This document shows, piece after piece, positions 1 to 64,000 of a stretch of 64,000 nt of DNA. Each line of letters opens with the position of its first letter. Position 1 is the stretch's first letter. The notes below the pieces were generated by a model. The model worked only from the letters and a program-made list of their open reading frames with translations, ran no database searches and had not been told where the DNA came from. Source of the DNA: Bradyrhizobium sp. AZCC 2176 (GTDB taxonomy: Bacteria; Pseudomonadota; Alphaproteobacteria; Rhizobiales; Xanthobacteraceae); NCBI RefSeq assembly GCF_036924645.1, contig NZ_JAZHRX010000001.1, positions 5,731,501 to 5,795,500 of the forward strand, in the 5' to 3' direction. Both the position numbers and the translations under genes were made by a program.

Positions 1-52
1 TTTCCGCGCCGCCTTGGGCGGCGTATTTTCCTGGATCTGACGGGTCAACTCG

Positions 53-1651
53 ATGTTGTATTTCACGCGGTGGAAGGCGCTGGCGATCATTCTGACCGCG
101 CTGATCGTCTGCCTGTGCGCGGTTCCGAACTTCTTTTCCCAGGAGAGAGTGAAGACCTGGCCGCTTTGGGCGCAGCGGCACATCGTGCTCGGCCTCGATT
201 TGCAGGGGGGGTCCTATCTGCTGCTCGAAGTCGATTCCAACTACGTGAAGAAGGAAAAGCTCGATCAGGTGCGCGATGAAGTCCGCCGCGTGCTGCGCGA
301 CGCCAAGATCGGCTACACCGGACTTTCCGCGCGCGCCGACGCGGTCGAGGTTCGCGTCAAGGACAGCGACCTGCAGGCGGCGCTTCCAAAGCTGCGTGAA
401 CTATCGCAGCCGCTCGGCGGTCTGCTCGGCTCCTCCGGCCAGCGCAGCCTCGAGGTTTCGGACGCCGGCGGCGGGCTGATCCGCCTCGCAGTGCCGCAAG
501 CCGCCATTACCGATCGTATCCGGCAAACGATCGAACAATCGATCCAGATCGTCGAGCGTCGCGTCAATCAGCTCGGCACCGTTGAGCCGGTGATCCAGCG
601 GCAGGGCACCGACCGAATTCTGGTGCAAGTGCCGGGCTTGCAGGACCCGACCCGGTTGAAGGATCTGCTCGGCAAGACCGCCAAGATGGAATTCCGCATG
701 GTCGACTCGACCGTGTCGCCAGAACAGGCCCAGCAGGGCCGAGTGCCTGCGGACTCAGAAGTGCTGATGAGCGCGTCGTCGCCAAAGGTGCCCTACGTCA
801 TCAAGAGGCAGGTCCTGGTGTCTGGCGGTGACCTCACCGATGCGCAGCCCGGGTTTGACCAGCGCACCAACGAGCCGATCGTCAGCTTCCGCTTCAACAC
901 CTCAGGCGCGCGAAAATTCGCCCAGGCGACCACCGAGAATGTCGGACAGCCGTTTGCGATCGTGCTCGATAATGAGGTGATTTCCGCGCCTGTGATCCGC
1001 GAGCCGATCACCGGCGGCTCCGGCCAGATTTCCGGCAGCTTCACCGTGCAGGCCGCCAACGATCTGGCCATCCTGCTGCGCGCCGGCGCGCTGCCGGCGC
1101 CGCTGACCGTGATCGAGGAACGCACCGTCGGTCCGGGCCTTGGCCAGGACTCGATCGAAAAGGGCGAATTGGCGGCCTATGTCGGTTCGATCATGGTCAT
1201 CGTGTTCATGCTGGTCACCTACCGCCTGTTCGGGGTATTTGCCAACATCGCGGTCGCCATCAACGTTGCGATGATCTTCGGTCTGTTGTCGTTGTTGAAT
1301 GCGACGTTGACGCTGCCCGGCATCGCCGGCATCGTGCTCACGGTCGGTATTGCCGTCGACTCCAACGTGCTGATCTATGAGCGCATCCGCGAAGAATTGC
1401 GCGGCGGGCGCAATGCGATCTCGGCGATCGACGCCGGCTTCAGGCGCGCGCTGTCGACCATTCTCGACTCCAACATCACCACCTTCATCGCTGCCGCGGT
1501 GCTGTTCTATATCGGCACCGGCCCGGTCCGCGGCTTTGCCGTCACGCTCGGCATTGGTATCATCACCACGGTCTTTACCGCGTTTACGCTCACCAGCCTG
1601 ATCGTTGCCGGTTGGGTGCGGTGGAAGCGACCGAAGACCGTGCCGATTTAA
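53..1651 (+). CDS. secD: Protein translocase subunit SecD
   Basis: SecD works with SecF in the inner membrane and uses the proton gradient to help SecYEG finish protein export. The 532-residue product has a first membrane segment at about residues 8-28, the conserved GLDLQGGSYLLLEVD stretch at the start of the periplasmic P1 region, and a C-terminal block of membrane helices containing GIAVDSNVLIYERIREE. It is somewhat shorter than the 615-residue E. coli protein. secF follows after 9 bases. A small GC hairpin with a short T run (about 8-27) lies upstream; yajC would be expected before it but is outside the window. The Shine-Dalgarno sequence is weak. Confidence 0.97.
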   Translation: MLYFTRWKALAIILTALIVCLCAVPNFFSQERVKTWPLWAQRHIVLGLDLQGGSYLLLEVDSNYVKKEKLDQVRDEVRRVLRDAKIGYTGLSARADAVEVRVKDSDLQAALPKLRELSQPLGGLLGSSGQRSLEVSDAGGGLIRLAVPQAAITDRIRQTIEQSIQIVERRVNQLGTVEPVIQRQGTDRILVQVPGLQDPTRLKDLLGKTAKMEFRMVDSTVSPEQAQQGRVPADSEVLMSASSPKVPYVIKRQVLVSGGDLTDAQPGFDQRTNEPIVSFRFNTSGARKFAQATTENVGQPFAIVLDNEVISAPVIREPITGGSGQISGSFTVQAANDLAILLRAGALPAPLTVIEERTVGPGLGQDSIEKGELAAYVGSIMVIVFMLVTYRLFGVFANIAVAINVAMIFGLLSLLNATLTLPGIAGIVLTVGIAVDSNVLIYERIREELRGGRNAISAIDAGFRRALSTILDSNITTFIAAAVLFYIGTGPVRGFAVTLGIGIITTVFTAFTLTSLIVAGWVRWKRPKTVPI

Positions 1652-1660
1652 GGAATAGCT

Positions 1661-2662
1661 GTGACTAACTACGTTCTCATCGGTCTGGGCATTCTGATCG
1701 TCGTGCTGACGGTGGTCGCGGTGCTCGATCTGTTGCCGCCGTTGCGCATCGTTCCCGACGATACGCATTTCGATTTTACGCGTTTTCGCCGCATCAGCTT
1801 TCCGATCTCGGCCGCGCTTTCGATTCTAGCGATCGTGCTGTTCTTCACTCATGGGCTGAATTTCGGCATCGACTTCAGAGGCGGTACGCTGCTGGAGGTG
1901 CAGAACAAGTCCGGCCCCGCCGACATCGGCGCGATGCGCGCAACACTGAGCACGCTCGGGCTCGGCGACATCCAGTTGCAGCAGTTCGGCGGTCCCTCGG
2001 ACGTGCTGATCCGGGTGGCCGAGCAGCCGGGCGGCGACGCCGCGCAGCAGGCGGCGGTGCAGAAGGTCCGCGGCGCGCTCGGAGACAGCGTCGAATATCG
2101 TCGCGTCGAGGTGGTGGGGCCGCGGGTTTCCGGTGAATTGCTGGCCTACGGCATGGTCGGCCTGATGCTCGCGATCCTCGCGATCCTGATCTACCTCTGG
2201 TTCCGGTTCGAGTGGCAGTTCGCACTGGGCGCCATGATCGCCAACGTCCATGACATTGTGCTGACGATCGGCTTCATGTCGATCTCGCAGGTCGATTTCG
2301 ACCTCACCAGCATCGCGGCGCTCTTGACCATTCTCGGTTACTCCCTGAACGACACGGTCGTGATCTACGACCGCATCCGGGAAATGCTGCGGCGCTACAA
2401 GAAAATGCCGATGCCGCAGCTTCTCAACGAATCCATCAATTCGACATTGTCGCGTTCGATCATCACCCACGTCACGGTGACGCTGGCATTGCTCGCGCTG
2501 TTGCTGTTCGGCGGCCACGCGATCCACAGCTTCACGGCGGTCATGATGTTCGGCGTGGTGCTGGTCGGCACCTACACCTCGATCTTCATCGCCGCGCCGA
2601 TCCTGATCTATCTCGGCGTCGGTGAGCACCGCGACGCGCCGGATAGGCCTGCGAAGAAGTAA
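1661..2662 (+). CDS. secF: Protein translocase subunit SecF
   Basis: SecF is the partner of SecD in the Sec export complex. The start is GTG. The 333-residue product carries the family signature GLNFGIDFRGGTLLEV (about 64-80) and ILGYSLNDTVVIYDRIRE in the RND-like membrane core. Compared with E. coli SecF there is an extra hydrophobic segment at about residues 4-26, before the canonical first helix near 45-62, so a seventh membrane helix is predicted. It lies between secD and the Mth938-type gene (3-base gap), so all are probably one transcript. Confidence 0.97.
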   Translation: MTNYVLIGLGILIVVLTVVAVLDLLPPLRIVPDDTHFDFTRFRRISFPISAALSILAIVLFFTHGLNFGIDFRGGTLLEVQNKSGPADIGAMRATLSTLGLGDIQLQQFGGPSDVLIRVAEQPGGDAAQQAAVQKVRGALGDSVEYRRVEVVGPRVSGELLAYGMVGLMLAILAILIYLWFRFEWQFALGAMIANVHDIVLTIGFMSISQVDFDLTSIAALLTILGYSLNDTVVIYDRIREMLRRYKKMPMPQLLNESINSTLSRSIITHVTVTLALLALLLFGGHAIHSFTAVMMFGVVLVGTYTSIFIAAPILIYLGVGEHRDAPDRPAKK

Positions 2663-2665
2663 GTC

Positions 2666-3049
2666 ATGGCTACTTCCTCGGACGCTCCGCATCTTCCGAG
2701 GTCGGCGCCGATCGAAGCCTACGGCAAGGGCGGCTTCGCCTTCGCCGACATGTCGCATCGCGGCTCGCTGCTGTGCCTGCCGGATGCGATCTGGGCCTGG
2801 CAGGTAACGAAAGCGGCGGACATCGACGAGTATTCGCTCGCGCGCGTATTCAAGTCCGCCAATTCGATCGATACGCTGATCGTCGGCACCGGCACTGAAG
2901 TCTGGGTGCCGCCGCGGGGCCTCCGCGAGGCGCTGCGCGCCGTGCACGTGGTGCTCGATGCGATGCAGACGGGCCCCGCGATCCGCACCTACAACATCAT
3001 GCTGGGCGAGCGCCGGCGCGTTGCGGCGGCGCTGATCGCGGTGCCATGA
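2666..3049 (+). CDS. Mth938-like domain protein (NDUFAF3 homologue)
   Basis: This 127-residue protein belongs to the Mth938/DUF498 family, shown by the SIDTLIVGTGTEVWVPP core and the C-terminal AVHVVLDAMQTGPAIRTYNIMLGE stretch, quoted here in part. Human NDUFAF3, a mitochondrial complex I assembly factor, is in the same family. It starts 3 bases after secF and its stop overlaps the ATG of the next gene (ATGA), a sign of translational coupling. A role in assembling a membrane complex such as NADH dehydrogenase is inferred from the family and context. Confidence 0.9.
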   Translation: MATSSDAPHLPRSAPIEAYGKGGFAFADMSHRGSLLCLPDAIWAWQVTKAADIDEYSLARVFKSANSIDTLIVGTGTEVWVPPRGLREALRAVHVVLDAMQTGPAIRTYNIMLGERRRVAAALIAVP

Positions 3050-3909
3050 GCGAGACGGCAACGTCGAAGGAGTCCGCCGCGTTCTGCGCCGATCTGGTGC
3101 GCACGCACGATTTCATACGCTACGCATCGACCCTATTCCTGCCGGTAGCCCAGCGCCGCGCGCTGCTGTCGGTCTACGCGTTCAACGTCGAGATCTCGCG
3201 CGTGCGCGAGCAGGTCAGCCAGCCTCTGCCGGGCGAAATTCGGCTGCAATGGTGGACCGACATGCTGGAAGGCGCCGGCCATGGCGGCGTCGAAGGCAAC
3301 CCGGTCGCAGCCGAACTGTTGCAGACGATCGGCGAATTCCACCTGCCGATCGAGCCGCTGTCGCGGTTGATCGAGGAGCATCAGTTCGACCTCTATAACG
3401 ATCCGATGCCGTCCGTGGCGGCGCTGGAGGGGTATGTCACCGACACCGCCTCGGCGCTGTTCTCGCTCGGCGCGCGAATCGCGGCACAGCCGTCGGCGGC
3501 GACCGACCATCTGGCGCGCCATGCCGGGCTGGCCCAGGGCATCGTGCAGGTGATTGCAGCACTGCCGCTTGATGCCGCGCGACGTCAGCTATTCCTGCCG
3601 CTGCAATTGCTGCAGCAACACGGCAGCGGGATGGAAGAAGTGTTCGCGGGCAAGCAGACGCCGGGCGCACGTGCCGCGATCGACCAGTTGGTGGCGGATG
3701 CCCGAAAGCATCTCCGCACCGCCTTCGAGTTGCTCCCACACGTGCCGCCGCAAGCGCGGCCGGTGTTCCTTCCGCTGGCGCTGGTCCGCCGCGACCTGAA
3801 GCGCATGTCACGTGCTGATTTCGATCCGTTCGTACCGCAGGTGCGGTCGCGGCTGCGGACCCTGTGGACGCTGTGGCGCGCGTCGCGGTCGCGCGAGTTT
3901 GGCGGGTAG
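3046..3909 (+). CDS. Squalene/phytoene synthase-family protein (NDUFAF6-like)
   Basis: The 287-residue protein has the squalene/phytoene synthase fold signature (YAFNVEISRVREQV, then LQWWTDMLEG). The first aspartate-rich motif of true prenyl synthases (DxxxD) is not clear: the usual position reads NVEIS. That favours the non-catalytic NDUFAF6-like branch over carotenoid or hopanoid synthesis. It overlaps the Mth938-type gene by 4 bases and ends the secDF operon. No other carotenoid or hopanoid gene is nearby. The molecular role is inferred. Confidence 0.88.
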   Translation: MSETATSKESAAFCADLVRTHDFIRYASTLFLPVAQRRALLSVYAFNVEISRVREQVSQPLPGEIRLQWWTDMLEGAGHGGVEGNPVAAELLQTIGEFHLPIEPLSRLIEEHQFDLYNDPMPSVAALEGYVTDTASALFSLGARIAAQPSAATDHLARHAGLAQGIVQVIAALPLDAARRQLFLPLQLLQQHGSGMEEVFAGKQTPGARAAIDQLVADARKHLRTAFELLPHVPPQARPVFLPLALVRRDLKRMSRADFDPFVPQVRSRLRTLWTLWRASRSREFGG

Positions 3910-4054
3910 CTCCCGGCGTTCCCCGGATGCTGCGCAGCGCGTCGCAATTGCGACGTGGTGCGCTGCTGATCCCGCGTCCATCGTTGCCGTGCGACGTTGG
4001 TCCCGGTTCTGCGATGCAACCCAAAGAGCGCTGCATCGCGCCCGGGACACGAAA

Positions 4055-5158
4055 TCACTGCGAAGGCCGATCCATATCCGCGGACTCGAAATTGAACCGG
4101 TCCCGCAAATTCTTCCGCGACTCCAGAATGTCCTTCAGGAACGCGCGGTCGACGTCGCTCGTGATCAGCGGCTCGATCAGGTCGAGTTGGTTCATCGCGA
4201 CGAGCTGCAATATTTCCGTGCGCGGCTTGCCGGCGGCATCGCGCGGCAGGGCGTGCACCACCTGGATATGCTCCGGCGGCTTGACGCCCTTGGCGGCAGC
4301 GAGCTCGCTGCGCAACTGCTTTTCCAACGCGACCTTGTCGGCCTCGACAAAGGCGTACAGCCCGACGCCGGTGCGGCGGTCGGCGAACGCGACAATGGCA
4401 GTGTCGCGCACATCAGGGTTCTTCCTGATCAAATCGATCAGGACAGGCGCGTCGTTCACCAGCCGGCGGCCGCCGCCTTCGCGATCGGTGAAGTTGAACA
4501 AGCCGCGGGTGATCGCCTGATAGACCTTCTTGCCAGTCTTGAGCCAGAGGCTCGCGACAAAGGATTTGCGCGCCAGGATCTTGCGCTCCATCGGCGTCAG
4601 CGCCTGTGGCGCATAGCTGCGCTTGTGCTTCAGCAGATGCCGCAAATCCTCGTAGGCCGCGATCCGGAACAGCCGGCTGCGGGAGTTGAAGCAAGCGGCA
4701 AGCTGAAAATCGGTAACATAGGCGTGGCCGTTGCTGCCACGGAGCCAGTTCTGCTCCTTGGCGAGGTCGTTATGGCAGATACCGGCCTGGTGCAGCTTGC
4801 GCAGGGCCAGTTTGGCGGAGCGGAAATAGGCGAGGTCGCCATGGGGTTTTGCCAGATGCAGCGCGACGCCGTCGATGAAGCCGCGCACCAACGCACTCCG
4901 GCCGGCCCAGAGCAGTTTCGGGCCGACGTCGAGGTCGCGCGCCAGCGCCAGCGCGCGGCGCTCGCGGGCGAACAGATGGCGGGCGAGCGGATAGGACCAC
5001 AGCGGCACCTGATCGAGCCGGCGCAGCACCGCGTCGACTTCGCCGGTATCATCGCGAAAGCGGCCGCGTTCGACGGTCGAGAACACGTCGCGCTTCAGCA
5101 GCACGCCTTCGGTCCATCGCGCCGACAGGGTCGCGGTGTCGTCCTTGGGCAAGCTCAT
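4055..5158 (-). CDS. Kinase-like domain fused to an AMP-ligase C-terminal domain
   Basis: Two regions are visible in this 367-residue protein. Residues about 60-215 look like a protein/lipopolysaccharide-kinase fold: the catalytic-loop motif HNDLAKEQN (129-137) and a metal-binding DF (150-151, followed by Q instead of G). Residues about 235-320 resemble the small C-terminal domain of acyl-CoA ligases, with TAIVAFADRRTGVGLYAFVE and ALPRDAAGKPRTEIL, where K311 matches the catalytic A10 lysine. The large AMP-binding domain is absent. The start is 4 bases downstream of the trmFO stop, so it is probably co-transcribed. The substrate is unknown. Confidence 0.82.
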   Translation of the reverse strand: MSLPKDDTATLSARWTEGVLLKRDVFSTVERGRFRDDTGEVDAVLRRLDQVPLWSYPLARHLFARERRALALARDLDVGPKLLWAGRSALVRGFIDGVALHLAKPHGDLAYFRSAKLALRKLHQAGICHNDLAKEQNWLRGSNGHAYVTDFQLAACFNSRSRLFRIAAYEDLRHLLKHKRSYAPQALTPMERKILARKSFVASLWLKTGKKVYQAITRGLFNFTDREGGGRRLVNDAPVLIDLIRKNPDVRDTAIVAFADRRTGVGLYAFVEADKVALEKQLRSELAAAKGVKPPEHIQVVHALPRDAAGKPRTEILQLVAMNQLDLIEPLITSDVDRAFLKDILESRKNLRDRFNFESADMDRPSQ

Positions 5159-5162
5159 GGTG

Positions 5163-6596
5163 CTAAGCCGCCGCCGCTATGCGCAGGTGCTCGGCGATCC
5201 AGCGATCGAGATCGGCGAGCGCCCGGGCGCTGAGCGCCTGCTTCTTGGCAACCGTCTTCTCATTGCCGCGCAGCCGTGTGCCGTCCGCCTTTTTGGTGGG
5301 CGCGCTGGCTAGCGGAGGGAATAGACCGAAATTGATATTCATCGGTTGGAATGAGCGTGTCCCTGCCTCGATGGTCTCGATATGCCCGCCGGTGATATGG
5401 CCGAGCAGCGAGCCCAATGCCGTAGTCGCAGGCGGCGGTTCGAGCGACTGCGCCCGCGCGTTTGCCGCGGCATAGAGGCCTGCGATCAGGCCGATGCTGG
5501 CGGATTCCACATAGCCCTCGCAGCCGGTCATCTGGCCGGCAAAGCGCAGCCGCGGCTGCGCGCGCAAGCGCAACTGCGCATCGAGGAGTTTTGGCGAGTC
5601 CAGGAAGGTGTTGCGGTGCAGACCGCCGAGCCGGGCGAATTCGGCGTTCTCAAGACTCGGGATGGTGCGGAACACGCGCTGTTGCGCGCCGTAGTTCAAT
5701 TTGGTCTGGAAGCCAACCATGTTGTAGAGCGTGCCGAGCTTGTTGTCCTGGCGCAGCTGCACGATGGCGTAGGGCTTGACGGCCGGGTTGTGCGGATTGG
5801 TCAGCCCGACCGGCTTCATCGGTCCGTGCCGCAGTGTCTCACGGCCGCGTTCGGCCATCACTTCGACCGGCAGGCAGCCGTCGAAATAGGGCGTGTTGGT
5901 TTCCCAGTCCTTGAAATCCACCTTGTCGCCGGCCAATAGCGCCGCGACGAAGGCGTCGTACTGCTCTTTCGTCATCGGGCAGTTGATGTAGTCCGCGCCG
6001 GTGCCGCCCGGCCCGACCTTGTCGTAGCGCGACTGAAACCACGCCACCGACATGTCGATGGAATCCTTGTGCACGATCGGCGCGATCGCATCGAAGAACG
6101 CCAGCGCGTTCTCATCGGTAAGTTCGCGGATGGCATCCGCCAGCGGCGCCGAGGTGAGGGGGCCGGTTGCGACGATCACGTTGCCCCATTCGGCCGGCGG
6201 CAGGCCGGCGATCTCGTTCCGATCGATCTCGATCAGCGGATGGTCGTGCAGGGCCCGGGTGACGGCCGCAGAGAATCCATCGCGGTCAACCGCCAGCGCC
6301 CCGCCGGCGGGCACCTGGTTGGCGTCGGCGCTGCGCATGATCAGCGAGCCCAACCGGCGCATCTCGGCGTGTAGCAGGCCCACGGCGTTGTTGGCGGCAT
6401 CATCCGAGCGGAACGAGTTGGAGCAGACGAGCTCGGCCAGGCCTTCGGTGCGGTGCGCCTCGGTCATCCGCAACGGGCGCATCTCGTGCAGGACGACGCG
6501 AACGCCTGCATTGGCGACCTGCCAGGCGGCTTCCGAGCCGGCAAGGCCGCCGCCAACCACATGGACGGTGTCAGTTTGGGGAGTGGAGGAAATCAT
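5163..6596 (-). CDS. trmFO: Methylenetetrahydrofolate-tRNA-(uracil-54-C5)-methyltransferase TrmFO
   Basis: TrmFO makes ribothymidine at position 54 of tRNA, using methylenetetrahydrofolate as carbon donor and FADH2 as reductant. The 477-residue product begins with the FAD-binding fold [18 protein letters not shown] and contains the family motifs [20 protein letters not shown] and [15 protein letters not shown], which include conserved cysteines. Length is typical. The kinase/AMP-ligase fusion follows after 4 bases. Confidence 0.95.
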
Positions 6597-6640
6597 GCGC
6601 GCAGGGTTAGCGCGTTTTCAAGCGGAGCGCACCTGCCATA

Positions 6641-6715
6641 GCGTTTTCGAGCGAAGCATGTCGTCGGACTTGATCCGTGGGTGGATGCCGGTTCGCGTGA
6701 AGAAAACGCGTCAAA
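6641..6715. repeat. Short palindromic repeat, copy A (diverged)
   Basis: The ends match two other copies at 14654-14703 and 49841-49890: GCGTTTTCGAGCGAAGC at the left and GGTTCGCGTGAAGAAAACGC at the right. The outer arms GCGTTTTC and GAAAACGC are inverted. This copy has about 25 extra bases in the middle. It lies between trmFO and the DUF1127 gene. Confidence 0.6.
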
Positions 6716-6728
6716 GGCCAGAAACGAC

Positions 6729-6752
6729 AACGCCCGCAGCGGGGCGGGCGTT
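6729..6752 (-). terminator. Hairpin after the DUF1127 gene
   Basis: AACGCCCGC and GCGGGCGTT form a 9-bp stem with a short loop. On the reverse strand it lies about 30 bases beyond the DUF1127 stop and is followed by a T-containing stretch (GTCGTTTCT), so it is probably that gene's terminator. Confidence 0.6.
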
Positions 6753-6780
6753 ATCCGTTCGTCAGGCGGCTGAACGAAGA

Positions 6781-6933
6781 TCAGCCGGTATAGTTCCCGG
6801 CGGCAACGCGCGGAATGTCCGAACGATCGAGGCCGATATCGGCCAGTTCGCGATCGCTGAGCTGGGACAGTTCGCTGACATTGCGCTGATAATCCCGGAA
6901 CGCCTGGATCATGCGGATGAGCGAGAGTAACAT
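6781..6933 (-). CDS. DUF1127 small protein
   Basis: A 50-codon ORF reads MLLSLIRMIQAFRDYQRN, then LSQLSDRELADIGLDRSDIP, then a short tail ending in GNYTG. The LSDRELADIGLDRSDI block is the hallmark of the DUF1127 family, short arginine-rich proteins common in Alphaproteobacteria; some members are linked to phosphate or carbon homeostasis and RNA turnover. A good ribosome-binding site (GGAGA) precedes the ATG and a hairpin follows the stop. Confidence 0.9.
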   Translation of the reverse strand: MLLSLIRMIQAFRDYQRNVSELSQLSDRELADIGLDRSDIPRVAAGNYTG

Positions 6934-7747
6934 CGTAGTCTCCTTGCAGTTACGATTCAGCCCTTGGAGGAAAGCCTCATCGTTGAAATGAATATAAACT
7001 AGATTCCGCAGTGCAGAAGTTCCGATGTTGCGATGCAGCTAATCCTGAAACGCATAACAACGGTAAGGGCCGCTTAACGTTTCGGCATGGCTACCGGACA
7101 GGTCCTCCTGCGCATTCGGTCGCGTGCCCCGATTGTGCAAGTAATGCCGTAAATCTGCGGATTTATCGTAATCGCCGGATAACTCGGGTCATCTGACCTA
7201 ATGGCGATCGGGAAGACCGAACACACGCCCGCGGCGGGTGAGGCGGAGGCAATGTACAAAAACCTAGACTTTTTGAAATTTTCTTATGCGCAAATCGCAT
7301 GCATCGTTGTCAACATAATATGAATATATATTCATATTATAAACCAGCGAAGTTGAGGTGCTCGCACGGCGTGACGGGCCTGTGGTCAACACGAGCCGCG
7401 CGAGGTTGATCATGTGCGCCGGCGGCTTGGCATTCGGCCTGTCGGCCGAGGAAGGCCCGGCTCAATTGCTTGTCCTGTTGTCGTTCGTGTTGAAACGAAG
7501 CCGCGCCTGCGATGTCGACTGTTGTTGCCGTGGAATGATTTGCAGCACGACCAAAGATGATTGCCGTGAGGCCGCGCCCGCCTTCGTTACCGGACCGTAA
7601 TGAAAAAGCAGGATTCCGCATGAGGCCTCTGCGCGCTGCGCGCACGATCTCGCGCGAAGTTCATTCTGAAGTTCTCCCGCTTCAGCGAACAATCGCTTTT
7701 GCAGGCGGCAATGGCGCCGTCTGTCCAAAAACAAAAAGGGAGTTAGC
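6934..7747. other. Long non-coding stretch with AT-rich island
   Basis: No convincing gene is visible in about 810 bases. The segment 7255-7345 is strikingly AT-rich for this genome and contains a perfect 26-bp palindrome (listed separately). The stretch 7400-7740 has open frames on both strands but none has a ribosome-binding site or recognisable family. It probably holds promoter sequence for the small secreted protein at 7748, possibly with an unrecognised small RNA. Confidence 0.5.
7315..7340. repeat. Perfect 26-bp AT-only palindrome
   Basis: The left half ATAATATGAATAT is followed immediately by its exact reverse complement. Apart from one G/C pair per half it is all A and T, inside GC-rich DNA. 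It could be a regulator binding site or a cruciform-forming element. It is about 400 bases upstream of the gene at 7748. Confidence 0.85.
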
Positions 7748-8011
7748 ATGCTCAACAAATTTCTCGCAGCCACCGCTATAGCAGCCCTGGCATATGCCGT
7801 CTCTCCAGCCGACGCTGCGCGAGTCAAGGCGGGCTGCAGCGGCGACAATCTGAGCAAGACTGAAACAATGATCGAGAACATGGCGGACGGCGAGGGGAAG
7901 ATCGCCGCGCAGAAGGAAATTGCGGCTGCCCAGGATGCGCTGCTCAATGGCAAAGCGGGTGTTTGCGCGGCGCATCTGAGCAAGGCGATGCAGGCTGGTA
8001 TGGTGAAATAG
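7748..8011 (+). CDS. Small secreted protein of unknown function
   Basis: The 87-residue product starts with a signal peptide (MLNKFLAATAIAALAYAVSPADA) and gives a mature peptide of about 64 residues with two cysteines (GCSGDN and GVCAAHL), which could form one disulfide. An AGGGAG ribosome-binding site precedes the ATG. The mature part is alanine- and lysine-rich and probably helical. I do not recognise the family. A strong hairpin follows. Confidence 0.78.
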   Translation: MLNKFLAATAIAALAYAVSPADAARVKAGCSGDNLSKTETMIENMADGEGKIAAQKEIAAAQDALLNGKAGVCAAHLSKAMQAGMVK

Positions 8012-8021
8012 ATCGGGTGAC

Positions 8022-8050
8022 AAAGGGCCGGTCGCTACGGCTGGCCCTTT
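8022..8050. terminator. Bidirectional terminator
   Basis: AAAGGGCC and GGCCCTTT form the stem, with A and T runs at its ends. It lies between the convergent small secreted protein gene and the lytic transglycosylase gene, so it can serve both. Confidence 0.7.
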
Positions 8051-8073
8051 GAGTTCTTGCCCTTTGAGTTCAC

Positions 8074-8889
8074 TTAAGGCGCCCGCGAAAGCTGCGTCGC
8101 GAAATAGGCGATGGTCTTGGCGTAGACCTCGCTCTTGTTCCACTCCTTGATCGCGGCGAAATTGACGCTGCCGGGCTCCCAGTCCTTGCCGCGTTGCCAG
8201 CCGTGGCTGGCGAGGAAGTTTGCGGTCGAGGCCAGCACGTCCTGGGGGCTGCGCAGCAGATCGCGGCGGCCGTTGTTGTCGAAATCGACCGCGAACTTGA
8301 TGTAGGATGACGGCATGAACTGGGTCTGGCCGATTTCGCCGGCCCAGGCGCCGCGCAAATCCTGGGGCGCGATATCGCCGCGCTCGACGATGCGCAGCGC
8401 GTCCATCAGTTCGGCCTTGAACAGGTCGGCGCGGCGGCAATCATAGGCCAGTGTCGCCAGCGAGCGCAGCGTCGGGAATTTTCCGATGTTGACGCCGAAA
8501 TCGGTTTCCAGGCCCCAGATCGCGACCAGCACTTCGCCGGGCACGCCATAAGCCTGTTCGATGCGCCCGAGCACCGAGCCGTATTGCTTGAGCATGTTGG
8601 AGCCACGGGTCAGCCGGGGCGGAACCATGCGGCCGGAGAATTCCTCAAATGTCTGGCTGAACACCTTCTGCGAATGGTCGCGGGCCAGCACGCTCTTGTC
8701 GAGCGTAATGCCGGTCAGGCCAGCCTGTATGGCGGACGTCGAGATCCCCTTGGCGGCAGCTTCCTTCTTGAAATCTTCCAGCCACGTTTCGAACGAGCCC
8801 GTGCCGCAAGGCGCCGCGGGCGCGGGCGCCGCAGAAGTCAGCAACAGGGCGCCCAGGGTCAGAGCGCGCAGAGAAAGGCGAGAGATCAT
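8074..8889 (-). CDS. Lytic murein transglycosylase (MltB family)
   Basis: This periplasmic enzyme cleaves peptidoglycan between MurNAc and GlcNAc to give 1,6-anhydro ends. The 271-residue protein has a signal peptide (MISRLSLRALTLGALLLTSAAPAPA) and the SLT_2/MltB core: LVAIWGLETDFGVN with the catalytic glutamate, then AWAGEIGQTQFMPSSYIKFA and the DFDNNGRRDL stretch. No lipobox cysteine directly follows the signal, so it is probably soluble. It lacks the C-terminal peptidoglycan-binding domain that many relatives carry. Confidence 0.93.
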   Translation of the reverse strand: MISRLSLRALTLGALLLTSAAPAPAAPCGTGSFETWLEDFKKEAAAKGISTSAIQAGLTGITLDKSVLARDHSQKVFSQTFEEFSGRMVPPRLTRGSNMLKQYGSVLGRIEQAYGVPGEVLVAIWGLETDFGVNIGKFPTLRSLATLAYDCRRADLFKAELMDALRIVERGDIAPQDLRGAWAGEIGQTQFMPSSYIKFAVDFDNNGRRDLLRSPQDVLASTANFLASHGWQRGKDWEPGSVNFAAIKEWNKSEVYAKTIAYFATQLSRAP

Positions 8890-9103
8890 CGTGCCGTTCG
8901 CTCCACAATCGATGCATCATCGATGGTTAGTGTCCACGTCACGTCAAATGTTCGAAGCAAGATCGGCCAAAACAAGGCTGATGTCGTTGCCTTCAATGCC
9001 TTTCCGTTCAAGATGCTCAATTCATCGTTAGTGAGCAGTGAACGAACGACGACACCGCCGGTCGGTTCAGCCGGCGGTGTGATCGATCGGGTTCCGCGCA
9101 AGC

Positions 9104-10018
9104 CTATGCGCTATCCTTGCGCCGCCAGGGGAACAGATTGGCCGGAAAATCGGCGGCAGGCTTGCGTTCGCGGTGCGCGCGGGGTGGCAGTGGCTGCGGA
9201 TTGAGTTCCGGCTCAATCGTCTCCCGATAGAGATGCCACGTGGCATGCCCGAGCAGGGGGATGACGACGGCAAGGCCGAGGAAGAACGGCAACGTTCCTG
9301 CCACCAGGAGCACCGCGACGATCAATCCCCAGGCCGCCATCGGCACGGGATTGCGTGCGACCGCGCGCAGCGAGGTCACCATCGCATCGCCGGCGCCGGC
9401 ATGTCGATCGAGCATCAGCGGAAATGACACGACGCCGATGCAGAGCGCGACGAGGGCGAACAGGAAGCCGACGCCGCAGCCGACCACGATCAGCCACCAG
9501 CCTTGCGGCGTCGTCAGCACGCGTTCGGCGAAATCGGAAAAACCAGTCGCGCCGGCATAGCCGAACGCGGCGATATAGATCGCCTGCGCCGTGGCCACCC
9601 ACGTCACGAACAGCGCCAGCAGCAGCACGCCGAGGCCGAGCATCGCGCCAAATGACGGCGAGCGCAGCACCTCGAGCGCATCCCAGGCCGTCGCCTGTTC
9701 ACCGCGCTCGCGGCGGCGGCTCATTTCATAGAGGCCGAGTGCTGCGAATGGACCGATCAGCGCAAAGCCGGCGGCCAGCGGAAACAACAGCGGGATGACG
9801 GAATAGCCGAGAACGGCGCGGGCCAACACCAGCCCGAGCACAGGATAGATGACGCACAGGATGATGGCGTGGGTTGGCACGGCCTTGAAATCTTCCCAGC
9901 CGCGTCGCAACGCGCGGCCGAGCTCGGCGACGCCGATGGTTCGGATGACTGGCGCAGCCGCGGTGTCTCTTCCGCTTTGCGTCAGTGATGTGACATTGCC
10001 TTGATATGAGGTGGCCAT
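9104..10018 (-). CDS. DUF2189 integral membrane protein
   Basis: The chosen ATG gives MATSYQGNVTS and has GGGAG just upstream; a longer reading frame exists but lacks such a signal. The 304-residue product matches the DUF2189 family: GRALRRGWEDFKAVPTHAII, then six or so hydrophobic segments, the internal GPFAALGLYEMSRRRERGE loop and a C-terminal GHATWHLYRETIEP. The family is found beside cytochrome oxidase genes in some bacteria, but no oxidase gene is near here. Function unknown. Confidence 0.88.
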   Translation of the reverse strand: MATSYQGNVTSLTQSGRDTAAAPVIRTIGVAELGRALRRGWEDFKAVPTHAIILCVIYPVLGLVLARAVLGYSVIPLLFPLAAGFALIGPFAALGLYEMSRRRERGEQATAWDALEVLRSPSFGAMLGLGVLLLALFVTWVATAQAIYIAAFGYAGATGFSDFAERVLTTPQGWWLIVVGCGVGFLFALVALCIGVVSFPLMLDRHAGAGDAMVTSLRAVARNPVPMAAWGLIVAVLLVAGTLPFFLGLAVVIPLLGHATWHLYRETIEPELNPQPLPPRAHRERKPAADFPANLFPWRRKDSA

Positions 10019-10317
10019 GGTCGCTGTCTCCCTTCGGCAGCCGCATTTCGCGCCGGCGGGAAGGCGCAAACGTGCCGTCTCCAAAAAAGATCACGATCGG
10101 GCCAGACGCGAAGAACAGGGTTTTGGAAGTGGCCATGTCGCGAACTGCTCCTGAAGCGTACTCCCAAACAGCGACAATAGCACTCACGCTTCAGTGAATG
10201 TTTCATTGGCAAGTTTCATTCGGCTGGTTAGATTTGCACGCGATCCCGGCGTGGTGCTGCCGGCCAAACAGTGCCGCCAAAAGACTCACCCCATCCTCAG
10301 GTCATTGGGAGCTAACG

Positions 10318-10698
10318 ATGAGCATTTTCGGAAAAATCATGAGCGCGATCTTCGGTACCAAGGCAGACGCCGCGCCGGCTGGCGGCGGCGCAGCCGCGGG
10401 GGCCGGATCGTCTGGCGGGGCCACTGCACCGGCTGCCGCGACTGTCGACGTAGCGCCCATCCTCGACCAGGCGGTGAAGGCCAAGGGCGAGAAGCTGGAG
10501 TGGCGTACCTCGATCGTGGACCTGATGAAGGCGCTCGACATCGATTCCAGCTTCGCCGCGCGCAAGGAGCTCGCGAAGGAGCTCGGCTATACTGGCGACA
10601 GCAACGATTCCGCCAGTATGAACATCTGGCTGCACAAACAAGTCATGACGAAGCTGGCGGCCAATGGCGGCAAGCTGCCGCCGGATATCAAGCACTGA
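10318..10698 (+). CDS. DUF3597 domain protein
   Basis: The 126-residue protein starts MSIFGKIMSAIFG, preceded by a GGGAG signal. A low-complexity Ala/Gly/Pro linker (residues about 18-45) is followed by the DUF3597 domain, seen as VDVAPILDQAVKAKGEKLEW and LMKALDIDSSFAARKELAKE. The domain resembles small helical ligand-binding modules. The role is unknown. A strong terminator follows the stop. Confidence 0.88.
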   Translation: MSIFGKIMSAIFGTKADAAPAGGGAAAGAGSSGGATAPAAATVDVAPILDQAVKAKGEKLEWRTSIVDLMKALDIDSSFAARKELAKELGYTGDSNDSASMNIWLHKQVMTKLAANGGKLPPDIKH

Positions 10699-10722
10699 CG
10701 CTTCGCCCGGTCCGCACATGCA

Positions 10723-10756
10723 AAGGCCCGCGGTGACGCGGGCCTTCCTTTTTTGG
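10723..10756 (+). terminator. Rho-independent terminator
   Basis: AAGGCCCGCG pairs with CGCGGGCCTT around a 4-base loop and is followed by CCTTTTTT. It ends the DUF3597 transcript. Confidence 0.87.
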
Positions 10757-10853
10757 TGCGATTGCAATACAGCAACGTGCAAACGGTATCCACTTCGTGG
10801 AAAAACGCAGTAGATGCGGGCGGACAAGACTAAGCACAACAAGGAGGACGCCA

Positions 10854-11645
10854 ATGAGCAATGTCGATCGCAGGACCATCCTGGCAACGGGCGCGCTGGC
10901 GCTGGCCGGTGCGGGCATGGAGGCCGGCGCGGCCGCAGCGCAGGCCGGCCCGAAATCTATTTTTCCGGTCGGCACGACGACGATCCCGATCGTGGGTGAG
11001 ACCGACGTGTTTCCGGTGCGGCGAATCTATTGCATCGGGCGAAACTATGCCGCGCATGCGCGCGAAATGGGTTCGGACCCCAATCGCGAGCCGCCGTTCT
11101 TCTTTCAGAAACCGACCGACGCGATTCAGAATGTCGCCATCGGTAGTGTCGGCGATCATCCCTATCCCTCGCTCACCAAGAACTATCACTATGAGGTCGA
11201 ACTGGTGGCGGCGCTGAAGTCGGGCGGCATCAACATTCCCGCGGAGAAGGCGCTCGACCACGTCTATGGCTATGCGCTCGGCCTCGACATGACGCGGCGC
11301 GACCTGCAGCGCGCGATGGGCGACGAGAAGAAGCCGTGGGAAATCGGCAAGAGCTTTGATCGCTCCGCCGTACTTGGGCCGATTCATCCGGCGGCCAAGA
11401 CCGGCCATTTCACCAAGGGCGCGATTTCGCTGGCAGTGAACGGCACGGTCAAGCAGAACTCCAACCTGCAGAACATGATCTGGAGCGTGGCGGAGCAGAT
11501 CGCCAAGCTGTCGGAAGCCTTCGAGCTCAAGGCAGGCGACATCATCTATTCGGGCACGCCGGAAAATGTCGGCCCGGTCGTGAAGGGCGACGTGCTCCTG
11601 TGCAAGCTCGAAGGCTTGCCGGATATGTCGATCCGGATCGTTTAG
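10854..11645 (+). CDS. Fumarylacetoacetate hydrolase-family protein with Tat-like signal
   Basis: The start MSNVDRRTILATGALALAGAG follows an AAGGAGG signal. The FAH catalytic domain covers about residues 55-262: metal-binding acidic residues in YHYEVELVAALKSGG and YALGLDMTRRDLQ, and the closing SGTPENVGPV. Relatives hydrolyse fumarylpyruvate or act as oxaloacetate decarboxylases and are usually cytoplasmic. Here residues 5-31 look like a twin-arginine signal (DRRTIL, then a hydrophobic stretch ending AAAAQA). Export is inferred from this N-terminus only. Confidence 0.9.
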   Translation: MSNVDRRTILATGALALAGAGMEAGAAAAQAGPKSIFPVGTTTIPIVGETDVFPVRRIYCIGRNYAAHAREMGSDPNREPPFFFQKPTDAIQNVAIGSVGDHPYPSLTKNYHYEVELVAALKSGGINIPAEKALDHVYGYALGLDMTRRDLQRAMGDEKKPWEIGKSFDRSAVLGPIHPAAKTGHFTKGAISLAVNGTVKQNSNLQNMIWSVAEQIAKLSEAFELKAGDIIYSGTPENVGPVVKGDVLLCKLEGLPDMSIRIV

Positions 11646-11775
11646 GAGTACCACACCCGCCGCCGTCGCCCCTGCGAAAAAGCAGGGGCCCATCACCATG
11701 GAAGGCAATGGTAGGCGAGAATATCGCCCATGTCGCGTTCGCAGCGACGACAGCGGTTTGCGAAGGTGCCCTGGC

Positions 11776-12048
11776 TCACCCCGTGAGGTCGGCAAATTCC
11801 GGATTTTTGTGCAGATAGTCCACGACAAAGCCGCAGCCGGCGATGACCTTGCGGCCGTCGGCGCGGATCAGCTCGAGCGCGCCCTTGACCAGTTCGGAAG
11901 CGATGCCGCGGCCGCGCAGCGCACGGGGCGTTTCGGTATGGGTGATGATGACCGCTGCGGGCGTGACGCGGTAGTTCGCAAACGCGACAGCGCCGTCGAC
12001 GTCGAGTTCAAAGCGGTTTTGAGCCTTGTTGTCGCGGACGGCGGCCAT
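11776..12048 (-). CDS. Small GNAT-type N-acetyltransferase (YjdJ-like)
   Basis: The 90-residue protein is the minimal GCN5-related acetyltransferase fold, with TETPRALRGRGIASELVKGA as the acetyl-CoA loop and AGCGFVVDYLHKNPEF at the end. These short forms are widespread; their substrate is not known. It stands alone between convergent or divergent neighbours. Confidence 0.9.
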   Translation of the reverse strand: MAAVRDNKAQNRFELDVDGAVAFANYRVTPAAVIITHTETPRALRGRGIASELVKGALELIRADGRKVIAGCGFVVDYLHKNPEFADLTG

Positions 12049-12278
12049 GCAGCGATTCCCTCAATGATTCACCGTTTCATTTAGCTTGGTGCAGCGCAAT
12101 AGGAACACATGCGGTTTCCCCTGGCGGGATCTTTGCAGGCTGGGTCTTGCAACGGGTGGCGGGGTTCCTACGTCTTTTGGATGACATACGCCGCCGAAGC
12201 GGCCGGGTCTGGGTTCGATATCGGTAAGCTGTGATCTCGGCCGCCGACGTATGCCTCTTTTTCAAGGGGAGGTTTACA

Positions 12279-12680
12279 ATGTCGGGCTTTGGTTTCTTCA
12301 GCAAACATCGCACATGGGAAGACTGGTTCGGCATGCTGCTTGGCGTGCTGATCGTGGTATCGCCGTGGTTTCCTTTCTCAAGCCATGACGTGATGGACGC
12401 CGAACGCAGCACCATGATCCTGAACACGTTCGTCGTCGGCATGCTGGTCTTCGGTCTGGCCCAGCTCGAATATGTCGCACTGCAGCGCTGGGAGGAGGTG
12501 GGCGAAATCGCGCTCGGCCTCTGGCTGATGGCCTCACCGTTCGTCCTCGGCTACTCCGGCGACGACATGCTTCGGGCCTGGCATGTCGCTCTCGGTGCAA
12601 TCGTTGTCGTGCTGGGCGCGCTTCAGCTCTGGCAGGATTGGCGCTTGAGCGACCAGGAACTGGCCGACCATCCGCAGTAA
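12279..12680 (+). CDS. SPW repeat membrane protein
   Basis: The start MSGFGFFSKHRTWEDWFGM follows GGGGAGG. The 133-residue protein has four hydrophobic segments arranged as two halves, with SPWF in the first and SPFVLGY in the second: the SPW repeat family of inner-membrane proteins. Function unknown. A 12-bp perfect stem follows the stop. Confidence 0.9.
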   Translation: MSGFGFFSKHRTWEDWFGMLLGVLIVVSPWFPFSSHDVMDAERSTMILNTFVVGMLVFGLAQLEYVALQRWEEVGEIALGLWLMASPFVLGYSGDDMLRAWHVALGAIVVVLGALQLWQDWRLSDQELADHPQ

Positions 12681-12691
12681 TTCCCGATGAC

Positions 12692-12721
12692 GGCTTGCCG
12701 ATCTTGCGGGATCGGCAAGCC
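12692..12721. terminator. Hairpin between convergent genes
   Basis: GGCTTGCCGATC pairs perfectly with GATCGGCAAGCC around a 6-base loop. No clear T run follows, so termination is likely but not certain. It separates the SPW gene from the DUF3828 remnant. Confidence 0.5.
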
Positions 12722-12734
12722 ATCGCGCAAGGTT

Positions 12735-12960
12735 CTAGTATTTGAGGAAGTCGATGATGATGGCGCGGAGTTGCCACGCCGCGCCATCGGTGACAACTTG
12801 GATCTCGTCGATCTTCCATCCGCCCGCCTCGTGGACGAATTCATAACGAATGGTCTGGTCGGCCGGTTTCGCCGGTGGCCCCTGGCGGCTATCGCGATGA
12901 CGGCCTTGTCGGCCTCTTGCTTCTCTGCAACCACCTTGAATGAGTTCACGTCCGGATTTG
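12735..12960 (-). pseudogene. Frameshifted remnant of a DUF3828 gene
   Basis: On the reverse strand one frame reads DVNSFKVVAEKQEADKAVIA, and near 12895 the match continues in another frame as TIRYEFVHEAGGWKIDEIQ and ends LRAIIIDFLKY before a TAG. Together they resemble the C-terminal half of secreted DUF3828-type proteins. The first part of the gene, including any signal peptide, is missing and is replaced by the upstream region of the ligase gene. A decayed copy is the simplest reading. Confidence 0.58.
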
Positions 12961-13033
12961 AGCAGGCGGCAGGCTTTCTGCTATCGTTGCGATGTTCTAT
13001 GTCTGTCTTTCGAAGCGTGATGGTTGATTCCCA

Positions 13034-14731
13034 TTGACTGAAACCGTGACTATTCCCACCCCGCGCGGCGGCCTGGCGCGGATGTCGCGCCGGGTGATGA
13101 ACCTGGCGCACATGCTGACCCAGAATGCCCGCCGCCATGGCGAGCGCATTGGCTTCATCTGGGGCGACAAATCCTGGACCTGGCGCGAGATCGACGGTCA
13201 CGTCTCCGCGCTGGCGGCGGGCCTCGCCGCGCGCGGGGTCGTCAAGGGCGACCGCGTCCTGGTCCATTCCAAAAATTGCGACGAGATGTTCTGGTCGATG
13301 TTCGCGGCCTTCCGCCTCGGCGCGGTCTGGGTGCCGACCAATTTCCGCTTGATGCCGGACGAGGTCGCCTATCTCGCCACCGCCTCCGGCGCGAAGGCGT
13401 TTTTGTGCCATGGCGATTTTCCGGACCACGCCACGGCGGCGGCCAATCCGGCGCTCGAATTCATCTGGCGGATCGGAGAGGGGACGTTTGGCGAGCGCGC
13501 GGTGAGCGACGTGATCGCGTCGCAGGCCGGCGCCAAGGTCGACGACGCAGCGGTCGATTACGACGATCCCTGCTGGTTCTTCTTCACCTCGGGTACCACC
13601 GGCCGCTCCAAGGCGGCGGTGCTCACCCATGGCCAGATGGCCTTTGTGGTAACAAATCATCTCGCCGACCTGATGCCCGGCACGACCGAGACGGATGCCT
13701 CGCTAGTGGTCGCGCCGCTGTCGCACGGCGCCGGCGTGCACCAGCTCGTGCAGGCCGCGCGCGGCGTGCCGACCATCCTGCTGCCCTCGGAAAAATTCGA
13801 CATTGCGGAAGCGTTCAGGCTGATCGAGGCGCATCGCGTCAGCAACATCTTCACCGTGCCGACCATTTTGAAAATGATGGTCGAGCATCCTGCAGTCGAT
13901 AAGTACGATCACTCCTCGCTGCGCTTCGTGATCTATGCCGGCGCGCCGATGTACCGCGAGGACCAGAAGGCGGCGCTGGGCAAGCTCGGCAAGGTTTTGG
14001 TGCAATATTTCGGGCTCGGCGAGGTCACCGGCAACATCACGGTCATGCCGGCCAGCCTGCATGATGCCGAGGACGGCCCGCAGGCCCGCATCGGCACCTG
14101 CGGCTTCGAGCGTACGGGCATGCAGGTCTCGATCCAGGGCGACGACGGGCGCGAGCTTAAAGCCTTCGAGACCGGTGAGATCTGCGTGATCGGGCCGGCC
14201 GTGTTCGCCGGCTATTACGACAACCCCGAGGCCAACGCGAAGGCGTTTCGCGACGGCTGGTTTCGTACCGGCGATCTCGGCCATATGGACGAGGAGGGAT
14301 TCGTCTACATCACCGGCCGCGCTTCCGACATGTACATCTCGGGCGGCTCCAACATCTATCCGCGCGAGGTCGAGGAGAAGATTCTCACTCATCCCGCGAT
14401 CGGCGAAGTCGCCGTTCTCGGCGTGCCCGACCCGTTCTGGGGTGAGGTGGGAGTAGCCGTCTGCGTCGCGCGCGAAGGCGCAGCCGCGGTGAGCGAGGCG
14501 GAGCTGGCCGCGTACCTGGCGCCGAAGGTGCCGCGCTACAAGATGCCGAAGCGCTTCTTCTTCTGGGAGGCGTTACCGAAGTCCGGCTACGGCAAGATTC
14601 CGAAGCGGCTGGTCCGCGACGAACTCGAGGCGCGAGGGCTGCTTGAGGCCAAAGCGTTTTCGAGCGAAGTGGCTTCCGGTTCGCGTGACGAAAACGCGTC
14701 CAATGACAATGTCTCCAAGACGGGTAGCTGA
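13034..14731 (+). CDS. AMP-dependent acyl-CoA synthetase/ligase
   Basis: This enzyme activates a carboxylic acid with ATP and joins it to coenzyme A. Motifs include the P-loop TSGTTGRSK (about 185-193), GWFRTGDLGHMDEEGFVYIT and the A10 lysine region PKSGYGKIPKRL. The start shown is TTG; ATG codons at about 13082 (MSRRVMNLA) and 13097 (MNLAHMLTQ) are good alternatives. The last 25 or so residues are encoded by a palindromic repeat (14654-14703), not by conserved sequence. A PCC-domain gene starts 4 bases later. The substrate cannot be read from sequence; aromatic or fatty acids are both possible. Confidence 0.92.
   Translation: MTETVTIPTPRGGLARMSRRVMNLAHMLTQNARRHGERIGFIWGDKSWTWREIDGHVSALAAGLAARGVVKGDRVLVHSKNCDEMFWSMFAAFRLGAVWVPTNFRLMPDEVAYLATASGAKAFLCHGDFPDHATAAANPALEFIWRIGEGTFGERAVSDVIASQAGAKVDDAAVDYDDPCWFFFTSGTTGRSKAAVLTHGQMAFVVTNHLADLMPGTTETDASLVVAPLSHGAGVHQLVQAARGVPTILLPSEKFDIAEAFRLIEAHRVSNIFTVPTILKMMVEHPAVDKYDHSSLRFVIYAGAPMYREDQKAALGKLGKVLVQYFGLGEVTGNITVMPASLHDAEDGPQARIGTCGFERTGMQVSIQGDDGRELKAFETGEICVIGPAVFAGYYDNPEANAKAFRDGWFRTGDLGHMDEEGFVYITGRASDMYISGGSNIYPREVEEKILTHPAIGEVAVLGVPDPFWGEVGVAVCVAREGAAAVSEAELAAYLAPKVPRYKMPKRFFFWEALPKSGYGKIPKRLVRDELEARGLLEAKAFSSEVASGSRDENASNDNVSKTGS
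14654..14703. repeat. Short palindromic repeat, copy B (inside the ligase ORF)
   Basis: The 50-bp element begins GCGTTTTCGAGCGAAGTGGC and ends GAAAACGCGTCCAA. It is nearly identical to the reverse complement of copy C (49841-49890). It is translated in the ligase frame as the C-terminal tail. Confidence 0.78.
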
Positions 14732-14735
14732 GGCG

Positions 14736-15593
14736 ATGCGCAGCATCGCGCAGCCCGGGCCGCCCGCGCCCGAACGCATCCAATGGGTCGAGGCGCGGGG
14801 ACGGGCGTTTTCATTCACGCTTGGCGCCGGCCTGCCGCTGCTCGAGGCCGCGCGCCGCGGCTTTGCCGAAGCTGGATTTTCAGGCGGCGTGCTGAGCATG
14901 CGGGAAGGGGCGCTTGGGCCGTTTGCCTATGTGATGCCGGCGCTATCGAAGACCGGCGCAAACGCGGCGTTCTACAGCGACACGTTCCGGCCCTCCGGCA
15001 TCACGCGGCCGAAACTCGGCGCAATGACGCTGGGCGAGCGCGACGGGGCACCGTTCTTCCATTGCCATGGACTGTGGACCGAGACTGACGGACATCTGCA
15101 TGGCGGCCACATTCTCCCCGAGGAGAGCTTCGTCGCCGAATCGTTCGCGGTGGAAGCGTTAGGCATCGACGGCGCGATGTTTGTTGCCGAGCCAGATCCC
15201 GAGACCAATTTCAAATTGTTCGGTCCCGTCGCGCGCGCCGGCACGGATGTCAAGGCCGAGAGCCGTGCCTTCGCGCTCCGGCTGCGGCCGAATCAGGATT
15301 TTGCCGTGGCGCTGGAGACCTTCTGTCGGCAGCATGGAATTTTGCGCGCGCGGATTCACGGCGGCGTCGGCTCCACCATCGGCGCGCATTTCGCCGATGG
15401 GCGGAGCGTCGTGCCGTTTGCGACCGAGCTTGCGATCAAGGCCGGCACCGTGGCGCCCGGCGCTGACGGCACGCTGCAGGCCGAGCTCGACGTCGCGCTG
15501 GTCGATTATCTCGGCGGCATTGCCGAGGGCCGGCTGATGCGCGGCGACAATCCGGTGCTGATGACGATGGAGTTGGTGCTCGAGGTGATTTGA
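14736..15593 (+). CDS. PCC-domain (DUF296) protein
   Basis: The product (about 285 residues from this ATG; ATGs at 14703 and 14709 are alternatives) carries the plants-and-prokaryotes-conserved domain. The motif HCHGLWTETDGHLHGGHILP contains the histidines typical of the fold, and a second related half follows (ILRARIHGGVGSTIGAHFAD). The gene sits 4 bases after the ligase stop and is probably co-transcribed with it. It may be a cofactor- or ligand-binding partner of the pathway. Function is unproven. Confidence 0.8.
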   Translation: MRSIAQPGPPAPERIQWVEARGRAFSFTLGAGLPLLEAARRGFAEAGFSGGVLSMREGALGPFAYVMPALSKTGANAAFYSDTFRPSGITRPKLGAMTLGERDGAPFFHCHGLWTETDGHLHGGHILPEESFVAESFAVEALGIDGAMFVAEPDPETNFKLFGPVARAGTDVKAESRAFALRLRPNQDFAVALETFCRQHGILRARIHGGVGSTIGAHFADGRSVVPFATELAIKAGTVAPGADGTLQAELDVALVDYLGGIAEGRLMRGDNPVLMTMELVLEVI

Positions 15594-15608
15594 GTTTTTC
15601 GTAAGCTC

Positions 15609-15713
15609 CGTAGGGTGGGCAAAGGCGCGTTAGCGCCGTGCCCACCATCTCTCGGAGCGCATCATGCTGAATGGTGGGCACGCTACGCTTTGCCCATCCT
15701 ACGCAGCTACATT
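15609..15713. repeat. Intergenic mosaic repeat, copy 1
   Basis: About 100 bp, with CGTAGGGTGGGCAAAGGCGC at one end and GCTTTGCCCATCCTACG at the other, and internal GTGCCCACC/GGTGGGCAC arms. The same element occurs inverted at 42802-42900. It lies between the PCC gene and a convergent beta-barrel gene. Confidence 0.78.
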
Positions 15714-15719
15714 CCCGTC

Positions 15720-16382
15720 TTACCGGAAGTGATAGTTCACCCCGACCTTGATGGTGTGGAAGTCGATGTTGCCGGAATCCAGCGGGCCTCCCAGATTATA
15801 GATCTCGCTGCCGAGGCTGGTGTACATGTACTCAGCCTTGGCCGACCAGCTCGGCGTGAACAAATATTCGAGGCCGCCGCCGATCGTATAGCCGGAATGA
15901 GTCTGGCTATCCGAAGCCAACGTCGTGCCAAACGCTGAAATGGTGGCCTTGTTGTTGGCCCAAGCGTAGCCGCCCTTGGCGTAGAGAAGCGCCGCATCCA
16001 TCGCGAAGCCGGCGCGGCCGGTCACGCTGCCGAATGAGTTGATCTTGTTTTCCTGCGTGAGCAGGATTCCGCCACCTTGGTCCTCGGTGAAGCTGTCCTT
16101 GATGCTGGCGCCGGCGGCGTCGACTTCGACGCCGAACACGAACTGGCTGCCGGGGAGCTGCCAGTTGTAGCCGATCGTGCCGCCACCAAAACCGCCGCTG
16201 CCATCGCTATCGCCGCTTCCCCAGCCAAAGCCGCCCATCGCACCGATATAGAAGCCGGACCAGTTATACGCCGGAGACACCATAGCCGGAGGAGCCTTGG
16301 TGTAGGGCCGCGCCTGCATGTCGGCGGCCGAGGCCGCGGTCGCGACCGAAAGGGCCACACCAGCTAGAAGTAGTCGTTTCAT
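15720..16382 (-). CDS. Outer-membrane beta-barrel protein (Omp25/RopB-like)
   Basis: The 220-residue protein begins MKRLLLAGVALSVATAASA, a signal peptide. The mature part starts ADMQARPYTKAPP and continues with YNWSGFYIGAMGGFGWGSG, the standard opening of these 8-stranded barrels, and ends with a C-terminal phenylalanine-arginine (VGVNYHFR). The family gives surface barrels in Rhizobiales; the second copy is at 24246. No ligand can be assigned. Confidence 0.93.
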   Translation of the reverse strand: MKRLLLAGVALSVATAASAADMQARPYTKAPPAMVSPAYNWSGFYIGAMGGFGWGSGDSDGSGGFGGGTIGYNWQLPGSQFVFGVEVDAAGASIKDSFTEDQGGGILLTQENKINSFGSVTGRAGFAMDAALLYAKGGYAWANNKATISAFGTTLASDSQTHSGYTIGGGLEYLFTPSWSAKAEYMYTSLGSEIYNLGGPLDSGNIDFHTIKVGVNYHFR

Positions 16383-16873
16383 GTTTTGTCCCCTAAAGTT
16401 GAACATCCGTATAACCCCCTGCGGGCTCGATAGCGAACCGATCACGCCGGCATGGTGACGTATCGTTGTGGAAGCGGGCGCGAACGCGCCCTCAAAGAGC
16501 CGTCTGCAAGCGACGTTTGGCGGATGTGAGAACGATCGCTTGCGTATTAACCATACGATGCATATGCCGGCAAAAATTGGACCGAAGCACGACCGCGCAT
16601 TGGCGCGGGCAGGTTGCTATTTCGACAGCAGTGCGGCGACGTGTGGCGCGGAATTGTTCGACCTGCGAAGAGAGGCGACGGCGTTCGTGCAATTGAGATC
16701 GTTGTGTCCGCGTGTGCGGGTGTTCAGTACGCTGCGGCCTCTCCACGTCATTGCGAGCGAAGCGAAGCAATCCACTCCTTCTTTGTGACGGTGCATGGAT
16801 TGCTTTGCTTTCGCTCGCAATGATGGTGGATACAGTTTCGCGTTCTCGCGGCGCTGATCGCCCGAGGTTTGCT
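16383..16873. other. Intergenic region with one palindromic repeat
   Basis: Apart from the palindromic repeat at 16748-16823 and presumed promoter sequence for the beta-barrel gene, I see nothing coding in these 490 bases. Open frames on both strands lack signals and read through the repeat. Confidence 0.5.
16748..16823. repeat. Palindromic repeat (TCATTGCGAGCG type)
   Basis: TCATTGCGAGCGAAGCGAAG at the left is mirrored by GCTTTCGCTCGCAATGA at the right, with AATCCA and TGGATT also paired, around a 21-base loop. This type of dispersed repeat is common between genes in Bradyrhizobium-like genomes. Confidence 0.72.
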
Positions 16874-17212
16874 TCACCGCAGCTTTCGCACGTGAACATT
16901 GATGTCGAGATCGATATCGCTGACGCAGGTCTGCGTGACGCGATGCGAGCCGCCTTCATGCCAACGGCCCTCGCGCGCGCGGGCGTTTCTGACACCAGCC
17001 AGTTTCAGGCAGCGCCATTGCGGCAGCGGCCCTGAGCTTTCGCCGCCAAACTGCCAGGCCAGTACGACCTCTTCGCCGCGTCTGTTGGTGCCGATGATGT
17101 GCGGGCACAGTTCGCGGATTCGGCCGTCATAGCGGCAGACGATTTGCTGCTCGCCGAGGATGGCGTTGCGGAAGAGGGTGTAGGTGGCGCTTTGCATTGG
17201 GCGGCTCGCCAT
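16874..17212 (-). CDS. Conserved hypothetical protein
   Basis: The 112-residue frame (or 107 residues from the second methionine, MQSATYTLF) has protein-like composition: EQQIVCRYDGRIRELCPHII, then GEEVVLAWQFGGESSG and WRCLKLAGV. I recall similar short proteins of unknown function whose core is a query-and-response type beta fold, but cannot name a family. It is divergent from the AAA ATPase gene, 66 bases away. Ribosome-binding site weak. Confidence 0.6.
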   Translation of the reverse strand: MASRPMQSATYTLFRNAILGEQQIVCRYDGRIRELCPHIIGTNRRGEEVVLAWQFGGESSGPLPQWRCLKLAGVRNARAREGRWHEGGSHRVTQTCVSDIDLDINVHVRKLR

Positions 17213-17278
17213 CTAGGATTGTACGGCATTCCCTGTATAACCGTAGCGAACGACTTTGTTTCCCCGGGATCCGAGCCG

Positions 17279-18055
17279 ATGGCTTCCAAACGAAATCGCC
17301 CGATCAATCTGCCGGCGCCGTATCTCAAGCGCATCTGGCTCGAACCGTCGCGCATCGCGAACCGCGAGGCATATCCGTTCTGCTTGCCCTTGCTGCGCGA
17401 TGATTTCGAGCTGAATTTCGACCGGGCGATCACGATCATCGTCGGCGAGAATGGCACCGGCAAATCCACCTTGCTCGAGGGCATCGCCGTGCTCGCCGGC
17501 TATGACGAAGCCGGCGGCGGCAAGGGGTACATGACAGTCGACCACTCATGGGCGTTGGAAAAAATGGGGGGGCAATTGTCCAACGCGTTGCGGGCGAGCT
17601 GGCTACCCAAAATCACCAATGGCTGGTTTTTCCGCGCCGAAAGCTTTTTCTCGGTTGCCCGATACCTAGACGAGATGGCCCAGAAATATCCAATGGGAGG
17701 AGGCCCTCCGCCGGACTTCCTGTCCCATTCCCACGGCGAAGGGTTTTTGCGTTTCTTCGAGGAGCGCTGCCAACGGCAGGGCATCTTCATCTTCGACGAG
17801 CCGGAATCCGCGCTGTCGCCCGCGCGCCAGATGGAGTTTTTGAAGCTGATGCGGCGGATGGAGAATATCGGCCATTGCCAGATCATCATGGCCACGCACT
17901 CGCCGATGCTGATGGCGTACCCGAATGCGACGCTGCTGCGGCTGACGAAGTATGGGCTGGAGCCGGTGAGGGTGAAGGACACCGATCACTACAAGGTCAT
18001 GCGGGAGTTTTGCGAGGATCCGGCGGGGTTTGTGCAGGCGGCGATCGAGGAGTGA
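17279..18055 (+). CDS. AAA family ATPase (ABC-type fold)
   Basis: The 258-residue protein starts MASKRNRPINLPAP; an upstream extension exists but overlaps the opposite-strand gene. Walker A is VGENGTGKST (about 55-64), Walker B is GIFIFDEPESALS and the H-loop MATHSPMLM follows. These single-domain soluble ATPases resemble the heads of SMC/RecF-like proteins and COG3910-type predicted ATPases. No nuclease or membrane partner gene lies next to it, so it is not obviously a defence system. Confidence 0.9.
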   Translation: MASKRNRPINLPAPYLKRIWLEPSRIANREAYPFCLPLLRDDFELNFDRAITIIVGENGTGKSTLLEGIAVLAGYDEAGGGKGYMTVDHSWALEKMGGQLSNALRASWLPKITNGWFFRAESFFSVARYLDEMAQKYPMGGGPPPDFLSHSHGEGFLRFFEERCQRQGIFIFDEPESALSPARQMEFLKLMRRMENIGHCQIIMATHSPMLMAYPNATLLRLTKYGLEPVRVKDTDHYKVMREFCEDPAGFVQAAIEE

Positions 18056-18056
18056 G

Positions 18057-18172
18057 GCCGTGGGGTGGGTAGAGCCAACGGGTCCGGCCTTTCGGCCGGC
18101 CCGATGATAGACTCCGCGAAATCCACCGTCTGCGGAGGTGATGGGTTTCGCTGCGCTCTACCCGTCCTACGG
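18057..18172. repeat. Palindromic intergenic repeat
   Basis: GTGGGTAGAGC near the left is mirrored by GCTCTACCCGTCC at the right, with an internal CCGGCCTTTCGGCCGG hairpin that could terminate the ATPase gene. It is similar in style to the repeat at 29203-29316. Confidence 0.5.
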
Positions 18173-18294
18173 TACCATCCGATGCAACGCCGCGTCCCGG
18201 CGGCGCCACAAACCAGCCTCCTTTGGTCTGAAAATGCGTTACGATAACGCCGCCGCGCGCCTGCGCGGGCCAATAAAGACCATGAGGAAACGAC

Positions 18295-18837
18295 ATGAGA
18301 TTGACGCTCGCGAGGGTGGGGGCCGTGGTGACGGCGCTGGCAGTGATGGGGATCGCCTGGGCGCATGGGCCGACCCGGCAGAAGGTACGGGAATCGATCG
18401 AGATCAACGCGCCGCCGGCCAAGGTGTGGGCCGCGATCGGCAATTTCCAGGACATGGGCTGGTTGCCGCCGGTCAGCAAGACCGAGGGCACCAAAGGAAA
18501 CGCGATCGAGGCCACGCGGCGGTTGACGCTGGCTGACGGCGCGACCGTCGACGAGGAACTCTACAAATACGATGCCGAGAAGATGAGCTATTCGTACCGG
18601 ATCACCGCCGTGGATGTGAAGGTGTTGCCGGTCACCAACTATTCGTCCACCCTGACGGTGACGCCCAGCGCCGACGGCAAGGGGACTAGCCTGGAGTGGG
18701 CCGGCGCGTTCTATCGCGGCTTTCCCAACAATGATCCGCCGCCGGAGCTGAGCGACGAGGCCGCGGTGAAGGCAGTGAGCGGGCTTTATCGCGCGGGCCT
18801 CGAGGCGCTGAAGAAGAAGGTCGAAAGCGGAAGCTGA
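18295..18837 (+). CDS. Periplasmic SRPBCC-family protein (MxaD-like)
   Basis: The 180-residue protein has a signal peptide (MRLTLARVGAVVTALAVMGIAWA). The mature part is a START/Bet v1-like fold beginning VRESIEINAPPAKVWAAIGN and ending in a long helix (VSGLYRAGLEALKKKVE). The closest named relatives are MxaD-type proteins encoded with PQQ-dependent methanol dehydrogenases. The beta-propeller gene starts 2 bases after the stop, so the two are co-transcribed. No dehydrogenase gene is in the window. Confidence 0.92.
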   Translation: MRLTLARVGAVVTALAVMGIAWAHGPTRQKVRESIEINAPPAKVWAAIGNFQDMGWLPPVSKTEGTKGNAIEATRRLTLADGATVDEELYKYDAEKMSYSYRITAVDVKVLPVTNYSSTLTVTPSADGKGTSLEWAGAFYRGFPNNDPPPELSDEAAVKAVSGLYRAGLEALKKKVESGS

Positions 18838-18839
18838 TC

Positions 18840-19784
18840 GTGCGGGCTGTTGCTCTGGCGCTCGTCGCCAGCATCGGCGGCGCTTTGGCCGGGCAGGCGT
18901 GGGCCGAGGAAGCCTTCGTCACCAATCAGCTCAGCGAAAATCTGACGGTCGTGGATCTCACATCCTTGCAGCCGGTCGCGACCATCGCGATCGGCGGCAA
19001 GCCCGCGGGCGTCGCCATCACGCCGGATGGACGCTTCGCCTATGTGACGAGCCCCGACGCCAAGGCGCTGACGGTGGTCGACGCCGCCGCACGCCGGGTC
19101 GTCGGCAGGATCAACACAGGCGGCGGTCCGCTCGGTGTCGCGGTGGCGCCGGACGGCGCTGCCGTCTATGTGGCCGACTGGTACGCTGCGGCGGTGCGGG
19201 TGATCGATCCGGCCGCACAGCGCGTGATGGCCGATATCGCGGTCGGCGCCTCGCCGTCGGGCCTCGCGGTGACGCCGGACGGGCGGCTGCTGCTCTCGGC
19301 GGACCGCGATGCTGATAGCGTGTCCGTCATCGATACCGCGACGCGCCAGCGGCGGGCCACGATCAAGGTAGGGGAGCGCCCGTTTGGCATCACCATCGAT
19401 GCCGAGGGCCGGCGCGCCTATACCGCCAATGTCGGATCGAACGACGTGTCGGTCATCGACATCGCGGAGGCCCGCGAGGTCGGGCGCGTGAAGACGGGCT
19501 TGCGCCCCTATGCGGTCGCACTCGCGCAAGGCCGCGGCTTCGTCACCGACCAGTATGACGGCACCGTCAGTGTGTTCGATCTCTCGACGTTGACGCCGCT
19601 CAAGCGCATCAATGTGGGCGACTACCCGGAAGGGATCGCGGCGACGGCAGACGGCCGGCGCATCGTCGTGGCGAACTGGGAGAGCAACTCGATCAGCGTG
19701 ATCGATGCGGTCGAGCTGAAGGTGACAAGCGAGATCAAGGTCGGCGACGGTCCGCGGGCGTTCGGGACGTTTCTGCGGCGGTAG
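18840..19784 (+). CDS. Periplasmic YVTN-type beta-propeller protein
   Basis: GTG start. After a signal peptide (ALVASIGGALAGQAWA) come about seven repeats of the YVTN type, each with a phrase like RFAYVTSPDAKALTVVD or RRAYTANVGSNDVSVIDIA. Such 40-residue repeats fold into a seven-bladed propeller in the periplasm. Similar proteins accompany PQQ-dependent alcohol oxidation genes. With the MxaD-like gene it forms a two-gene operon. Confidence 0.92.
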   Translation: MRAVALALVASIGGALAGQAWAEEAFVTNQLSENLTVVDLTSLQPVATIAIGGKPAGVAITPDGRFAYVTSPDAKALTVVDAAARRVVGRINTGGGPLGVAVAPDGAAVYVADWYAAAVRVIDPAAQRVMADIAVGASPSGLAVTPDGRLLLSADRDADSVSVIDTATRQRRATIKVGERPFGITIDAEGRRAYTANVGSNDVSVIDIAEAREVGRVKTGLRPYAVALAQGRGFVTDQYDGTVSVFDLSTLTPLKRINVGDYPEGIAATADGRRIVVANWESNSISVIDAVELKVTSEIKVGDGPRAFGTFLRR

Positions 19785-19892
19785 AGGCCGTAGGACCTCC
19801 TAGCTTCGGTGCGCCGCGACGACCTGACGCCCGCATGCCGGGCTCGCTTGTGCTATAATCCCAAAAGAAGAGAGAAAAACAGGGAGGACGCC

Positions 19893-20219
19893 ATGCCTCA
19901 TACCCTGGTGCCCAGTGACCTCGTCGAGCGCGCGAACGTCTACGGGCGAGACGGCGCAAGGCTCGGCACGATCGAGCGGCTGATGCTGGACAAGGTGAGC
20001 GGAACTGTCGCGTATGCCGTGATAAAAACCGGCGGGATACTTGCCAGCCACCACCATTATCCTGTGCGGTGGGACGCACTCAGGTTTGATCCCGCGCGTC
20101 AGGCCTTCGTGGTCGAGCTGACGTTGGAGGAACTGCGCGCCGGCCCGTCCGAGCTCGATGATGACGCCTTCGACTGGGGCGACCGCTCGCGTCCGCATCC
20201 GCATTATTGGACGGTGTAG
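19893..20219 (+). CDS. PRC-barrel domain protein
   Basis: The start MPHTLVPSDLVERANVYG follows AGGGAGG. The 108-residue protein is a single PRC-barrel: GRDGARLGTIERLMLDKVSG followed by AYAVIKTGGILASHHHYPV. The C-terminal tail is acidic, then HPHYWTV. PRC-barrels occur in the photosynthetic reaction-centre H subunit and in RimM; stand-alone ones are abundant in Rhizobiales and often stress-induced. The stop codon lies inside an 18-bp tandem duplication. Confidence 0.92.
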   Translation: MPHTLVPSDLVERANVYGRDGARLGTIERLMLDKVSGTVAYAVIKTGGILASHHHYPVRWDALRFDPARQAFVVELTLEELRAGPSELDDDAFDWGDRSRPHPHYWTV

Positions 20220-20241
20220 GGCGATTGGACGGTGTAGGGCG
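20206..20241. repeat. Perfect 18-bp tandem duplication
   Basis: ATTGGACGGTGTAGGGCG occurs twice in a row without any mismatch. The first copy contains the last codons and stop of the PRC-barrel gene, so the gene's 3' end has been duplicated. Confidence 0.93.
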
Positions 20242-20346
20242 TCGGCGGGATTAGCCGAAGGAGTAGCCTGCCGTTCGCGCGTGGAGAGAAGCGACAGATT
20301 ACGCGCTTCGCAAATCCCCGTTACGCTTGCTGCCTATCCTACGCGC

Positions 20347-20613
20347 TTAAGTTTTTGGATTCTTGAGCGGTCGTGCGGCTGGATCAGGCGAAAACTGAAA
20401 GACAAGGTAATCATCATCTTGGTCGATGCCCGCGGATTCCAAGCGCGCCCCGCTCAAGGTCTGGCCCTGCTTCATTTGAGATTCAAATAGCTCAAGCGCT
20501 CCATTCAACCCACGAAAATGGTCGGCAGAAATTCTGCCGGCGATAAATTCTTGAAAAAGGCGCGCAGAGAACTTTATTTCTGCTTTCATGGATTTTATGT
20601 CCTTGACGTGCAT
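20347..20613 (-). CDS. Hypothetical protein, 88 residues
   Basis: The frame starts with a GAGGG signal six bases before the ATG (MHVKDIKSMKAEIKFSARLF). It continues LFQEFIAGRISADHFRGLNG and ends with a proline-rich tail. No family recognised. It is probably in the same transcript as uvrA and the short frame at 20595, which it overlaps by 19 bases. Codon use is less GC-rich than its neighbours, which may indicate recent acquisition. Confidence 0.62.
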   Translation of the reverse strand: MHVKDIKSMKAEIKFSARLFQEFIAGRISADHFRGLNGALELFESQMKQGQTLSGARLESAGIDQDDDYLVFQFSPDPAARPLKNPKT

Positions 20614-20759
20614 CGAAGTCCCTCAATTTCACCACTCAATACTGACGTTGTGTCATTATTTTCGAGGCGATTCACCAAATCGTTGGCTTGTCCGACAGTC
20701 ATCATTGGACCGATCGTATCGAGCATGCCCTGAAGTCTGCGGCGTGAAAAGATAGGCAT
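20595..20759 (-). CDS. Possible small protein, 54 residues
   Basis: The frame starts MPIFSRRRLQGMLDTIGPMM and continues VGQANDLVNRLENNDTTSVL. The beginning resembles longer Bradyrhizobium proteins of unknown function, of which this would be only the N-terminal piece. It begins 20 bases after the uvrA stop. It may be a truncated gene. Confidence 0.4.
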   Translation of the reverse strand: MPIFSRRRLQGMLDTIGPMMTVGQANDLVNRLENNDTTSVLSGEIEGLRCTSRT

Positions 20760-20778
20760 GGTGACGCTCAGCCGCGCT

Positions 20779-23763
<2,985 letters not shown>

Positions 23764-23852
23764 ATCGGCATTTCCAGACGCGTGGGAGACGCGCCACGTT
23801 GGGCGCGCATTGCCGGCGAATGCCGGGATCAGGCGCCGATGATTGAAAGTCG

Positions 23853-23867
23853 GAACATAGGAAGAAC
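23853..23867 (-). promoter_or_regulatory. LexA (SOS) box upstream of uvrA
   Basis: The forward strand reads GAACATAGGAAGAAC, that is GTTC-N7-GTTC on the coding strand of uvrA. This is exactly the direct-repeat LexA site known from Alphaproteobacteria. It is 90-104 bases upstream of the uvrA start codon, which implies DNA-damage induction. Confidence 0.82.
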
Positions 23868-23972
23868 GGCAAGTGATTTCCAGTGCCGCGCGCGAATCAT
23901 CAACCGATTGTTTGAATTGGCGCTTTTTGGCAGCAGCCGTCAGCAGATCCAATCGGACCAACTCAAAAACAA

Positions 23973-24005
23973 GCGCCTCCGTTCCGGGTTACGGAACGGA
24001 GGCGC
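23973..24005. repeat. 13-bp perfect inverted repeat
   Basis: GCGCCTCCGTTCC and GGAACGGAGGCGC flank a 7-base loop. It lies between uvrA and the beta-barrel gene, without a T run. It may be a second terminator hairpin or a repeat remnant. Confidence 0.6.
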
Positions 24006-24157
24006 AGGCAGTTTTAGCAGGAAGCCAACTGCAGGAGTCGTCAATTTGAGGTTGCCTGCGCAGTTAGCCAAAAGCGATACCAGCAAAGGCTGTCTCCTAA
24101 GAGCACATCCACGGCAAATGTATGCGCAATGCAACCGTTGCAGGTGCGCACGATCCC

Positions 24158-24193
24158 GCGGTACACCCAAACAAAGCGGTACACCCAAACAAA
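24158..24193. repeat. Perfect 18-bp tandem duplication
   Basis: GCGGTACACCCAAACAAA occurs twice in a row. It sits just after the terminator of the beta-barrel gene (in that gene's direction). Confidence 0.93.
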
Positions 24194-24219
24194 AAAGGCC
24201 GGCGTGAAGCCGGCCTTTT
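24193..24219 (-). terminator. Rho-independent terminator of the beta-barrel gene
   Basis: On the reverse strand AAAAGGCCGGC pairs with GCCGGCCTTTT and is followed by more T residues. It lies about 25 bases beyond the stop of the gene at 24246. Confidence 0.8.
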
Positions 24220-24245
24220 CGGTGTTGATTGGTTGAAAGCGGCGA

Positions 24246-25034
24246 TCAGTACTTCGCGATGACCGGGCCGCCGAACCTGTAGTTGATGCGAGCGGTGACG
24301 ATATCAACGTCTTGGCTGATGCTAGAAGTCCTCGAGAACGAGCCGGCCGGAAAACCAGCAAAGTTGCCGGATGCCGTCAAGCTGACGTCGCGGTCAGACA
24401 TGAACAGGTGGTTGTACTCGACGCCAACCGACCAGTTCGGGGCGAAGCCGACTTCGAGACCGGCACCAACGACGCCGCCCCAACGCGTCTCCTTGGCGCT
24501 GTCGACAAGAAGCCCGGTTGCGGTTTCGATACCCCTGTACTTGTCGCTGGTCACGGCCGCGCCGCCCTTTACGTAGAGCAGGACGTTGTTCCAGGCATAG
24601 CCGACCTGACCGGTGATCAGTCCGAACGCATTGATCTTCGACTCATTCTCGATGGTGCTGAGGGGGGTGAAAAAGGCCAGACTTGTGTTGGAGCCCTTGA
24701 AGTCAGCCCAGTTGCCTTGCCCTTCCAGACCGAATACCCAGGTACCGGCCTGCCAGCGATAGCCGAGTTGACCGCCGGCCGTGCCGCCAGTTGCATCGTG
24801 GCATCCTTCGGCCAAGGGCGGAACGAAAGGACCGAAGGCGTCGGCGGTGAGATCCCAGCACTTGTGGGCCGACCCCCAGCCACCGTTGGCGCCGATGTAG
24901 AAGCCGCTCCAGTCGTAGATGGCGGCGACCGGCGCGGGCGGCGCCTTGGTATAGGGGCGCGCCGCGAGATCAGCGGCTGCCGCAGGCGCGGCAAATGCAA
25001 TGAGAGCAACCGTACCTAACAGAAACTTCTTCAT
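24246..25034 (-). CDS. Outer-membrane beta-barrel protein (Omp25/RopB-like), second copy
   Basis: The 262-residue protein starts with the signal peptide MKKFLLGTVALIAFAAPAAA and continues ADLAARPYTKAPPAPVAAIY and DWSGFYIGANGGWG. It ends with INYRFGGPVIAKY. Same family as the protein at 15720, with an extra loop containing two cysteines (HKCWD and EGCHD) that could form a surface disulfide. A GGAG signal precedes the ATG. Confidence 0.93.
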   Translation of the reverse strand: MKKFLLGTVALIAFAAPAAAADLAARPYTKAPPAPVAAIYDWSGFYIGANGGWGSAHKCWDLTADAFGPFVPPLAEGCHDATGGTAGGQLGYRWQAGTWVFGLEGQGNWADFKGSNTSLAFFTPLSTIENESKINAFGLITGQVGYAWNNVLLYVKGGAAVTSDKYRGIETATGLLVDSAKETRWGGVVGAGLEVGFAPNWSVGVEYNHLFMSDRDVSLTASGNFAGFPAGSFSRTSSISQDVDIVTARINYRFGGPVIAKY

Positions 25035-25550
25035 CCTCTATCTCCAGCTTTTGCCCGCTTCCACTGGTCCCGAAGCGTTGCCGTGATGACGCGAGCGCCC
25101 GCGCCGTTGTGGCTATTTGTATATCGCGACTCGCCCGGAAATGGTGTCGCCCGAATGCAACACGCGCTGACGAAGTTTAATTAGCCAAGCTAATGATTTA
25201 CCTGTCATATTCACGATACCGTGCGGAACTTTCAGGTTCCGTTTCGGGACTTTTCGGTTCCCGCGAGTTCCCGGTAATCGCGCTTAGGTTGCATCGTGTG
25301 AACCGAGCCAAATGTCAGGTGGTAGCGGGAACAAATCTGGAACATTGGCTGGGGTGATGCTATATGTGGATAACCGCCGACTTGCCGAGGGATCGCTAAG
25401 TCGGCGGGCGTTGCGAGCGTATAGGGTCGTTTCGGATGTCCGGAAGCGGACGCGGAAAGCGGACAAAGCGACAGGTCAAGAATTGAGGGAGGTCGGCACA
25501 CGGCGGGCTGACCAATAATTTTTGCCGGCGATATCGAGTGGAGAGCGGCG
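25035..25550. other. Divergent promoter region between beta-barrel and ssb genes
   Basis: No gene is evident in these 516 bases. They contain a 16-bp inverted repeat GGAACTTTCAGGTTCC (25225-25240), a GTTC-N6-GTTC pair (25257-25270) and a consensus DnaA-box sequence (25365-25373). The AT content is raised around 25170-25210. Confidence 0.5.
25365..25373 (-). promoter_or_regulatory. Consensus DnaA box upstream of ssb
   Basis: TGTGGATAA is the exact reverse complement of TTATCCACA. A single site is not an origin, and one match can occur by chance. Its place in the ssb upstream region makes DnaA-linked control possible. Confidence 0.35.
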
Positions 25551-26039
25551 ATGGCGGGAAGCGTGAACAAGGTGATTCTGGTCGGCAATCTCGGCAAGGA
25601 TCCTGAAATCCGGCGGACACAGGACGGGCGGCCGATCGCCAATCTGAGCGTCGCGACGTCGGAGACCTGGCGCGACAAGGGCACCGGCGAGCGCAAGGAA
25701 AAGACCGAGTGGCACCGCGTCGTGATCTTTTCCGAACCGCTTTGCAAGATTGTCGAGCAGTATCTGAAGAAGGGCGCCAAGGTTTACATCGAGGGCGCGC
25801 TGCAGACGCGCAAATGGACCGACCAGAGCGGCGTCGAGAAATACTCGACCGAGGTCGTGCTGCAGGGGTTCAATTCGACCCTGACCATGCTCGACGGCCG
25901 TAGCGGCGCCGGTGGCGGCAACTTCGGCTCCGACGATTCCGGTGATTTCGGCTCCAGCGGTCCGGCCAGCTCCGCGCCGCGGCGGCCCGTGGCGGCCGGC
26001 GCCCGCAACAGCGACATGGACGACGACATCCCGTTCTGA
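25551..26039 (+). CDS. ssb: Single-stranded DNA-binding protein
   Basis: SSB coats single-stranded DNA during replication, repair and recombination. The OB-fold starts [20 protein letters not shown] and includes [19 protein letters not shown] and [12 protein letters not shown] Gly/Ser-rich linker leads to the acidic tail DMDDDIPF, which recruits partner proteins. The length of 162 residues is normal. GGAGAG precedes the ATG. Unlike the gene pair in E. coli, uvrA lies about 1.8 kb away with a beta-barrel gene in between. Confidence 0.97.
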
Positions 26040-26079
26040 GGGCAGGTGTTCGTCCGGCTGGATCCACGGGATCCGCCTG

Positions 26080-26252
26080 GTCGGGCCGCGCAGTCCGATC
26101 GTGCTGGTGGTCGCGGTCCTGCACGCCCGCGGGCACAATGTCAGCGGTCACAAGAAGGCGATACCACGATCTTCCTTGGCGCGCTGGTCGTCGCCGGCCT
26201 GTTCACGTTCCTGCCGGGACGGATCATGCACGCGGTGGTTTTCGGCCATTAG
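26080..26252 (+). pseudogene. Remnant of a DUF2306 membrane protein gene
   Basis: One frame reads RSPIVLVVAVLHARGHNVSG and ends HKK; after about 26155 the match continues in another frame as TIFLGALVVAGLFTFLPGRI, then MHAVVFG. Both pieces fit the C-terminal end of DUF2306 proteins, where the two stretches are normally joined. The first two thirds of the gene are missing. It fills the gap between ssb and gyrA. Confidence 0.57.
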
Positions 26253-26455
26253 ATCGCCGCAGCAAACACGGTTCCAGCGCCGTTTTGCAGGGGCCCAAAA
26301 TGCCGCCTCCCACGGGCCCGCCGGGATGCCCCGGCGATCCCGGTAAGTCCATGAAAAAACGAGCGGAAAAACGGCTTCTCCTGACAGCTTCAGGGTGGTT
26401 ATTGGACCCCCGATGCGCTATATGATTCTCAGCTGAGAACTGACCGGATTCCCCT

Positions 26456-29185
<2,730 letters not shown>

Positions 29186-29202
29186 GCGCCGCCGGTGGCC
29201 CT

Positions 29203-29316
29203 GTAGCCCGGGTGGAGCGCAGCTCAACCCGGGATCAACCCATCCGCTGGCGAGACTGTCCCTGGATTGCGCTTCGCTCCATCCGGGGCCCGTTACCCCA
29301 TCTACGCGCTCCCGCG
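29203..29316. repeat. Palindromic intergenic repeat
   Basis: GTAGCCCGGGTGGAGCGCAG is mirrored by GCGCTTCGCTCCATCCGGGG about 60 bases on. It follows gyrA directly and is a typical dispersed repeat for this group of bacteria. Confidence 0.55.
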
Positions 29317-29400
29317 CACGGTAAACCTGCCCTTAACCATAGATTGATACGATTTGCTGTGTCCGGGTGGTGACCATCCGGCCAAACGGGAGCGGATATC

Positions 29401-29910
29401 ATGCCCGTCGAGATGCTGACGTATAGCGAACTGGGTGAAAGGCTCAAAATTTCCCCAGAGGCCGCCCGTGCCCTGGTGAAGCGACACCGATGGCCACGCT
29501 CTCGCTCCAATGACGGCAAGACGCTTGTCCAGGTCGATCTCAGCGAATTCAGCCATTCCCCGACTCCCCGTCAGCCGCAAGCGCAGGCCGGTCACCAGGT
29601 GGTCACCGCCTTAAAGCAACAAATTGAGACCTTGCAGACTGAGCTGGCAGAGATGAGGGGGATTGCCAGCGGCCATCGGGCCGACTTTGAGAGAGAATGC
29701 GAACGCACCAACAAGCTCTTGGCCGAATTGCTCAAAGTCAGCACAGAAAGCGTGGGAGCCCGGGAAAAGGCAGCTCTGCTCGAAGGCAAGCTGTCGATGC
29801 TGACGCAGCCTTGGCGACGTCGGCTGGTCGATGCTTTCACCCTTGCCCTACCACAAGTCGCCTCCAACCCTCGCGAGAGCGCCGGCCCCATAGCCCAGTC
29901 ACAGAATTGA
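29401..29910 (+). CDS. HTH/coiled-coil protein of unknown function
   Basis: The 169-residue protein begins MPVEMLTYSELGERLKISPE followed by AARALVKRHRWPRS, a MerR/excisionase-like helix-turn-helix, and then a basic segment. Residues about 68-135 form a likely coiled coil (KQQIETLQTELAEM and RTNKLLAELLKVS). The short C-terminal tail is unstructured. Similar proteins are frequent in Bradyrhizobium-like genomes. It is monocistronic and may bind DNA. Confidence 0.75.
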   Translation: MPVEMLTYSELGERLKISPEAARALVKRHRWPRSRSNDGKTLVQVDLSEFSHSPTPRQPQAQAGHQVVTALKQQIETLQTELAEMRGIASGHRADFERECERTNKLLAELLKVSTESVGAREKAALLEGKLSMLTQPWRRRLVDAFTLALPQVASNPRESAGPIAQSQN

Positions 29911-30065
29911 ACCGACTTTGCCAACGCGCCGAGTTCCGCCGCGATTGCCACAAATCTGCACATCATACCGGCTCTGCCATGTACAATCATGGGCAATGCC
30001 GGCATTTACGCTCGTGGCAGGGGCGCTCCGGTGTTGTGGCAAACAGCGACGGCCCCCCGAGACTT

Positions 30066-30989
30066 TTACTGGGGCAGTACCGAGCCGTTTGCTGGTTGCC
30101 CGTCAAAAGACCGCGGGTTGAAAGATCTCCTTCTGCCCCGAATGTTCAGTCCAGCTTCTCTCTGAAATGGCGTGCTTGTTGGCGTAGACAGGAAGTCACT
30201 CGCCCGCCTTCGAACTGGCGCTCCTGACTCCATTGCGCGCCGATTCGTTCTCGCATCAAATCGCGCAAACAGCATGGCCTCCCGGAGGGTCCGGCTCGAG
30301 CCTAAGACGGAGACGAGGCCCAGCGCCATCAGCAGCACGCCAAGCCAGGTTGCCATCCAGCCGCGGCCGTCATCGGCCGCCTCGGCGTTCGGAAAGGCGA
30401 CCGGCGCGGCAGCGTCGCTGGCGGCTGGCGCGGCTGCCGGAAGCGTCTCCACGTCGATCTGGCGCGACGTGGGTTGGTCAAGCGTGAGCTGATCGGTCGC
30501 GCGGTTGGCGACCGGTGCCGGCGGCACGAAGGCTGCGGCCCCCGTAGTTGGGAGGGAAGCGGCATCGACCACCTTAAGCTCGGACGCGGGCTGCGTCGGC
30601 TGAGACGTTTCCGCTGGTGCGGAGCGCAACAGCTCCGCACGCGCATTCATGACCGCCTTGCGCCGCGCGGCCTCATTCTCCTCGACAGCCGCGATCCGAG
30701 GCTTCGCGGCGCGATGACGAACCTGCTTCACCGTCGCAGTCCCCTCGGCAGCCTGGAACCAGCATTTGCGGCGTCCCTCAGAACGATAGACCCAGCGCTG
30801 CCCCTCCGCCGTTGACGTACCGGGTCGCGGCAAGCACTCCCTTTCCTTTTCCGCGGAAGCGGGCTCAGGAGCCGGCTGGGGAGGAGAGACATTGAACAAG
30901 TCTGCAAGAGGATTCGAAGACGCAGGCGAAGTCGGGAGACCTGCGAGAAGGACAAAGGCGGCGATGCAAAATCGCAGATGACCGGACAT
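30066..30989 (-). CDS. Secreted or membrane-anchored hypothetical protein
   Basis: The 307-residue protein has a signal peptide (MSGHLRFCIAAFVLLAGLPTSPASS), a cysteine pair in the region ECLPRPG to KCWFQAA with the sequence GQRWVYRSEGRRKCW, a long Ala/Pro-rich linker, and one membrane segment at about residues 212-228 (WLGVLLMALGLVSVLGS) followed by an arginine-rich tail. No family recognised. It could be an inner-membrane protein with a periplasmic N-terminal domain. Confidence 0.72.
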   Translation of the reverse strand: MSGHLRFCIAAFVLLAGLPTSPASSNPLADLFNVSPPQPAPEPASAEKERECLPRPGTSTAEGQRWVYRSEGRRKCWFQAAEGTATVKQVRHRAAKPRIAAVEENEAARRKAVMNARAELLRSAPAETSQPTQPASELKVVDAASLPTTGAAAFVPPAPVANRATDQLTLDQPTSRQIDVETLPAAAPAASDAAAPVAFPNAEAADDGRGWMATWLGVLLMALGLVSVLGSSRTLREAMLFARFDARTNRRAMESGAPVRRRASDFLSTPTSTPFQREAGLNIRGRRRSFNPRSFDGQPANGSVLPQ

Positions 30990-31344
30990 GAGAACCCCGG
31001 AGTTGCGCCCCCGCGGAAACGACCTTTGGTCGCGACCTGGGTCACAATGCGGCTCAAATCCGGCAAGGGGATGGATTCATTCTGGTCCGGAAACGAGATT
31101 GAGACCAGCCCGGTCCTGCAGACGCGCGAAAGGCGTCGAAGGTGACTTCTTCCTCGCCTCGAACCCGCTGGGGTCGTTGAAACTCAGTAAGTCATGTTGC
31201 GGCCCGCATCGATGTGGCGTGGCGGGACCGATGATTGACGGTGCCGCGGACCGTGAGACCGGCCGTCCAAAACACAGGAGGACACAGCCCAAGACGACGC
31301 GAATTCGCAACCGACCGGCGGTGCGGGCAGGTCGTCGATACGCA
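30990..31344. other. Intergenic region without clear features
   Basis: No gene or repeat could be supported in these 355 bases. A 77-codon reverse frame (31077-31310) starts like a signal peptide but has no ribosome-binding site and no plausible mature protein. Confidence 0.45.
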
Positions 31345-32859
31345 TTATTCCGCAGCGAACGGCGCTTCGCGCGGCACGATGATCCGGATCTTCGTTCCCG
31401 CGCCGGGCTTGGTTTCCAGATTGATCCGGCCGCCTAAGCGATTGGTCACGATGTTGTGGACGATGTGCAATCCGAGGCCGGTGCTGCCCTGATCGCGCCG
31501 GGTTGTGAAAAACGGGTCGAACACGTGGCGCTTGATCTCCGGGCTCATGCCGCGGCCGTCGTCCGAAAACAGCACTTCAACGTTATGCTTGCCCGACGCC
31601 TGGGCCGCGATGTGGACGGATCCGCGTGCGCCGTCCGGAAAGGCGTGCACCGCGGCATTGTGAACCAGGTTGGTGAGCACCTGGCCGTAAGGTCCGGGAT
31701 AGCTGTTCATCGCGAGATCGGGCTCGCATTCGATGCTGATCACAAGGTTTCTACGCAGCCCGAAACGCAGTCCTTTAACGACCTGCTCGGTCACCTGGCC
31801 GAGATCAAAGCCTCTCCGGTCCGACACGTTGCGATCCGCCGCAACCTGCTTGAACGACTGTATCAAGTCGATCGCGTGATTGAGGTTGATCATGATTTGC
31901 GATGCCGCCTCCCGGCTTGTCGCAATGAATTCAGTCAGGGTCGACCGACGCACGCCGCCGCTGGCAACATCGGCTTCAAATCGATCGGCCTTGTTGATGA
32001 ATGCCGAGGCGACGGTCAGACTGGTGCCGACGGGGGTGTTGAGCTCGTGCGCGACACCGGCCACCAGCCTTCCCAGCGCGGCCAGCTTCTCGGTCTGCAC
32101 GAGACTGTCCTGCGCGGCGCGGAGATCATCGAGCGATTGCGACAATTGCCTTGTGCGTTCCTGGACCTCGGTGAACAGCCGCGTGTTCTCGATGGCGATG
32201 ACCGCCTGACCAGCGAAGGTTTTCAGGAGCTCGACCTGCGCCCTGGGAAACAATTGCGGCTCCAGCCGCATGACCGCAATGGCGCCGATCGCGACGTCGT
32301 CACGTAACATCGGCACGACGAGGATACTGCGATAGCCCGATGTTCTCTGCAGTTCACTGTATCCGCCGGAGACGAGCACGTCCGGCTCGTGCACGACGCG
32401 GCGCTCGCGGATGGCGACCGAGATCAGATTTTTGCTGGTCAGCGGGGCAGGGTAGGCCTTGCGCACCGCGGCCACCGATTCCGGGGAGAACTGATCGTAC
32501 GCGACCAGATGGACATCCTCGCCCTCCCGGCGATAGACGGCGCTCAGCACACTCTGGCAGAGCCGCGCCGCGTTCCTGACGATCCTGTCGAACACCGGCT
32601 GGATGCCGGTCGGCGAGTCCGAGATGAGCGTCAATATCTCCGCTGTCGCGGCTTGCCGCTCCCTGGCTTCCTGAAGTTCGAGGACGAGTTGTTCGACTTC
32701 CGTTGTGGCGGGACTTTCGGTTTTCGTTTTTGCAGGGTTGGAGGCGCGCGCTGCTTTTGACCCAGGGCGGCGCTTTGCCGTGGTCGTCGCGTGGCTTCTC
32801 GATCTGGTTGGTCCGCCGCCTGCTTTCATTGCCTGCCCCAAGCCTTCCGGATAAGCCAT
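31345..32859 (-). CDS. GAF-domain sensor histidine kinase
   Basis: The 504-residue protein has a basic, Ser/Thr-rich N-terminus without membrane helices, then a short coiled coil, a GAF domain (about 70-230), a second helix pair and the transmitter. The phosphorylated histidine is H271 in LVAGVAHELNTPVG, and the ATPase domain shows NLVHNAAVHAFPDG, DDGRGMS and GLGLHIVHN. It is therefore a cytoplasmic kinase. No response regulator is next to it. Confidence 0.95.
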   Translation of the reverse strand: MAYPEGLGQAMKAGGGPTRSRSHATTTAKRRPGSKAARASNPAKTKTESPATTEVEQLVLELQEARERQAATAEILTLISDSPTGIQPVFDRIVRNAARLCQSVLSAVYRREGEDVHLVAYDQFSPESVAAVRKAYPAPLTSKNLISVAIRERRVVHEPDVLVSGGYSELQRTSGYRSILVVPMLRDDVAIGAIAVMRLEPQLFPRAQVELLKTFAGQAVIAIENTRLFTEVQERTRQLSQSLDDLRAAQDSLVQTEKLAALGRLVAGVAHELNTPVGTSLTVASAFINKADRFEADVASGGVRRSTLTEFIATSREAASQIMINLNHAIDLIQSFKQVAADRNVSDRRGFDLGQVTEQVVKGLRFGLRRNLVISIECEPDLAMNSYPGPYGQVLTNLVHNAAVHAFPDGARGSVHIAAQASGKHNVEVLFSDDGRGMSPEIKRHVFDPFFTTRRDQGSTGLGLHIVHNIVTNRLGGRINLETKPGAGTKIRIIVPREAPFAAE

Positions 32860-33019
32860 CGTATCGGCTTAAGCCCGCAAAGGGGAAGGGCGTCCGTCGA
32901 GCATGTCGGCGACGACGGGGGGACGGCGAGAATGGAAACAGAGCGTAGACCAGCCTCGCTGTCATTCCCTGGCATCGCGAACGCGATGAACCCGGAATCC
33001 ATCCCGCCATTTGCGGCCG

Positions 33020-33117
33020 GCCTTCTGGATCAGCGGCACCCAGCGATTGATTTTTGACTGGACATCGTCGCGGATGCCGCTCGGGGTGTTGGTCGGGGCG
33101 CCATATTTATCGTTGTT
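33020..33117 (-). pseudogene. Possible end of a TctC-type binding-protein gene
   Basis: Just after the lyase gene, on the same strand, the frame reads YGAPTNTPSGIRDDVQSKIN, then RWVPLIQKAG. The last part looks like the C-terminus of tripartite tricarboxylate transporter binding proteins (a helix ending KWxPxIxxAG). The rest of the gene is absent. The match is short and could be chance. Confidence 0.2.
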
Positions 33118-33119
33118 GC

Positions 33120-34469
33120 TTATCGTTTGATTTGACGGGCGAGCACGCGGTCGACCATCGCGCCGGCGGTTCCGAGATAGTTCGATGGCTCGCACAAGGC
33201 GGCGAGCCGATCGCGGGGCAGGGCGGATGCGATCGCCGGCCGCCGCAGCAACGCATCGAGCAGCGCGTCGCCACGGTCGAACGCGTCGCGGCAGGCGGCA
33301 TAGACCTCGTCATGCGCAAGCTGACGGCCAAGCGCGGGCGCGAGCCCCATCATGACCGCTTCGGCCACGATCAGCCCGCGCGTGGAATCGAGGTTTCGCT
33401 TCATCGCCGCCGGATCGACGATCAAGCCAGAGAGCATGAATTGCGCCTGCACCAGCGACCCGGCCGTCAGAAGACAGACCTGCGGCAACGCCAGCCATTC
33501 GCAGTGCCAGGGCCCAGTGGCGCGCTCGAGATCCTGCACCATGGCGTCGAGCATCAGCGAGGCGGCATCGCGGGACATTTTTGCGTTCGCCAGCAGAATT
33601 TCCGACGAGATCGGGTTGCGCTTCTGCGGCATGGTCGAGGAAGCGCCGCGATGCGAGGCGAACGGTTCGAACACCTCGCCGATCTCGGTCGCCATCAGGA
33701 TCATGACGTCATAGCCGATCTTGCCGAGCGCGCCGCAGATTACGGCAAGCGTCTGGACCAGTTCGACCAGCCCGTCGCGCGCGACGTGCCAGGTGATGTC
33801 AGGCTCAGTGAGACCGAGGGCGCGCGCATAGGCGGCGCGCACATCCAGTCCGCGTTCGCCGAGCGACGCCAGCGTTCCCGCCGCACCGCCCAGTTGCGCC
33901 TGCAATGCGCGAGGCTTGGCTTGTTCGAGCCGGTCGGCCGAGCGCTGCAGCGCCGAGAGCCAGATCCCAGCCTTGTGCCCGAATGTGATCGGCAGGGCCT
34001 GCTGAAGATGGGTTCGCCCTGCCATCGGCGTATCGCGATGGAGACGGGCGAGATCGGCAAGTGCGGCCATGGCCTCGACGAGCTGGGCTTCGATCAGCGT
34101 AACCGCTTCGCGCAGTTGCAGCACCGTCGCGGTATCCATGATGTCCTGGGTGGTCGCGCCCCAATGCACGTAGCGGCCGGCTTCGCCGAGCTGCTGCGAG
34201 AGCTGGCGCACCAGGCCAACGATGGGATAGCCGACATTCTCGGTGTCGCATTTCAACTGCTCGCTATCGAGCGCAATCGCCGGGGCGAGGCGGGCGATCG
34301 CCTGTGCCGCCTCTGGCGGAATCACGCCCGTCTCGCCCTGGGCCACGGCAAGCGCCACTTCGGCCTGCACATAGGCCCTGAGCTGGGCTTCGTCGGAAAA
34401 CACCGCCCGCATGGCCGGCGTCGAGAACACGTCGCGATAGAGGACGCTGTCGAAGATCGTGCTGGCCAC
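33120..34469 (-). CDS. Lyase of the fumarase/aspartase superfamily (PcaB-like)
   Basis: The 449-residue protein has the superfamily signature SSTMPQKRNPISSE, the conserved HWGATTQDIMDTA segment with the catalytic His-Thr region, and GRTHLQQALPITFG. The overall arrangement is closest to 3-carboxy-cis,cis-muconate cycloisomerase and adenylosuccinate-lyase-like proteins. No other beta-ketoadipate gene is near, so the substrate is uncertain. The start is GTG. Confidence 0.9.
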   Translation of the reverse strand: MASTIFDSVLYRDVFSTPAMRAVFSDEAQLRAYVQAEVALAVAQGETGVIPPEAAQAIARLAPAIALDSEQLKCDTENVGYPIVGLVRQLSQQLGEAGRYVHWGATTQDIMDTATVLQLREAVTLIEAQLVEAMAALADLARLHRDTPMAGRTHLQQALPITFGHKAGIWLSALQRSADRLEQAKPRALQAQLGGAAGTLASLGERGLDVRAAYARALGLTEPDITWHVARDGLVELVQTLAVICGALGKIGYDVMILMATEIGEVFEPFASHRGASSTMPQKRNPISSEILLANAKMSRDAASLMLDAMVQDLERATGPWHCEWLALPQVCLLTAGSLVQAQFMLSGLIVDPAAMKRNLDSTRGLIVAEAVMMGLAPALGRQLAHDEVYAACRDAFDRGDALLDALLRRPAIASALPRDRLAALCEPSNYLGTAGAMVDRVLARQIKR

Positions 34470-34664
34470 CGGTCATTTCACTCCCTGTTGGTATGTATGG
34501 CCATATGATTGATACGTACAAATTTGTCGAGACGCGCGAACGGCCTCAGGGGAGTTTTCAGCAGACGCTCGGCTCATTGAGCGATCTCGTGGCGCTGGCT
34601 GCTGCGACGGATCGCGATATCAGAAGCATCGACACCGTCGTGATGGAGAACGCCAATTGCCGGC

Positions 34665-35114
34665 CTATCTCTCATACCAACCGACGAGGATAGCTTCTGC
34701 GATCGCGTGCTGGCGCGCCTCTCGCTCAATATCACGGCAGGACGCGCTGGCTTTTGCCGGAATATGGTCCGTCGAGAGGGCGATCAACCGGAAATGATAA
34801 TGATGAGGTCCATGGCCGCGAGGCGGACACGGGCCGCCATAGCCCACTTTCCGAAAATCGTTGACCGCCTGCTTCATTTTCATGTTCTGCGCGGCGCCGT
34901 CCGCGAGCTCCGTTAGCACTGGCGGAAGATCGTAAATCGCCCAATGATGCCATGTGCCGGCGGGCGCGTCGGGATCGTCGCACAGCAGGACGAAACTTCG
35001 CGTTCCGGCTGGCGCGCCGGACCATTGCAAAGGCGGCGACAGGTTTTCTCCATCGCAGGTGAAGCGTCGAGGAATAGCCGCTCCATCGGCGAAGGCATTG
35101 GAAACGAGCTTCAT
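34665..35114 (-). CDS. YbhB/YbcL-type PEBP (Raf kinase inhibitor-like) protein
   Basis: The 149-residue protein starts MKLVSNAFADGAAIPRRFTC with GGAG six bases upstream. The phosphatidylethanolamine-binding fold is shown by CDDPDAPAGTWHHWAIYDLP and GPHHYHFRLIALS. Bacterial members are cytoplasmic and of unclear role. It is transcribed away from the RNase Z-like and CapA genes, 223 bases apart. Confidence 0.92.
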   Translation of the reverse strand: MKLVSNAFADGAAIPRRFTCDGENLSPPLQWSGAPAGTRSFVLLCDDPDAPAGTWHHWAIYDLPPVLTELADGAAQNMKMKQAVNDFRKVGYGGPCPPRGHGPHHYHFRLIALSTDHIPAKASASCRDIEREARQHAIAEAILVGWYER

Positions 35115-35337
35115 GGCGCTCTCCATCGGGCTGCAGGAGACGTCGGCCCGGGCTTGGCGAGATCTCCCAGCCGGTCCGGCTCGACCTTGCCCGGTGCAAA
35201 ATCCAATAACTCCGACTGGATCCGGGAAGTTCATCGGACATTGACTAAAATCAGGCCCGTAGACAAAGGGGGCCTTGTCCGGTGAAGGCAGAGTGACGCC
35301 GGAAATACGTGGAAACGCTGCGGCAGAGTAGCTTGCG

Positions 35338-36345
35338 ATGCGACCGATCTTCCAGCCGAGCCTCGTCAACGGTCGCTATGGCGACCCGACGATCTATGTG
35401 GAGACGCTGTTCGAAAAGCACAGCCTGCTGTTCGATGTCGGAGAAATCGCTTCTCTGTCAGCGCGGAAGATACGGCGTGTCGACCAAATTTTCGTCTCGC
35501 ATGCACATATCGATCATTTCGTCGGCTTCGACCATCTGCTCCGTTTGCTGGTCGGGCGCGAGAAAGCGGTGCAACTCTACGGTCCACCCGGGTTCGCCGA
35601 GCGCGTCTTTCACAAGCTTCAGGCCTATCGATGGAATCTGGTCGAAGCCTATCCTTGCGATCTGGTTTTCGTTGTGAGCGAATTCGAAACGCCGAATTCC
35701 ATGTCGACCACGCGGTTCCGCCTGAAGAAGGCGTTTGCCGCGGAGCCATCAGTCTCACACAAAAACCGTGCTGGCGTGCTCTGCGATGAGCCGACCCATC
35801 GCGTGTCGGCCGCGATCCTTGAACACGGCACGCCCTGCCTTGCCTTTGCCCTGCAGGAAGCAGCGCATGTGAACATCTGGAAGAACCGATTGTCGGAGCG
35901 CGGACTTCCCGTTGGTCCATGGTTGCGCTCCCTCAAGAAGGCCGTTGTCGAGCGTCGCGCGGACGATCATTTGGTCCATATCGACGGACCGGCGACGTCG
36001 GATGATCGTCTTGTACCGCTTGGCAGCCTGCGTGATGTCCTGACGGTCGCCGCCGGTCAGAAAATTGCCTATGTTACCGATGTCGCCGACACGCCGGCCA
36101 ACCGTGCCGCCATCGTGGCGCTCGTTCAGAGTGCGGACATCCTGTTCATTGAGGCCGCATTTGCCAGGACGGACGCCGGATTGGCGAGGGACCGGGGCCA
36201 CCTTACGACCACGGCTGCCGGAGAAATTGCGCGGGAGGCCAATGTGCGCCGCGTCGAGCCGTTTCACTTTTCTCCGCGCTATTCGGGAGAGGAGGAGCGG
36301 ATGCTGGCCGAGGTGATGGCGGCATTCAGAGGATCTCACGCCTGA
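35338..36345 (+). CDS. Metallo-beta-lactamase-fold hydrolase (RNase Z-like)
   Basis: The 335-residue protein has the metal motif VSHAHIDHFVGFDHLLRLL (a HxHxDH variant), a later DVADT with a metal-bridging Asp, and a C-terminal EPFHFSPRYSGEE whose His is typical of RNase Z. That places it near ribonuclease Z/ElaC and related phosphodiesterases. A tRNA-processing role is possible but unproven. The CapA gene follows after 23 bases. Confidence 0.9.
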   Translation: MRPIFQPSLVNGRYGDPTIYVETLFEKHSLLFDVGEIASLSARKIRRVDQIFVSHAHIDHFVGFDHLLRLLVGREKAVQLYGPPGFAERVFHKLQAYRWNLVEAYPCDLVFVVSEFETPNSMSTTRFRLKKAFAAEPSVSHKNRAGVLCDEPTHRVSAAILEHGTPCLAFALQEAAHVNIWKNRLSERGLPVGPWLRSLKKAVVERRADDHLVHIDGPATSDDRLVPLGSLRDVLTVAAGQKIAYVTDVADTPANRAAIVALVQSADILFIEAAFARTDAGLARDRGHLTTTAAGEIAREANVRRVEPFHFSPRYSGEEERMLAEVMAAFRGSHA

Positions 36346-36368
36346 CGCGGATACTGGAGCAGCATTTC

Positions 36369-37499
36369 ATGCTCGACGAAAGACAATTGCCGGCTGCGCA
36401 CAGGAAATCGGTGCGGCTCTTTCTATGCGGAGATGTCATGTGCGGCCGCGGTATCGACCAGGTACTGGCGCACCCCTGCAGCCCCGAGATCTACGAAGCT
36501 TACATGCGATCGGCGGAGAGCTACGTGCTGCTCGCCGAGCAGGCAAATGGGCCCATTCCACGGCGTAACGGGTCGTCCTACGTTTGGGGTGCTGCATTGG
36601 ACGAATTGGAGCGCATGCAGCCTGACGCGCGGATCATCAATCTTGAAACGGCTGTCACCCGCAGCAACGACCGCGCGCGCAAAGACATCAACTACCGCAT
36701 GAGCCCCGAGAATGCAGAATGTCTCGCGGCCGCCAAGATCGACTGCTGTGTACTGGCAAACAACCATGTGCTCGACTGGGGCCGCGCCGGCCTGCTTGAG
36801 ACGCTGACGACTTTGCAGAAACTCGACGTCAAAGCGACGGGCGCAGGGCGCAACGATCGCGAAGCGCGCGCACCCGCGGTGCTTAATCTTGCCAACGCGC
36901 GGCTCCTGATCTTTTCGTTCGGATCGACGTCGAGCGGCATCCCGGTCGAGTGGGCTGCGACGTCAGACGCTCCAGGCATCAACTTGCTGTCTGACCTCTC
37001 CGAGGCGAGCATGTTGGAGGTCGCTGACCAGGTCATGGCGCGGAGGAGACCGGGCGATCTCGTCGTCGTTTCGATCCATTGGGGATCCAATTGGGGATAT
37101 CGCATTGCGGATCAGCAGGCGATTTTGGCCCGGACCCTCATCGACAAGGCAGGTGTATCGATCGTTCACGGGCATTCTTCGCATCATCCGAGAGCGATCG
37201 AAGTCTATCGAGATCGTCTCATTCTCTACGGCTGCGGCGATTTTCTGAACGACTATGAAGGGATTCCCGGTTACGAGCGCTACCGTGACGACCTCGCGCT
37301 GATGTATTTCGCCGACCTGGATCCGGCCAGCGGATGCCTCCATGCGCTCAAACTGGTTCCCCTGCAGATCAAGAACTTTCGTCTGTCCATTCCACCGTGG
37401 CCGGACATTGAATGGATCCAGCAGACCGTCGATCGGGAATGTCAGAAGTTCGGAACAAGGGTCATCTTTGATGCCGAACGGCAGCTCGTAGTGGCCTGA
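36369..37499 (+). CDS. CapA-family protein (metallophosphatase fold)
   Basis: The 376-residue protein has the CapA family marks: LFLCGDVMCGRGID at the start, RIINLETAVTRSND, CCVLANNHVLDWGRAGLLET and VHGHSSHHPRAIEVYRD. Founding members take part in poly-gamma-glutamate capsule formation, but no capB/capC genes are present, no signal peptide or membrane helix is seen, and the role here is unknown. It is probably in one transcript with the RNase Z-like gene. Confidence 0.92.
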   Translation: MLDERQLPAAHRKSVRLFLCGDVMCGRGIDQVLAHPCSPEIYEAYMRSAESYVLLAEQANGPIPRRNGSSYVWGAALDELERMQPDARIINLETAVTRSNDRARKDINYRMSPENAECLAAAKIDCCVLANNHVLDWGRAGLLETLTTLQKLDVKATGAGRNDREARAPAVLNLANARLLIFSFGSTSSGIPVEWAATSDAPGINLLSDLSEASMLEVADQVMARRRPGDLVVVSIHWGSNWGYRIADQQAILARTLIDKAGVSIVHGHSSHHPRAIEVYRDRLILYGCGDFLNDYEGIPGYERYRDDLALMYFADLDPASGCLHALKLVPLQIKNFRLSIPPWPDIEWIQQTVDRECQKFGTRVIFDAERQLVVA

Positions 37500-37565
37500 G
37501 CTACGGATAACGCGACCGGCCGGGATGGGAGAATACCGAGAACGGTAACGCGTTAGAATGCCTAC

Positions 37566-37593
37566 GGCGAGCAGGGGGGTATCCCTGCTCGCC
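37566..37593 (-). terminator. Hairpin after the small secreted protein gene
   Basis: GGCGAGCAGGG pairs with CCCTGCTCGCC around a 6-base loop. It follows the CapA gene on one side and the small secreted protein gene on the other, so it could end both transcripts. Confidence 0.5.
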
Positions 37594-37638
37594 ATGACTG
37601 CGGTTCCCTTGGAGGTTGGTCGGAACGAAGATTGTGCG

Positions 37639-37896
37639 TTACGGGGTACGGTCGGCGGTCACCAGGCGGGCTTCCCGGACCACCGACTTGGAGCCGGCGG
37701 CGCGGAGGCAGGAAGCCTCGAAATTCGGCCAGGCCTGCTGCGAGCAATCCTTGCCGACGGCACGGATATCCAGCCGGTCACCCTTGGCCAGCGCCTGCGG
37801 CACACTGGCTTCGACCTGGGGGGCAAAGCCGGGCAGCACAGTGAGCGCGGCAGCAATCAACGCGGCGGCAGCGACTGCGGAAAAAGCCTTGATCAT
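37639..37896 (-). CDS. Small secreted protein
   Basis: The 85-residue product has a clear signal peptide ([20 protein letters not shown], then [10 protein letters not shown]). The mature part has two cysteines ([17 protein letters not shown]) with the spacing of a small disulfide loop, then [19 protein letters not shown]. Short proteins with this layout are common in Bradyrhizobium-like genomes. Function unknown. The region from here to coaD (about 270 bases) holds no other gene that I can support. Confidence 0.75.
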
Positions 37897-38169
37897 GACG
37901 GTCCCCTGTCATGGGCCTTGGCGGCCCGTCGTTTCGTTGGGTGGACTTGTAGCCAGCGGAAGTTTCCGGCCGTCTTCGCCAACCCCGAAAATGGTTTCGT
38001 GCGGGCCGAGTTTTGTTTCGTCGGCCAGTGGCGGACGAAACATTGGCAGCCCGCGAGGGAGACGCTCGGGCCCCGGGACTGGTTCATTGGCCGACCGGAA
38101 ATAAAAAGCCACACCAGGAGGGAACCGGGCCCGGCTTGCCGGGCCGCCCGGGTCGGGGTAGAGGGGTCT

Positions 38170-38667
38170 ATGCCCCGTATCGCGCTCTATCCCGGTTCAT
38201 TTGATCCCATCACCAACGGCCACCTGGACGTGCTGCGGCACGCCGTGACGCTGTGCGACCGCCTGATTGTCGCCATCGGCGTCCATTCCGGCAAAAAGCC
38301 GCTGTTTTCGACCGAGGAGCGGCTCGACATGGTTCGGGCGGTGTGTGAGCCGATCGCGCAACAGGCAGGCTGCGCCTTCGACTGCATCACCTACGACAAC
38401 CTCACCGTCGCTGCGGCGCGGCAGGTCGGCGCTACCATCATGATTCGCGGGCTGCGCGACGGAACCGATATGGACTACGAAATGCAGCTTGCCGGCATGA
38501 ACGAGGCCATGGCGCCGGAGGTGCACACGGTATTCGTCCCGGCGTCGCCGGCCGTCCGCCCGATCACCGCCACGCTGGTGCGCCAGATCGCCGGGATGGG
38601 CGGCGACTTCTCCGCCTTCGTGCCGCCCCAGATTGCCGCGAGCCTGAAGGCCAAGTTCGCAGGCTAA
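38170..38667 (+). CDS. coaD: Phosphopantetheine adenylyltransferase
   Basis: CoaD makes dephospho-CoA from phosphopantetheine and ATP, the fourth step of coenzyme A synthesis. The 165-residue protein begins [20 protein letters not shown], with the T/HxGH-type nucleotide motif, and contains [21 protein letters not shown] precedes the ATG. It heads a run of forward genes to queA. Confidence 0.97.
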
Positions 38668-38720
38668 AAGCGCTGGTGCGCGACAACACGCTTTCCTGTT
38701 TTCACATGACCGGAGCTTTC

Positions 38721-39263
38721 ATGATCCGAATTCTCGCCGTTCTCGCCGCGCTGTTTCTTGTGGCTCCCGCCATCGCCCAGCCGCTGCCCGCCAATCTCGA
38801 CAAGGCGAATGCAATCGTGATCGACACCACCAAGGGCCGCATCGTGATCAAGCTGCGGAACGACCTCGCGCCCCAGCATGCCGAGCGCATCAAGCTGCTG
38901 GCGCGCGAGGGCTATTACAACAACGTGCCGTTCCATCGCGTCATCGAAGGATTCATGGCGCAGACCGGCGACGGCAAGAATTTCAACGGCACCGGCGGTT
39001 CGAAATATCCAAACCTGCCGGCCGAATTCTCCAACGTGCCGTACAAGCGCGGCATCGTCGGCATGGCACGAACGAGCGATCCCAACTCGGCCAATTCGCA
39101 GTTCTTCATCATGTTCGCCGAAGGCGCGTCGCTGAACGGCAAGTACACCGTGATCGGCGAAGTGGTGGCGGGCATGGATGTGGTCGACAAGATCAAGCGC
39201 GGCGAACCCGTCGTCGATCCCGACAAGATGGTGAAGGTGCAGGTCGCATCCGACGTCAAGTGA
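38721..39263 (+). CDS. Periplasmic cyclophilin-type peptidyl-prolyl isomerase
   Basis: The start MIRILAVLAALFLVAPAIAQ follows GGAG and is a signal peptide, so this isomerase is exported. The cyclophilin domain shows FHRVIEGFMAQTGDG, the GTGGS loop and FFIMFAEGASLNGKYTVIGE. It is 180 residues long. It is followed by a secreted TonB-like gene and then a cytoplasmic cyclophilin. Confidence 0.95.
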   Translation: MIRILAVLAALFLVAPAIAQPLPANLDKANAIVIDTTKGRIVIKLRNDLAPQHAERIKLLAREGYYNNVPFHRVIEGFMAQTGDGKNFNGTGGSKYPNLPAEFSNVPYKRGIVGMARTSDPNSANSQFFIMFAEGASLNGKYTVIGEVVAGMDVVDKIKRGEPVVDPDKMVKVQVASDVK

Positions 39264-39267
39264 GGCG

Positions 39268-39708
39268 ATGATTTCGGCGCGCCGCGGGCCGTCCGTCTGG
39301 TTTGCCGCCGCTCTCGTGTGGCTTGTGCCGGCGGCGCATGCATCGGCCCAGCCGCAGCAGCTCAACACCATCAAGGACGTCTACGCCAAACTGTATTCCT
39401 GCTGGCGGCCGCCGCCGGTCTCGCGCGCTAGCCCGATGGACATCACGGTCATCGTCAGTTTCAACCGCGAGGGCGCCATTCTCGGTCAACCAAGGATTAC
39501 CTATGAATCCGCAAATGCCGGCGATAACGACCGGATCGCGTACCGAATTGCCGTAATGGAGACATTGCAACGCTGTGCGCCGTTGCCATTTACCGAAGGA
39601 CTGGGCGGTGCGGTTGCCGGCCGGCCTTTCGCGGTCACTTTCAGAACCCGCAAACGTCCACCCAAACCTGAAGAGAAAAGAGCATGGCTGATACAGAAAA
39701 TACTTTGA
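39268..39708 (+). CDS. Secreted TonB C-terminal-like protein
   Basis: The 146-residue protein has a signal peptide (SVWFAAALVWLVPAAHASAQ). The mature part reads VYAKLYSCWRPPPVSRASPM, DITVIVSFNREGAILGQPRI, ending with a run of lysine, arginine and proline. This looks like the TonB/TolA C-terminal fold without the usual proline-rich spacer or membrane anchor. It starts 4 bases after the first cyclophilin stop and overlaps the next gene by 25 bases. Confidence 0.7.
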   Translation: MISARRGPSVWFAAALVWLVPAAHASAQPQQLNTIKDVYAKLYSCWRPPPVSRASPMDITVIVSFNREGAILGQPRITYESANAGDNDRIAYRIAVMETLQRCAPLPFTEGLGGAVAGRPFAVTFRTRKRPPKPEEKRAWLIQKIL

Positions 39709-40148
39709 TTCTTGAAACCACCCAGGGCCCCGTCACCATCGAAATGCGCCCCGATCTGGCGCCGGGCCATGTCGCCCGCATCAAGGAACTGGTGCGCGAG
39801 GGATTTTACGACGGCATCGTGTTCCATCGCGTGATCGAGGGTTTCATGGCGCAGACCGGCTGTCCGCACGGCACCGGCACCGGCGGTTCCGGCCAGAAGC
39901 TGAAGGCCGAGTTCAACAAGGAACCGCATGTGCGCGGCACCACCTCGATGGCCCGCGCCGCGAGCCCGGATTCCGGCGACAGCCAGTTCTTCATCTGCTT
40001 CGACGACGCCTCCTTCCTCAACGGCCAGTACACAGTGTGGGGCAAGGTGACGTCCGGCATGGAGAACGTCGACAAGATCAAGCGTGGCGAGCCGGTGCAG
40101 AACCCCGACAAGATCGTCAAGGCGCGGATGGCGCTGGACGCGGCTTGA
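39684..40148 (+). CDS. ppiB: Cytoplasmic cyclophilin-type peptidyl-prolyl isomerase
   Basis: The 154-residue protein has no signal peptide. It shows the bacterial cyclophilin motifs FHRVIEGFMAQTGCPHGTGT, GQKLKAEFN and FFICFDDASFLNGQYTVWGK. It overlaps the previous gene by 25 bases in a different frame and has only a modest ribosome-binding site, which suggests translational coupling. Confidence 0.95.
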   Translation: MADTENTLILETTQGPVTIEMRPDLAPGHVARIKELVREGFYDGIVFHRVIEGFMAQTGCPHGTGTGGSGQKLKAEFNKEPHVRGTTSMARAASPDSGDSQFFICFDDASFLNGQYTVWGKVTSGMENVDKIKRGEPVQNPDKIVKARMALDAA

Positions 40149-40156
40149 TGTAATTC

Positions 40157-40228
40157 GTCATACCCGGGCTTGACCCGGGTATCCATCCTAAGAAGAAGAT
40201 GGATTGCCGGATCAAGTCCGGCAATGAC
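40157..40228. repeat. Palindromic repeat between ppiB and queA
   Basis: GTCATACCCGGGCTTGACCC at the left is mirrored by CAAGTCCGGCAATGAC at the right, with ATCCATC and GATGGATTG in between. It is a common dispersed repeat type. The queA frame can be read through it without a stop, which creates false upstream start codons. Confidence 0.7.
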
Positions 40229-40238
40229 GACCAGGCCG

Positions 40239-41315
40239 ATGCGCACCGATCTCTTCGACTTCGAACTCCCCGCCACGAGCATCGCGCTGCGGCCCGCAAG
40301 CCCGCGTGATTCTGCGCGCATGCTGGTCGTGCAGCCGGACGGCGCGCTGAGCGACCGCATTGTCTCCGAGTTGCCGCAGTGGCTGAAGCCGGGCGACCAG
40401 CTCGTCGTCAACGACACCAAGGTAATTTCCGCCCAACTCAAAGGCCGCCGCATCGGCCGCGAGACCGAGCCGAAGATCGAGGCGACGCTGATCAAGCGGC
40501 TGGACGGGTCGCGCTGGCAGGCGCTGGTCAAGCCGGCGAAGAAGCTAGCGCCCGGCGATATCGTTCGCTTCGGCAATGAAGGCAAGGTCTGCCTGCTCGG
40601 CCATCTCGACGCCGAGGTCGAGGCCAAGGGCGAAGAGGGCGAGATCACGCTGTCGTTTTCGTTTCATGGGCCGGCGCTGGATCAGGCCATCGCCGATCTC
40701 GGCACGCCGCCGCTGCCGCCCTACATCGCCTCCAAGCGCACGCCCGACGATCGCGATGCCGCCGACTATCAGACCATGTTCGCGGTGAATGAAGGCGCCG
40801 TTGCCGCCCCGACCGCGGGATTGCATTTCACGCCTGAACTGGAGGTGGCGCTGCGCGGCCGCGGCGTCGAACTGCACCGGCTGACCTTGCATGTCGGGGC
40901 AGGGACCTTCCTGCCGGTCAAGGTGGAGGAGACCTCCGAGCATCGGATGCATGCCGAGTGGGGTTCGATATCGGCCGATACCGCTGAGGCCTTGAACACC
41001 GCGCGCGCCAAGGGCGGGCGCATCATAGCTGTCGGCACCACGTCGCTGCGGCTATTGGAGAGTGCTGCGACCGAAGACGGCACCATTCAGCCGTTCGACG
41101 GCGAGACCTCGATCTTCATCACGCCGGGCTATCGCTTTCGCGCGGTCGATATCCTCATGACCAATTTCCACCTGCCGCGTTCGACGCTGTTCATGCTGGT
41201 GTCGGCCTTCTCAGGGCTCGACGCGATGAAGCAGGCCTATGCGCATGCGATCGCCAGCGGATATCGGTTCTATTCGTACGGCGATGCCTGTTTGCTGTTC
41301 CGTGCGCGCGACTGA
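40239..41315 (+). CDS. queA: S-adenosylmethionine:tRNA ribosyltransferase-isomerase
   Basis: QueA builds epoxyqueuosine on tRNA by transferring ribose from SAM. The start [20 protein letters not shown] gives 358 residues. Conserved parts include [34 protein letters not shown] and [20 protein letters not shown]. tgt, which acts earlier in the same pathway, is in the window at 47331 on the same strand, but is not adjacent. Confidence 0.96.
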
Positions 41316-41347
41316 GGCAAAGCCGGGCGTCCTCGCTTGAAAAAGAG

Positions 41348-41366
41348 GCCCGCCAATTGGGCGGGC
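41348..41366. terminator. Hairpin after queA
   Basis: GCCCGCC and GGGCGGGC flank AATT. The T run needed for a forward terminator is missing, so it may be weak or only structural. Confidence 0.4.
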
Positions 41367-41496
41367 AAAGGTTCAGGGAGGAAGCGCTCTGACAATAAAG
41401 CGCCAACGCATGTTTCTTTGATTCGGCTGATGTCGCCAAGATCGTATAACTACCGTCTCTCGGCGCATCGATGCGCGGGAACAACAGGGGCCTTAC

Positions 41497-42798
41497 ATGA
41501 ACTTCTCCGGTATTTTCGCGCGCATCGTCGCGCTGATCGGCGCCGTTGCGCTGTTGTGGCGGCGGCTGCAGGGATCCGCGCCTGCGCCGGCCTGGGGTGA
41601 AGCGCCGGCGATTCCGGAGGCCAAGCCGCAGGGCGCCATCCCGACGCTCAAGATGCCGACGGCGCAAGGCTGGAGCGACGGGCAGAAGCCAACCGCTGCA
41701 CCCGGGCTCAAGGTCAACGCGTTTGCGAAAGACCTCGACCACCCGCGCTGGATCAACGTGCTGCCCAATGGCGACGTGCTCATCGCAGAAGCCACCCAAA
41801 TCGCGGGACCGCCCAGGAGTGTATTCCACTATGCGATGCAGGCGACGATGCGGCGGGCCGCGGCGCTCGGCGTCAGCGCCGACCGCATCACGTTATTGCG
41901 GGATCGCGACGGTGACGGCGTTGCCGAGGGACGCGGGATTTTCATGGAGGAATTGAGCCAGCCATTCGGCATGGCGCTGGTCGGCGACACCTTCTATGTC
42001 GGCAACACCGACGGCGTGGTCGCCTTTCCATACGCCGCGGGCGCGGATCGCATCACCGCCGAGGGTCGCAATCTCGTGGCGTTCAAGCCGGGCGGGCACT
42101 GGACGCGGAGCCTGCTGCCGAGCGCGGACGGCAAAAAACTCTATGCCGGCGTCGGCTCGCTCAGCAACATCGCCGAGACCGGCATGGAAGTGGAGCAAGG
42201 CCGTGCTGCGATCTATGAGCTCGATCTGGCCGATGGCACGAGCCGTATCTTCGCCAGCGGGCTACGGAATGCCGTGGGGCTGGCATGGGAGCCCAACACA
42301 GGTGTGCTCTGGACCGTCGTCAACGAGCGTGACGGCTTGGGCGATGAGACGCCGCCGGACTATCTGACCTCCGTGCGCGATGGCGGATTCTATGGCTGGC
42401 CCCATTGCTACTGGGGGCAGACGGTGGACGATCGCGTGCCGCAGGATCCGGCCATGGTCGCCAAGGCGATTCAACCGGACTATGCGCTCGGCGGCCATAC
42501 CGCCTCGCTCGGCCTGTGCTGGATGCCGTCAGGTACGCTGCCGGGCTTTCCGGATGGCATGGTGATCGGGCAGCACGGCTCCTGGAATCGCAGCACGCTG
42601 AGCGGCTACGCCGTCGTTTTCGTACCGTTCGAGAACGGACGTCCCTCCGGCCCGCCGCGGGATATTTTGACCGGGTTTCTCGCTCCCGACGAGAAGGTCT
42701 CCTACGGACGGCCGGTCGGGGTCACGATCGGCCCCGACGGCTCGCTGCTGGTGGCTGATGATGTCGGCAACGTCATCTGGCGCGTGACGGGCGCGTAA
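41497..42798 (+). CDS. PQQ-type sugar dehydrogenase/sorbosone dehydrogenase-like protein
   Basis: The 433-residue protein has an N-terminal hydrophobic segment (about 5-20, an anchor or signal) and a six-bladed beta-propeller like soluble glucose dehydrogenase and L-sorbosone dehydrogenase: VNAFAKDLDHPRWINVLPNG, NERDGLGDETPPDYLTSVRD and GFYGWPHCYWGQ, and a final GSLLVADDVGNVIWRV. It would work in the periplasm on an aldose or sorbosone. Quinone-binding arginines and histidines cannot be confirmed without alignment. No cytochrome c gene is next to it. Confidence 0.88.
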   Translation: MNFSGIFARIVALIGAVALLWRRLQGSAPAPAWGEAPAIPEAKPQGAIPTLKMPTAQGWSDGQKPTAAPGLKVNAFAKDLDHPRWINVLPNGDVLIAEATQIAGPPRSVFHYAMQATMRRAAALGVSADRITLLRDRDGDGVAEGRGIFMEELSQPFGMALVGDTFYVGNTDGVVAFPYAAGADRITAEGRNLVAFKPGGHWTRSLLPSADGKKLYAGVGSLSNIAETGMEVEQGRAAIYELDLADGTSRIFASGLRNAVGLAWEPNTGVLWTVVNERDGLGDETPPDYLTSVRDGGFYGWPHCYWGQTVDDRVPQDPAMVAKAIQPDYALGGHTASLGLCWMPSGTLPGFPDGMVIGQHGSWNRSTLSGYAVVFVPFENGRPSGPPRDILTGFLAPDEKVSYGRPVGVTIGPDGSLLVADDVGNVIWRVTGA

Positions 42799-42801
42799 TT
42801 G

Positions 42802-42900
42802 CCGTAGGGTGGGCAAAGCGAAGCGTGCCCACCATTCTCACTATCGATGCGGAGCGACGGTGGGCACGGCGCGAGGTGCGCCTTTGCCCAACCCTACCGC
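42802..42900. repeat. Intergenic mosaic repeat, copy 2 (inverted)
   Basis: It reads CGTAGGGTGGGCAAAGCGAA at one end and GCGCCTTTGCCCAACCCTAC at the other. It matches the reverse complement of 15609-15713 over almost the whole length. It lies between convergent genes. Confidence 0.8.
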
Positions 42901-42904
42901 CACC

Positions 42905-43930
42905 TCACGCCATCGAGCGCTGTGGCAGCAATTCCGCGATCTGGATCGCGTTCAAGGCCGCGCCCTTCAGGAGTTGATCGGCTGACACGAACATCGAGAT
43001 CGAGTGGCCTGAAGCATCGCTGAGATCCCGGCGGATGCGGCCGACCAGGACGTCGTCTTGGCCTGACGCGTCGATCGGCATCGGGAAGTAGTTCTTCGCC
43101 CGGTCATCGACGATCTTGACGCCCGGCGCCTTCCTCAGGATGGCGCGGACCTCGTCCTCGGTGATCGGCCTTTCGCATTCGAAGGTGATCGCCTCACTAT
43201 GCGCGCGCAGCACCGGCACGCGGACGCAGGTCACGCTGATCGCGATCTGCTCGTCCTCGAAGATCTTGCGGGTCTCCTTGATGACCTTGGTCTCTTCATC
43301 GTTGTAGCCGGTCTCGGGATCGATTGCCGTGTTGTGGCTGAACAGGTTGAAGGCGTAGGGATGCGGGATCACCTTGGGCTGGAAGTCGCGGCCCTCGAGA
43401 TGCGCGCGGGTCGATTCCACCAGCTCTTGCATCACGGCGGCACCACCGCCGCTCGCCGCCTGGTAGGTCGACAGGATGACGCGCTTGATGCGGTTCTGCC
43501 GGTGGATCGGCCACAGCGGCACCAGAGCCGTGATCGCCGAGCAGTTCGGGACGGCGATGATGCCCTTGTGCTCCCGGATACGGCTCGCGTTGATCTCCGG
43601 GATCACCAGCGGCACGTTCGGATCCATGCGGAAGGCCGAGGAATTGTCGATCACGACCGCACCGGCCTTGACGGCTGCGGGCGAGAACTTTCGCGAGGTG
43701 CCGGCGCCGGCCGAGAACAGCGCGATATCGACGCCCTCGAACGACTTTTCGGTGAGCTCCTCGATCACGATCCTCTCGCCGCGGAAGTCGATGGTCTTGC
43801 CCGCCGATCGGGCGCTGGCCAGCGCCTTGAGCTTGCCGACGGGAAAAGCGCGCCTGTCCATGGTGGCGATGAATTCGGCGCCGACCGCGCCGGTCACGCC
43901 GGCAATGGCAACAACGGGTTCGTGGCTCAC
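42905..43930 (-). CDS. asd: Aspartate-semialdehyde dehydrogenase
   Basis: Asd reduces aspartyl phosphate to aspartate semialdehyde, the branch point to lysine/diaminopimelate, threonine, methionine and isoleucine. GTG start. The 341-residue protein has the NADP-binding AIAGVTGAVGAEFI, the catalytic cysteine C130 in IAVPNCSAITALVPL, and the substrate-binding STYQAASGGGAAVMQEL. A likely transcription attenuator lies directly upstream (leader ORF 44027-44098, terminator 43969-44004). Confidence 0.97.
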   Translation of the reverse strand: MSHEPVVAIAGVTGAVGAEFIATMDRRAFPVGKLKALASARSAGKTIDFRGERIVIEELTEKSFEGVDIALFSAGAGTSRKFSPAAVKAGAVVIDNSSAFRMDPNVPLVIPEINASRIREHKGIIAVPNCSAITALVPLWPIHRQNRIKRVILSTYQAASGGGAAVMQELVESTRAHLEGRDFQPKVIPHPYAFNLFSHNTAIDPETGYNDEETKVIKETRKIFEDEQIAISVTCVRVPVLRAHSEAITFECERPITEDEVRAILRKAPGVKIVDDRAKNYFPMPIDASGQDDVLVGRIRRDLSDASGHSISMFVSADQLLKGAALNAIQIAELLPQRSMA

Positions 43931-43968
43931 GGGTCTGTCCTCTGTTTGAGCATCAATGCTGCGGGCAA

Positions 43969-44004
43969 TAAAAAAGCCCCGGTCCTTTTCAGGCGGGGCT
44001 TCGG
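43969..44004 (-). terminator. Intrinsic terminator between leader ORF and asd
   Basis: On the reverse strand AAGCCCCG pairs with CGGGGCTT around a 12-base loop and is followed by TTTTTT. It ends about 40 bases before the asd start codon. The left arm of the stem (CCGAAGCCCC) can instead pair with GGGGGCTCGG inside the leader ORF. Alternatively it only terminates the upstream PepSY gene. Confidence 0.85.
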
Positions 44005-44026
44005 TTCAGTTAATGCGATCGTTCGA

Positions 44027-44098
44027 CTACGCGCGCACGGCTCCCGAGCCCCCTGAGGGCGCTTTGGTTTTCGCGGTCGCTTTGGTCGAAGTCGTCAT
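44027..44098 (-). CDS. Candidate Thr/Lys-rich leader peptide of asd
   Basis: A 23-codon frame begins MTTSTKATAKTK: five Thr (ACG, ACT, three ACC) and three Lys codons in the first twelve. Threonine and lysine are both end products of the pathway that asd serves. The codons that follow encode the stretch GGGGGCTCGG, which could pair with the first arm of the terminator. There is no Shine-Dalgarno sequence, but the promoter at 44107-44135 would start the transcript at or next to the ATG. Inference only; Ala/Thr/Lys-rich frames can also be accidental. Confidence 0.5.
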   Translation of the reverse strand: MTTSTKATAKTKAPSGGSGAVRA

Positions 44099-44106
44099 GG
44101 CGCGGA

Positions 44107-44135
44107 CTTATGCGGCAGCTTGGGGCCGCCGTCAA
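44107..44135 (-). promoter_or_regulatory. Likely sigma-70-type promoter of the asd leader
   Basis: On the reverse strand TTGACG (44135-44130) and CATAAG (44112-44107) are separated by exactly 17 bases. The expected start point falls at about 44098-44100, on or beside the leader ATG, giving a leaderless message. Confidence 0.5.
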
Positions 44136-44182
44136 CGGGTTTCGGCCTCATCCGGGCCGCAACGGTGGCCAGACGAGCCCCG

Positions 44183-44788
44183 TCATCGCCGCCTTGCGGC
44201 GCCGGGAGGCTCGAGGATCACCTGCTTCAGGTCACTGCCACTCATGACGACGATTGCGAAATTCAGCCGGCTGCGTTCGCGGATCAGGCCGCCGCTGATG
44301 GCCTTGCCGGCCGCCGCCTGCTCGGCCACGCTAATGGCATCTGCCAAGCGGTGCCGGATCGTTTTGAGTGCAACGAGGTTGCTGCGGTCCTCGGCATCGA
44401 GCTCCTTCAGGGGCAGGGCGGCCTCGCCGCCGACAATCTTGCCGGTCGTGGCGTCGATGGCATGTTGCCAGATGCGGTCGTCGTGAAAGGTCTTTACGCG
44501 GTAGACTGGTGAATCCGACCCGCCGTCGAAGCTGACATCGGCAGTCGTCGCACCGGCATGCAGGGCTTCGGCAATCGCCATCGCCTGGCTGAGCGAGATC
44601 GCCGAGCCACGGAAGAGCTCAAGCTCGCGGGTGACCGCCTGCTGGTCGGACGCAGCGCTCTGCTCGGCCTCATTGCGGAGTGAGGCTGGCTCGCCGGCCG
44701 ACGACGCGACAGCATAGACCGGGGCAGGGAGGATGACCGCCACCAGGGCGGCTGCAAGCAACTGTCTCCAACATCTCGGGGCACGCAT
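44183..44788 (-). CDS. Secreted PepSY-domain protein
   Basis: The product (201 residues from this ATG, with GGAG nine bases upstream; a start at 44803 is also possible) has a signal peptide (CWRQLLAAALVAVILPAPVYA). Two PepSY-like units follow: ISLSQAMAIAEALHAGATTA with YRVKTFHDDRIWQHAIDATT, and NLVALKTIRHRLADAISVAE. PepSY modules often inhibit peptidases or sense metals. One TetR-type operator copy lies about 200 bases upstream. Confidence 0.75.
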   Translation of the reverse strand: MRAPRCWRQLLAAALVAVILPAPVYAVASSAGEPASLRNEAEQSAASDQQAVTRELELFRGSAISLSQAMAIAEALHAGATTADVSFDGGSDSPVYRVKTFHDDRIWQHAIDATTGKIVGGEAALPLKELDAEDRSNLVALKTIRHRLADAISVAEQAAAGKAISGGLIRERSRLNFAIVVMSGSDLKQVILEPPGAARRR

Positions 44789-44989
44789 GCTTGCAGTCTC
44801 CATCCTTGAGCCTATCTCTGCCGGCGGACGGGCCGGATCGTCTCATACAACGCGCGGCCGACCCTTTGGAGGCATGCGGGTCGGCCGCGGAGCGTCGCGA
44901 ACGGGGGCTGTACTGTCGTTTGCGGCGATCGAAGCGGCGCGAGCCCTGCTGGGACTAGTGAAAACAGGACCCGCATTCCGCTTATAACA

Positions 44990-45008
44990 AAACCATACCG
45001 TATCGTTT
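44990..45008. promoter_or_regulatory. Putative TetR operator, copy 1
   Basis: AAACCATACCGTATCGTTT is an imperfect 19-bp palindrome (arms differ at one position). It differs from the site at 47191-47209 at only two positions. It lies between the PepSY gene and the end of the TetR gene. Confidence 0.62.
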
Positions 45009-45069
45009 TGTTTCGGTCAAGGATGCCCCGATGCGCTACCGCAGGTGAAACTCCGTTCTCACGGAATTG

Positions 45070-45846
45070 TCAGCGGGAGGGGCGCCGCCGAATGGTTCCT
45101 TTGGGGATGGACTGAACGCGGCTCGATGGCCCAAGCGCACCGGCCAGGAACAGCCTGATCGCCAAGCGCATGCGTTTTTCGGCGGACTTCATCTCCAGCG
45201 GCGTTCCGAACGTCGCCATGCGGTGCGTGTGACCGACGACCACGTCGAGAAAGACCTCGGCCGCGATTCCGGTATCTTCGACGTCCATGGCGCCTTGTGC
45301 GACCAAACGATCAAAGAACCGCGCGGTCGTGGAAACCGCCTTCAACCAGCCTTCTTCCTTGCCAAGTTTGGCAATGTCGGGAAAGTTGATGGCCTGCGAC
45401 GTCATCATGCGACTGAACGCGACGGCATCGGGTCCGCAGGTGAACGTCAGCATCTCGCGCCCGACCTCGATCAGGCGCTGCTCGACCGAAATGTCCGAGG
45501 AACGCGTGATCTGCGCCTCCGCCGCTTCAGCAAGCGGAGCAAGCCAGCGCGCAATCTCGCGCCTCAGCACCTCCGCAAACAGCCCGCGCTTGTCGCCGTA
45601 GCGCGAATAGACGGTGGGCTTGCTGACCCGGGCTGCTTCCGCAACCGCATCAAGCGAGGTCGCATCGTAGCCCCGGTCCAAGAAAAGACGGGTGGCAACT
45701 TCGATCAGCCGCTGATCGCGCTCGACGGCGGCGCTTTTCGTCGGCCGGCCGCCGCGCGACTTCGGGACGTCTCGTTTCGCCGGTCTGGCCTTGGTCGCAG
45801 TCAATCCCATGCCCATTGATTCCTGCGCGGTCGTGATATCAGTCAT
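45070..45846 (-). CDS. TetR-family transcriptional regulator
   Basis: The start at MTDITTAQES is chosen; 45903 (MASSARF) and the MGMGLTA start are alternatives. A basic leader (KRDVPKSRGGRPTKSAAV) precedes the HTH domain LIEVATRLFLDRGYDATSLD and VSKPTVYSRYGDKRGLF. The ligand-binding domain follows. It is 3' of the patatin gene in the same direction, about 90 bases apart, so both probably form an operon controlled by the operator at 47191. Confidence 0.92.
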   Translation of the reverse strand: MTDITTAQESMGMGLTATKARPAKRDVPKSRGGRPTKSAAVERDQRLIEVATRLFLDRGYDATSLDAVAEAARVSKPTVYSRYGDKRGLFAEVLRREIARWLAPLAEAAEAQITRSSDISVEQRLIEVGREMLTFTCGPDAVAFSRMMTSQAINFPDIAKLGKEEGWLKAVSTTARFFDRLVAQGAMDVEDTGIAAEVFLDVVVGHTHRMATFGTPLEMKSAEKRMRLAIRLFLAGALGPSSRVQSIPKGTIRRRPSR

Positions 45847-45936
45847 TTGTTCTATAACGCGCAGCAGGAGGGACGTCATCGCGAATCTGGCCGAACTGGC
45901 CATATCGTCAACGGTCCAGGAAGGTCGTCGTGCGGC

Positions 45937-47115
45937 TCACGGAAGCGTCGAGGTCCAGGCGCGGCCGGACGCAGCCTTCTCATAGCCATGCTGATAAAGG
46001 GCGCGCATATAGGCGGTGTCGAATCCCTCTGAGGGCGACGCGGGATAGTCGCGCTCAATGTACGACAGATGGAAGCCCCACCGATTGCGCTTGGCGAAAT
46101 CGTAGGTGGAAAAGATGACCGAGCGCGTCTGCGACTGGGTGATCGACGACAGGCTGCGTGAAGCGACGTCGAGCGTGCTGTTGGACACGAGCTCAAAAGT
46201 TCGTTCGAGCTTCTTGTTGACGAGGATGTAGATGTTCATCCGGCTGTTTCCGGGCAGACGTCCCTGGAAGAGCAGGGCATCCGGCAGCGTCAGGACCGGA
46301 GCGGTCACGCCGCCGTCGACATGCATCTCCTCAAAGCGCCGGCCCTGGCCCTCGGCTTCGATCAGGATGGGCGGGAAGACCAGGGGAATGCTGGCGGAGG
46401 CGGCCATCACGTCGCGAAACAGGCGCAGCGCCTCGGGCGAACCGACCGCGGCGATTTTCCCCATGTCCCAAACGACCGTGCGTTGGGTGTCGAGATCGGT
46501 CGTCACCACGAGCAGTTTTCGGCCCTTGGCATTTTCGTGTGCAACGGCGGCCAGGATCTCCGGCCCGACATAGCGGGCCACCAGCTCGCGCAGTCGCTTA
46601 TTGCCGAACAGGCCGGATCCGAAGAGCACGCGGATGATGCTGGGATCATTGAGCAGGCTCTCCGCTATGCCGCTGGTGTAGACCTCCCTCAGCGTGTCGT
46701 CGTATTGGGATCCGAGAAATGCAAAGGGCGCAATCAGGCCGCCGGTGCTTACGCCTGAGACGACCGAGAAGATCGGGCGGGAGCCGGCCGCGGTCCAGCC
46801 GTTCAACACGCCCACGCCATAGGCACCATCGGCGCCGCCGCCGGAGAGCGCGAGATAGGTCTTGGTTGAGGAGGGGGCGTCTTTCTCGAAACGGAATTTT
46901 GTGACGGGTTCGTCAGTGTAGCGCCGCAGGCCGTCAATATCCAGCACGCGCGAGTCAGAGGCATCCGCGGCGCTGTAGGGCGTCCGCGGCAGGGACGTGC
47001 AGGCGGCTAGCGCGAGGCTGCACAGCAGGATGGCTGATCCGAGCAGGCGTGAGCCTGTCTTCCTGATCCGGCCGTCGGAGAGGATTGATCCTGTCAGGAA
47101 AGTGCGGAAGGGCAT
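45937..47115 (-). CDS. Patatin-like phospholipase lipoprotein
   Basis: The protein (392 residues from this ATG; a GTG 7 codons upstream is possible) has a lipoprotein signal: LLGSAILLCSLALAAC, with Cys as lipidation site. The patatin domain has an oxyanion loop and the nucleophile elbow GVSTGGLIAP (GxSxG type), LALSGGGADGAYGVGVLNG, and the dyad aspartate in HVDGGVTAPV (DGG). It should hydrolyse acyl lipids in the envelope. A TetR regulator follows. Confidence 0.92.
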   Translation of the reverse strand: MPFRTFLTGSILSDGRIRKTGSRLLGSAILLCSLALAACTSLPRTPYSAADASDSRVLDIDGLRRYTDEPVTKFRFEKDAPSSTKTYLALSGGGADGAYGVGVLNGWTAAGSRPIFSVVSGVSTGGLIAPFAFLGSQYDDTLREVYTSGIAESLLNDPSIIRVLFGSGLFGNKRLRELVARYVGPEILAAVAHENAKGRKLLVVTTDLDTQRTVVWDMGKIAAVGSPEALRLFRDVMAASASIPLVFPPILIEAEGQGRRFEEMHVDGGVTAPVLTLPDALLFQGRLPGNSRMNIYILVNKKLERTFELVSNSTLDVASRSLSSITQSQTRSVIFSTYDFAKRNRWGFHLSYIERDYPASPSEGFDTAYMRALYQHGYEKAASGRAWTSTLP

Positions 47116-47190
47116 TCGCCGTCTGTCATCGTACACGCACTTGCCGCCGCCGGCCTCATCGCCCGCAGCGTCCCGTGCTGCCTGTTCATA

Positions 47191-47209
47191 AAACTATACG
47201 GTATCGTTT
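47191..47209. promoter_or_regulatory. Putative TetR operator, copy 2
   Basis: AAACTATACGGTATCGTTT has the same 19-bp imperfect palindrome as 44990-45008. It is about 75 bases upstream of the patatin ATG and about 120 bases upstream of tgt on the other strand, so it sits in the promoter of the patatin-TetR operon. Confidence 0.7.
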
Positions 47210-47330
47210 CATTCAACAAGCAAAACCTGAGGCTCGGGCGGCTCAATTGTGTCCGGCGTGGGGCGCGGGCTGCTTCGAAGCGCGCACTGGGCGGTTGATT
47301 GGCCGTTCTCGACACGCAATAAGCAGCGCC

Positions 47331-48479
47331 ATGAGTCTTCCCAATCATTTCGAATTGCTCGCCACCGATGGTCCTGCCCGCACCGGCCGCCTGACCACGC
47401 CGCACGGCGTGGTCCGCACACCCGCCTTCATGCCGGTAGGCACGGCGGGGGCAATGAAGGGCATGCACTGGCGCGAGGTACGCGATGCCGGCACCGATAT
47501 CGTGCTCGGCAACACCTATCATTTGATGCTGCGGCCTGGCGCCGAGCGGATCGCCGCGCTCGGCGGCCTGCAGGCCTTCACCGGCTGGAACGGGCCGATG
47601 CTGACGGATTCCGGCGGCTTCCAGGTGATGTCGCTGTCGGACCTGCGCAAGGTCAGCGAGAAGGCCGTGACCTTTCGCTCGCATATCGACGGCGCCAAGG
47701 TCGAGCTGTCGCCGGAGCGCTCGATCGAGGTGCAGCGGCTGCTGGGTTCTGACATCGCGATGCAGATGGACGAGTGCGTGCGGCTTTCGCCGGAACGCAC
47801 TAACCACGGCCTTGCGGACATCGAGCGCGCGATGCGGCTGTCGCTGCGCTGGGCGGAGCGCAGCAAGCGGGCATTCGAGACTGCGCCTGATGGTTACATG
47901 CTGTTCGGCATCGTGCAGGGCGGCGACATTCCCGAAATGCGCCACGTCAGCGCGCGCGAACTGGTCGCGATCGGTTTCCACGGCTATGCGATCGGCGGGC
48001 TTGCGGTCGGCGAGCCGCAGGCGGTGATGCTGGCGATGATCGAGGAAACCGCACCGGCGCTGCCGGCCGATCGCCCGCGCTACCTGATGGGCGTCGGCAC
48101 GCCGGAGGATCTGCTGGAAAGCGTGGCGCGCGGCATCGACATGTTCGACTGCGTGATGCCGACCCGGAACGGGCGTCACGGCATGGCGTTCACCCGCTTC
48201 GGCCAGATCAATCTGCGCAACGCCCGCCACGCCGACGATCCGCGGCCGCTCGACGAAGAAAGCGAGTGGCCCTCGGCGCGCGACATTTCGCGCGCCTATT
48301 TGCATCATCTGGTCAGGTCGGGCGAAACACTCGGCGCGATGCTGCTGTCGGAAATCAACGTGGCCTATTACCAGCACTTGATGCGGGGCATGCGCGACGC
48401 GATTTCACGGGGAATTTTTGCCAGCTTCCGCGAACGTACGCGCGCCGACTGGACGAAGGGCGATATACCGCCGCGCTAG
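47331..48479 (+). CDS. tgt: Queuine tRNA-ribosyltransferase, zinc site lost
   Basis: Tgt exchanges guanine 34 for preQ1 in tRNAs with GUN anticodons. The start MSLPNHFELLATDGPARTGR gives 382 residues with normal active-site motifs (NTYHLMLRPGAERI, MLTDSGGFQVMSL, GIVQGGDIPEMR, VMPTRNGRHG). The usual zinc ligands are absent: where E. coli has PLDPECDCYTC this protein reads PLDEESEWPSA, and the fourth ligand (His in TIHNLRYY) is Ile in SEINVAYY. The active site itself looks intact. Confidence 0.96.
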   Translation: MSLPNHFELLATDGPARTGRLTTPHGVVRTPAFMPVGTAGAMKGMHWREVRDAGTDIVLGNTYHLMLRPGAERIAALGGLQAFTGWNGPMLTDSGGFQVMSLSDLRKVSEKAVTFRSHIDGAKVELSPERSIEVQRLLGSDIAMQMDECVRLSPERTNHGLADIERAMRLSLRWAERSKRAFETAPDGYMLFGIVQGGDIPEMRHVSARELVAIGFHGYAIGGLAVGEPQAVMLAMIEETAPALPADRPRYLMGVGTPEDLLESVARGIDMFDCVMPTRNGRHGMAFTRFGQINLRNARHADDPRPLDEESEWPSARDISRAYLHHLVRSGETLGAMLLSEINVAYYQHLMRGMRDAISRGIFASFRERTRADWTKGDIPPR

Positions 48480-48721
48480 GGTTCGGCTTCCGTTGGCGAT
48501 CGATGCAAGATTGCCAGGCACGAATACAGAATGATTATAGGTAGGCCCGACTAAGCCACCGATTTACCTCCTGTACTCCACCATTCACTCTCGGGTGGCT
48601 CATTCCAAATACTCCAAATGGACTGGGCTATCAGCGGTGAACGCGTCTGATAGCAGTAAGTCAAGAAGACGTGGCGCTATGGCATCAACTCGCCGGGCGG
48701 CAAGAACGCAAGCCTTGGTCC

Positions 48722-49198
48722 CTACAGCGGCGTACCGCGAGGGCGCAAACGCATTCTTAGATGCGGAACTCCCACATCGTCGTATGGCTCGCCATCGCGT
48801 ACGAATCCGAAATGCGAATAGAATTTTTCCAGATATAGTTGCGCACCAATGACGATATCGCACGACTCTTCTCCAAGGTGCGCGAGACTCCTTTGCACGA
48901 GTTCCTTCCCAAGTCCCGTTCCCCGATATTGCTTTGAAACGACTACTCTGCCCAATGACGCAAAAGCGCTCTGCTCGGAAGGCCAGGTACATCGAGCATA
49001 AGCGACAAACTCTGCGCCTGTTTTTGCCAGCAAATGCGACGCCGTCTGGTCAGCAAAATCCAAGTCCGAGTAGGGCGACTGCTGCTCGACCACCAGTATC
49101 TCCTGTCGCAACGCAAGCATGGAGTACAGTTCCTGTGAACCGAATTCGCCAAAGCGATACCAACGGAATTCTATCAAGCTACCCTCCTCTGTTTTCAA
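48722..49198 (-). CDS. ElaA-family GNAT acetyltransferase
   Basis: The 158-residue protein has the ElaA layout: LYSMLALRQEILVVEQQSPY at the start, the acetyl-CoA loop VVSKQYRGTGLGKELVQRSL, and HFGFVRDGEPYDDVGVPH at the end. Substrate unknown. The coding region is less GC-rich than neighbours. The 240 bases between tgt and this gene hold no feature that I can support. Confidence 0.92.
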   Translation of the reverse strand: MKTEEGSLIEFRWYRFGEFGSQELYSMLALRQEILVVEQQSPYSDLDFADQTASHLLAKTGAEFVAYARCTWPSEQSAFASLGRVVVSKQYRGTGLGKELVQRSLAHLGEESCDIVIGAQLYLEKFYSHFGFVRDGEPYDDVGVPHLRMRLRPRGTPL

Positions 49199-49268
49199 AG
49201 CTGACGAAATCTAATGTGCGCAGTCACCCGAAACATAGATGGGCAGGAAGTAGCACCAGGAGCGCGCG

Positions 49269-49763
49269 ATGGCTCGCCGCAATCGGACTCGGTCGTTGGG
49301 AAGAACCAGGGTTGGCAAGCTGGACATAGCAACCTGCGAGAGAGGGTGCGTGGCAGCGGCGGCTGAGCGCGCTGGATTTCGGCCGTGCTTGCGGTGCAGG
49401 CCAGAGACGGCGCCATTCTCTCCGGCATGGAAGGGCTCACGAACGACCGTTGAGCGCGCGGTGCGATTGATCGGCAACGGCGCACTCGATCATGCGTCGG
49501 TTGAAGCGCTCGCGGATCGCGTCGGAGTCGGGACGCGGCATCTATGTCGATTGTTCGACAAGTATCTCGGCGCCAGTCCCAGTCAGATTGCCAAGACTGC
49601 GCGTGTGCAGCGGGCCAAGCGACTTCTGAACGATACCAAATTGCCAATGATCGAGATTGCATCGCGATCTGGGTTCGGCAGCTTGCGCCGATTCAATGCC
49701 GTTTTTGTTGAGGTATACAAGCGCTCCCCATCCAGGATTCGACGGGTGCAACGGAATGGCTAG
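49269..49763 (+). pseudogene. Truncated Ada/AlkA-type regulator (fragment)
   Basis: The frame contains the end of an Ada-type metal-binding domain (RAGFRPCLRCRPE) and an AraC-type HTH pair (LADRVGVGTRHLCRLFDKYL and IEIASRSGFGSLRRFNAVFV). The usual beginning of the Ada domain with its other two cysteines is not recognisable, and the AlkA glycosylase or methyltransferase part that normally follows VYKRSPS is absent. It is probably a decayed alkylation-repair gene, although a small HTH protein could still be made. Confidence 0.6.
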
Positions 49764-49775
49764 AAAATTTCGGAC

Positions 49776-49806
49776 CAAAAACAAACGCGCGCCGGGTAGG
49801 CGCGCG
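49776..49806 (-). terminator. Terminator of the zinc-ribbon gene
   Basis: CGCGCGCC pairs with GGCGCGCG. In the reverse direction it is followed by TTTGTTTTTGG. It is about 90 bases after the stop of the gene at 49897, with repeat copy C in between. Confidence 0.5.
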
Positions 49807-49840
49807 GTGACATCGCTTCACGCTAGAATCTATTTTTAAT

Positions 49841-49890
49841 TTGACGCGTTTTCTTCACGCGAACCGGGAGCCACTTCGCTCGAAAACGCT
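49841..49890. repeat. Short palindromic repeat, copy C (reverse)
   Basis: Reads TTGACGCGTTTTCTTCACGC and ends CACTTCGCTCGAAAACGCT. Its reverse complement matches copy B (14654-14703) at nearly every position. It lies just after the stop of the zinc-ribbon gene. Confidence 0.8.
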
Positions 49891-49896
49891 ATGCCG

Positions 49897-50112
49897 TCAA
49901 TTACAGGCGAACCTCTTGATCGAATGTTTGGTCACGAATCCGTAACCGCAGGTATCGCAGGTCCAGAGATAGCTGATCACGTTGTCGTTGAGGTAGGCAG
50001 AAGCTTCCGCAGCCACCATGGTATCGGCGCACACCGGGCACGTCGGCAAATCACAGCCGCGCGGATCGGGTCTGGACGCTACGGTCGACAGGATTTCAGC
50101 AATAGCTGGCAT
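49897..50112 (-). CDS. Small zinc-ribbon protein
   Basis: The 71-residue protein starts MPAIAEILSTVASRPDP with GGAGG upstream. Two CxxC pairs (LPTCPVCADTM and WTCDTCGYGFVTK) form a zinc ribbon, with a conserved hydrophobic core in between. Such short proteins are common in Bradyrhizobium-like genomes; function unknown. Confidence 0.8.
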   Translation of the reverse strand: MPAIAEILSTVASRPDPRGCDLPTCPVCADTMVAAEASAYLNDNVISYLWTCDTCGYGFVTKHSIKRFACN

Positions 50113-50343
50113 CGTGACCTCCTTGCGCTCCGAACCTCAGGCTCAGCTCACGACGAAAGTATACACCAAAATCTTTGACGATGTCGCAACACAAATGCGT
50201 TGATTTCGCGATATTTGGCGACGTTCTTGTTTTGCAATGCAGCGAATTCTTCGCCTTCGCGATTTCGCCTTGCGCATCAATGCGGGCGCCTCCTAAGTAG
50301 GGCGAGCCGCAATTCCCGCACATGATCGTACAGGGGTGTTGAG

Positions 50344-51321
50344 ATGGATGCGTCGTCAGCCGCGAGTGCAGTGCAACGTCCGGGGCGGGGCCGGGTTTTC
50401 GACTCCATCGTCGATGCGATCGGCGACACGCCGATCGTCCGCTTGCGCAAATTGCCGGAGGCGCACGGTGTTAGCGCAACCATCCTCGCCAAGCTCGAAT
50501 ATTTCAATCCCGCCGCGAGCGTCAAGGACCGCATCGGCGCGGCGATGGTGATCGCGATGGAGAAGGCCGGCGTGATCAATGCCGACACCGTGCTGATCGA
50601 ACCGACGTCAGGCAATACCGGCATCGCGCTGGCCTTTGTCGCAGCCTCGCGCGGCTACCGGCTGAAACTGGTGATGCCGGAATCGATGTCGATCGAGCGG
50701 CGCAAGATGCTGGCTTTCCTCGGCGCCGAGATCATCCTGACGCCGGCCGCCCAGGGCATGAAGGGCTCGATCGCGACCGCGGAGGAACTGGTGCGGTCCA
50801 CGCCCAACGCCGTGATGCCGCAGCAGTTCAAGAACCTCGCCAACCCCGAAATTCACCGCCGCACCACCGCCGAAGAAATCTGGAACGACACCGGCGGCAA
50901 TATCGATTTCTTCGTCGCAGGCGTCGGCACCGGCGGCACCATTACCGGCGTCGGGCAGGTGCTTAAACCCCGCAAGCCATCGTTGCGGATCGTCGCCGTC
51001 GAGCCGGAGGAAAGCCCGGTGCTGTCGGGCGGGCAGCATACGCCGCACAAGATTCAGGGCATCGGCGCCGGCTTCGTGCCGGACATCCTGGATCGGTCTG
51101 TTATCGACGAGATCGTCAAGGTCAACGGCCCGACGGCGATCGAGATGTCGCGCGCGCTGGCGCGCATGGAGGGCATTGCCGGCGGCATCTCCTCGGGGGC
51201 TGCGATCGAAGCGGCGCTTGCGATTGGCAAGCGTCCCGAGAGTGCCGGCAAGACCATTCTGGCCGTCGTGCCATCGTTCTCCGAACGGTATTTGTCGACG
51301 GCGTTATTTGAAGGAATTTAG
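50344..51321 (+). CDS. cysK: Cysteine synthase A
   Basis: CysK makes cysteine from O-acetylserine and sulfide with pyridoxal phosphate. The 325-residue protein has the PLP lysine motif [11 protein letters not shown], the substrate loop [10 protein letters not shown], the phosphate-binding [12 protein letters not shown] and the serine in GGISSGAA. The N-terminus is about 15 residues longer than in enterobacteria. The BrnA-like gene starts 2 bases after the stop. The 230 bases upstream hold no recognised gene. Confidence 0.95.
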
Positions 51322-51323
51322 CG

Positions 51324-51563
51324 ATGGCAGATCAACCGCGGCGGCCGAGAACCCTCAACGACGCACGCACCGAGGCCGAGGCCGCGTTCAAGCGCGCCAC
51401 CGCCAAGGTCGCGGTAGCGCCGGCCAAACCAGCCACTGTTCCCGGCGTTCGCGAGCAGGTCACCTTGCGCATTGACCAGGACGTGCTGGAATGGTTTCAG
51501 GAGGGCGGTCCAGGCTGGCAGGATCGCATCAACGAGGCGTTGCGAAAGGCCGCCGGCAAGTAA
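51324..51563 (+). CDS. BrnA-like antitoxin, without BrnT
   Basis: The 79-residue protein has the C-terminal signature of BrnA antitoxins: REQVTLRIDQDVLEWFQEGG followed by WQDRINEALRKAA, a ribbon-helix-helix-type fold. The N-terminal half is basic and disordered. BrnT toxins are normally encoded just before brnA, but here the previous gene is cysK (2 bases apart). It is an orphan that may act as a repressor. A strong terminator follows. Confidence 0.85.
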   Translation: MADQPRRPRTLNDARTEAEAAFKRATAKVAVAPAKPATVPGVREQVTLRIDQDVLEWFQEGGPGWQDRINEALRKAAGK

Positions 51564-51617
51564 GAACGCGACACGCAGCACGCCGCAACCCAGCGTCGAT
51601 TTGCGAAGTGCCAAATG

Positions 51618-51647
51618 AAAAGGCCCGGGGATTGCCCCGGGCCTTTT
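51618..51647. terminator. Bidirectional terminator
   Basis: AAAAGGCCCGGGG pairs with CCCCGGGCCTTTT around a 4-base loop. It separates the cysK-brnA unit from the convergent caspase-like gene. Confidence 0.92.
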
Positions 51648-51671
51648 GTTCGCTGATGTGTTCGTTCGCCG

Positions 51672-53105
51672 TCAGCGCAGCATGCCACCGACTACGCCGC
51701 CGATGAAGCGACCGGCGCCGGCTGGATCAGGACCGCTGTTGTTATACTGGCGCTGCGGCGGCGCCTGCTGGGGTTGTGACTGTGCCTGGCCGCTGCTGGG
51801 GGCGGGGGCGCGGCGCTTGGGAGCGGGCCGCTCCTCGTCGGAACTCGCGGTCGGCGCGGCTGCGACGATCTCGGTCAGCAACGCCTTGTGCTGCAGCTTG
51901 TTGAGGTAGCCGCTCTTGGGATAGCCGCGCGCGGCCTGCCAGCGCGCAATTACGGCACGGGTCGACTGGTCGAATTGGCCGGTGGCCTTGGTGTCGAAGC
52001 CGAGGCCGGTGAGGCGGCGCTGCACGTCGCGGCGCTGGCCCTTATCGAGGCCGATCTGATCCTCGGTGGTCTGGTTCGCTTCCTCCTTGAAGGTTGCGGG
52101 ATCGATACCGGTGCTCAGGTTGCGGGTGGCATTAGCGTCCTTGGCACCGTTCTCCAGCGAGGCAATGCGCGACAAAGCCAGCGAGCGGAATTGACCGTTG
52201 GGATAGCTGGCCAGATAGGCGTTGAGCTCTTCCGGCTTGTTGGAATCCTTGATCGAGCGCCAGAACTCCAGTTCCACGTCCGACGCCTTTGAGGTGGATC
52301 CCGTCGGCGCTGCAGCCGCCACGGCGCCGGGCGCAGGCGCGCCGTTCAGGTAGACCGAGCCGATCAGGTTGGTGTGACCCCAAGGCAGTTGTCCCTTGTT
52401 GGTCTCCTCATTGACCTGCGCGCGGACCTTGGTCATCGCCTGCTGGATCTCGACTCCGGGCTGGGTGAGGTTGGCGAGCAGGGCGCGCGTGAACGGACTG
52501 TTGTTGCCTTCCTGGCCGTCGAGCGCGGTCTGGCCCGGGCCGGTCGCGAACGCGATCAGCGTGCCCTCGCCGGATTTCATTTCGGCAAGGCCGGTCTGCA
52601 CGTTGACGCTGCGGGTCGCGGAGTTCGACTTGATCTTGGCCGCAAACGGATTGTCGCGGCAGGCATCGAGGAACACCAGCTTGACCTTGGCGTCGCCCAT
52701 GGTCTGCTCGAGCGTGAGGTCGATATTGATCGCGGCGCCCAGCTTGACGTCCATTTCGGATTTGATGTCGGCGTCGATCGGCAACAGATAGTTGGTGCCG
52801 GAGATGGCGATGCCGTGACCGGCGTAGAAGAACAGCGCGACGTCGGCGCCCTGCGCCTTCTTGCCGAAGTCGAGCAGCCGTTCGGTCATCTTGTCGCGCG
52901 TGAGATTGGAGCCCTCGACCACTTCGAATCCGACATTGCGCAAGGCCGCGGCCATCGCCTTCGCATCGACCGATGGGTTCGGCAGCGGGGCGACGTTCTT
53001 GTAGGCGCCGTTACCGACGACGAAGGCAACACGCTTCTCGGCGCTGGCGGTACCAGCCGTGAAGATCAGGCCGATCACAGCCAGGACGAGGGTTGGGTAG
53101 CGCAT
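51672..53105 (-). CDS. Secreted caspase-like protease with peptidoglycan-binding-like domain
   Basis: The start MRYPTLVLAVIGLIFTAGTA (signal peptide) follows GGGGGA. The 477-residue protein has a caspase p20 fold (about 24-250) with the catalytic His97 in FFYAGHGIA and Cys149 in VFLDACRDNPF. After a linker come a repeat-like helix pair (LEFWRSIKDSNKPEELNAYL) and a PG-binding-like helical unit (DVQRRLTGLGFDTKATGQFD). The tail is Gln/Pro-rich and ends GGVVGGMLR. Arg/Lys-specific cleavage is inferred from the family. Confidence 0.93.
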   Translation of the reverse strand: MRYPTLVLAVIGLIFTAGTASAEKRVAFVVGNGAYKNVAPLPNPSVDAKAMAAALRNVGFEVVEGSNLTRDKMTERLLDFGKKAQGADVALFFYAGHGIAISGTNYLLPIDADIKSEMDVKLGAAINIDLTLEQTMGDAKVKLVFLDACRDNPFAAKIKSNSATRSVNVQTGLAEMKSGEGTLIAFATGPGQTALDGQEGNNSPFTRALLANLTQPGVEIQQAMTKVRAQVNEETNKGQLPWGHTNLIGSVYLNGAPAPGAVAAAAPTGSTSKASDVELEFWRSIKDSNKPEELNAYLASYPNGQFRSLALSRIASLENGAKDANATRNLSTGIDPATFKEEANQTTEDQIGLDKGQRRDVQRRLTGLGFDTKATGQFDQSTRAVIARWQAARGYPKSGYLNKLQHKALLTEIVAAAPTASSDEERPAPKRRAPAPSSGQAQSQPQQAPPQRQYNNSGPDPAGAGRFIGGVVGGMLR

Positions 53106-53282
53106 CAGGAAATCCCCCTGCAGAATCAAATAAAGGCTTTGGTTGTAACGCTGGCTGGACATTACAAAAAATCCGCCACTTCGCGCCACAAAAAAGCAGG
53201 CGAAACAACCAAATTGGAGCCATCCGTTACCTTTGCACCACGCTGCGTCGCGTGATCCAGATCACAGCCCGGCAAATAAAAT

Positions 53283-54161
53283 TCAATTTCGGGCGGATGC
53301 CTTAGTCGAAGGATTCGGTTTCAGGTTCAACAGATTGCCGGTGAGGATCAGCGCGGCGCCGAGCACGGTGAACAGATCGAGCCGTTCCGAATAGATCAGC
53401 CAGCCGGCGGCGGCGCTCAGGGGAACCCGCAGAAAATCCATCGGGATCACCACGGTGGCATCGGCATGCAGCATCGCGCGCGCCATGCAGTAGTGAGAGA
53501 ACGTGCCGCAAAACGCGATCACCACGACCCAGCCCCAGAGATGGGTCGGCGGCCACGTCCAGACATAGAGCGCGGGAAGGAGACCTGCCGCCGATTGCAC
53601 CACCAGCATCCAGAACATGATCGAGAGCGTCTGCTCGGTCCGGGTGAGCGATTTGACCATCGCGACCGATACGCCGAAGCCGACTGCGGCGCCCAGCGCG
53701 ATCAACTGCCCCGGATCTACCTCGCTGGTGGCGGGGCGAACGATCATGACGACGCCGACGATACCGAGCACGATCGCGGCGATCTTCCAGATTGTCATGC
53801 GCTCGCCGAGAAAGGTCGCGGCGAGGATCGCGGTCCAGATCGGCATGGTGAATTCGATGGCCACCACCTGGCCGATCGGAATCAATGTGAGTGCAAAGAA
53901 CCAGCCGAGCCCCGCACCGTAATGAATGAGGTTGCGCGCCACGTGCTGCGGCAGTCGTGTCGTCTTCATCGCGGCAAATCCGCCCGCGGCGCGGATCAGC
54001 GGGTACAGCATCAGAAAGCCGAGGATCGAGCGCATCTCCAGGAGCTGGAACACGTTGATCTCGCGCGCCGCCTCGCGTCCGGCGACCGCAATGATCAGCA
54101 TCAGGCTGAGCCAGCCGGCCATCCACAGCGCGGCCAGGGTTTTGGATTGTGTGCGGTTCAT
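53283..54161 (-). CDS. DMT-superfamily transporter (EamA type)
   Basis: The start MNRTQSKTLAALWMAGWLSL gives 292 residues with ten predicted membrane helices in two EamA halves (VVAIEFTMPIWTAILAATFL and FLGERMTIWK; then IPMDFLRVPLSAAAGWLIYSE). Such proteins export metabolites. The substrate cannot be read from sequence. The RidA gene is divergent from it, 160 bases away. Confidence 0.93.
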   Translation of the reverse strand: MNRTQSKTLAALWMAGWLSLMLIIAVAGREAAREINVFQLLEMRSILGFLMLYPLIRAAGGFAAMKTTRLPQHVARNLIHYGAGLGWFFALTLIPIGQVVAIEFTMPIWTAILAATFLGERMTIWKIAAIVLGIVGVVMIVRPATSEVDPGQLIALGAAVGFGVSVAMVKSLTRTEQTLSIMFWMLVVQSAAGLLPALYVWTWPPTHLWGWVVVIAFCGTFSHYCMARAMLHADATVVIPMDFLRVPLSAAAGWLIYSERLDLFTVLGAALILTGNLLNLKPNPSTKASARN

Positions 54162-54320
54162 TCGGCGGGCGCGGGGTTGGGGAAGGCCGGTATCGGCGAG
54201 TGTTGCGTGATTTGCAACGTGCAAATGCGCCGGGGCAGCGATGCGCGGCGTCACAATTTCGCTGTGGGAGTGGCTGCCGGTTCAATGCTAAGAGCGGCGG
54301 ACTCAAGGAGGAAACTGCGC

Positions 54321-54719
54321 ATGCGTGTCTTGCAACCGGCCGAATGGTCGAAACCCCGCGGCTTCTCGCACGGCGTCGAGGTCGACGGCCCTGGCAGATG
54401 GATCGTGCTGGCCGGCCAGACCGGCGGCGACGAGAAGGGCGATTATGCCCCTGACATGGCCGCCCAGGTCGGCACGGCGCTGAGGCGCATCGTCAAGCTG
54501 CTCGGCGAGGCCGGCGCGGGACCAGAGCACATCGTCCGCCTGACCTGGTACCTGACCAGCCGCAGCGAATACGAAGCCGCAGGAGCCGGCATCGGTGCAG
54601 CCTGGAAGGAAACGCTCGGGCGCAATTTCCCGCCATCGACGCTGCTCTACATCGACGGGCTGGTCGACGTCAGGGCCAAGGTCGAAATCGAAGTTACCGT
54701 CTTCGTGCCGAAGGCGTGA
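54321..54719 (+). CDS. RidA-family protein
   Basis: The 132-residue protein begins MRVLQPAEWSKPRGFSHGVE, preceded by AAGGAGG, and ends VEIEVTVFVPKA. Middle motifs WIVLAGQTGGDEKGDYAPDM and LRRIVKLLGEAGAGPEHIVR are typical of the YjgF/YER057c/UK114 fold. True RidA enzymes hydrolyse reactive enamines and need a conserved Arg near the end; here DVRAKVEIE has an Arg in roughly that place. Deaminase activity is possible but not certain. Confidence 0.92.
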   Translation: MRVLQPAEWSKPRGFSHGVEVDGPGRWIVLAGQTGGDEKGDYAPDMAAQVGTALRRIVKLLGEAGAGPEHIVRLTWYLTSRSEYEAAGAGIGAAWKETLGRNFPPSTLLYIDGLVDVRAKVEIEVTVFVPKA

Positions 54720-54803
54720 CGAGGCGTAAGCAGACATCAGAAGTGCCCGGCGCTACCAGCCTCAACAAGCGCGCCGGAAAAGACAAAAGGATACCGTAAG
54801 CCC

Positions 54804-55004
54804 ATGACCACTCGATCGACCTCTGCAGATTTCGTGACCGCCTTCGCAACCGGCTGGCCCGAGCACCAGCCCGACATCATGGTGCTGTCGCTGACCACGC
54901 ACCGGGGCGTGCAGGATTTTGCGTTCAACAGGGAGCAGGCCTTGTTGATCGCCAAGACGATCAAGGAGACCGCGGCGAAACTCGAGAAGCCGAAGACGAG
55001 TTAG
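54804..55004 (+). CDS. Small hypothetical protein
   Basis: A 66-residue frame starts MTTRSTSADFVTAFATGWPE and continues HQPDIMVLSLTTHRGVQDFA and KTIKETAAKLEKPKTS. The composition is protein-like with a compact sheet-helix pattern. It follows the RidA gene by 84 bases on the same strand. No family recognised. Confidence 0.7.
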   Translation: MTTRSTSADFVTAFATGWPEHQPDIMVLSLTTHRGVQDFAFNREQALLIAKTIKETAAKLEKPKTS

Positions 55005-55127
55005 CGCGACTCCTCAACCGTCATCGCCCGCGAAAGCGGGCGGTGAAGTATTCCAGAGATGTTATGGCCTGAAACGCCAGGGCGCGGCGTACTGGGTACC
55101 GCGCTTTCGCAGGGTACGACAGCCGGC

Positions 55128-55682
55128 CTATTTCGACAGCGTGATACTGGCTGCGCGGAACTGGCTGTCGGCCTTCATGACGATGTGTTGCTTGTTGCCG
55201 GTGGTCTTCAGCGCGATGTTGGCGCCGAAGCCCGCCGCCTGGGCGATCACCTGAAAGCTGCCGTTGGCGCCACGGCCCTGGATGTTACCGCCGACATTCC
55301 GGCTGGTCTCACTCCAGGTGCCGCTGACTTCGCCGCCCGCTGCGATCACCGCCGCCTGCAGGTTGAACCGATAGGCGTCGCTGGCGCAGGTGAGGCTCAT
55401 ATCCATGCTGGCGCCGATCACCTTGTAGACCGCCCGGCAGCGGATGCGCTCGCTCGAACCGTCGTCCAGCGTCACGGTGCCCGGGCCGGACCATGTGCCG
55501 GCCATGCCGGCGAACGCACTGGACTGGGCGTAGCCCGTGGAGGCCGCAAAGATCGTCAAAAAAAACGCGACGGCTGCGAATGTCAGCCGCCGCGCTTTGG
55601 CGAAAAATTCTGAAATCTGGCTTGCCTTACTGACGGGACGCTTCCCATCGACCGCTGCACGCGACACCAGCTGAAGCCCCAT
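55128..55682 (-). CDS. Secreted hypothetical protein
   Basis: The frame from the ATG at 55682 (with GGGGAAATGGA upstream) gives 184 residues. A hydrophobic segment (RRLTFAAVAFFLTIFAASTG) ends at YAQ, a likely signal peptidase site. The mature part is a probable beta-sandwich or lipocalin-like domain: MAGTWSGPGTVTLDDGSSER, CRAVYKVIGASMDMSLTCAS. Two cysteines could form a disulfide. It overlaps the next gene upstream by 56 bases. Confidence 0.65.
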   Translation of the reverse strand: MGLQLVSRAAVDGKRPVSKASQISEFFAKARRLTFAAVAFFLTIFAASTGYAQSSAFAGMAGTWSGPGTVTLDDGSSERIRCRAVYKVIGASMDMSLTCASDAYRFNLQAAVIAAGGEVSGTWSETSRNVGGNIQGRGANGSFQVIAQAAGFGANIALKTTGNKQHIVMKADSQFRAASITLSK

Positions 55683-55980
55683 TCCATTTCCCCGATCCGG
55701 AGTTGCCACTGAGTTGACCGTTCGCATATGCACCATTGATCGAGACTCGCACAAGTCCCCCGCTGCCGACGCTGCCGGACACCGGGCCGCCCGAAATCTT
55801 GCCGTCGGCGACATTCACGGTCGAGGTAGTCTGCGCATCGCAACTGCCCGTTTTTGTGACAACGGTAACCTGCCAAAGGCCGTCATAGGGCGACTGGGCG
55901 GAGGCCGGAGCGGCGGCCAAGGTCGCGGCTGAGGCAAGAAACGAAGCAAACAAAATGTCGCTGATGCGATTGGCGCGCAT
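55627..55980 (-). CDS. Secreted hypothetical protein
   Basis: The 117-residue product has a signal peptide (ILFASFLASAATLAAAPASAQ) and a mature domain with YDGLWQVTVVTKTGSCDAQT and a glycine/serine-rich beta pattern ending CSGRWEASRQ. The two cysteines probably form a disulfide. The layout is similar to the following secreted protein, so the pair may be a small envelope operon. Function unknown. Confidence 0.75.
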   Translation of the reverse strand: MRANRISDILFASFLASAATLAAAPASAQSPYDGLWQVTVVTKTGSCDAQTTSTVNVADGKISGGPVSGSVGSGGLVRVSINGAYANGQLSGNSGSGKWNGASAGVACSGRWEASRQ

Positions 55981-56183
55981 GGATCAAATCCTTGAGATGT
56001 GTGTGATGACGCGCCTTATCTGGTCACAATGTGTCCAAACTTGGGTGCGTCGCAACACTGTGGAAAGTTCCCGGGATTTCAAACACATCAAGGTGAATCC
56101 GGTTCCGGGCGGGGAACGAAAAAATCCGCCATTTTGATGCAAGTTCGGCGCAAATGGGACGGCTCGAGGTATTTTAGTAAGGG

Positions 56184-56783
56184 TCAGTGCTTGCCGTCGG
56201 ACAGGCTCGGCGCTTGGGTCGCGAATTCTTCCTCTTGGGGCGTGGAGGGAAGGTTGTTGTGGGTCCTGGCGTGGAAGATGACGTCAGCGAGCAGTTTCTG
56301 GCCCAGCGGGGCCAGCGCGCGCTCCCAGAGCTCGCGCGCGGTCTCTCCCTTCTTGACGAACACCCACTCCTGCGCGGCGATGGCGCCGGCGTCCATGCGG
56401 TCGGCGAGGTGATAGACGGTGCCGCCTGCGATCGGATCCTCCTCCATGATGGTCCATTCGACCGCGGCGATGCCGCGATGCCGGGGCAAAAGCGAGGGGT
56501 GATAGCCGATACCGCCGAGTTTGGCGGTGGCCAGTGCTTCCCGTGTGACGCGGGCATGGCTGTGCGCGGTCACGATCAGGTCGGTATTGGGCGCGACTTC
56601 TGGCGCGGCCACGCGCTTCGGATCGGCCTGCACGACGACCTCGATCCCGGCGGCCTGCGCGGTGGCGGCAAGCCGGTCCTCGCCATCGTGGACGACAACG
56701 CGGACGATATCGATCCCGTGTTGGCGCAACGTGTTGAATGTCGTCACGCCGAAATGGCGGGAACCGACCAGTGTGATCCGCAT
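56184..56783 (-). CDS. Formyltransferase-family protein
   Basis: The 199-residue protein has the formyltransferase core: MRITLVGSRHFGVTTFNTLR, the catalytic GIGYHPSLLPRHRG (Asn-His-Asp type site; His is visible) and AIAAQEWVFVKKGET. The usual Asn is replaced by Ile or Gly in the first position, as in some ArnA/sugar formyltransferase relatives. The substrate is unknown. It stands alone on the reverse strand. Confidence 0.9.
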   Translation of the reverse strand: MRITLVGSRHFGVTTFNTLRQHGIDIVRVVVHDGEDRLAATAQAAGIEVVVQADPKRVAAPEVAPNTDLIVTAHSHARVTREALATAKLGGIGYHPSLLPRHRGIAAVEWTIMEEDPIAGGTVYHLADRMDAGAIAAQEWVFVKKGETARELWERALAPLGQKLLADVIFHARTHNNLPSTPQEEEFATQAPSLSDGKH

Positions 56784-57042
56784 GTGTTCTGTCCGTCGTT
56801 AGTCAGGCCGGTATGCCGATAGCACACCATGGCTGCCCGTTTCGACGCTGCGGCTGCGGCTTTTGGGTTATCAACAGGGCTAGCACTCGATCGCCCAGCT
56901 CGGGTAGGGCGGTCTCGCCCGGGACGGACCGGCTGCAAATTGACGCGGCCGACGGCGCCAGCCAGCGTGAGTGGCGTCACGTCGGCAAGAATGACGCGGC
57001 GCTACGGTTCGGGCCAACGCCGGCAACCAAGGGACCGCCAGC

Positions 57043-57447
57043 ATGAAACGCTTTTTGATCTTTGCCGCCGTCGCGCCGCCGCTCGGCTTCGTCGTCGCGT
57101 TCTGGGTGATGCTGCAGATTGCCAATTGGCTTGCGGGCAGCCCGAACACCTTCGATGTCGCCCAAATCATGATGCTGCCGACGATATATCTGGTCGGGCT
57201 GATCCCGGCGCTATTGGCCGCGTGGTTCGACCATGCGCTGGCAAAACACAACGTCTCGTATCGTATCGCGCTCACGGCGCTGTTCGGCTACGCGATCAGC
57301 TACCTGCCGCTGGCAGCAACGGCTTGGATAGGCTTCGGCCACAGGCCGGGTGTCCTGCTGTGCGGGCTCATCGGCGCGGTGCCGTCGGCGGTGTGTTCGT
57401 GGCTGGCGGCGGAGCGGCATTCGCCTGACCTTGTTCTGTCACCATGA
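57043..57447 (+). CDS. DUF5413 membrane protein
   Basis: A 134-residue inner-membrane protein with four hydrophobic segments (LIFAAVAPPLGFVVAFWVML, IMMLPTIYLVGLIPALLAAW, RIALTALFGYAISYLPLAAT, GVLLCGLIGAVPSAVCSWLA). It matches the layout of the DUF5413 family. Function unknown. Its last 9 bases overlap the end of the next gene on the opposite strand. Confidence 0.85.
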   Translation: MKRFLIFAAVAPPLGFVVAFWVMLQIANWLAGSPNTFDVAQIMMLPTIYLVGLIPALLAAWFDHALAKHNVSYRIALTALFGYAISYLPLAATAWIGFGHRPGVLLCGLIGAVPSAVCSWLAAERHSPDLVLSP

Positions 57448-57684
57448 CAGGATTCGCAGCTCCGGCCGGGAGTAGGGCGGGATCGGTTGCTGGACCGGTC
57501 CGGATTGCTGTTCGGCCGCCATCCGCAGTCGCGCCCGCAGGTCGGCGCTGCACTGCTTCATCTGGTTGCGCAACTCGCGCCGGCTGAAAGTGGTGAGGGA
57601 GGGATCGCCGAGCTGCTGCCAGGCAGCGCGCAGCCATTGCTGCAGGGCGCGGATATCGGAATCGAGGACCTCAGGCTGGTTCAT
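57439..57684 (-). CDS. Small hypothetical protein
   Basis: The 81-residue product reads MNQPEVLDSDIRALQQWLRA and continues AWQQLGDPSLTTFSRRELRN, QMKQCSADLRARLR, ending with a proline-rich tail. It is mostly helical and charged. It overlaps the DUF5413 gene tail-to-tail by 9 bases. No family recognised. Confidence 0.65.
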   Translation of the reverse strand: MNQPEVLDSDIRALQQWLRAAWQQLGDPSLTTFSRRELRNQMKQCSADLRARLRMAAEQQSGPVQQPIPPYSRPELRILSW

Positions 57685-57856
57685 GCCGCCGGAATCTCAA
57701 GACGTGATCGCGCCACGATTAGGTCTGATTCTCTTACCGACGCCTACTCCGTAGCAGGACGGACGGCAGGAAAAACCGAGGCCCGGAAGGGACCTGGACG
57801 CAAGGGAACGCGTGCCCCACATGATCGTTGCATGAGTGCCTCCTGGAGAGACCTCG

Positions 57857-58258
57857 ATGTCCCGCAATCCGGCGCTTGTTCTCTTCATGGCGCTCGCCCT
57901 GATCGCCCCCACCAAGGCATTCGCACAATTGACGCCGCCGGCCGGCTCGGCCGGCGCCGGCAATTCGCCGATATCAGGCGTGCCGTTCGGTCCGGCCAAT
58001 CCCAGGGCACTCTCCGACCCCAGCGGCATCGGCAACGCCGCAAGCACCCCGCCGTTGCGCCCCAATCCTCCACCGCCGGCCGTCTCCTACGGCGCGGTCG
58101 ATACGCCAGCGCCGCGCGCACGCGTGGTGACGCCGCCCTATGCCGGCGCCTCGCAGCGGATCATCGGCCCGCGTCAGGCTTACCCGCGAAAACCGCCGGT
58201 TCGGCGGCGGGCGCGACCGGAGGTGAGTTCGTTCACGGGGATCTGCCGGGGATGCTAG
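57857..58258 (+). CDS. Proline-rich secreted protein
   Basis: The 133-residue product starts MSRNPALVLFMALALIAPTK (signal peptide, ending AFAQ), with GGAGAG upstream. The mature part is rich in Pro, Gly and Ala (GNSPISGVPFGPANPRALSD) and ends with a basic stretch and ICRGC. It looks disordered. Function unknown. Confidence 0.72.
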   Translation: MSRNPALVLFMALALIAPTKAFAQLTPPAGSAGAGNSPISGVPFGPANPRALSDPSGIGNAASTPPLRPNPPPPAVSYGAVDTPAPRARVVTPPYAGASQRIIGPRQAYPRKPPVRRRARPEVSSFTGICRGC

Positions 58259-58448
58259 CGGTCAAACTGCGATCCACCCCGCCAGCAGCAACCGCGCGAG
58301 GAGACGGACGTTTCGTCGCCCGGCCTTCGCGAGGAACAATTTTCCCTCCTCCAACTTATGCAAAGTCAAGCTCAGCGGTCATGCGTGTTCATCGTGCATG
58401 TGCTGATGCCGAGTATCGTGTGACGCAAAATTTGCCCTTGAGGCGGGG

Positions 58449-60779
58449 ATGGCGGGAATGAACATCCAGCAACGGACGGCCAAGACTCTCTCTCCGCCAG
58501 GCCGGTCCGCCTCCCCCGACGTCGCCCGAGCGCCTCGCCAAGAGCACGAAGACAGGCCGGCTATCACCTACGAACATGTCGGCGTGGGCATCGTCGAGAT
58601 CGATCAGACCGGGCGCATGTTACGCGTCAACCAAAAGGCCTGCGAGCAGGTGGGACGCGAAGCGGCCGATCTGCTTGGCCGCTCGATCTTTGACGCGACC
58701 TCGCCACAGGACGTCGCGCAGGATCTCAGGCAGTTCAGGCGACAGATCGCGGGCGAAATCGATCGCTACACCATCGAAAAGCGTCTCGCCCGCAAGGACG
58801 GCTCATACTTCTGGGCCGAGGTTACGTCCTCGAGCGTTCGCGATGCATCGGGAAATTTTCTGTGCGCGGTGCGCGTTCAGCATGACATCAGCGCCCGCAA
58901 GGAAACCGAACAGGCACTGGCGCGCCGCGGTGAGGAGCAGGCGGCCCTGTTCCGGTTCTCAGAGAGGCTGCAATCCGCCGCGTCACTGCCAGACGTTTAC
59001 GACGCTGGCCTCGACGCCATCCTCGCAGCGTTCGCCTGCGAGCGTGCCTCCATTCTACTGAGCGACGACAGCGGCGTTATGCGCTTTGTCGGCTGGCGGC
59101 GCCTGTCGGACGGGTACCGCCACGCCGTTGAAGGCCATTTTCCATGGTCCAGGGATGAAGCAAATCCGCGCCCGATCTATTTCGAGGACATCGCCAAGGC
59201 CGATCTTTTCGGTGCGATCAAGGAAACGATTGCGCAAGAACGCATCGCAGCCGTCGCCTTCATTCCGATCCTGATTGGCGGCCGGCTCGCCGGGAAATTC
59301 ATGGCCTATTACGACAGGCCGCATCGCTTCGCCGAACCGGAGATCAACGTCGGGCTGACGCTGGCGCGGCAACTGGGCTTCGGCATCGCGAGATTGCGAA
59401 CGGAACAGGCGCGGTGCGCCGCCGAAGATCGCGCGCAGCTACTCGTGTCCATCGTGGAATCCTCCGATGATGCGATCATCAGCAAGGATCTGGACGGGAT
59501 CATCCGGACCTGGAATTCAGGCGCCGAGCGGTTGTTCGGCTATTCGGCCGGCGAGGCCATCGGCAAGCCCGTGACCATTCTTTTTCCGCCAGGACGCGAA
59601 GACGAGGAGCCCGAAATCCTCGCGCGTATCCGGCGTGGCGAGCGCATCGACCATTATGAAACCGTTCGCCGGCGAAAGGACGGCAGCCTTTTCGAGATTT
59701 CGCTGACCGTCTCACCCGTGCGCGACGGCGAGGGACGCATCGTCGGCGCATCTAAGATCGCCCGCGACATCAGCGATCGCAAGGAAGCCGAACGCAAGCT
59801 GCGCGAGAGTGAGCAGCGTCTCACGGAACTGCTCGCGGCGATTCCGGCCGCGATTTACACGACCGACGCGCAGGGGAAAATTACCTATTTCAACCAGGCG
59901 GCGGTCGAATTCTCGGGCCGGACGCCCGAGCTCGGCAGCGACGAATGGTGCGTCACGTGGAAGCTGTTCATGCCGGACGGCACGCCGCTTCCGCACGACC
60001 AGTGCCCGATGGCGGTTGCGCTCAAGGAAGGGCGCGCCGTCCGTGGCGCGGAGGCGGTCGCGGAGCGGCCGGACGGGACGCGGGTACCCTTTATTCCATT
60101 CCCGACGCCGCTGCGAGACTCTTCCGGCAAGGTCACCGGCGCCATCAACATGCTGGTCGATATCAGCGAGCGACGGCAGGCGGAAACCCAGCAGCGGCTT
60201 CTGCTCGATGAACTCAATCATCGCACCAAGAACAACATGCAGATGCTGCAGTCGCTGCTGTTTTCCGCCGCAAGAACGACCCGCAGCGAGGAGGCGCGGA
60301 AAGTCCTGAACGAGGCCAGCGCGCGGATCGCGGCCATGGCGGCGGCGCAGGGGGTGCTGTACGGCCGAAGCGATGCGAGCCGCTTCGCGGCGGAAGAGTT
60401 CCTGCCAGCGGTCTGCCAGACCATCCGGCAATTGCTGCCGCCGGATGCGCGAATTGAATGCGGCGCTGCGCGCGGCGTGCTTTCCAACGACGTGGCGATG
60501 CCGCTCGCGCTGATATTGAACGAGCTTCTGACAAACGCCGTGAAGCACGGCGTCAAGGATCATGCGAGGCAGGGCGTCCGGGTCAGCTTGACCAGCGAGG
60601 GCGGACGGCTGGCGCTCTGCGTCGAGGATGACGGGGAGGGGTTCGACCTCGAAGAGGTGCGCAAGACCTCGTCCGGCCTGCAGCTTGTGCTCGGCCTCGC
60701 GCGCCAGTTGCACGGAACGCTTTGCGTCACGAGAAATCCCTCGCGGGCGTGCCTCGATTTCCCCGCTGCGAAAATCTAG
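58449..60779 (+). CDS. Multi-PAS/GAF sensor histidine kinase (HisKA_2 type)
   Basis: The 776-residue cytoplasmic protein has PAS (about 38-155, with GVGIVEIDQTGRMLRVNQKA), GAF (about 165-325), PAS (about 335-450, with SSDDAIISKDLDGIIRTWNS) and PAS (about 455-580) domains. The transmitter is the HisKA_2/HWE-like kind with His591 in ELNHRTKNNMQ, and an ATPase domain with LNELLTNAVKHG and DDGEGFD. A single-domain response regulator follows about 100 bases later, as is common for such kinases in the general stress pathway. Light or redox sensing is possible. Confidence 0.95.
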   Translation: MAGMNIQQRTAKTLSPPGRSASPDVARAPRQEHEDRPAITYEHVGVGIVEIDQTGRMLRVNQKACEQVGREAADLLGRSIFDATSPQDVAQDLRQFRRQIAGEIDRYTIEKRLARKDGSYFWAEVTSSSVRDASGNFLCAVRVQHDISARKETEQALARRGEEQAALFRFSERLQSAASLPDVYDAGLDAILAAFACERASILLSDDSGVMRFVGWRRLSDGYRHAVEGHFPWSRDEANPRPIYFEDIAKADLFGAIKETIAQERIAAVAFIPILIGGRLAGKFMAYYDRPHRFAEPEINVGLTLARQLGFGIARLRTEQARCAAEDRAQLLVSIVESSDDAIISKDLDGIIRTWNSGAERLFGYSAGEAIGKPVTILFPPGREDEEPEILARIRRGERIDHYETVRRRKDGSLFEISLTVSPVRDGEGRIVGASKIARDISDRKEAERKLRESEQRLTELLAAIPAAIYTTDAQGKITYFNQAAVEFSGRTPELGSDEWCVTWKLFMPDGTPLPHDQCPMAVALKEGRAVRGAEAVAERPDGTRVPFIPFPTPLRDSSGKVTGAINMLVDISERRQAETQQRLLLDELNHRTKNNMQMLQSLLFSAARTTRSEEARKVLNEASARIAAMAAAQGVLYGRSDASRFAAEEFLPAVCQTIRQLLPPDARIECGAARGVLSNDVAMPLALILNELLTNAVKHGVKDHARQGVRVSLTSEGGRLALCVEDDGEGFDLEEVRKTSSGLQLVLGLARQLHGTLCVTRNPSRACLDFPAAKI

Positions 60780-60877
60780 CACGGCAATCGATGACGCTTC
60801 GACACAGCGCAGGGCATTTGGTGTTGCCGTCCGAGCCGGATCCGAGCCCGCCGCCGCCTGTTGAAAAGGCTCGATGG

Positions 60878-61270
60878 ATGAAAGGGAAACAAACCCCGCC
60901 GCGCATTCTCGTCGTCGAGGATGATTTTCTGATCGCCATGCAAACCGAAGTCGCGCTGACGGCTGCCGGCTTTGAGGTTGTCGGCCCGGCCACGACCGCC
61001 GAGGAAGCCGTCGCGCTGGCCCGTGAGGCGCAACCGATGCTCGCCGTGATGGATATTCGTCTCGCCAGCACCCGCGATGGCATCGATGCCGCACGGCAAT
61101 TGTATCAGGACCTCGCCATTCGTTGCATCTTTGCCACCGCGCACGACGATGCGCATACGCGCGGGCGCGCCGAGCCCTATGCCCCGCTCGGATGGCTGCC
61201 GAAGCCGTACACCATGGCTTCGCTCGTGGCGGTGGTTGCCGAAGCTTTTGCGCGGCTGCGCCAGTCGTGA
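60878..61270 (+). CDS. Single-domain response regulator
   Basis: The 130-residue receiver starts MKGKQTPPRILVVEDDFLIA. It has the acidic pair VEDD, the phosphorylated Asp in AVMDIRL, and the lysine in GWLPKPYT. There is no output domain. The likely partner is the PAS/GAF kinase just upstream; the pair resembles phosphorelay modules in which the receiver passes phosphate on or acts as a sink. Confidence 0.93.
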   Translation: MKGKQTPPRILVVEDDFLIAMQTEVALTAAGFEVVGPATTAEEAVALAREAQPMLAVMDIRLASTRDGIDAARQLYQDLAIRCIFATAHDDAHTRGRAEPYAPLGWLPKPYTMASLVAVVAEAFARLRQS

Positions 61271-61422
61271 CGGCGCAGCAGCGCGCGACTGGAAGGCCAC
61301 GCGTGGTCAGTCGTGACTTGCGACCACGCCCGTGAGCCTCAGTCCCGATGGTAGTAGCGTCGCCCTTTCTTTCGCCGGATTTCTGTCACCATCTTATTCT
61401 TGTGACGAATCTATGGGGAGAC

Positions 61423-61632
61423 ATGGACGTGGCAACAGGTACGGTGAAGTGGTTCAACGCGACAAAGGGCTATGGATTTATCCAGCCCGACACTGGCGGC
61501 AAGGACGTGTTCGTCCATATCTCGGCCGTCGAGAGAGCAGGTCTCAGCAGTCTGAATGAGGGTGCGAAGGTAAGCTACGAAGTCGTGGCCAACCGCGGGA
61601 AAGAATCCGCCGAAAACCTCAGGGTAGGTTGA
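61423..61632 (+). CDS. Cold-shock protein (CspA family)
   Basis: The start [20 protein letters not shown] lies just after GGGGAG. The 69-residue OB-fold has the RNP motifs KGYGFI and VFVHISAV, and is normal in length for a CspA-type RNA chaperone. A longer frame starts upstream, but its extra part is not conserved-looking. The stretch upstream of the start (61330-61420) could be an RNA leader. Confidence 0.96.
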
Positions 61633-61811
61633 TCGTCGTACGCCCGTGCCAGGCATTGGGCGGTCCTGCCACAAGCTTGTTCGTCTGATCTGTCGGGGTC
61701 TTTATAGACACCGGCTGAAACGGAATTTAGCCGGTAACAAGGACGGCCCCAGCCAGACCATTGTCATGAGGCCCTCAAGGCCATCAGGCAAGCATGCCGG
61801 AATGGATCGGC

Positions 61812-62000
61812 CTAATGCTTCAGCAGTTCGTGCTGCGTGGTTTCAATGCCGCCTACCGGACTGGCACCGATAGCATCCTTGGCATCGCCGGGCGCTTCTG
61901 GGACGTCACGCCTCCCAGGCGAGATCAGAAGCTGTTTCCGCATCTCGGCGAGGCGGGCACGGCAGTATTCGCGGTACAGGAGGTCGAATATGGCGGGCAT
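61812..62000 (-). CDS. Small hypothetical protein
   Basis: The 62-residue product starts MPAIFDLLYREYCRARLAEM, with GAGG upstream. It is basic and helical in the first half, then polar (LLISPGRRDVPEAPGDA). Similar short proteins occur in Bradyrhizobium-like genomes. A CRP-type sequence lies 66-81 bases upstream. Confidence 0.75.
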   Translation of the reverse strand: MPAIFDLLYREYCRARLAEMRKQLLISPGRRDVPEAPGDAKDAIGASPVGGIETTQHELLKH

Positions 62001-62065
62001 GATCTAACCTCGTTGTTTGATCTGCACCAACAGCTCCAAGCTATCATTTTTCTTGGGGCCCAAGA

Positions 62066-62081
62066 TGTGAGCTAGATCACA
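62066..62081 (-). promoter_or_regulatory. CRP-type site upstream of the gene at 61812
   Basis: TGTGAGCTAGATCACA fits TGTGA-N6-TCACA, the CRP-family consensus. It is 66-81 bases before the start codon of the small gene at 61812. A TTGA-N6-CCAA sequence (62017-62030) lies closer to the start. Both are single matches and may be chance. Confidence 0.38.
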
Positions 62082-62285
62082 GCCTGTCTCGCTTGAACTT
62101 CCACCGGCCCCAGTGATGCGTTTTCCGGGCTCGGTGAACGCGCGCGGACGTACCCGCGGTTCAATGCTCGCATGATGCTGATCGAAGCGAACGTCGTTGG
62201 CCCGCTCAACTCGGCCGCCAGCATCGGCGCTTGGATGGCGGCTTGCCATTCCGGCAAGGCGGTGTCCTTGCTTGGGAGGCCGAAG

Positions 62286-62543
62286 CTATTTGATCAAGTG
62301 CGCCACCATGGCCTCACAGGCCTTCTCGGCTTCCGCAAACGTCTTAAAAGGTGATCCACCTACCCGGATGGCGGTCCTGTTGGAATTGATGGGGCGCCAG
62401 GAAGCTACAAAGCCGGGCTGCCCATGGAGTCCGGGACCACTGCGACTCTCGTTGCTGATGACAAATGAGAAGCCGCTCTCGTTTGCGCTCCATATTTCCA
62501 GCTCCTCTGTCCCGGGAGCGATGCGGCTGAAGTGCAGAGCCAT
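62286..62543 (-). CDS. Small conserved hypothetical protein
   Basis: The 85-residue product starts MALHFSRIAPGTEELEIWSA, then FVISNESRSGPGLHGQPGFV and PFKTFAEAEKACEAMVAHL. The compact pattern of strands and a final helix suggests a small soluble domain. Similar proteins are common in Bradyrhizobium-like genomes. No function known. Confidence 0.7.
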   Translation of the reverse strand: MALHFSRIAPGTEELEIWSANESGFSFVISNESRSGPGLHGQPGFVASWRPINSNRTAIRVGGSPFKTFAEAEKACEAMVAHLIK

Positions 62544-62933
62544 TCCACCAATCCAGACAACCCTGAAACGGCTCCAGCCTGTTGGAAGCTGGAACCGTCA
62601 ACCCTCGAAGGGTTTTCTTCCGGTGGGCTTTGGGGGCTAGAACCGGAAGCCATATTAGATTCATTTCGAGGCCCAACGGTTCCGTCGCTCTTGCCGTTTT
62701 TCCCGCAACTCGGAACTGTCGAGTGCCGGACAGACAGCGGCCGAAATCGAATCTTAGCTTGCCGCATGCAGGGACGGCGTACGGACGGCTTGCCCGGCAT
62801 AAGACAGGACGGCCTCAGCGGTTGACTCCAACCTCCCACCCTGGGGCCGTTTCTCTGCATCACGTCGAACTATGAAAGGGTCGTTCAGTATTGCTGCCTT
62901 TGATGGCAGGATCCCAGCATAGGAGTTGATTCG
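62544..62933. other. Intergenic region without clear genes
   Basis: No gene could be supported in these 390 bases. Several open frames overlap here but none has a ribosome-binding site and a plausible protein. The last 20 bases hold the ribosome-binding site (AGGAG) of the 36-codon gene. Confidence 0.45.
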
Positions 62934-63044
62934 ATGATGCTCGAAACAATTCTGGCGATGTTAGGCCTTGTGACCTGCGCGCTGATCCTCATCGCATTCT
63001 GGGGCTCCGACCTCTTTGGAAGCCGCACGCGGAAGCGGAGTTAG
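62934..63044 (+). CDS. 36-residue membrane peptide
   Basis: AGGAG is placed eight bases before two ATGs. The peptide reads MMLETILAMLGLVTCALILI and continues AFWGSDLFGSRTRKRS: one membrane helix followed by a basic tail. This layout is that of small inner-membrane peptides. It overlaps the 3' end of galE on the opposite strand by 84 bases. Confidence 0.62.
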   Translation: MMLETILAMLGLVTCALILIAFWGSDLFGSRTRKRS

Positions 63045-64000
63045 CTGTCCGCACTTCTGCGGGGCGCGGCTCGACCAAGGCCTGCTGACCCAAACGGTCC
63101 TGGGTGGCGGATTTCCGCTGTTGGGGTGAGGCAGAGCCGTAGTTGCTAAGCGCTGCGTCGCGTTACCTTGTGCCAATAGTTTGCGTTCCCAAGCGAGCGC
63201 ATGGCGGACGATCAGGGAAAGATCATCCCATTGAGGCCGCCAGCCTAGCAGATTGCGCATCCGCTCCGCCGACGCCACGATCTCGGCCGGATCGCCAGGC
63301 CGGCGGGCGGCAAGTTCGACGGGAAAGTCGTTTCCGGATTCGTGCCGCATGGCCTCGATCACCTGCAAGACCGAATAGCCGCGGCCGTAGCCGCAATTTA
63401 GCGTCAGGGACTCTCCGCCACCGCGCAGGTATGAAAGCGCGTTATAATGGGCGTTCACGAGGTCGCTCACGTGGATATAGTCGCGAACGCAGGTCCCGTC
63501 AGGCGTGGGGTAATCGGTGCCGAAAACCTGCATCTTCTCTCGCAGACCGACGGCGGTTTCCGCTGCAACCTTGATAAGATGCGTTGCTCCTCGCGTTGCC
63601 TGTCCAGTGCGCAGAGCAGGATCGGCGCCTGCTACGTTGAAATACCTCAAGATGACGTAGCGTAGGCCATGAGCACGTGCAGCATCACGCAGCATTGTTT
63701 CGGCCATGAATTTGGATGAGCCGTAAGGTGATACAGGCGCAATGGGGGTCTCTTCCGTGACAGGATTTGCCGGCGGATTCCCGTACACCGCAGCCGTCGA
63801 CGAGAGGATAAAACGCCGCACTCCACTCCTGATTGCGATCTCGAACAGGCTTCGGGAATTTGCCGTGTTGTTGCGATAATATCGAAGCGGTTCGGCAACC
63901 GACTCCGGCACGACGACAGAACCCGCAAAATGAATGATCTCCGAAATCCCATACTTCGCGATCAGGTGCGCAACTCGTCGCTGATCTCCGATGTCCTCAA
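62961..64000 (-). CDS. galE: UDP-glucose 4-epimerase (partial, continues off the right edge)
   Basis: GalE interconverts UDP-glucose and UDP-galactose. The window begins within the N-terminal half (ISEIIHFAGSVVVPESVAEP) and includes the catalytic YxxxK in SPYGSSKFMAE, then RYFNVAGADPALRTGQATRG and DYIHVSDLVNAHYNAL. After the usual end (LIVRHALAWERKLLAQ) there are about 65 extra residues, rich in Pro, Arg and Ser, with no conserved look. The extension overlaps the small membrane peptide gene; the original stop may have been lost. Confidence 0.93.
   Translation of the reverse strand, partial: EDIGDQRRVAHLIAKYGISEIIHFAGSVVVPESVAEPLRYYRNNTANSRSLFEIAIRSGVRRFILSSTAAVYGNPPANPVTEETPIAPVSPYGSSKFMAETMLRDAARAHGLRYVILRYFNVAGADPALRTGQATRGATHLIKVAAETAVGLREKMQVFGTDYPTPDGTCVRDYIHVSDLVNAHYNALSYLRGGGESLTLNCGYGRGYSVLQVIEAMRHESGNDFPVELAARRPGDPAEIVASAERMRNLLGWRPQWDDLSLIVRHALAWERKLLAQGNATQRLATTALPHPNSGNPPPRTVWVSRPWSSRAPQKCGQLTPLPRAASKEVGAPECDEDQRAGHKA

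Follow-up and report, generated by a model that had tools for sequence, protein, structure and literature searches.

A probable threonine/lysine leader-peptide attenuator upstream of a second asd gene in Bradyrhizobium

The window analyzed here is a stretch of 64 000 nucleotides from Bradyrhizobium sp. AZCC 2176, and in it a short open reading frame (ORF) rich in threonine and lysine codons lies between a promoter-like sequence and a terminator-like hairpin, just upstream of an asd gene (Table 1). The question raised by this locus is whether the expression of asd is set by the translation of that ORF. A first-pass annotation, made from the sequence alone, had proposed a Thr/Lys attenuator, and comparison with other genomes supports this proposal well, as the frame, the codons and the terminator are kept and the competing helix covaries. 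The element is real and selected, and a ribosome-mediated transcription attenuator with a leaderless leader peptide is by far the best reading of it, one that we hold to be very probable.

Table 1. Features of the region upstream of asd in the window
Feature	Positions	Strand	Basis
Putative promoter, TTGACG (44135-44130), 17-nt spacer, CATAAG (44112-44107)	44107..44135	-	Sequence, comparison
Leader ORF, 23 codons, MTTSTKATAKTKAPSGGSGAVRA, ATG at 44098	44027..44098	-	Sequence, comparison
Region 2, 5' arm of the antiterminator, GGGGGCTCGG, within leader codons 16-19	44044..44053	-	Pairing prediction
Region 3, 3' arm of the antiterminator, CCGAAGCCCC, its CCCC common to the terminator	43995..44004	-	Pairing prediction
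Small helix GTGCG/CGCAT, can nest within the antiterminator, straddles the leader stop codon	44013..44038	-	Consensus fold
Predicted intrinsic terminator, AAGCCCCGCC-TGAAAA-GGACCGGGGCTT followed by T6, ending at 43970	43970..44001	-	Sequence, consensus fold
asd, second copy, 341 aa, GTG start at 43930	42905..43930	-	NCBIfam
PepSY-domain gene, upstream, outside the device	44183..44803	-	PF03413

All parts of the element lie on the minus strand, in the order promoter, leader ORF, terminator hairpin and asd, and the TTGACG-N17-CATAAG promoter, nearby ATG, 23-codon frame and T6 terminator that had been described before asd were all found there. The leader contains five Thr and three Lys codons, with a Thr/Lys stretch covering codons 2-12; given the composition of four coding sequences (CDS) of the window, the chance of at least eight Thr plus Lys in 22 codons is ~6e-4. 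The ATG is placed 8 nt 3' of the -10 box, so that, if transcription starts there, the leader has no room for a Shine-Dalgarno (SD) site. Duplex prediction pairs regions 2 and 3 over 5+4 bp with one bulged A between them, which bears out the earlier suggestion that a segment of the leader can pair with the first arm of the terminator. The terminator hairpin itself has the core GCCCCG..CGGGGC, followed by the T run.

A generic scan for promoters and terminators listed neither the leader promoter nor the asd terminator; the promoter was missed because CATAAG lacks the final T that the scan demands, and the terminator probably because its stem is bulged. We also ran a composite scan for TTGA[CT], a -10-like box, an ATG 5-9 nt further on, 12-40 codons, a perfect GC hairpin and a T-rich tail, for which the pre-asd element was the single match in the 64 kb, with no match in 20 first-order Markov shuffles. 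Between window positions 43000 and 45000, Rfam returned no match above the gathering score (two sub-threshold matches had E-values of 0.67 and 0.75), and it returned none in 10 fetched loci. No NCBIfam family was found for the five leader peptides searched.

We propose that the element works as follows. Transcription would start at the leader ATG or a few bases upstream of it, and the leader would be translated by ribosomes without the help of an SD site. A shortage of charged tRNA-Thr (or tRNA-Lys) would halt the ribosome at the Thr/Lys codons, at A-site codons ~4-12 in our model; stalled there, it would hold the leader's first half open while region 2 pairs with region 3. This pairing would take the first arm of the terminator, and RNA polymerase would read on into asd. 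With an ample supply, the ribosome would run across region 2, region 3 would pair with region 4, and transcription would end at the T6.

To compare the locus across relatives, 110 Bradyrhizobium-type loci were fetched by the asd protein alone, comprising the 30 best loci and 80 further ones, the latter being the best 80 of 457 in named records and overlapping with the 30. The records behind the 457 are mostly Bradyrhizobium, with some MAGs and one titled Frankia. Under a looser pattern, all 110 loci have a promoter, a close ATG, a short leader ORF and a hairpin with a T run. A further 20 loci, bringing the set to 130, also carry the element, although this is no test because they were recruited by the RNA model R1 itself. 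Each of the best 30 has TTGAC and CATAAG at the same spacing, an ATG 7-9 nt after the -10 box, the 23-codon frame and the terminator, whose GCCCCG/CGGGGC core is invariant (30/30). A strict test was passed by 78 of the 80 further loci, the exceptions being L088, with CATATA as its -10 box, and L152, with a variant T run; the ORF lengths in this test include 22, 24 and, in L140, 50, where the wrong start was chosen. The ATG falls 7-10 nt past the -10 box in 107 of the 110 loci. The 130 loci yield 96 distinct leaders, 94 of them with exactly 23 codons and two differing by one codon; adding L054, from another genus, gives 97, of which two have 22 codons (L109 and L054) and one has 24 (L134).

The first-pass annotation had expected an alignment of relatives to show the leader frame, the Thr/Lys codons and both helices kept, with compensatory changes in the stems. 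Within Bradyrhizobium, the frame, the codons, the spacing and the terminator are indeed kept; the stems are nearly invariant, and a single pair of the consensus fold is changed on both sides. The GTGCG/CGCAT helix has five consensus pairs, each paired in 29 or 30 of the 30 best loci, with almost no variation to test it.

The Thr and Lys codons stand out within this conserved frame. Each of the 94 leaders of 23 codons has 6-11 of them, and the positions Thr 5, Lys 6, Thr 8, Lys 10 and Thr 11 individually recur in 91-94 of these leaders. Lysine is written 213 times as AAA and 20 times as AAG across these related leaders, against 12 AAA and 38 AAG in four CDS of the window. As pairwise averages over related sequences, taken with no tree, pN/pS for codons 2-13 is 0.66 in the leader frame and rises to 1.19 and 1.70 when the other two frames are read; for codons 14-23 it is 2.6 in frame, where pS is low at 0.083, and 1.07 and 0.49 in the others. 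This frame-wise pattern is the one expected of a leader whose first half is kept as codons and whose second half is kept as RNA.

Leaders of this kind are also present outside Bradyrhizobium. An asd orthologue was detected in 6 of the 119 genomes of a family sample (E<=1e-100; five are Bradyrhizobium, and 2 of 47 genera are represented, Bradyrhizobium included), in 4 of the 121 of an order sample (at 1e-95) and in 24 of the 337 of a class sample (at 1e-105). Among the 24 upstream regions of the class sample, 17 have a leader-like ORF with a hairpin, the window's own counted, and six have no leader (G555, G815, G551, G672, G770 and G561); G767 was left out of the count, as its match begins at residue 52. 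With Bradyrhizobium set aside, a leader precedes 16 of the 22 assessable orthologues of the class sample. Together with further pre-asd leaders in G435 (order sample) and G133 (family sample), this makes 18 genomes outside Bradyrhizobium, from 13 family codes, in which asd is preceded by a leader, with peptides such as MSPKTKATTKTKKPFRASVIARA, MTQATKRATTTKTKPSGAGIARA and MRTEKTGKTTTKTTASAGRFLVLAG. These leaders retain little of the peptide beyond Thr and Lys, which number at least six in 17 of the 18, the poorest being L197 with two of each. Weak order-level R1 matches (L154-L156) proved on inspection not to be leaders.

Between these lineages, region 2, which lies in the second half of the leader ORF, and region 3, which sits immediately ahead of the terminator and reaches into it, can pair with differing letters (GGGCTTCGG/CCGAAGCCC, GGGGCTGGG/CCCAGCCCC and TTCTGGT/ACCAGAA), and the competing helix, for which conservation with compensation had been anticipated, does covary over such distances. 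Among 17 sequences, the mean duplex of cognate regions is -19.7 kcal/mol versus -15.9 kcal/mol with partners swapped, a strength matched in 0 of 20 000 permutations (p 5e-5); with 21 sequences, the values are -19.5 and -16.3 kcal/mol, and p is again 5e-5. When the constant CCCC is left out and the extension of region 3 is considered by itself, the cognate partner is no better than the others (p 0.39 and 0.50), so the covariation signal is one of pairing in register with the CCCC anchor. A different pairing, of codons 2-6 with the region after the stop codon, was favored by single folds and gave 0 of 5000 over 74 distinct pairs; it was not accepted, with p 0.27 over 24 class representatives.

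How a ribosome might shift this balance was modeled in 92 Bradyrhizobium leaders, the footprint being taken to cover -14 to +15 relative to the P site. In the model, the mean antiterminator probability is 0.93-0.99 with the ribosome at P-site codons 3-11 and 0.20 at codon 12. It is 0 at codons 13-21, largely because the footprint covers region 2 by construction, and 0.25 and 0.44 at codons 22 and 23, meaning that the block by a stop-codon ribosome is predicted to be partial. Ribosome-free, the leaders have a mean of 0.36 and a median of 0.05, and the probability exceeds 0.5 in 34% of the 92 leaders, L015 and L020 among them. Of the leaders from outside the genus, 12 of 18 are predicted to favor the antiterminator ribosome-free and 9 of 18 exceed 0.5 with a ribosome at the stop codon, while L185 is ‘on’ at merely three ribosome positions. 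Synonymous shuffles of six leaders (100 each), which scramble region 2 as well, came up to the stall value of the real sequence 1-3 times per leader. The difference between the stalled and ribosome-free states was reached by 0-1 shuffles in four leaders and by 87 in L015 and L020, both of which pair ribosome-free too. The rule ‘stall means on’ is therefore nearly general in the model. The rule ‘no stall means off’ is not, because pairing with no ribosome present is predicted for roughly one in three leaders from Bradyrhizobium and two in three from outside it.

The product of the downstream gene is aspartate-semialdehyde dehydrogenase, with NCBIfam scores above cut-off for both NF011456 (431 bits) and TIGR01296 (402.5 bits). 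The other asd copy of this genome, at G000:C1:2400749, is 45% identical to it; no leader was seen upstream of that copy in this genome, where there is a GTG frame alone and no Thr/Lys cluster. An orthologue of the second asd is found in 56 of 60 Bradyrhizobium genomes (in pieces in one of them), and the remaining four have the other copy only. If the attenuator reading is true, it suggests a reason for the retention of the second asd, as an emergency copy made as Thr/Lys charging drops. Between the terminator and asd, 17 of the 110 loci (e.g. L019, L020, L024, L028 and L030) have a palindrome-like repeat with GATCCGGAAAAGTGG, which is not present in this window.

Several other explanations of the element were weighed. 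Short ORFs are common, and a PepSY homologue lies upstream in 92 of the 110 loci (it is absent in 15, and three have too little sequence), as would suit an ordinary terminator of the upstream gene that happens to lie next to a random short ORF. We regard chance of this kind as having a negligible probability. All 15 loci without a PepSY homologue, each with at least 1400 nt of upstream sequence, keep the element, which also rules out the possibility, raised in the first-pass annotation, that the terminator merely ends a PepSY transcript. The conservation of leader length and codons, the covariation of regions 2 and 3 and the absence of the composite layout from all 20 shuffles argue against chance as well. 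The terminated RNA and/or its peptide could instead work in trans, as is reported of rnTrpL/peTrpL, with the control of asd incidental or additional; the layout is like that of Sinorhizobium meliloti rnTrpL, a leaderless attenuator RNA with trans roles according to passages of PMC7298713. This is improbable in our judgment, given that the outside leaders keep so little of the peptide yet precede asd across their 13 family codes.

A mainly translational output, in which the 3:4 hairpin would set whether the asd ribosome site is open, seems to us a shade more improbable again. It accords with the longest U-run just past the hairpin being at most 4 in 13 of the 18 outside leaders, many of which have a second hairpin over the asd SD site (e.g. 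GTCTCC..GGAGAC). It is at odds with the T run of 6-7 in three Bradyrhizobium representatives and with the predicted probability that the SD site is paired, which is 0.30 for the window strain but 0.64 for L025, the L020 figure being discounted for a misplaced start. A proposed relay linking region 4 to a region 5 in the SD hairpin shows no covariation (p 0.27, 23 leaders) and is unsupported. Outside lineages with a short U-run may act on translation or may use Rho. Within attenuation, and compatible with it, the leader could be chiefly a threonine sensor in which the Lys codons are secondary, a variant whose chances we put somewhat short of even. Threonine is the commoner of the two (4-9 codons per leader, with Thr at codon 11 in 94/94), the G133 leader has six Thr and one Lys, and the window of the thrS leader described below holds Thr rather than Lys; weighing the other way, 93/94 leaders retain Lys 6 and Lys 10, nearly always as AAA, and the L172 leader has five Lys and four Thr.

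Leader-peptide attenuators of the thr and trp operons are known in enterobacteria, where peptide-leader control of Thr genes is textbook knowledge; Vitreschak et al. 2004 is among the references given in PMC10117765. The asd attenuator as we read it resembles these systems in its short ORF with pathway codons, its mutually exclusive antiterminator and terminator, and the biosynthetic gene downstream. It differs in that the ORF is probably leaderless and runs across region 2, and in controlling, as we read it, the second asd gene of alphaproteobacterial genomes.

Passages of PMC7298713 describe rnTrpL/peTrpL of S. meliloti as a leaderless trp attenuator whose 5' end was shown to coincide with the ATG of its leader ORF; they also give a trp leader peptide of B. 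japonicum. Like rnTrpL, the asd leader would be a case of alphaproteobacterial transcription attenuation, with a 5' end at the ATG that is shown for rnTrpL and proposed for asd; rnTrpL has Trp codons and trpE(G) as its target, and the likeness considered here is one of layout. Passages of PMC10117765 deal with SEP5 of S. meliloti, an sORF located in the 5'-UTR of an ‘aspartate dehydrogenase’ gene; six of its codons are for Thr and three for Lys, its translation was seen by Ribo-seq and Western blot, and there it is suggested as a leader peptide and said to be conserved in Sinorhizobium only. By this description it is like the asd leader, a Thr/Lys-rich sORF upstream of such a gene, although the same passages give neither a terminator nor an alternative structure for it, and the asd leaders may connect to the SEP5 suggestion. 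Leader peptides are also reported, in parts of the respective sources, before leuS, trpS and leuA in Actinobacteria (the LEU element; PMC1262725) and before trpS and ilv in Caulobacter (PMC4117421). Like the asd and thrS leaders, these precede genes for biosynthesis and aminoacyl-tRNA synthetases; they differ in their genes and amino acids, and LEU is a pseudoknot from another phylum. In the portions of the literature covered by our search, we found no description of asd, dapA or thrS being under peptide-leader control in Bradyrhizobium; the main texts of PMC5082802 and PMC4842269, on USDA110, were searched by term and gave no passage on asd or a leader peptide, and the searched text of PMC4833913 had none of the sought terms. 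If the attenuator reading is true, these leaders would be useful, as a collection of leaderless ORFs, for work on how starvation is sensed when there is no SD site.

Similar leaders were sought in the rest of the genome. A terminator-type pattern occurs at five sites in its 7.1 Mb, with none in the reversed control: asd, a dapA-like gene, a short thrS and two others, which on inspection lie 3' of a tRNA-like sequence and 3' of a response-regulator-like ORF. The dapA-like gene (PF00701) has a leader peptide with Lys codons (MITRSCAALSSKKGPHLGTRDRRAR) and the short thrS one with Thr codons (MNKLRSAASTTTATAYGGSPAGCAR); in each case, promoter-like boxes lie a few nt 5' of the ATG. These two were recognized by eye and not by their R1 scores, which in this genome are 177 bits for asd, 19.4 (E 0.5) for the dapA-like leader and 14.0 (E 8.3) for the thrS leader; another match, at 15.0 bits, is not a leader. 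The short thrS paralogue (G000:C1:6805928-6807136, L171) encodes a protein of 403 aa in which the class II core and the anticodon-binding domain are the only domains, and a longer copy is also in the genome. It occurs in 6 of 26 Bradyrhizobium genomes (truncated or in pieces in two) and in one genome of another genus, G084, with a Thr-rich leader in all seven loci read.

The fold model switches the dapA-like leader ‘on’ over a window that shifts with the footprint from A-site codons 10-13 to 12-15 and always includes Lys 12 and 13 (p 0.022). For the thrS leader, the predicted ‘on’ window is A-site codons ~10-14, and of the four Thr codons of this leader it holds 4 at a footprint of +15, 3 at +18 and 2 at +12 (p 0.0005, 0.0076 and 0.11, respectively). 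Weak R1 matches led to 19 fetched regions, of which 10 lie before ORFs that are dapA-like by the look of the sequence, 8 before small genes, two of which were checked and proved to encode DUF1127 proteins, and 1 before neither. These matches supplied ten further dapA-type leaders in other genera; in the nine whose leader ORF was read, 1-3 of codons 6 to 11 are for Lys. In the five that were modeled, the window coincides less well with the Lys codons (p 0.04-0.57), and L071 pairs ribosome-free. We tentatively suggest, as a possible if somewhat doubtful generalization, that the spare enzymes of alphaproteobacteria (the second asd, the dapA-like one and the short thrS) form a small regulon that responds to starvation. 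Each would have the same type of leaderless leader, whose codons name the sensed amino acid, with an output that shifts by lineage from intrinsic termination in Bradyrhizobium to occlusion of the ribosome site where there is no U-tract.

A separate repeated element was seen in other Bradyrhizobium genomes (L056, L058, L059 (two), L060, L062, L063, L069 (two), L073, L157 and L158). Its parts are a conserved mini-ORF, which mostly ends in NHMTRFGWAVGGVVR, together with a CTTGAT box, a hairpin resembling a terminator and perhaps another hairpin at the SD site; two proteins encoded 3' of it were checked, and both carry DUF1127.
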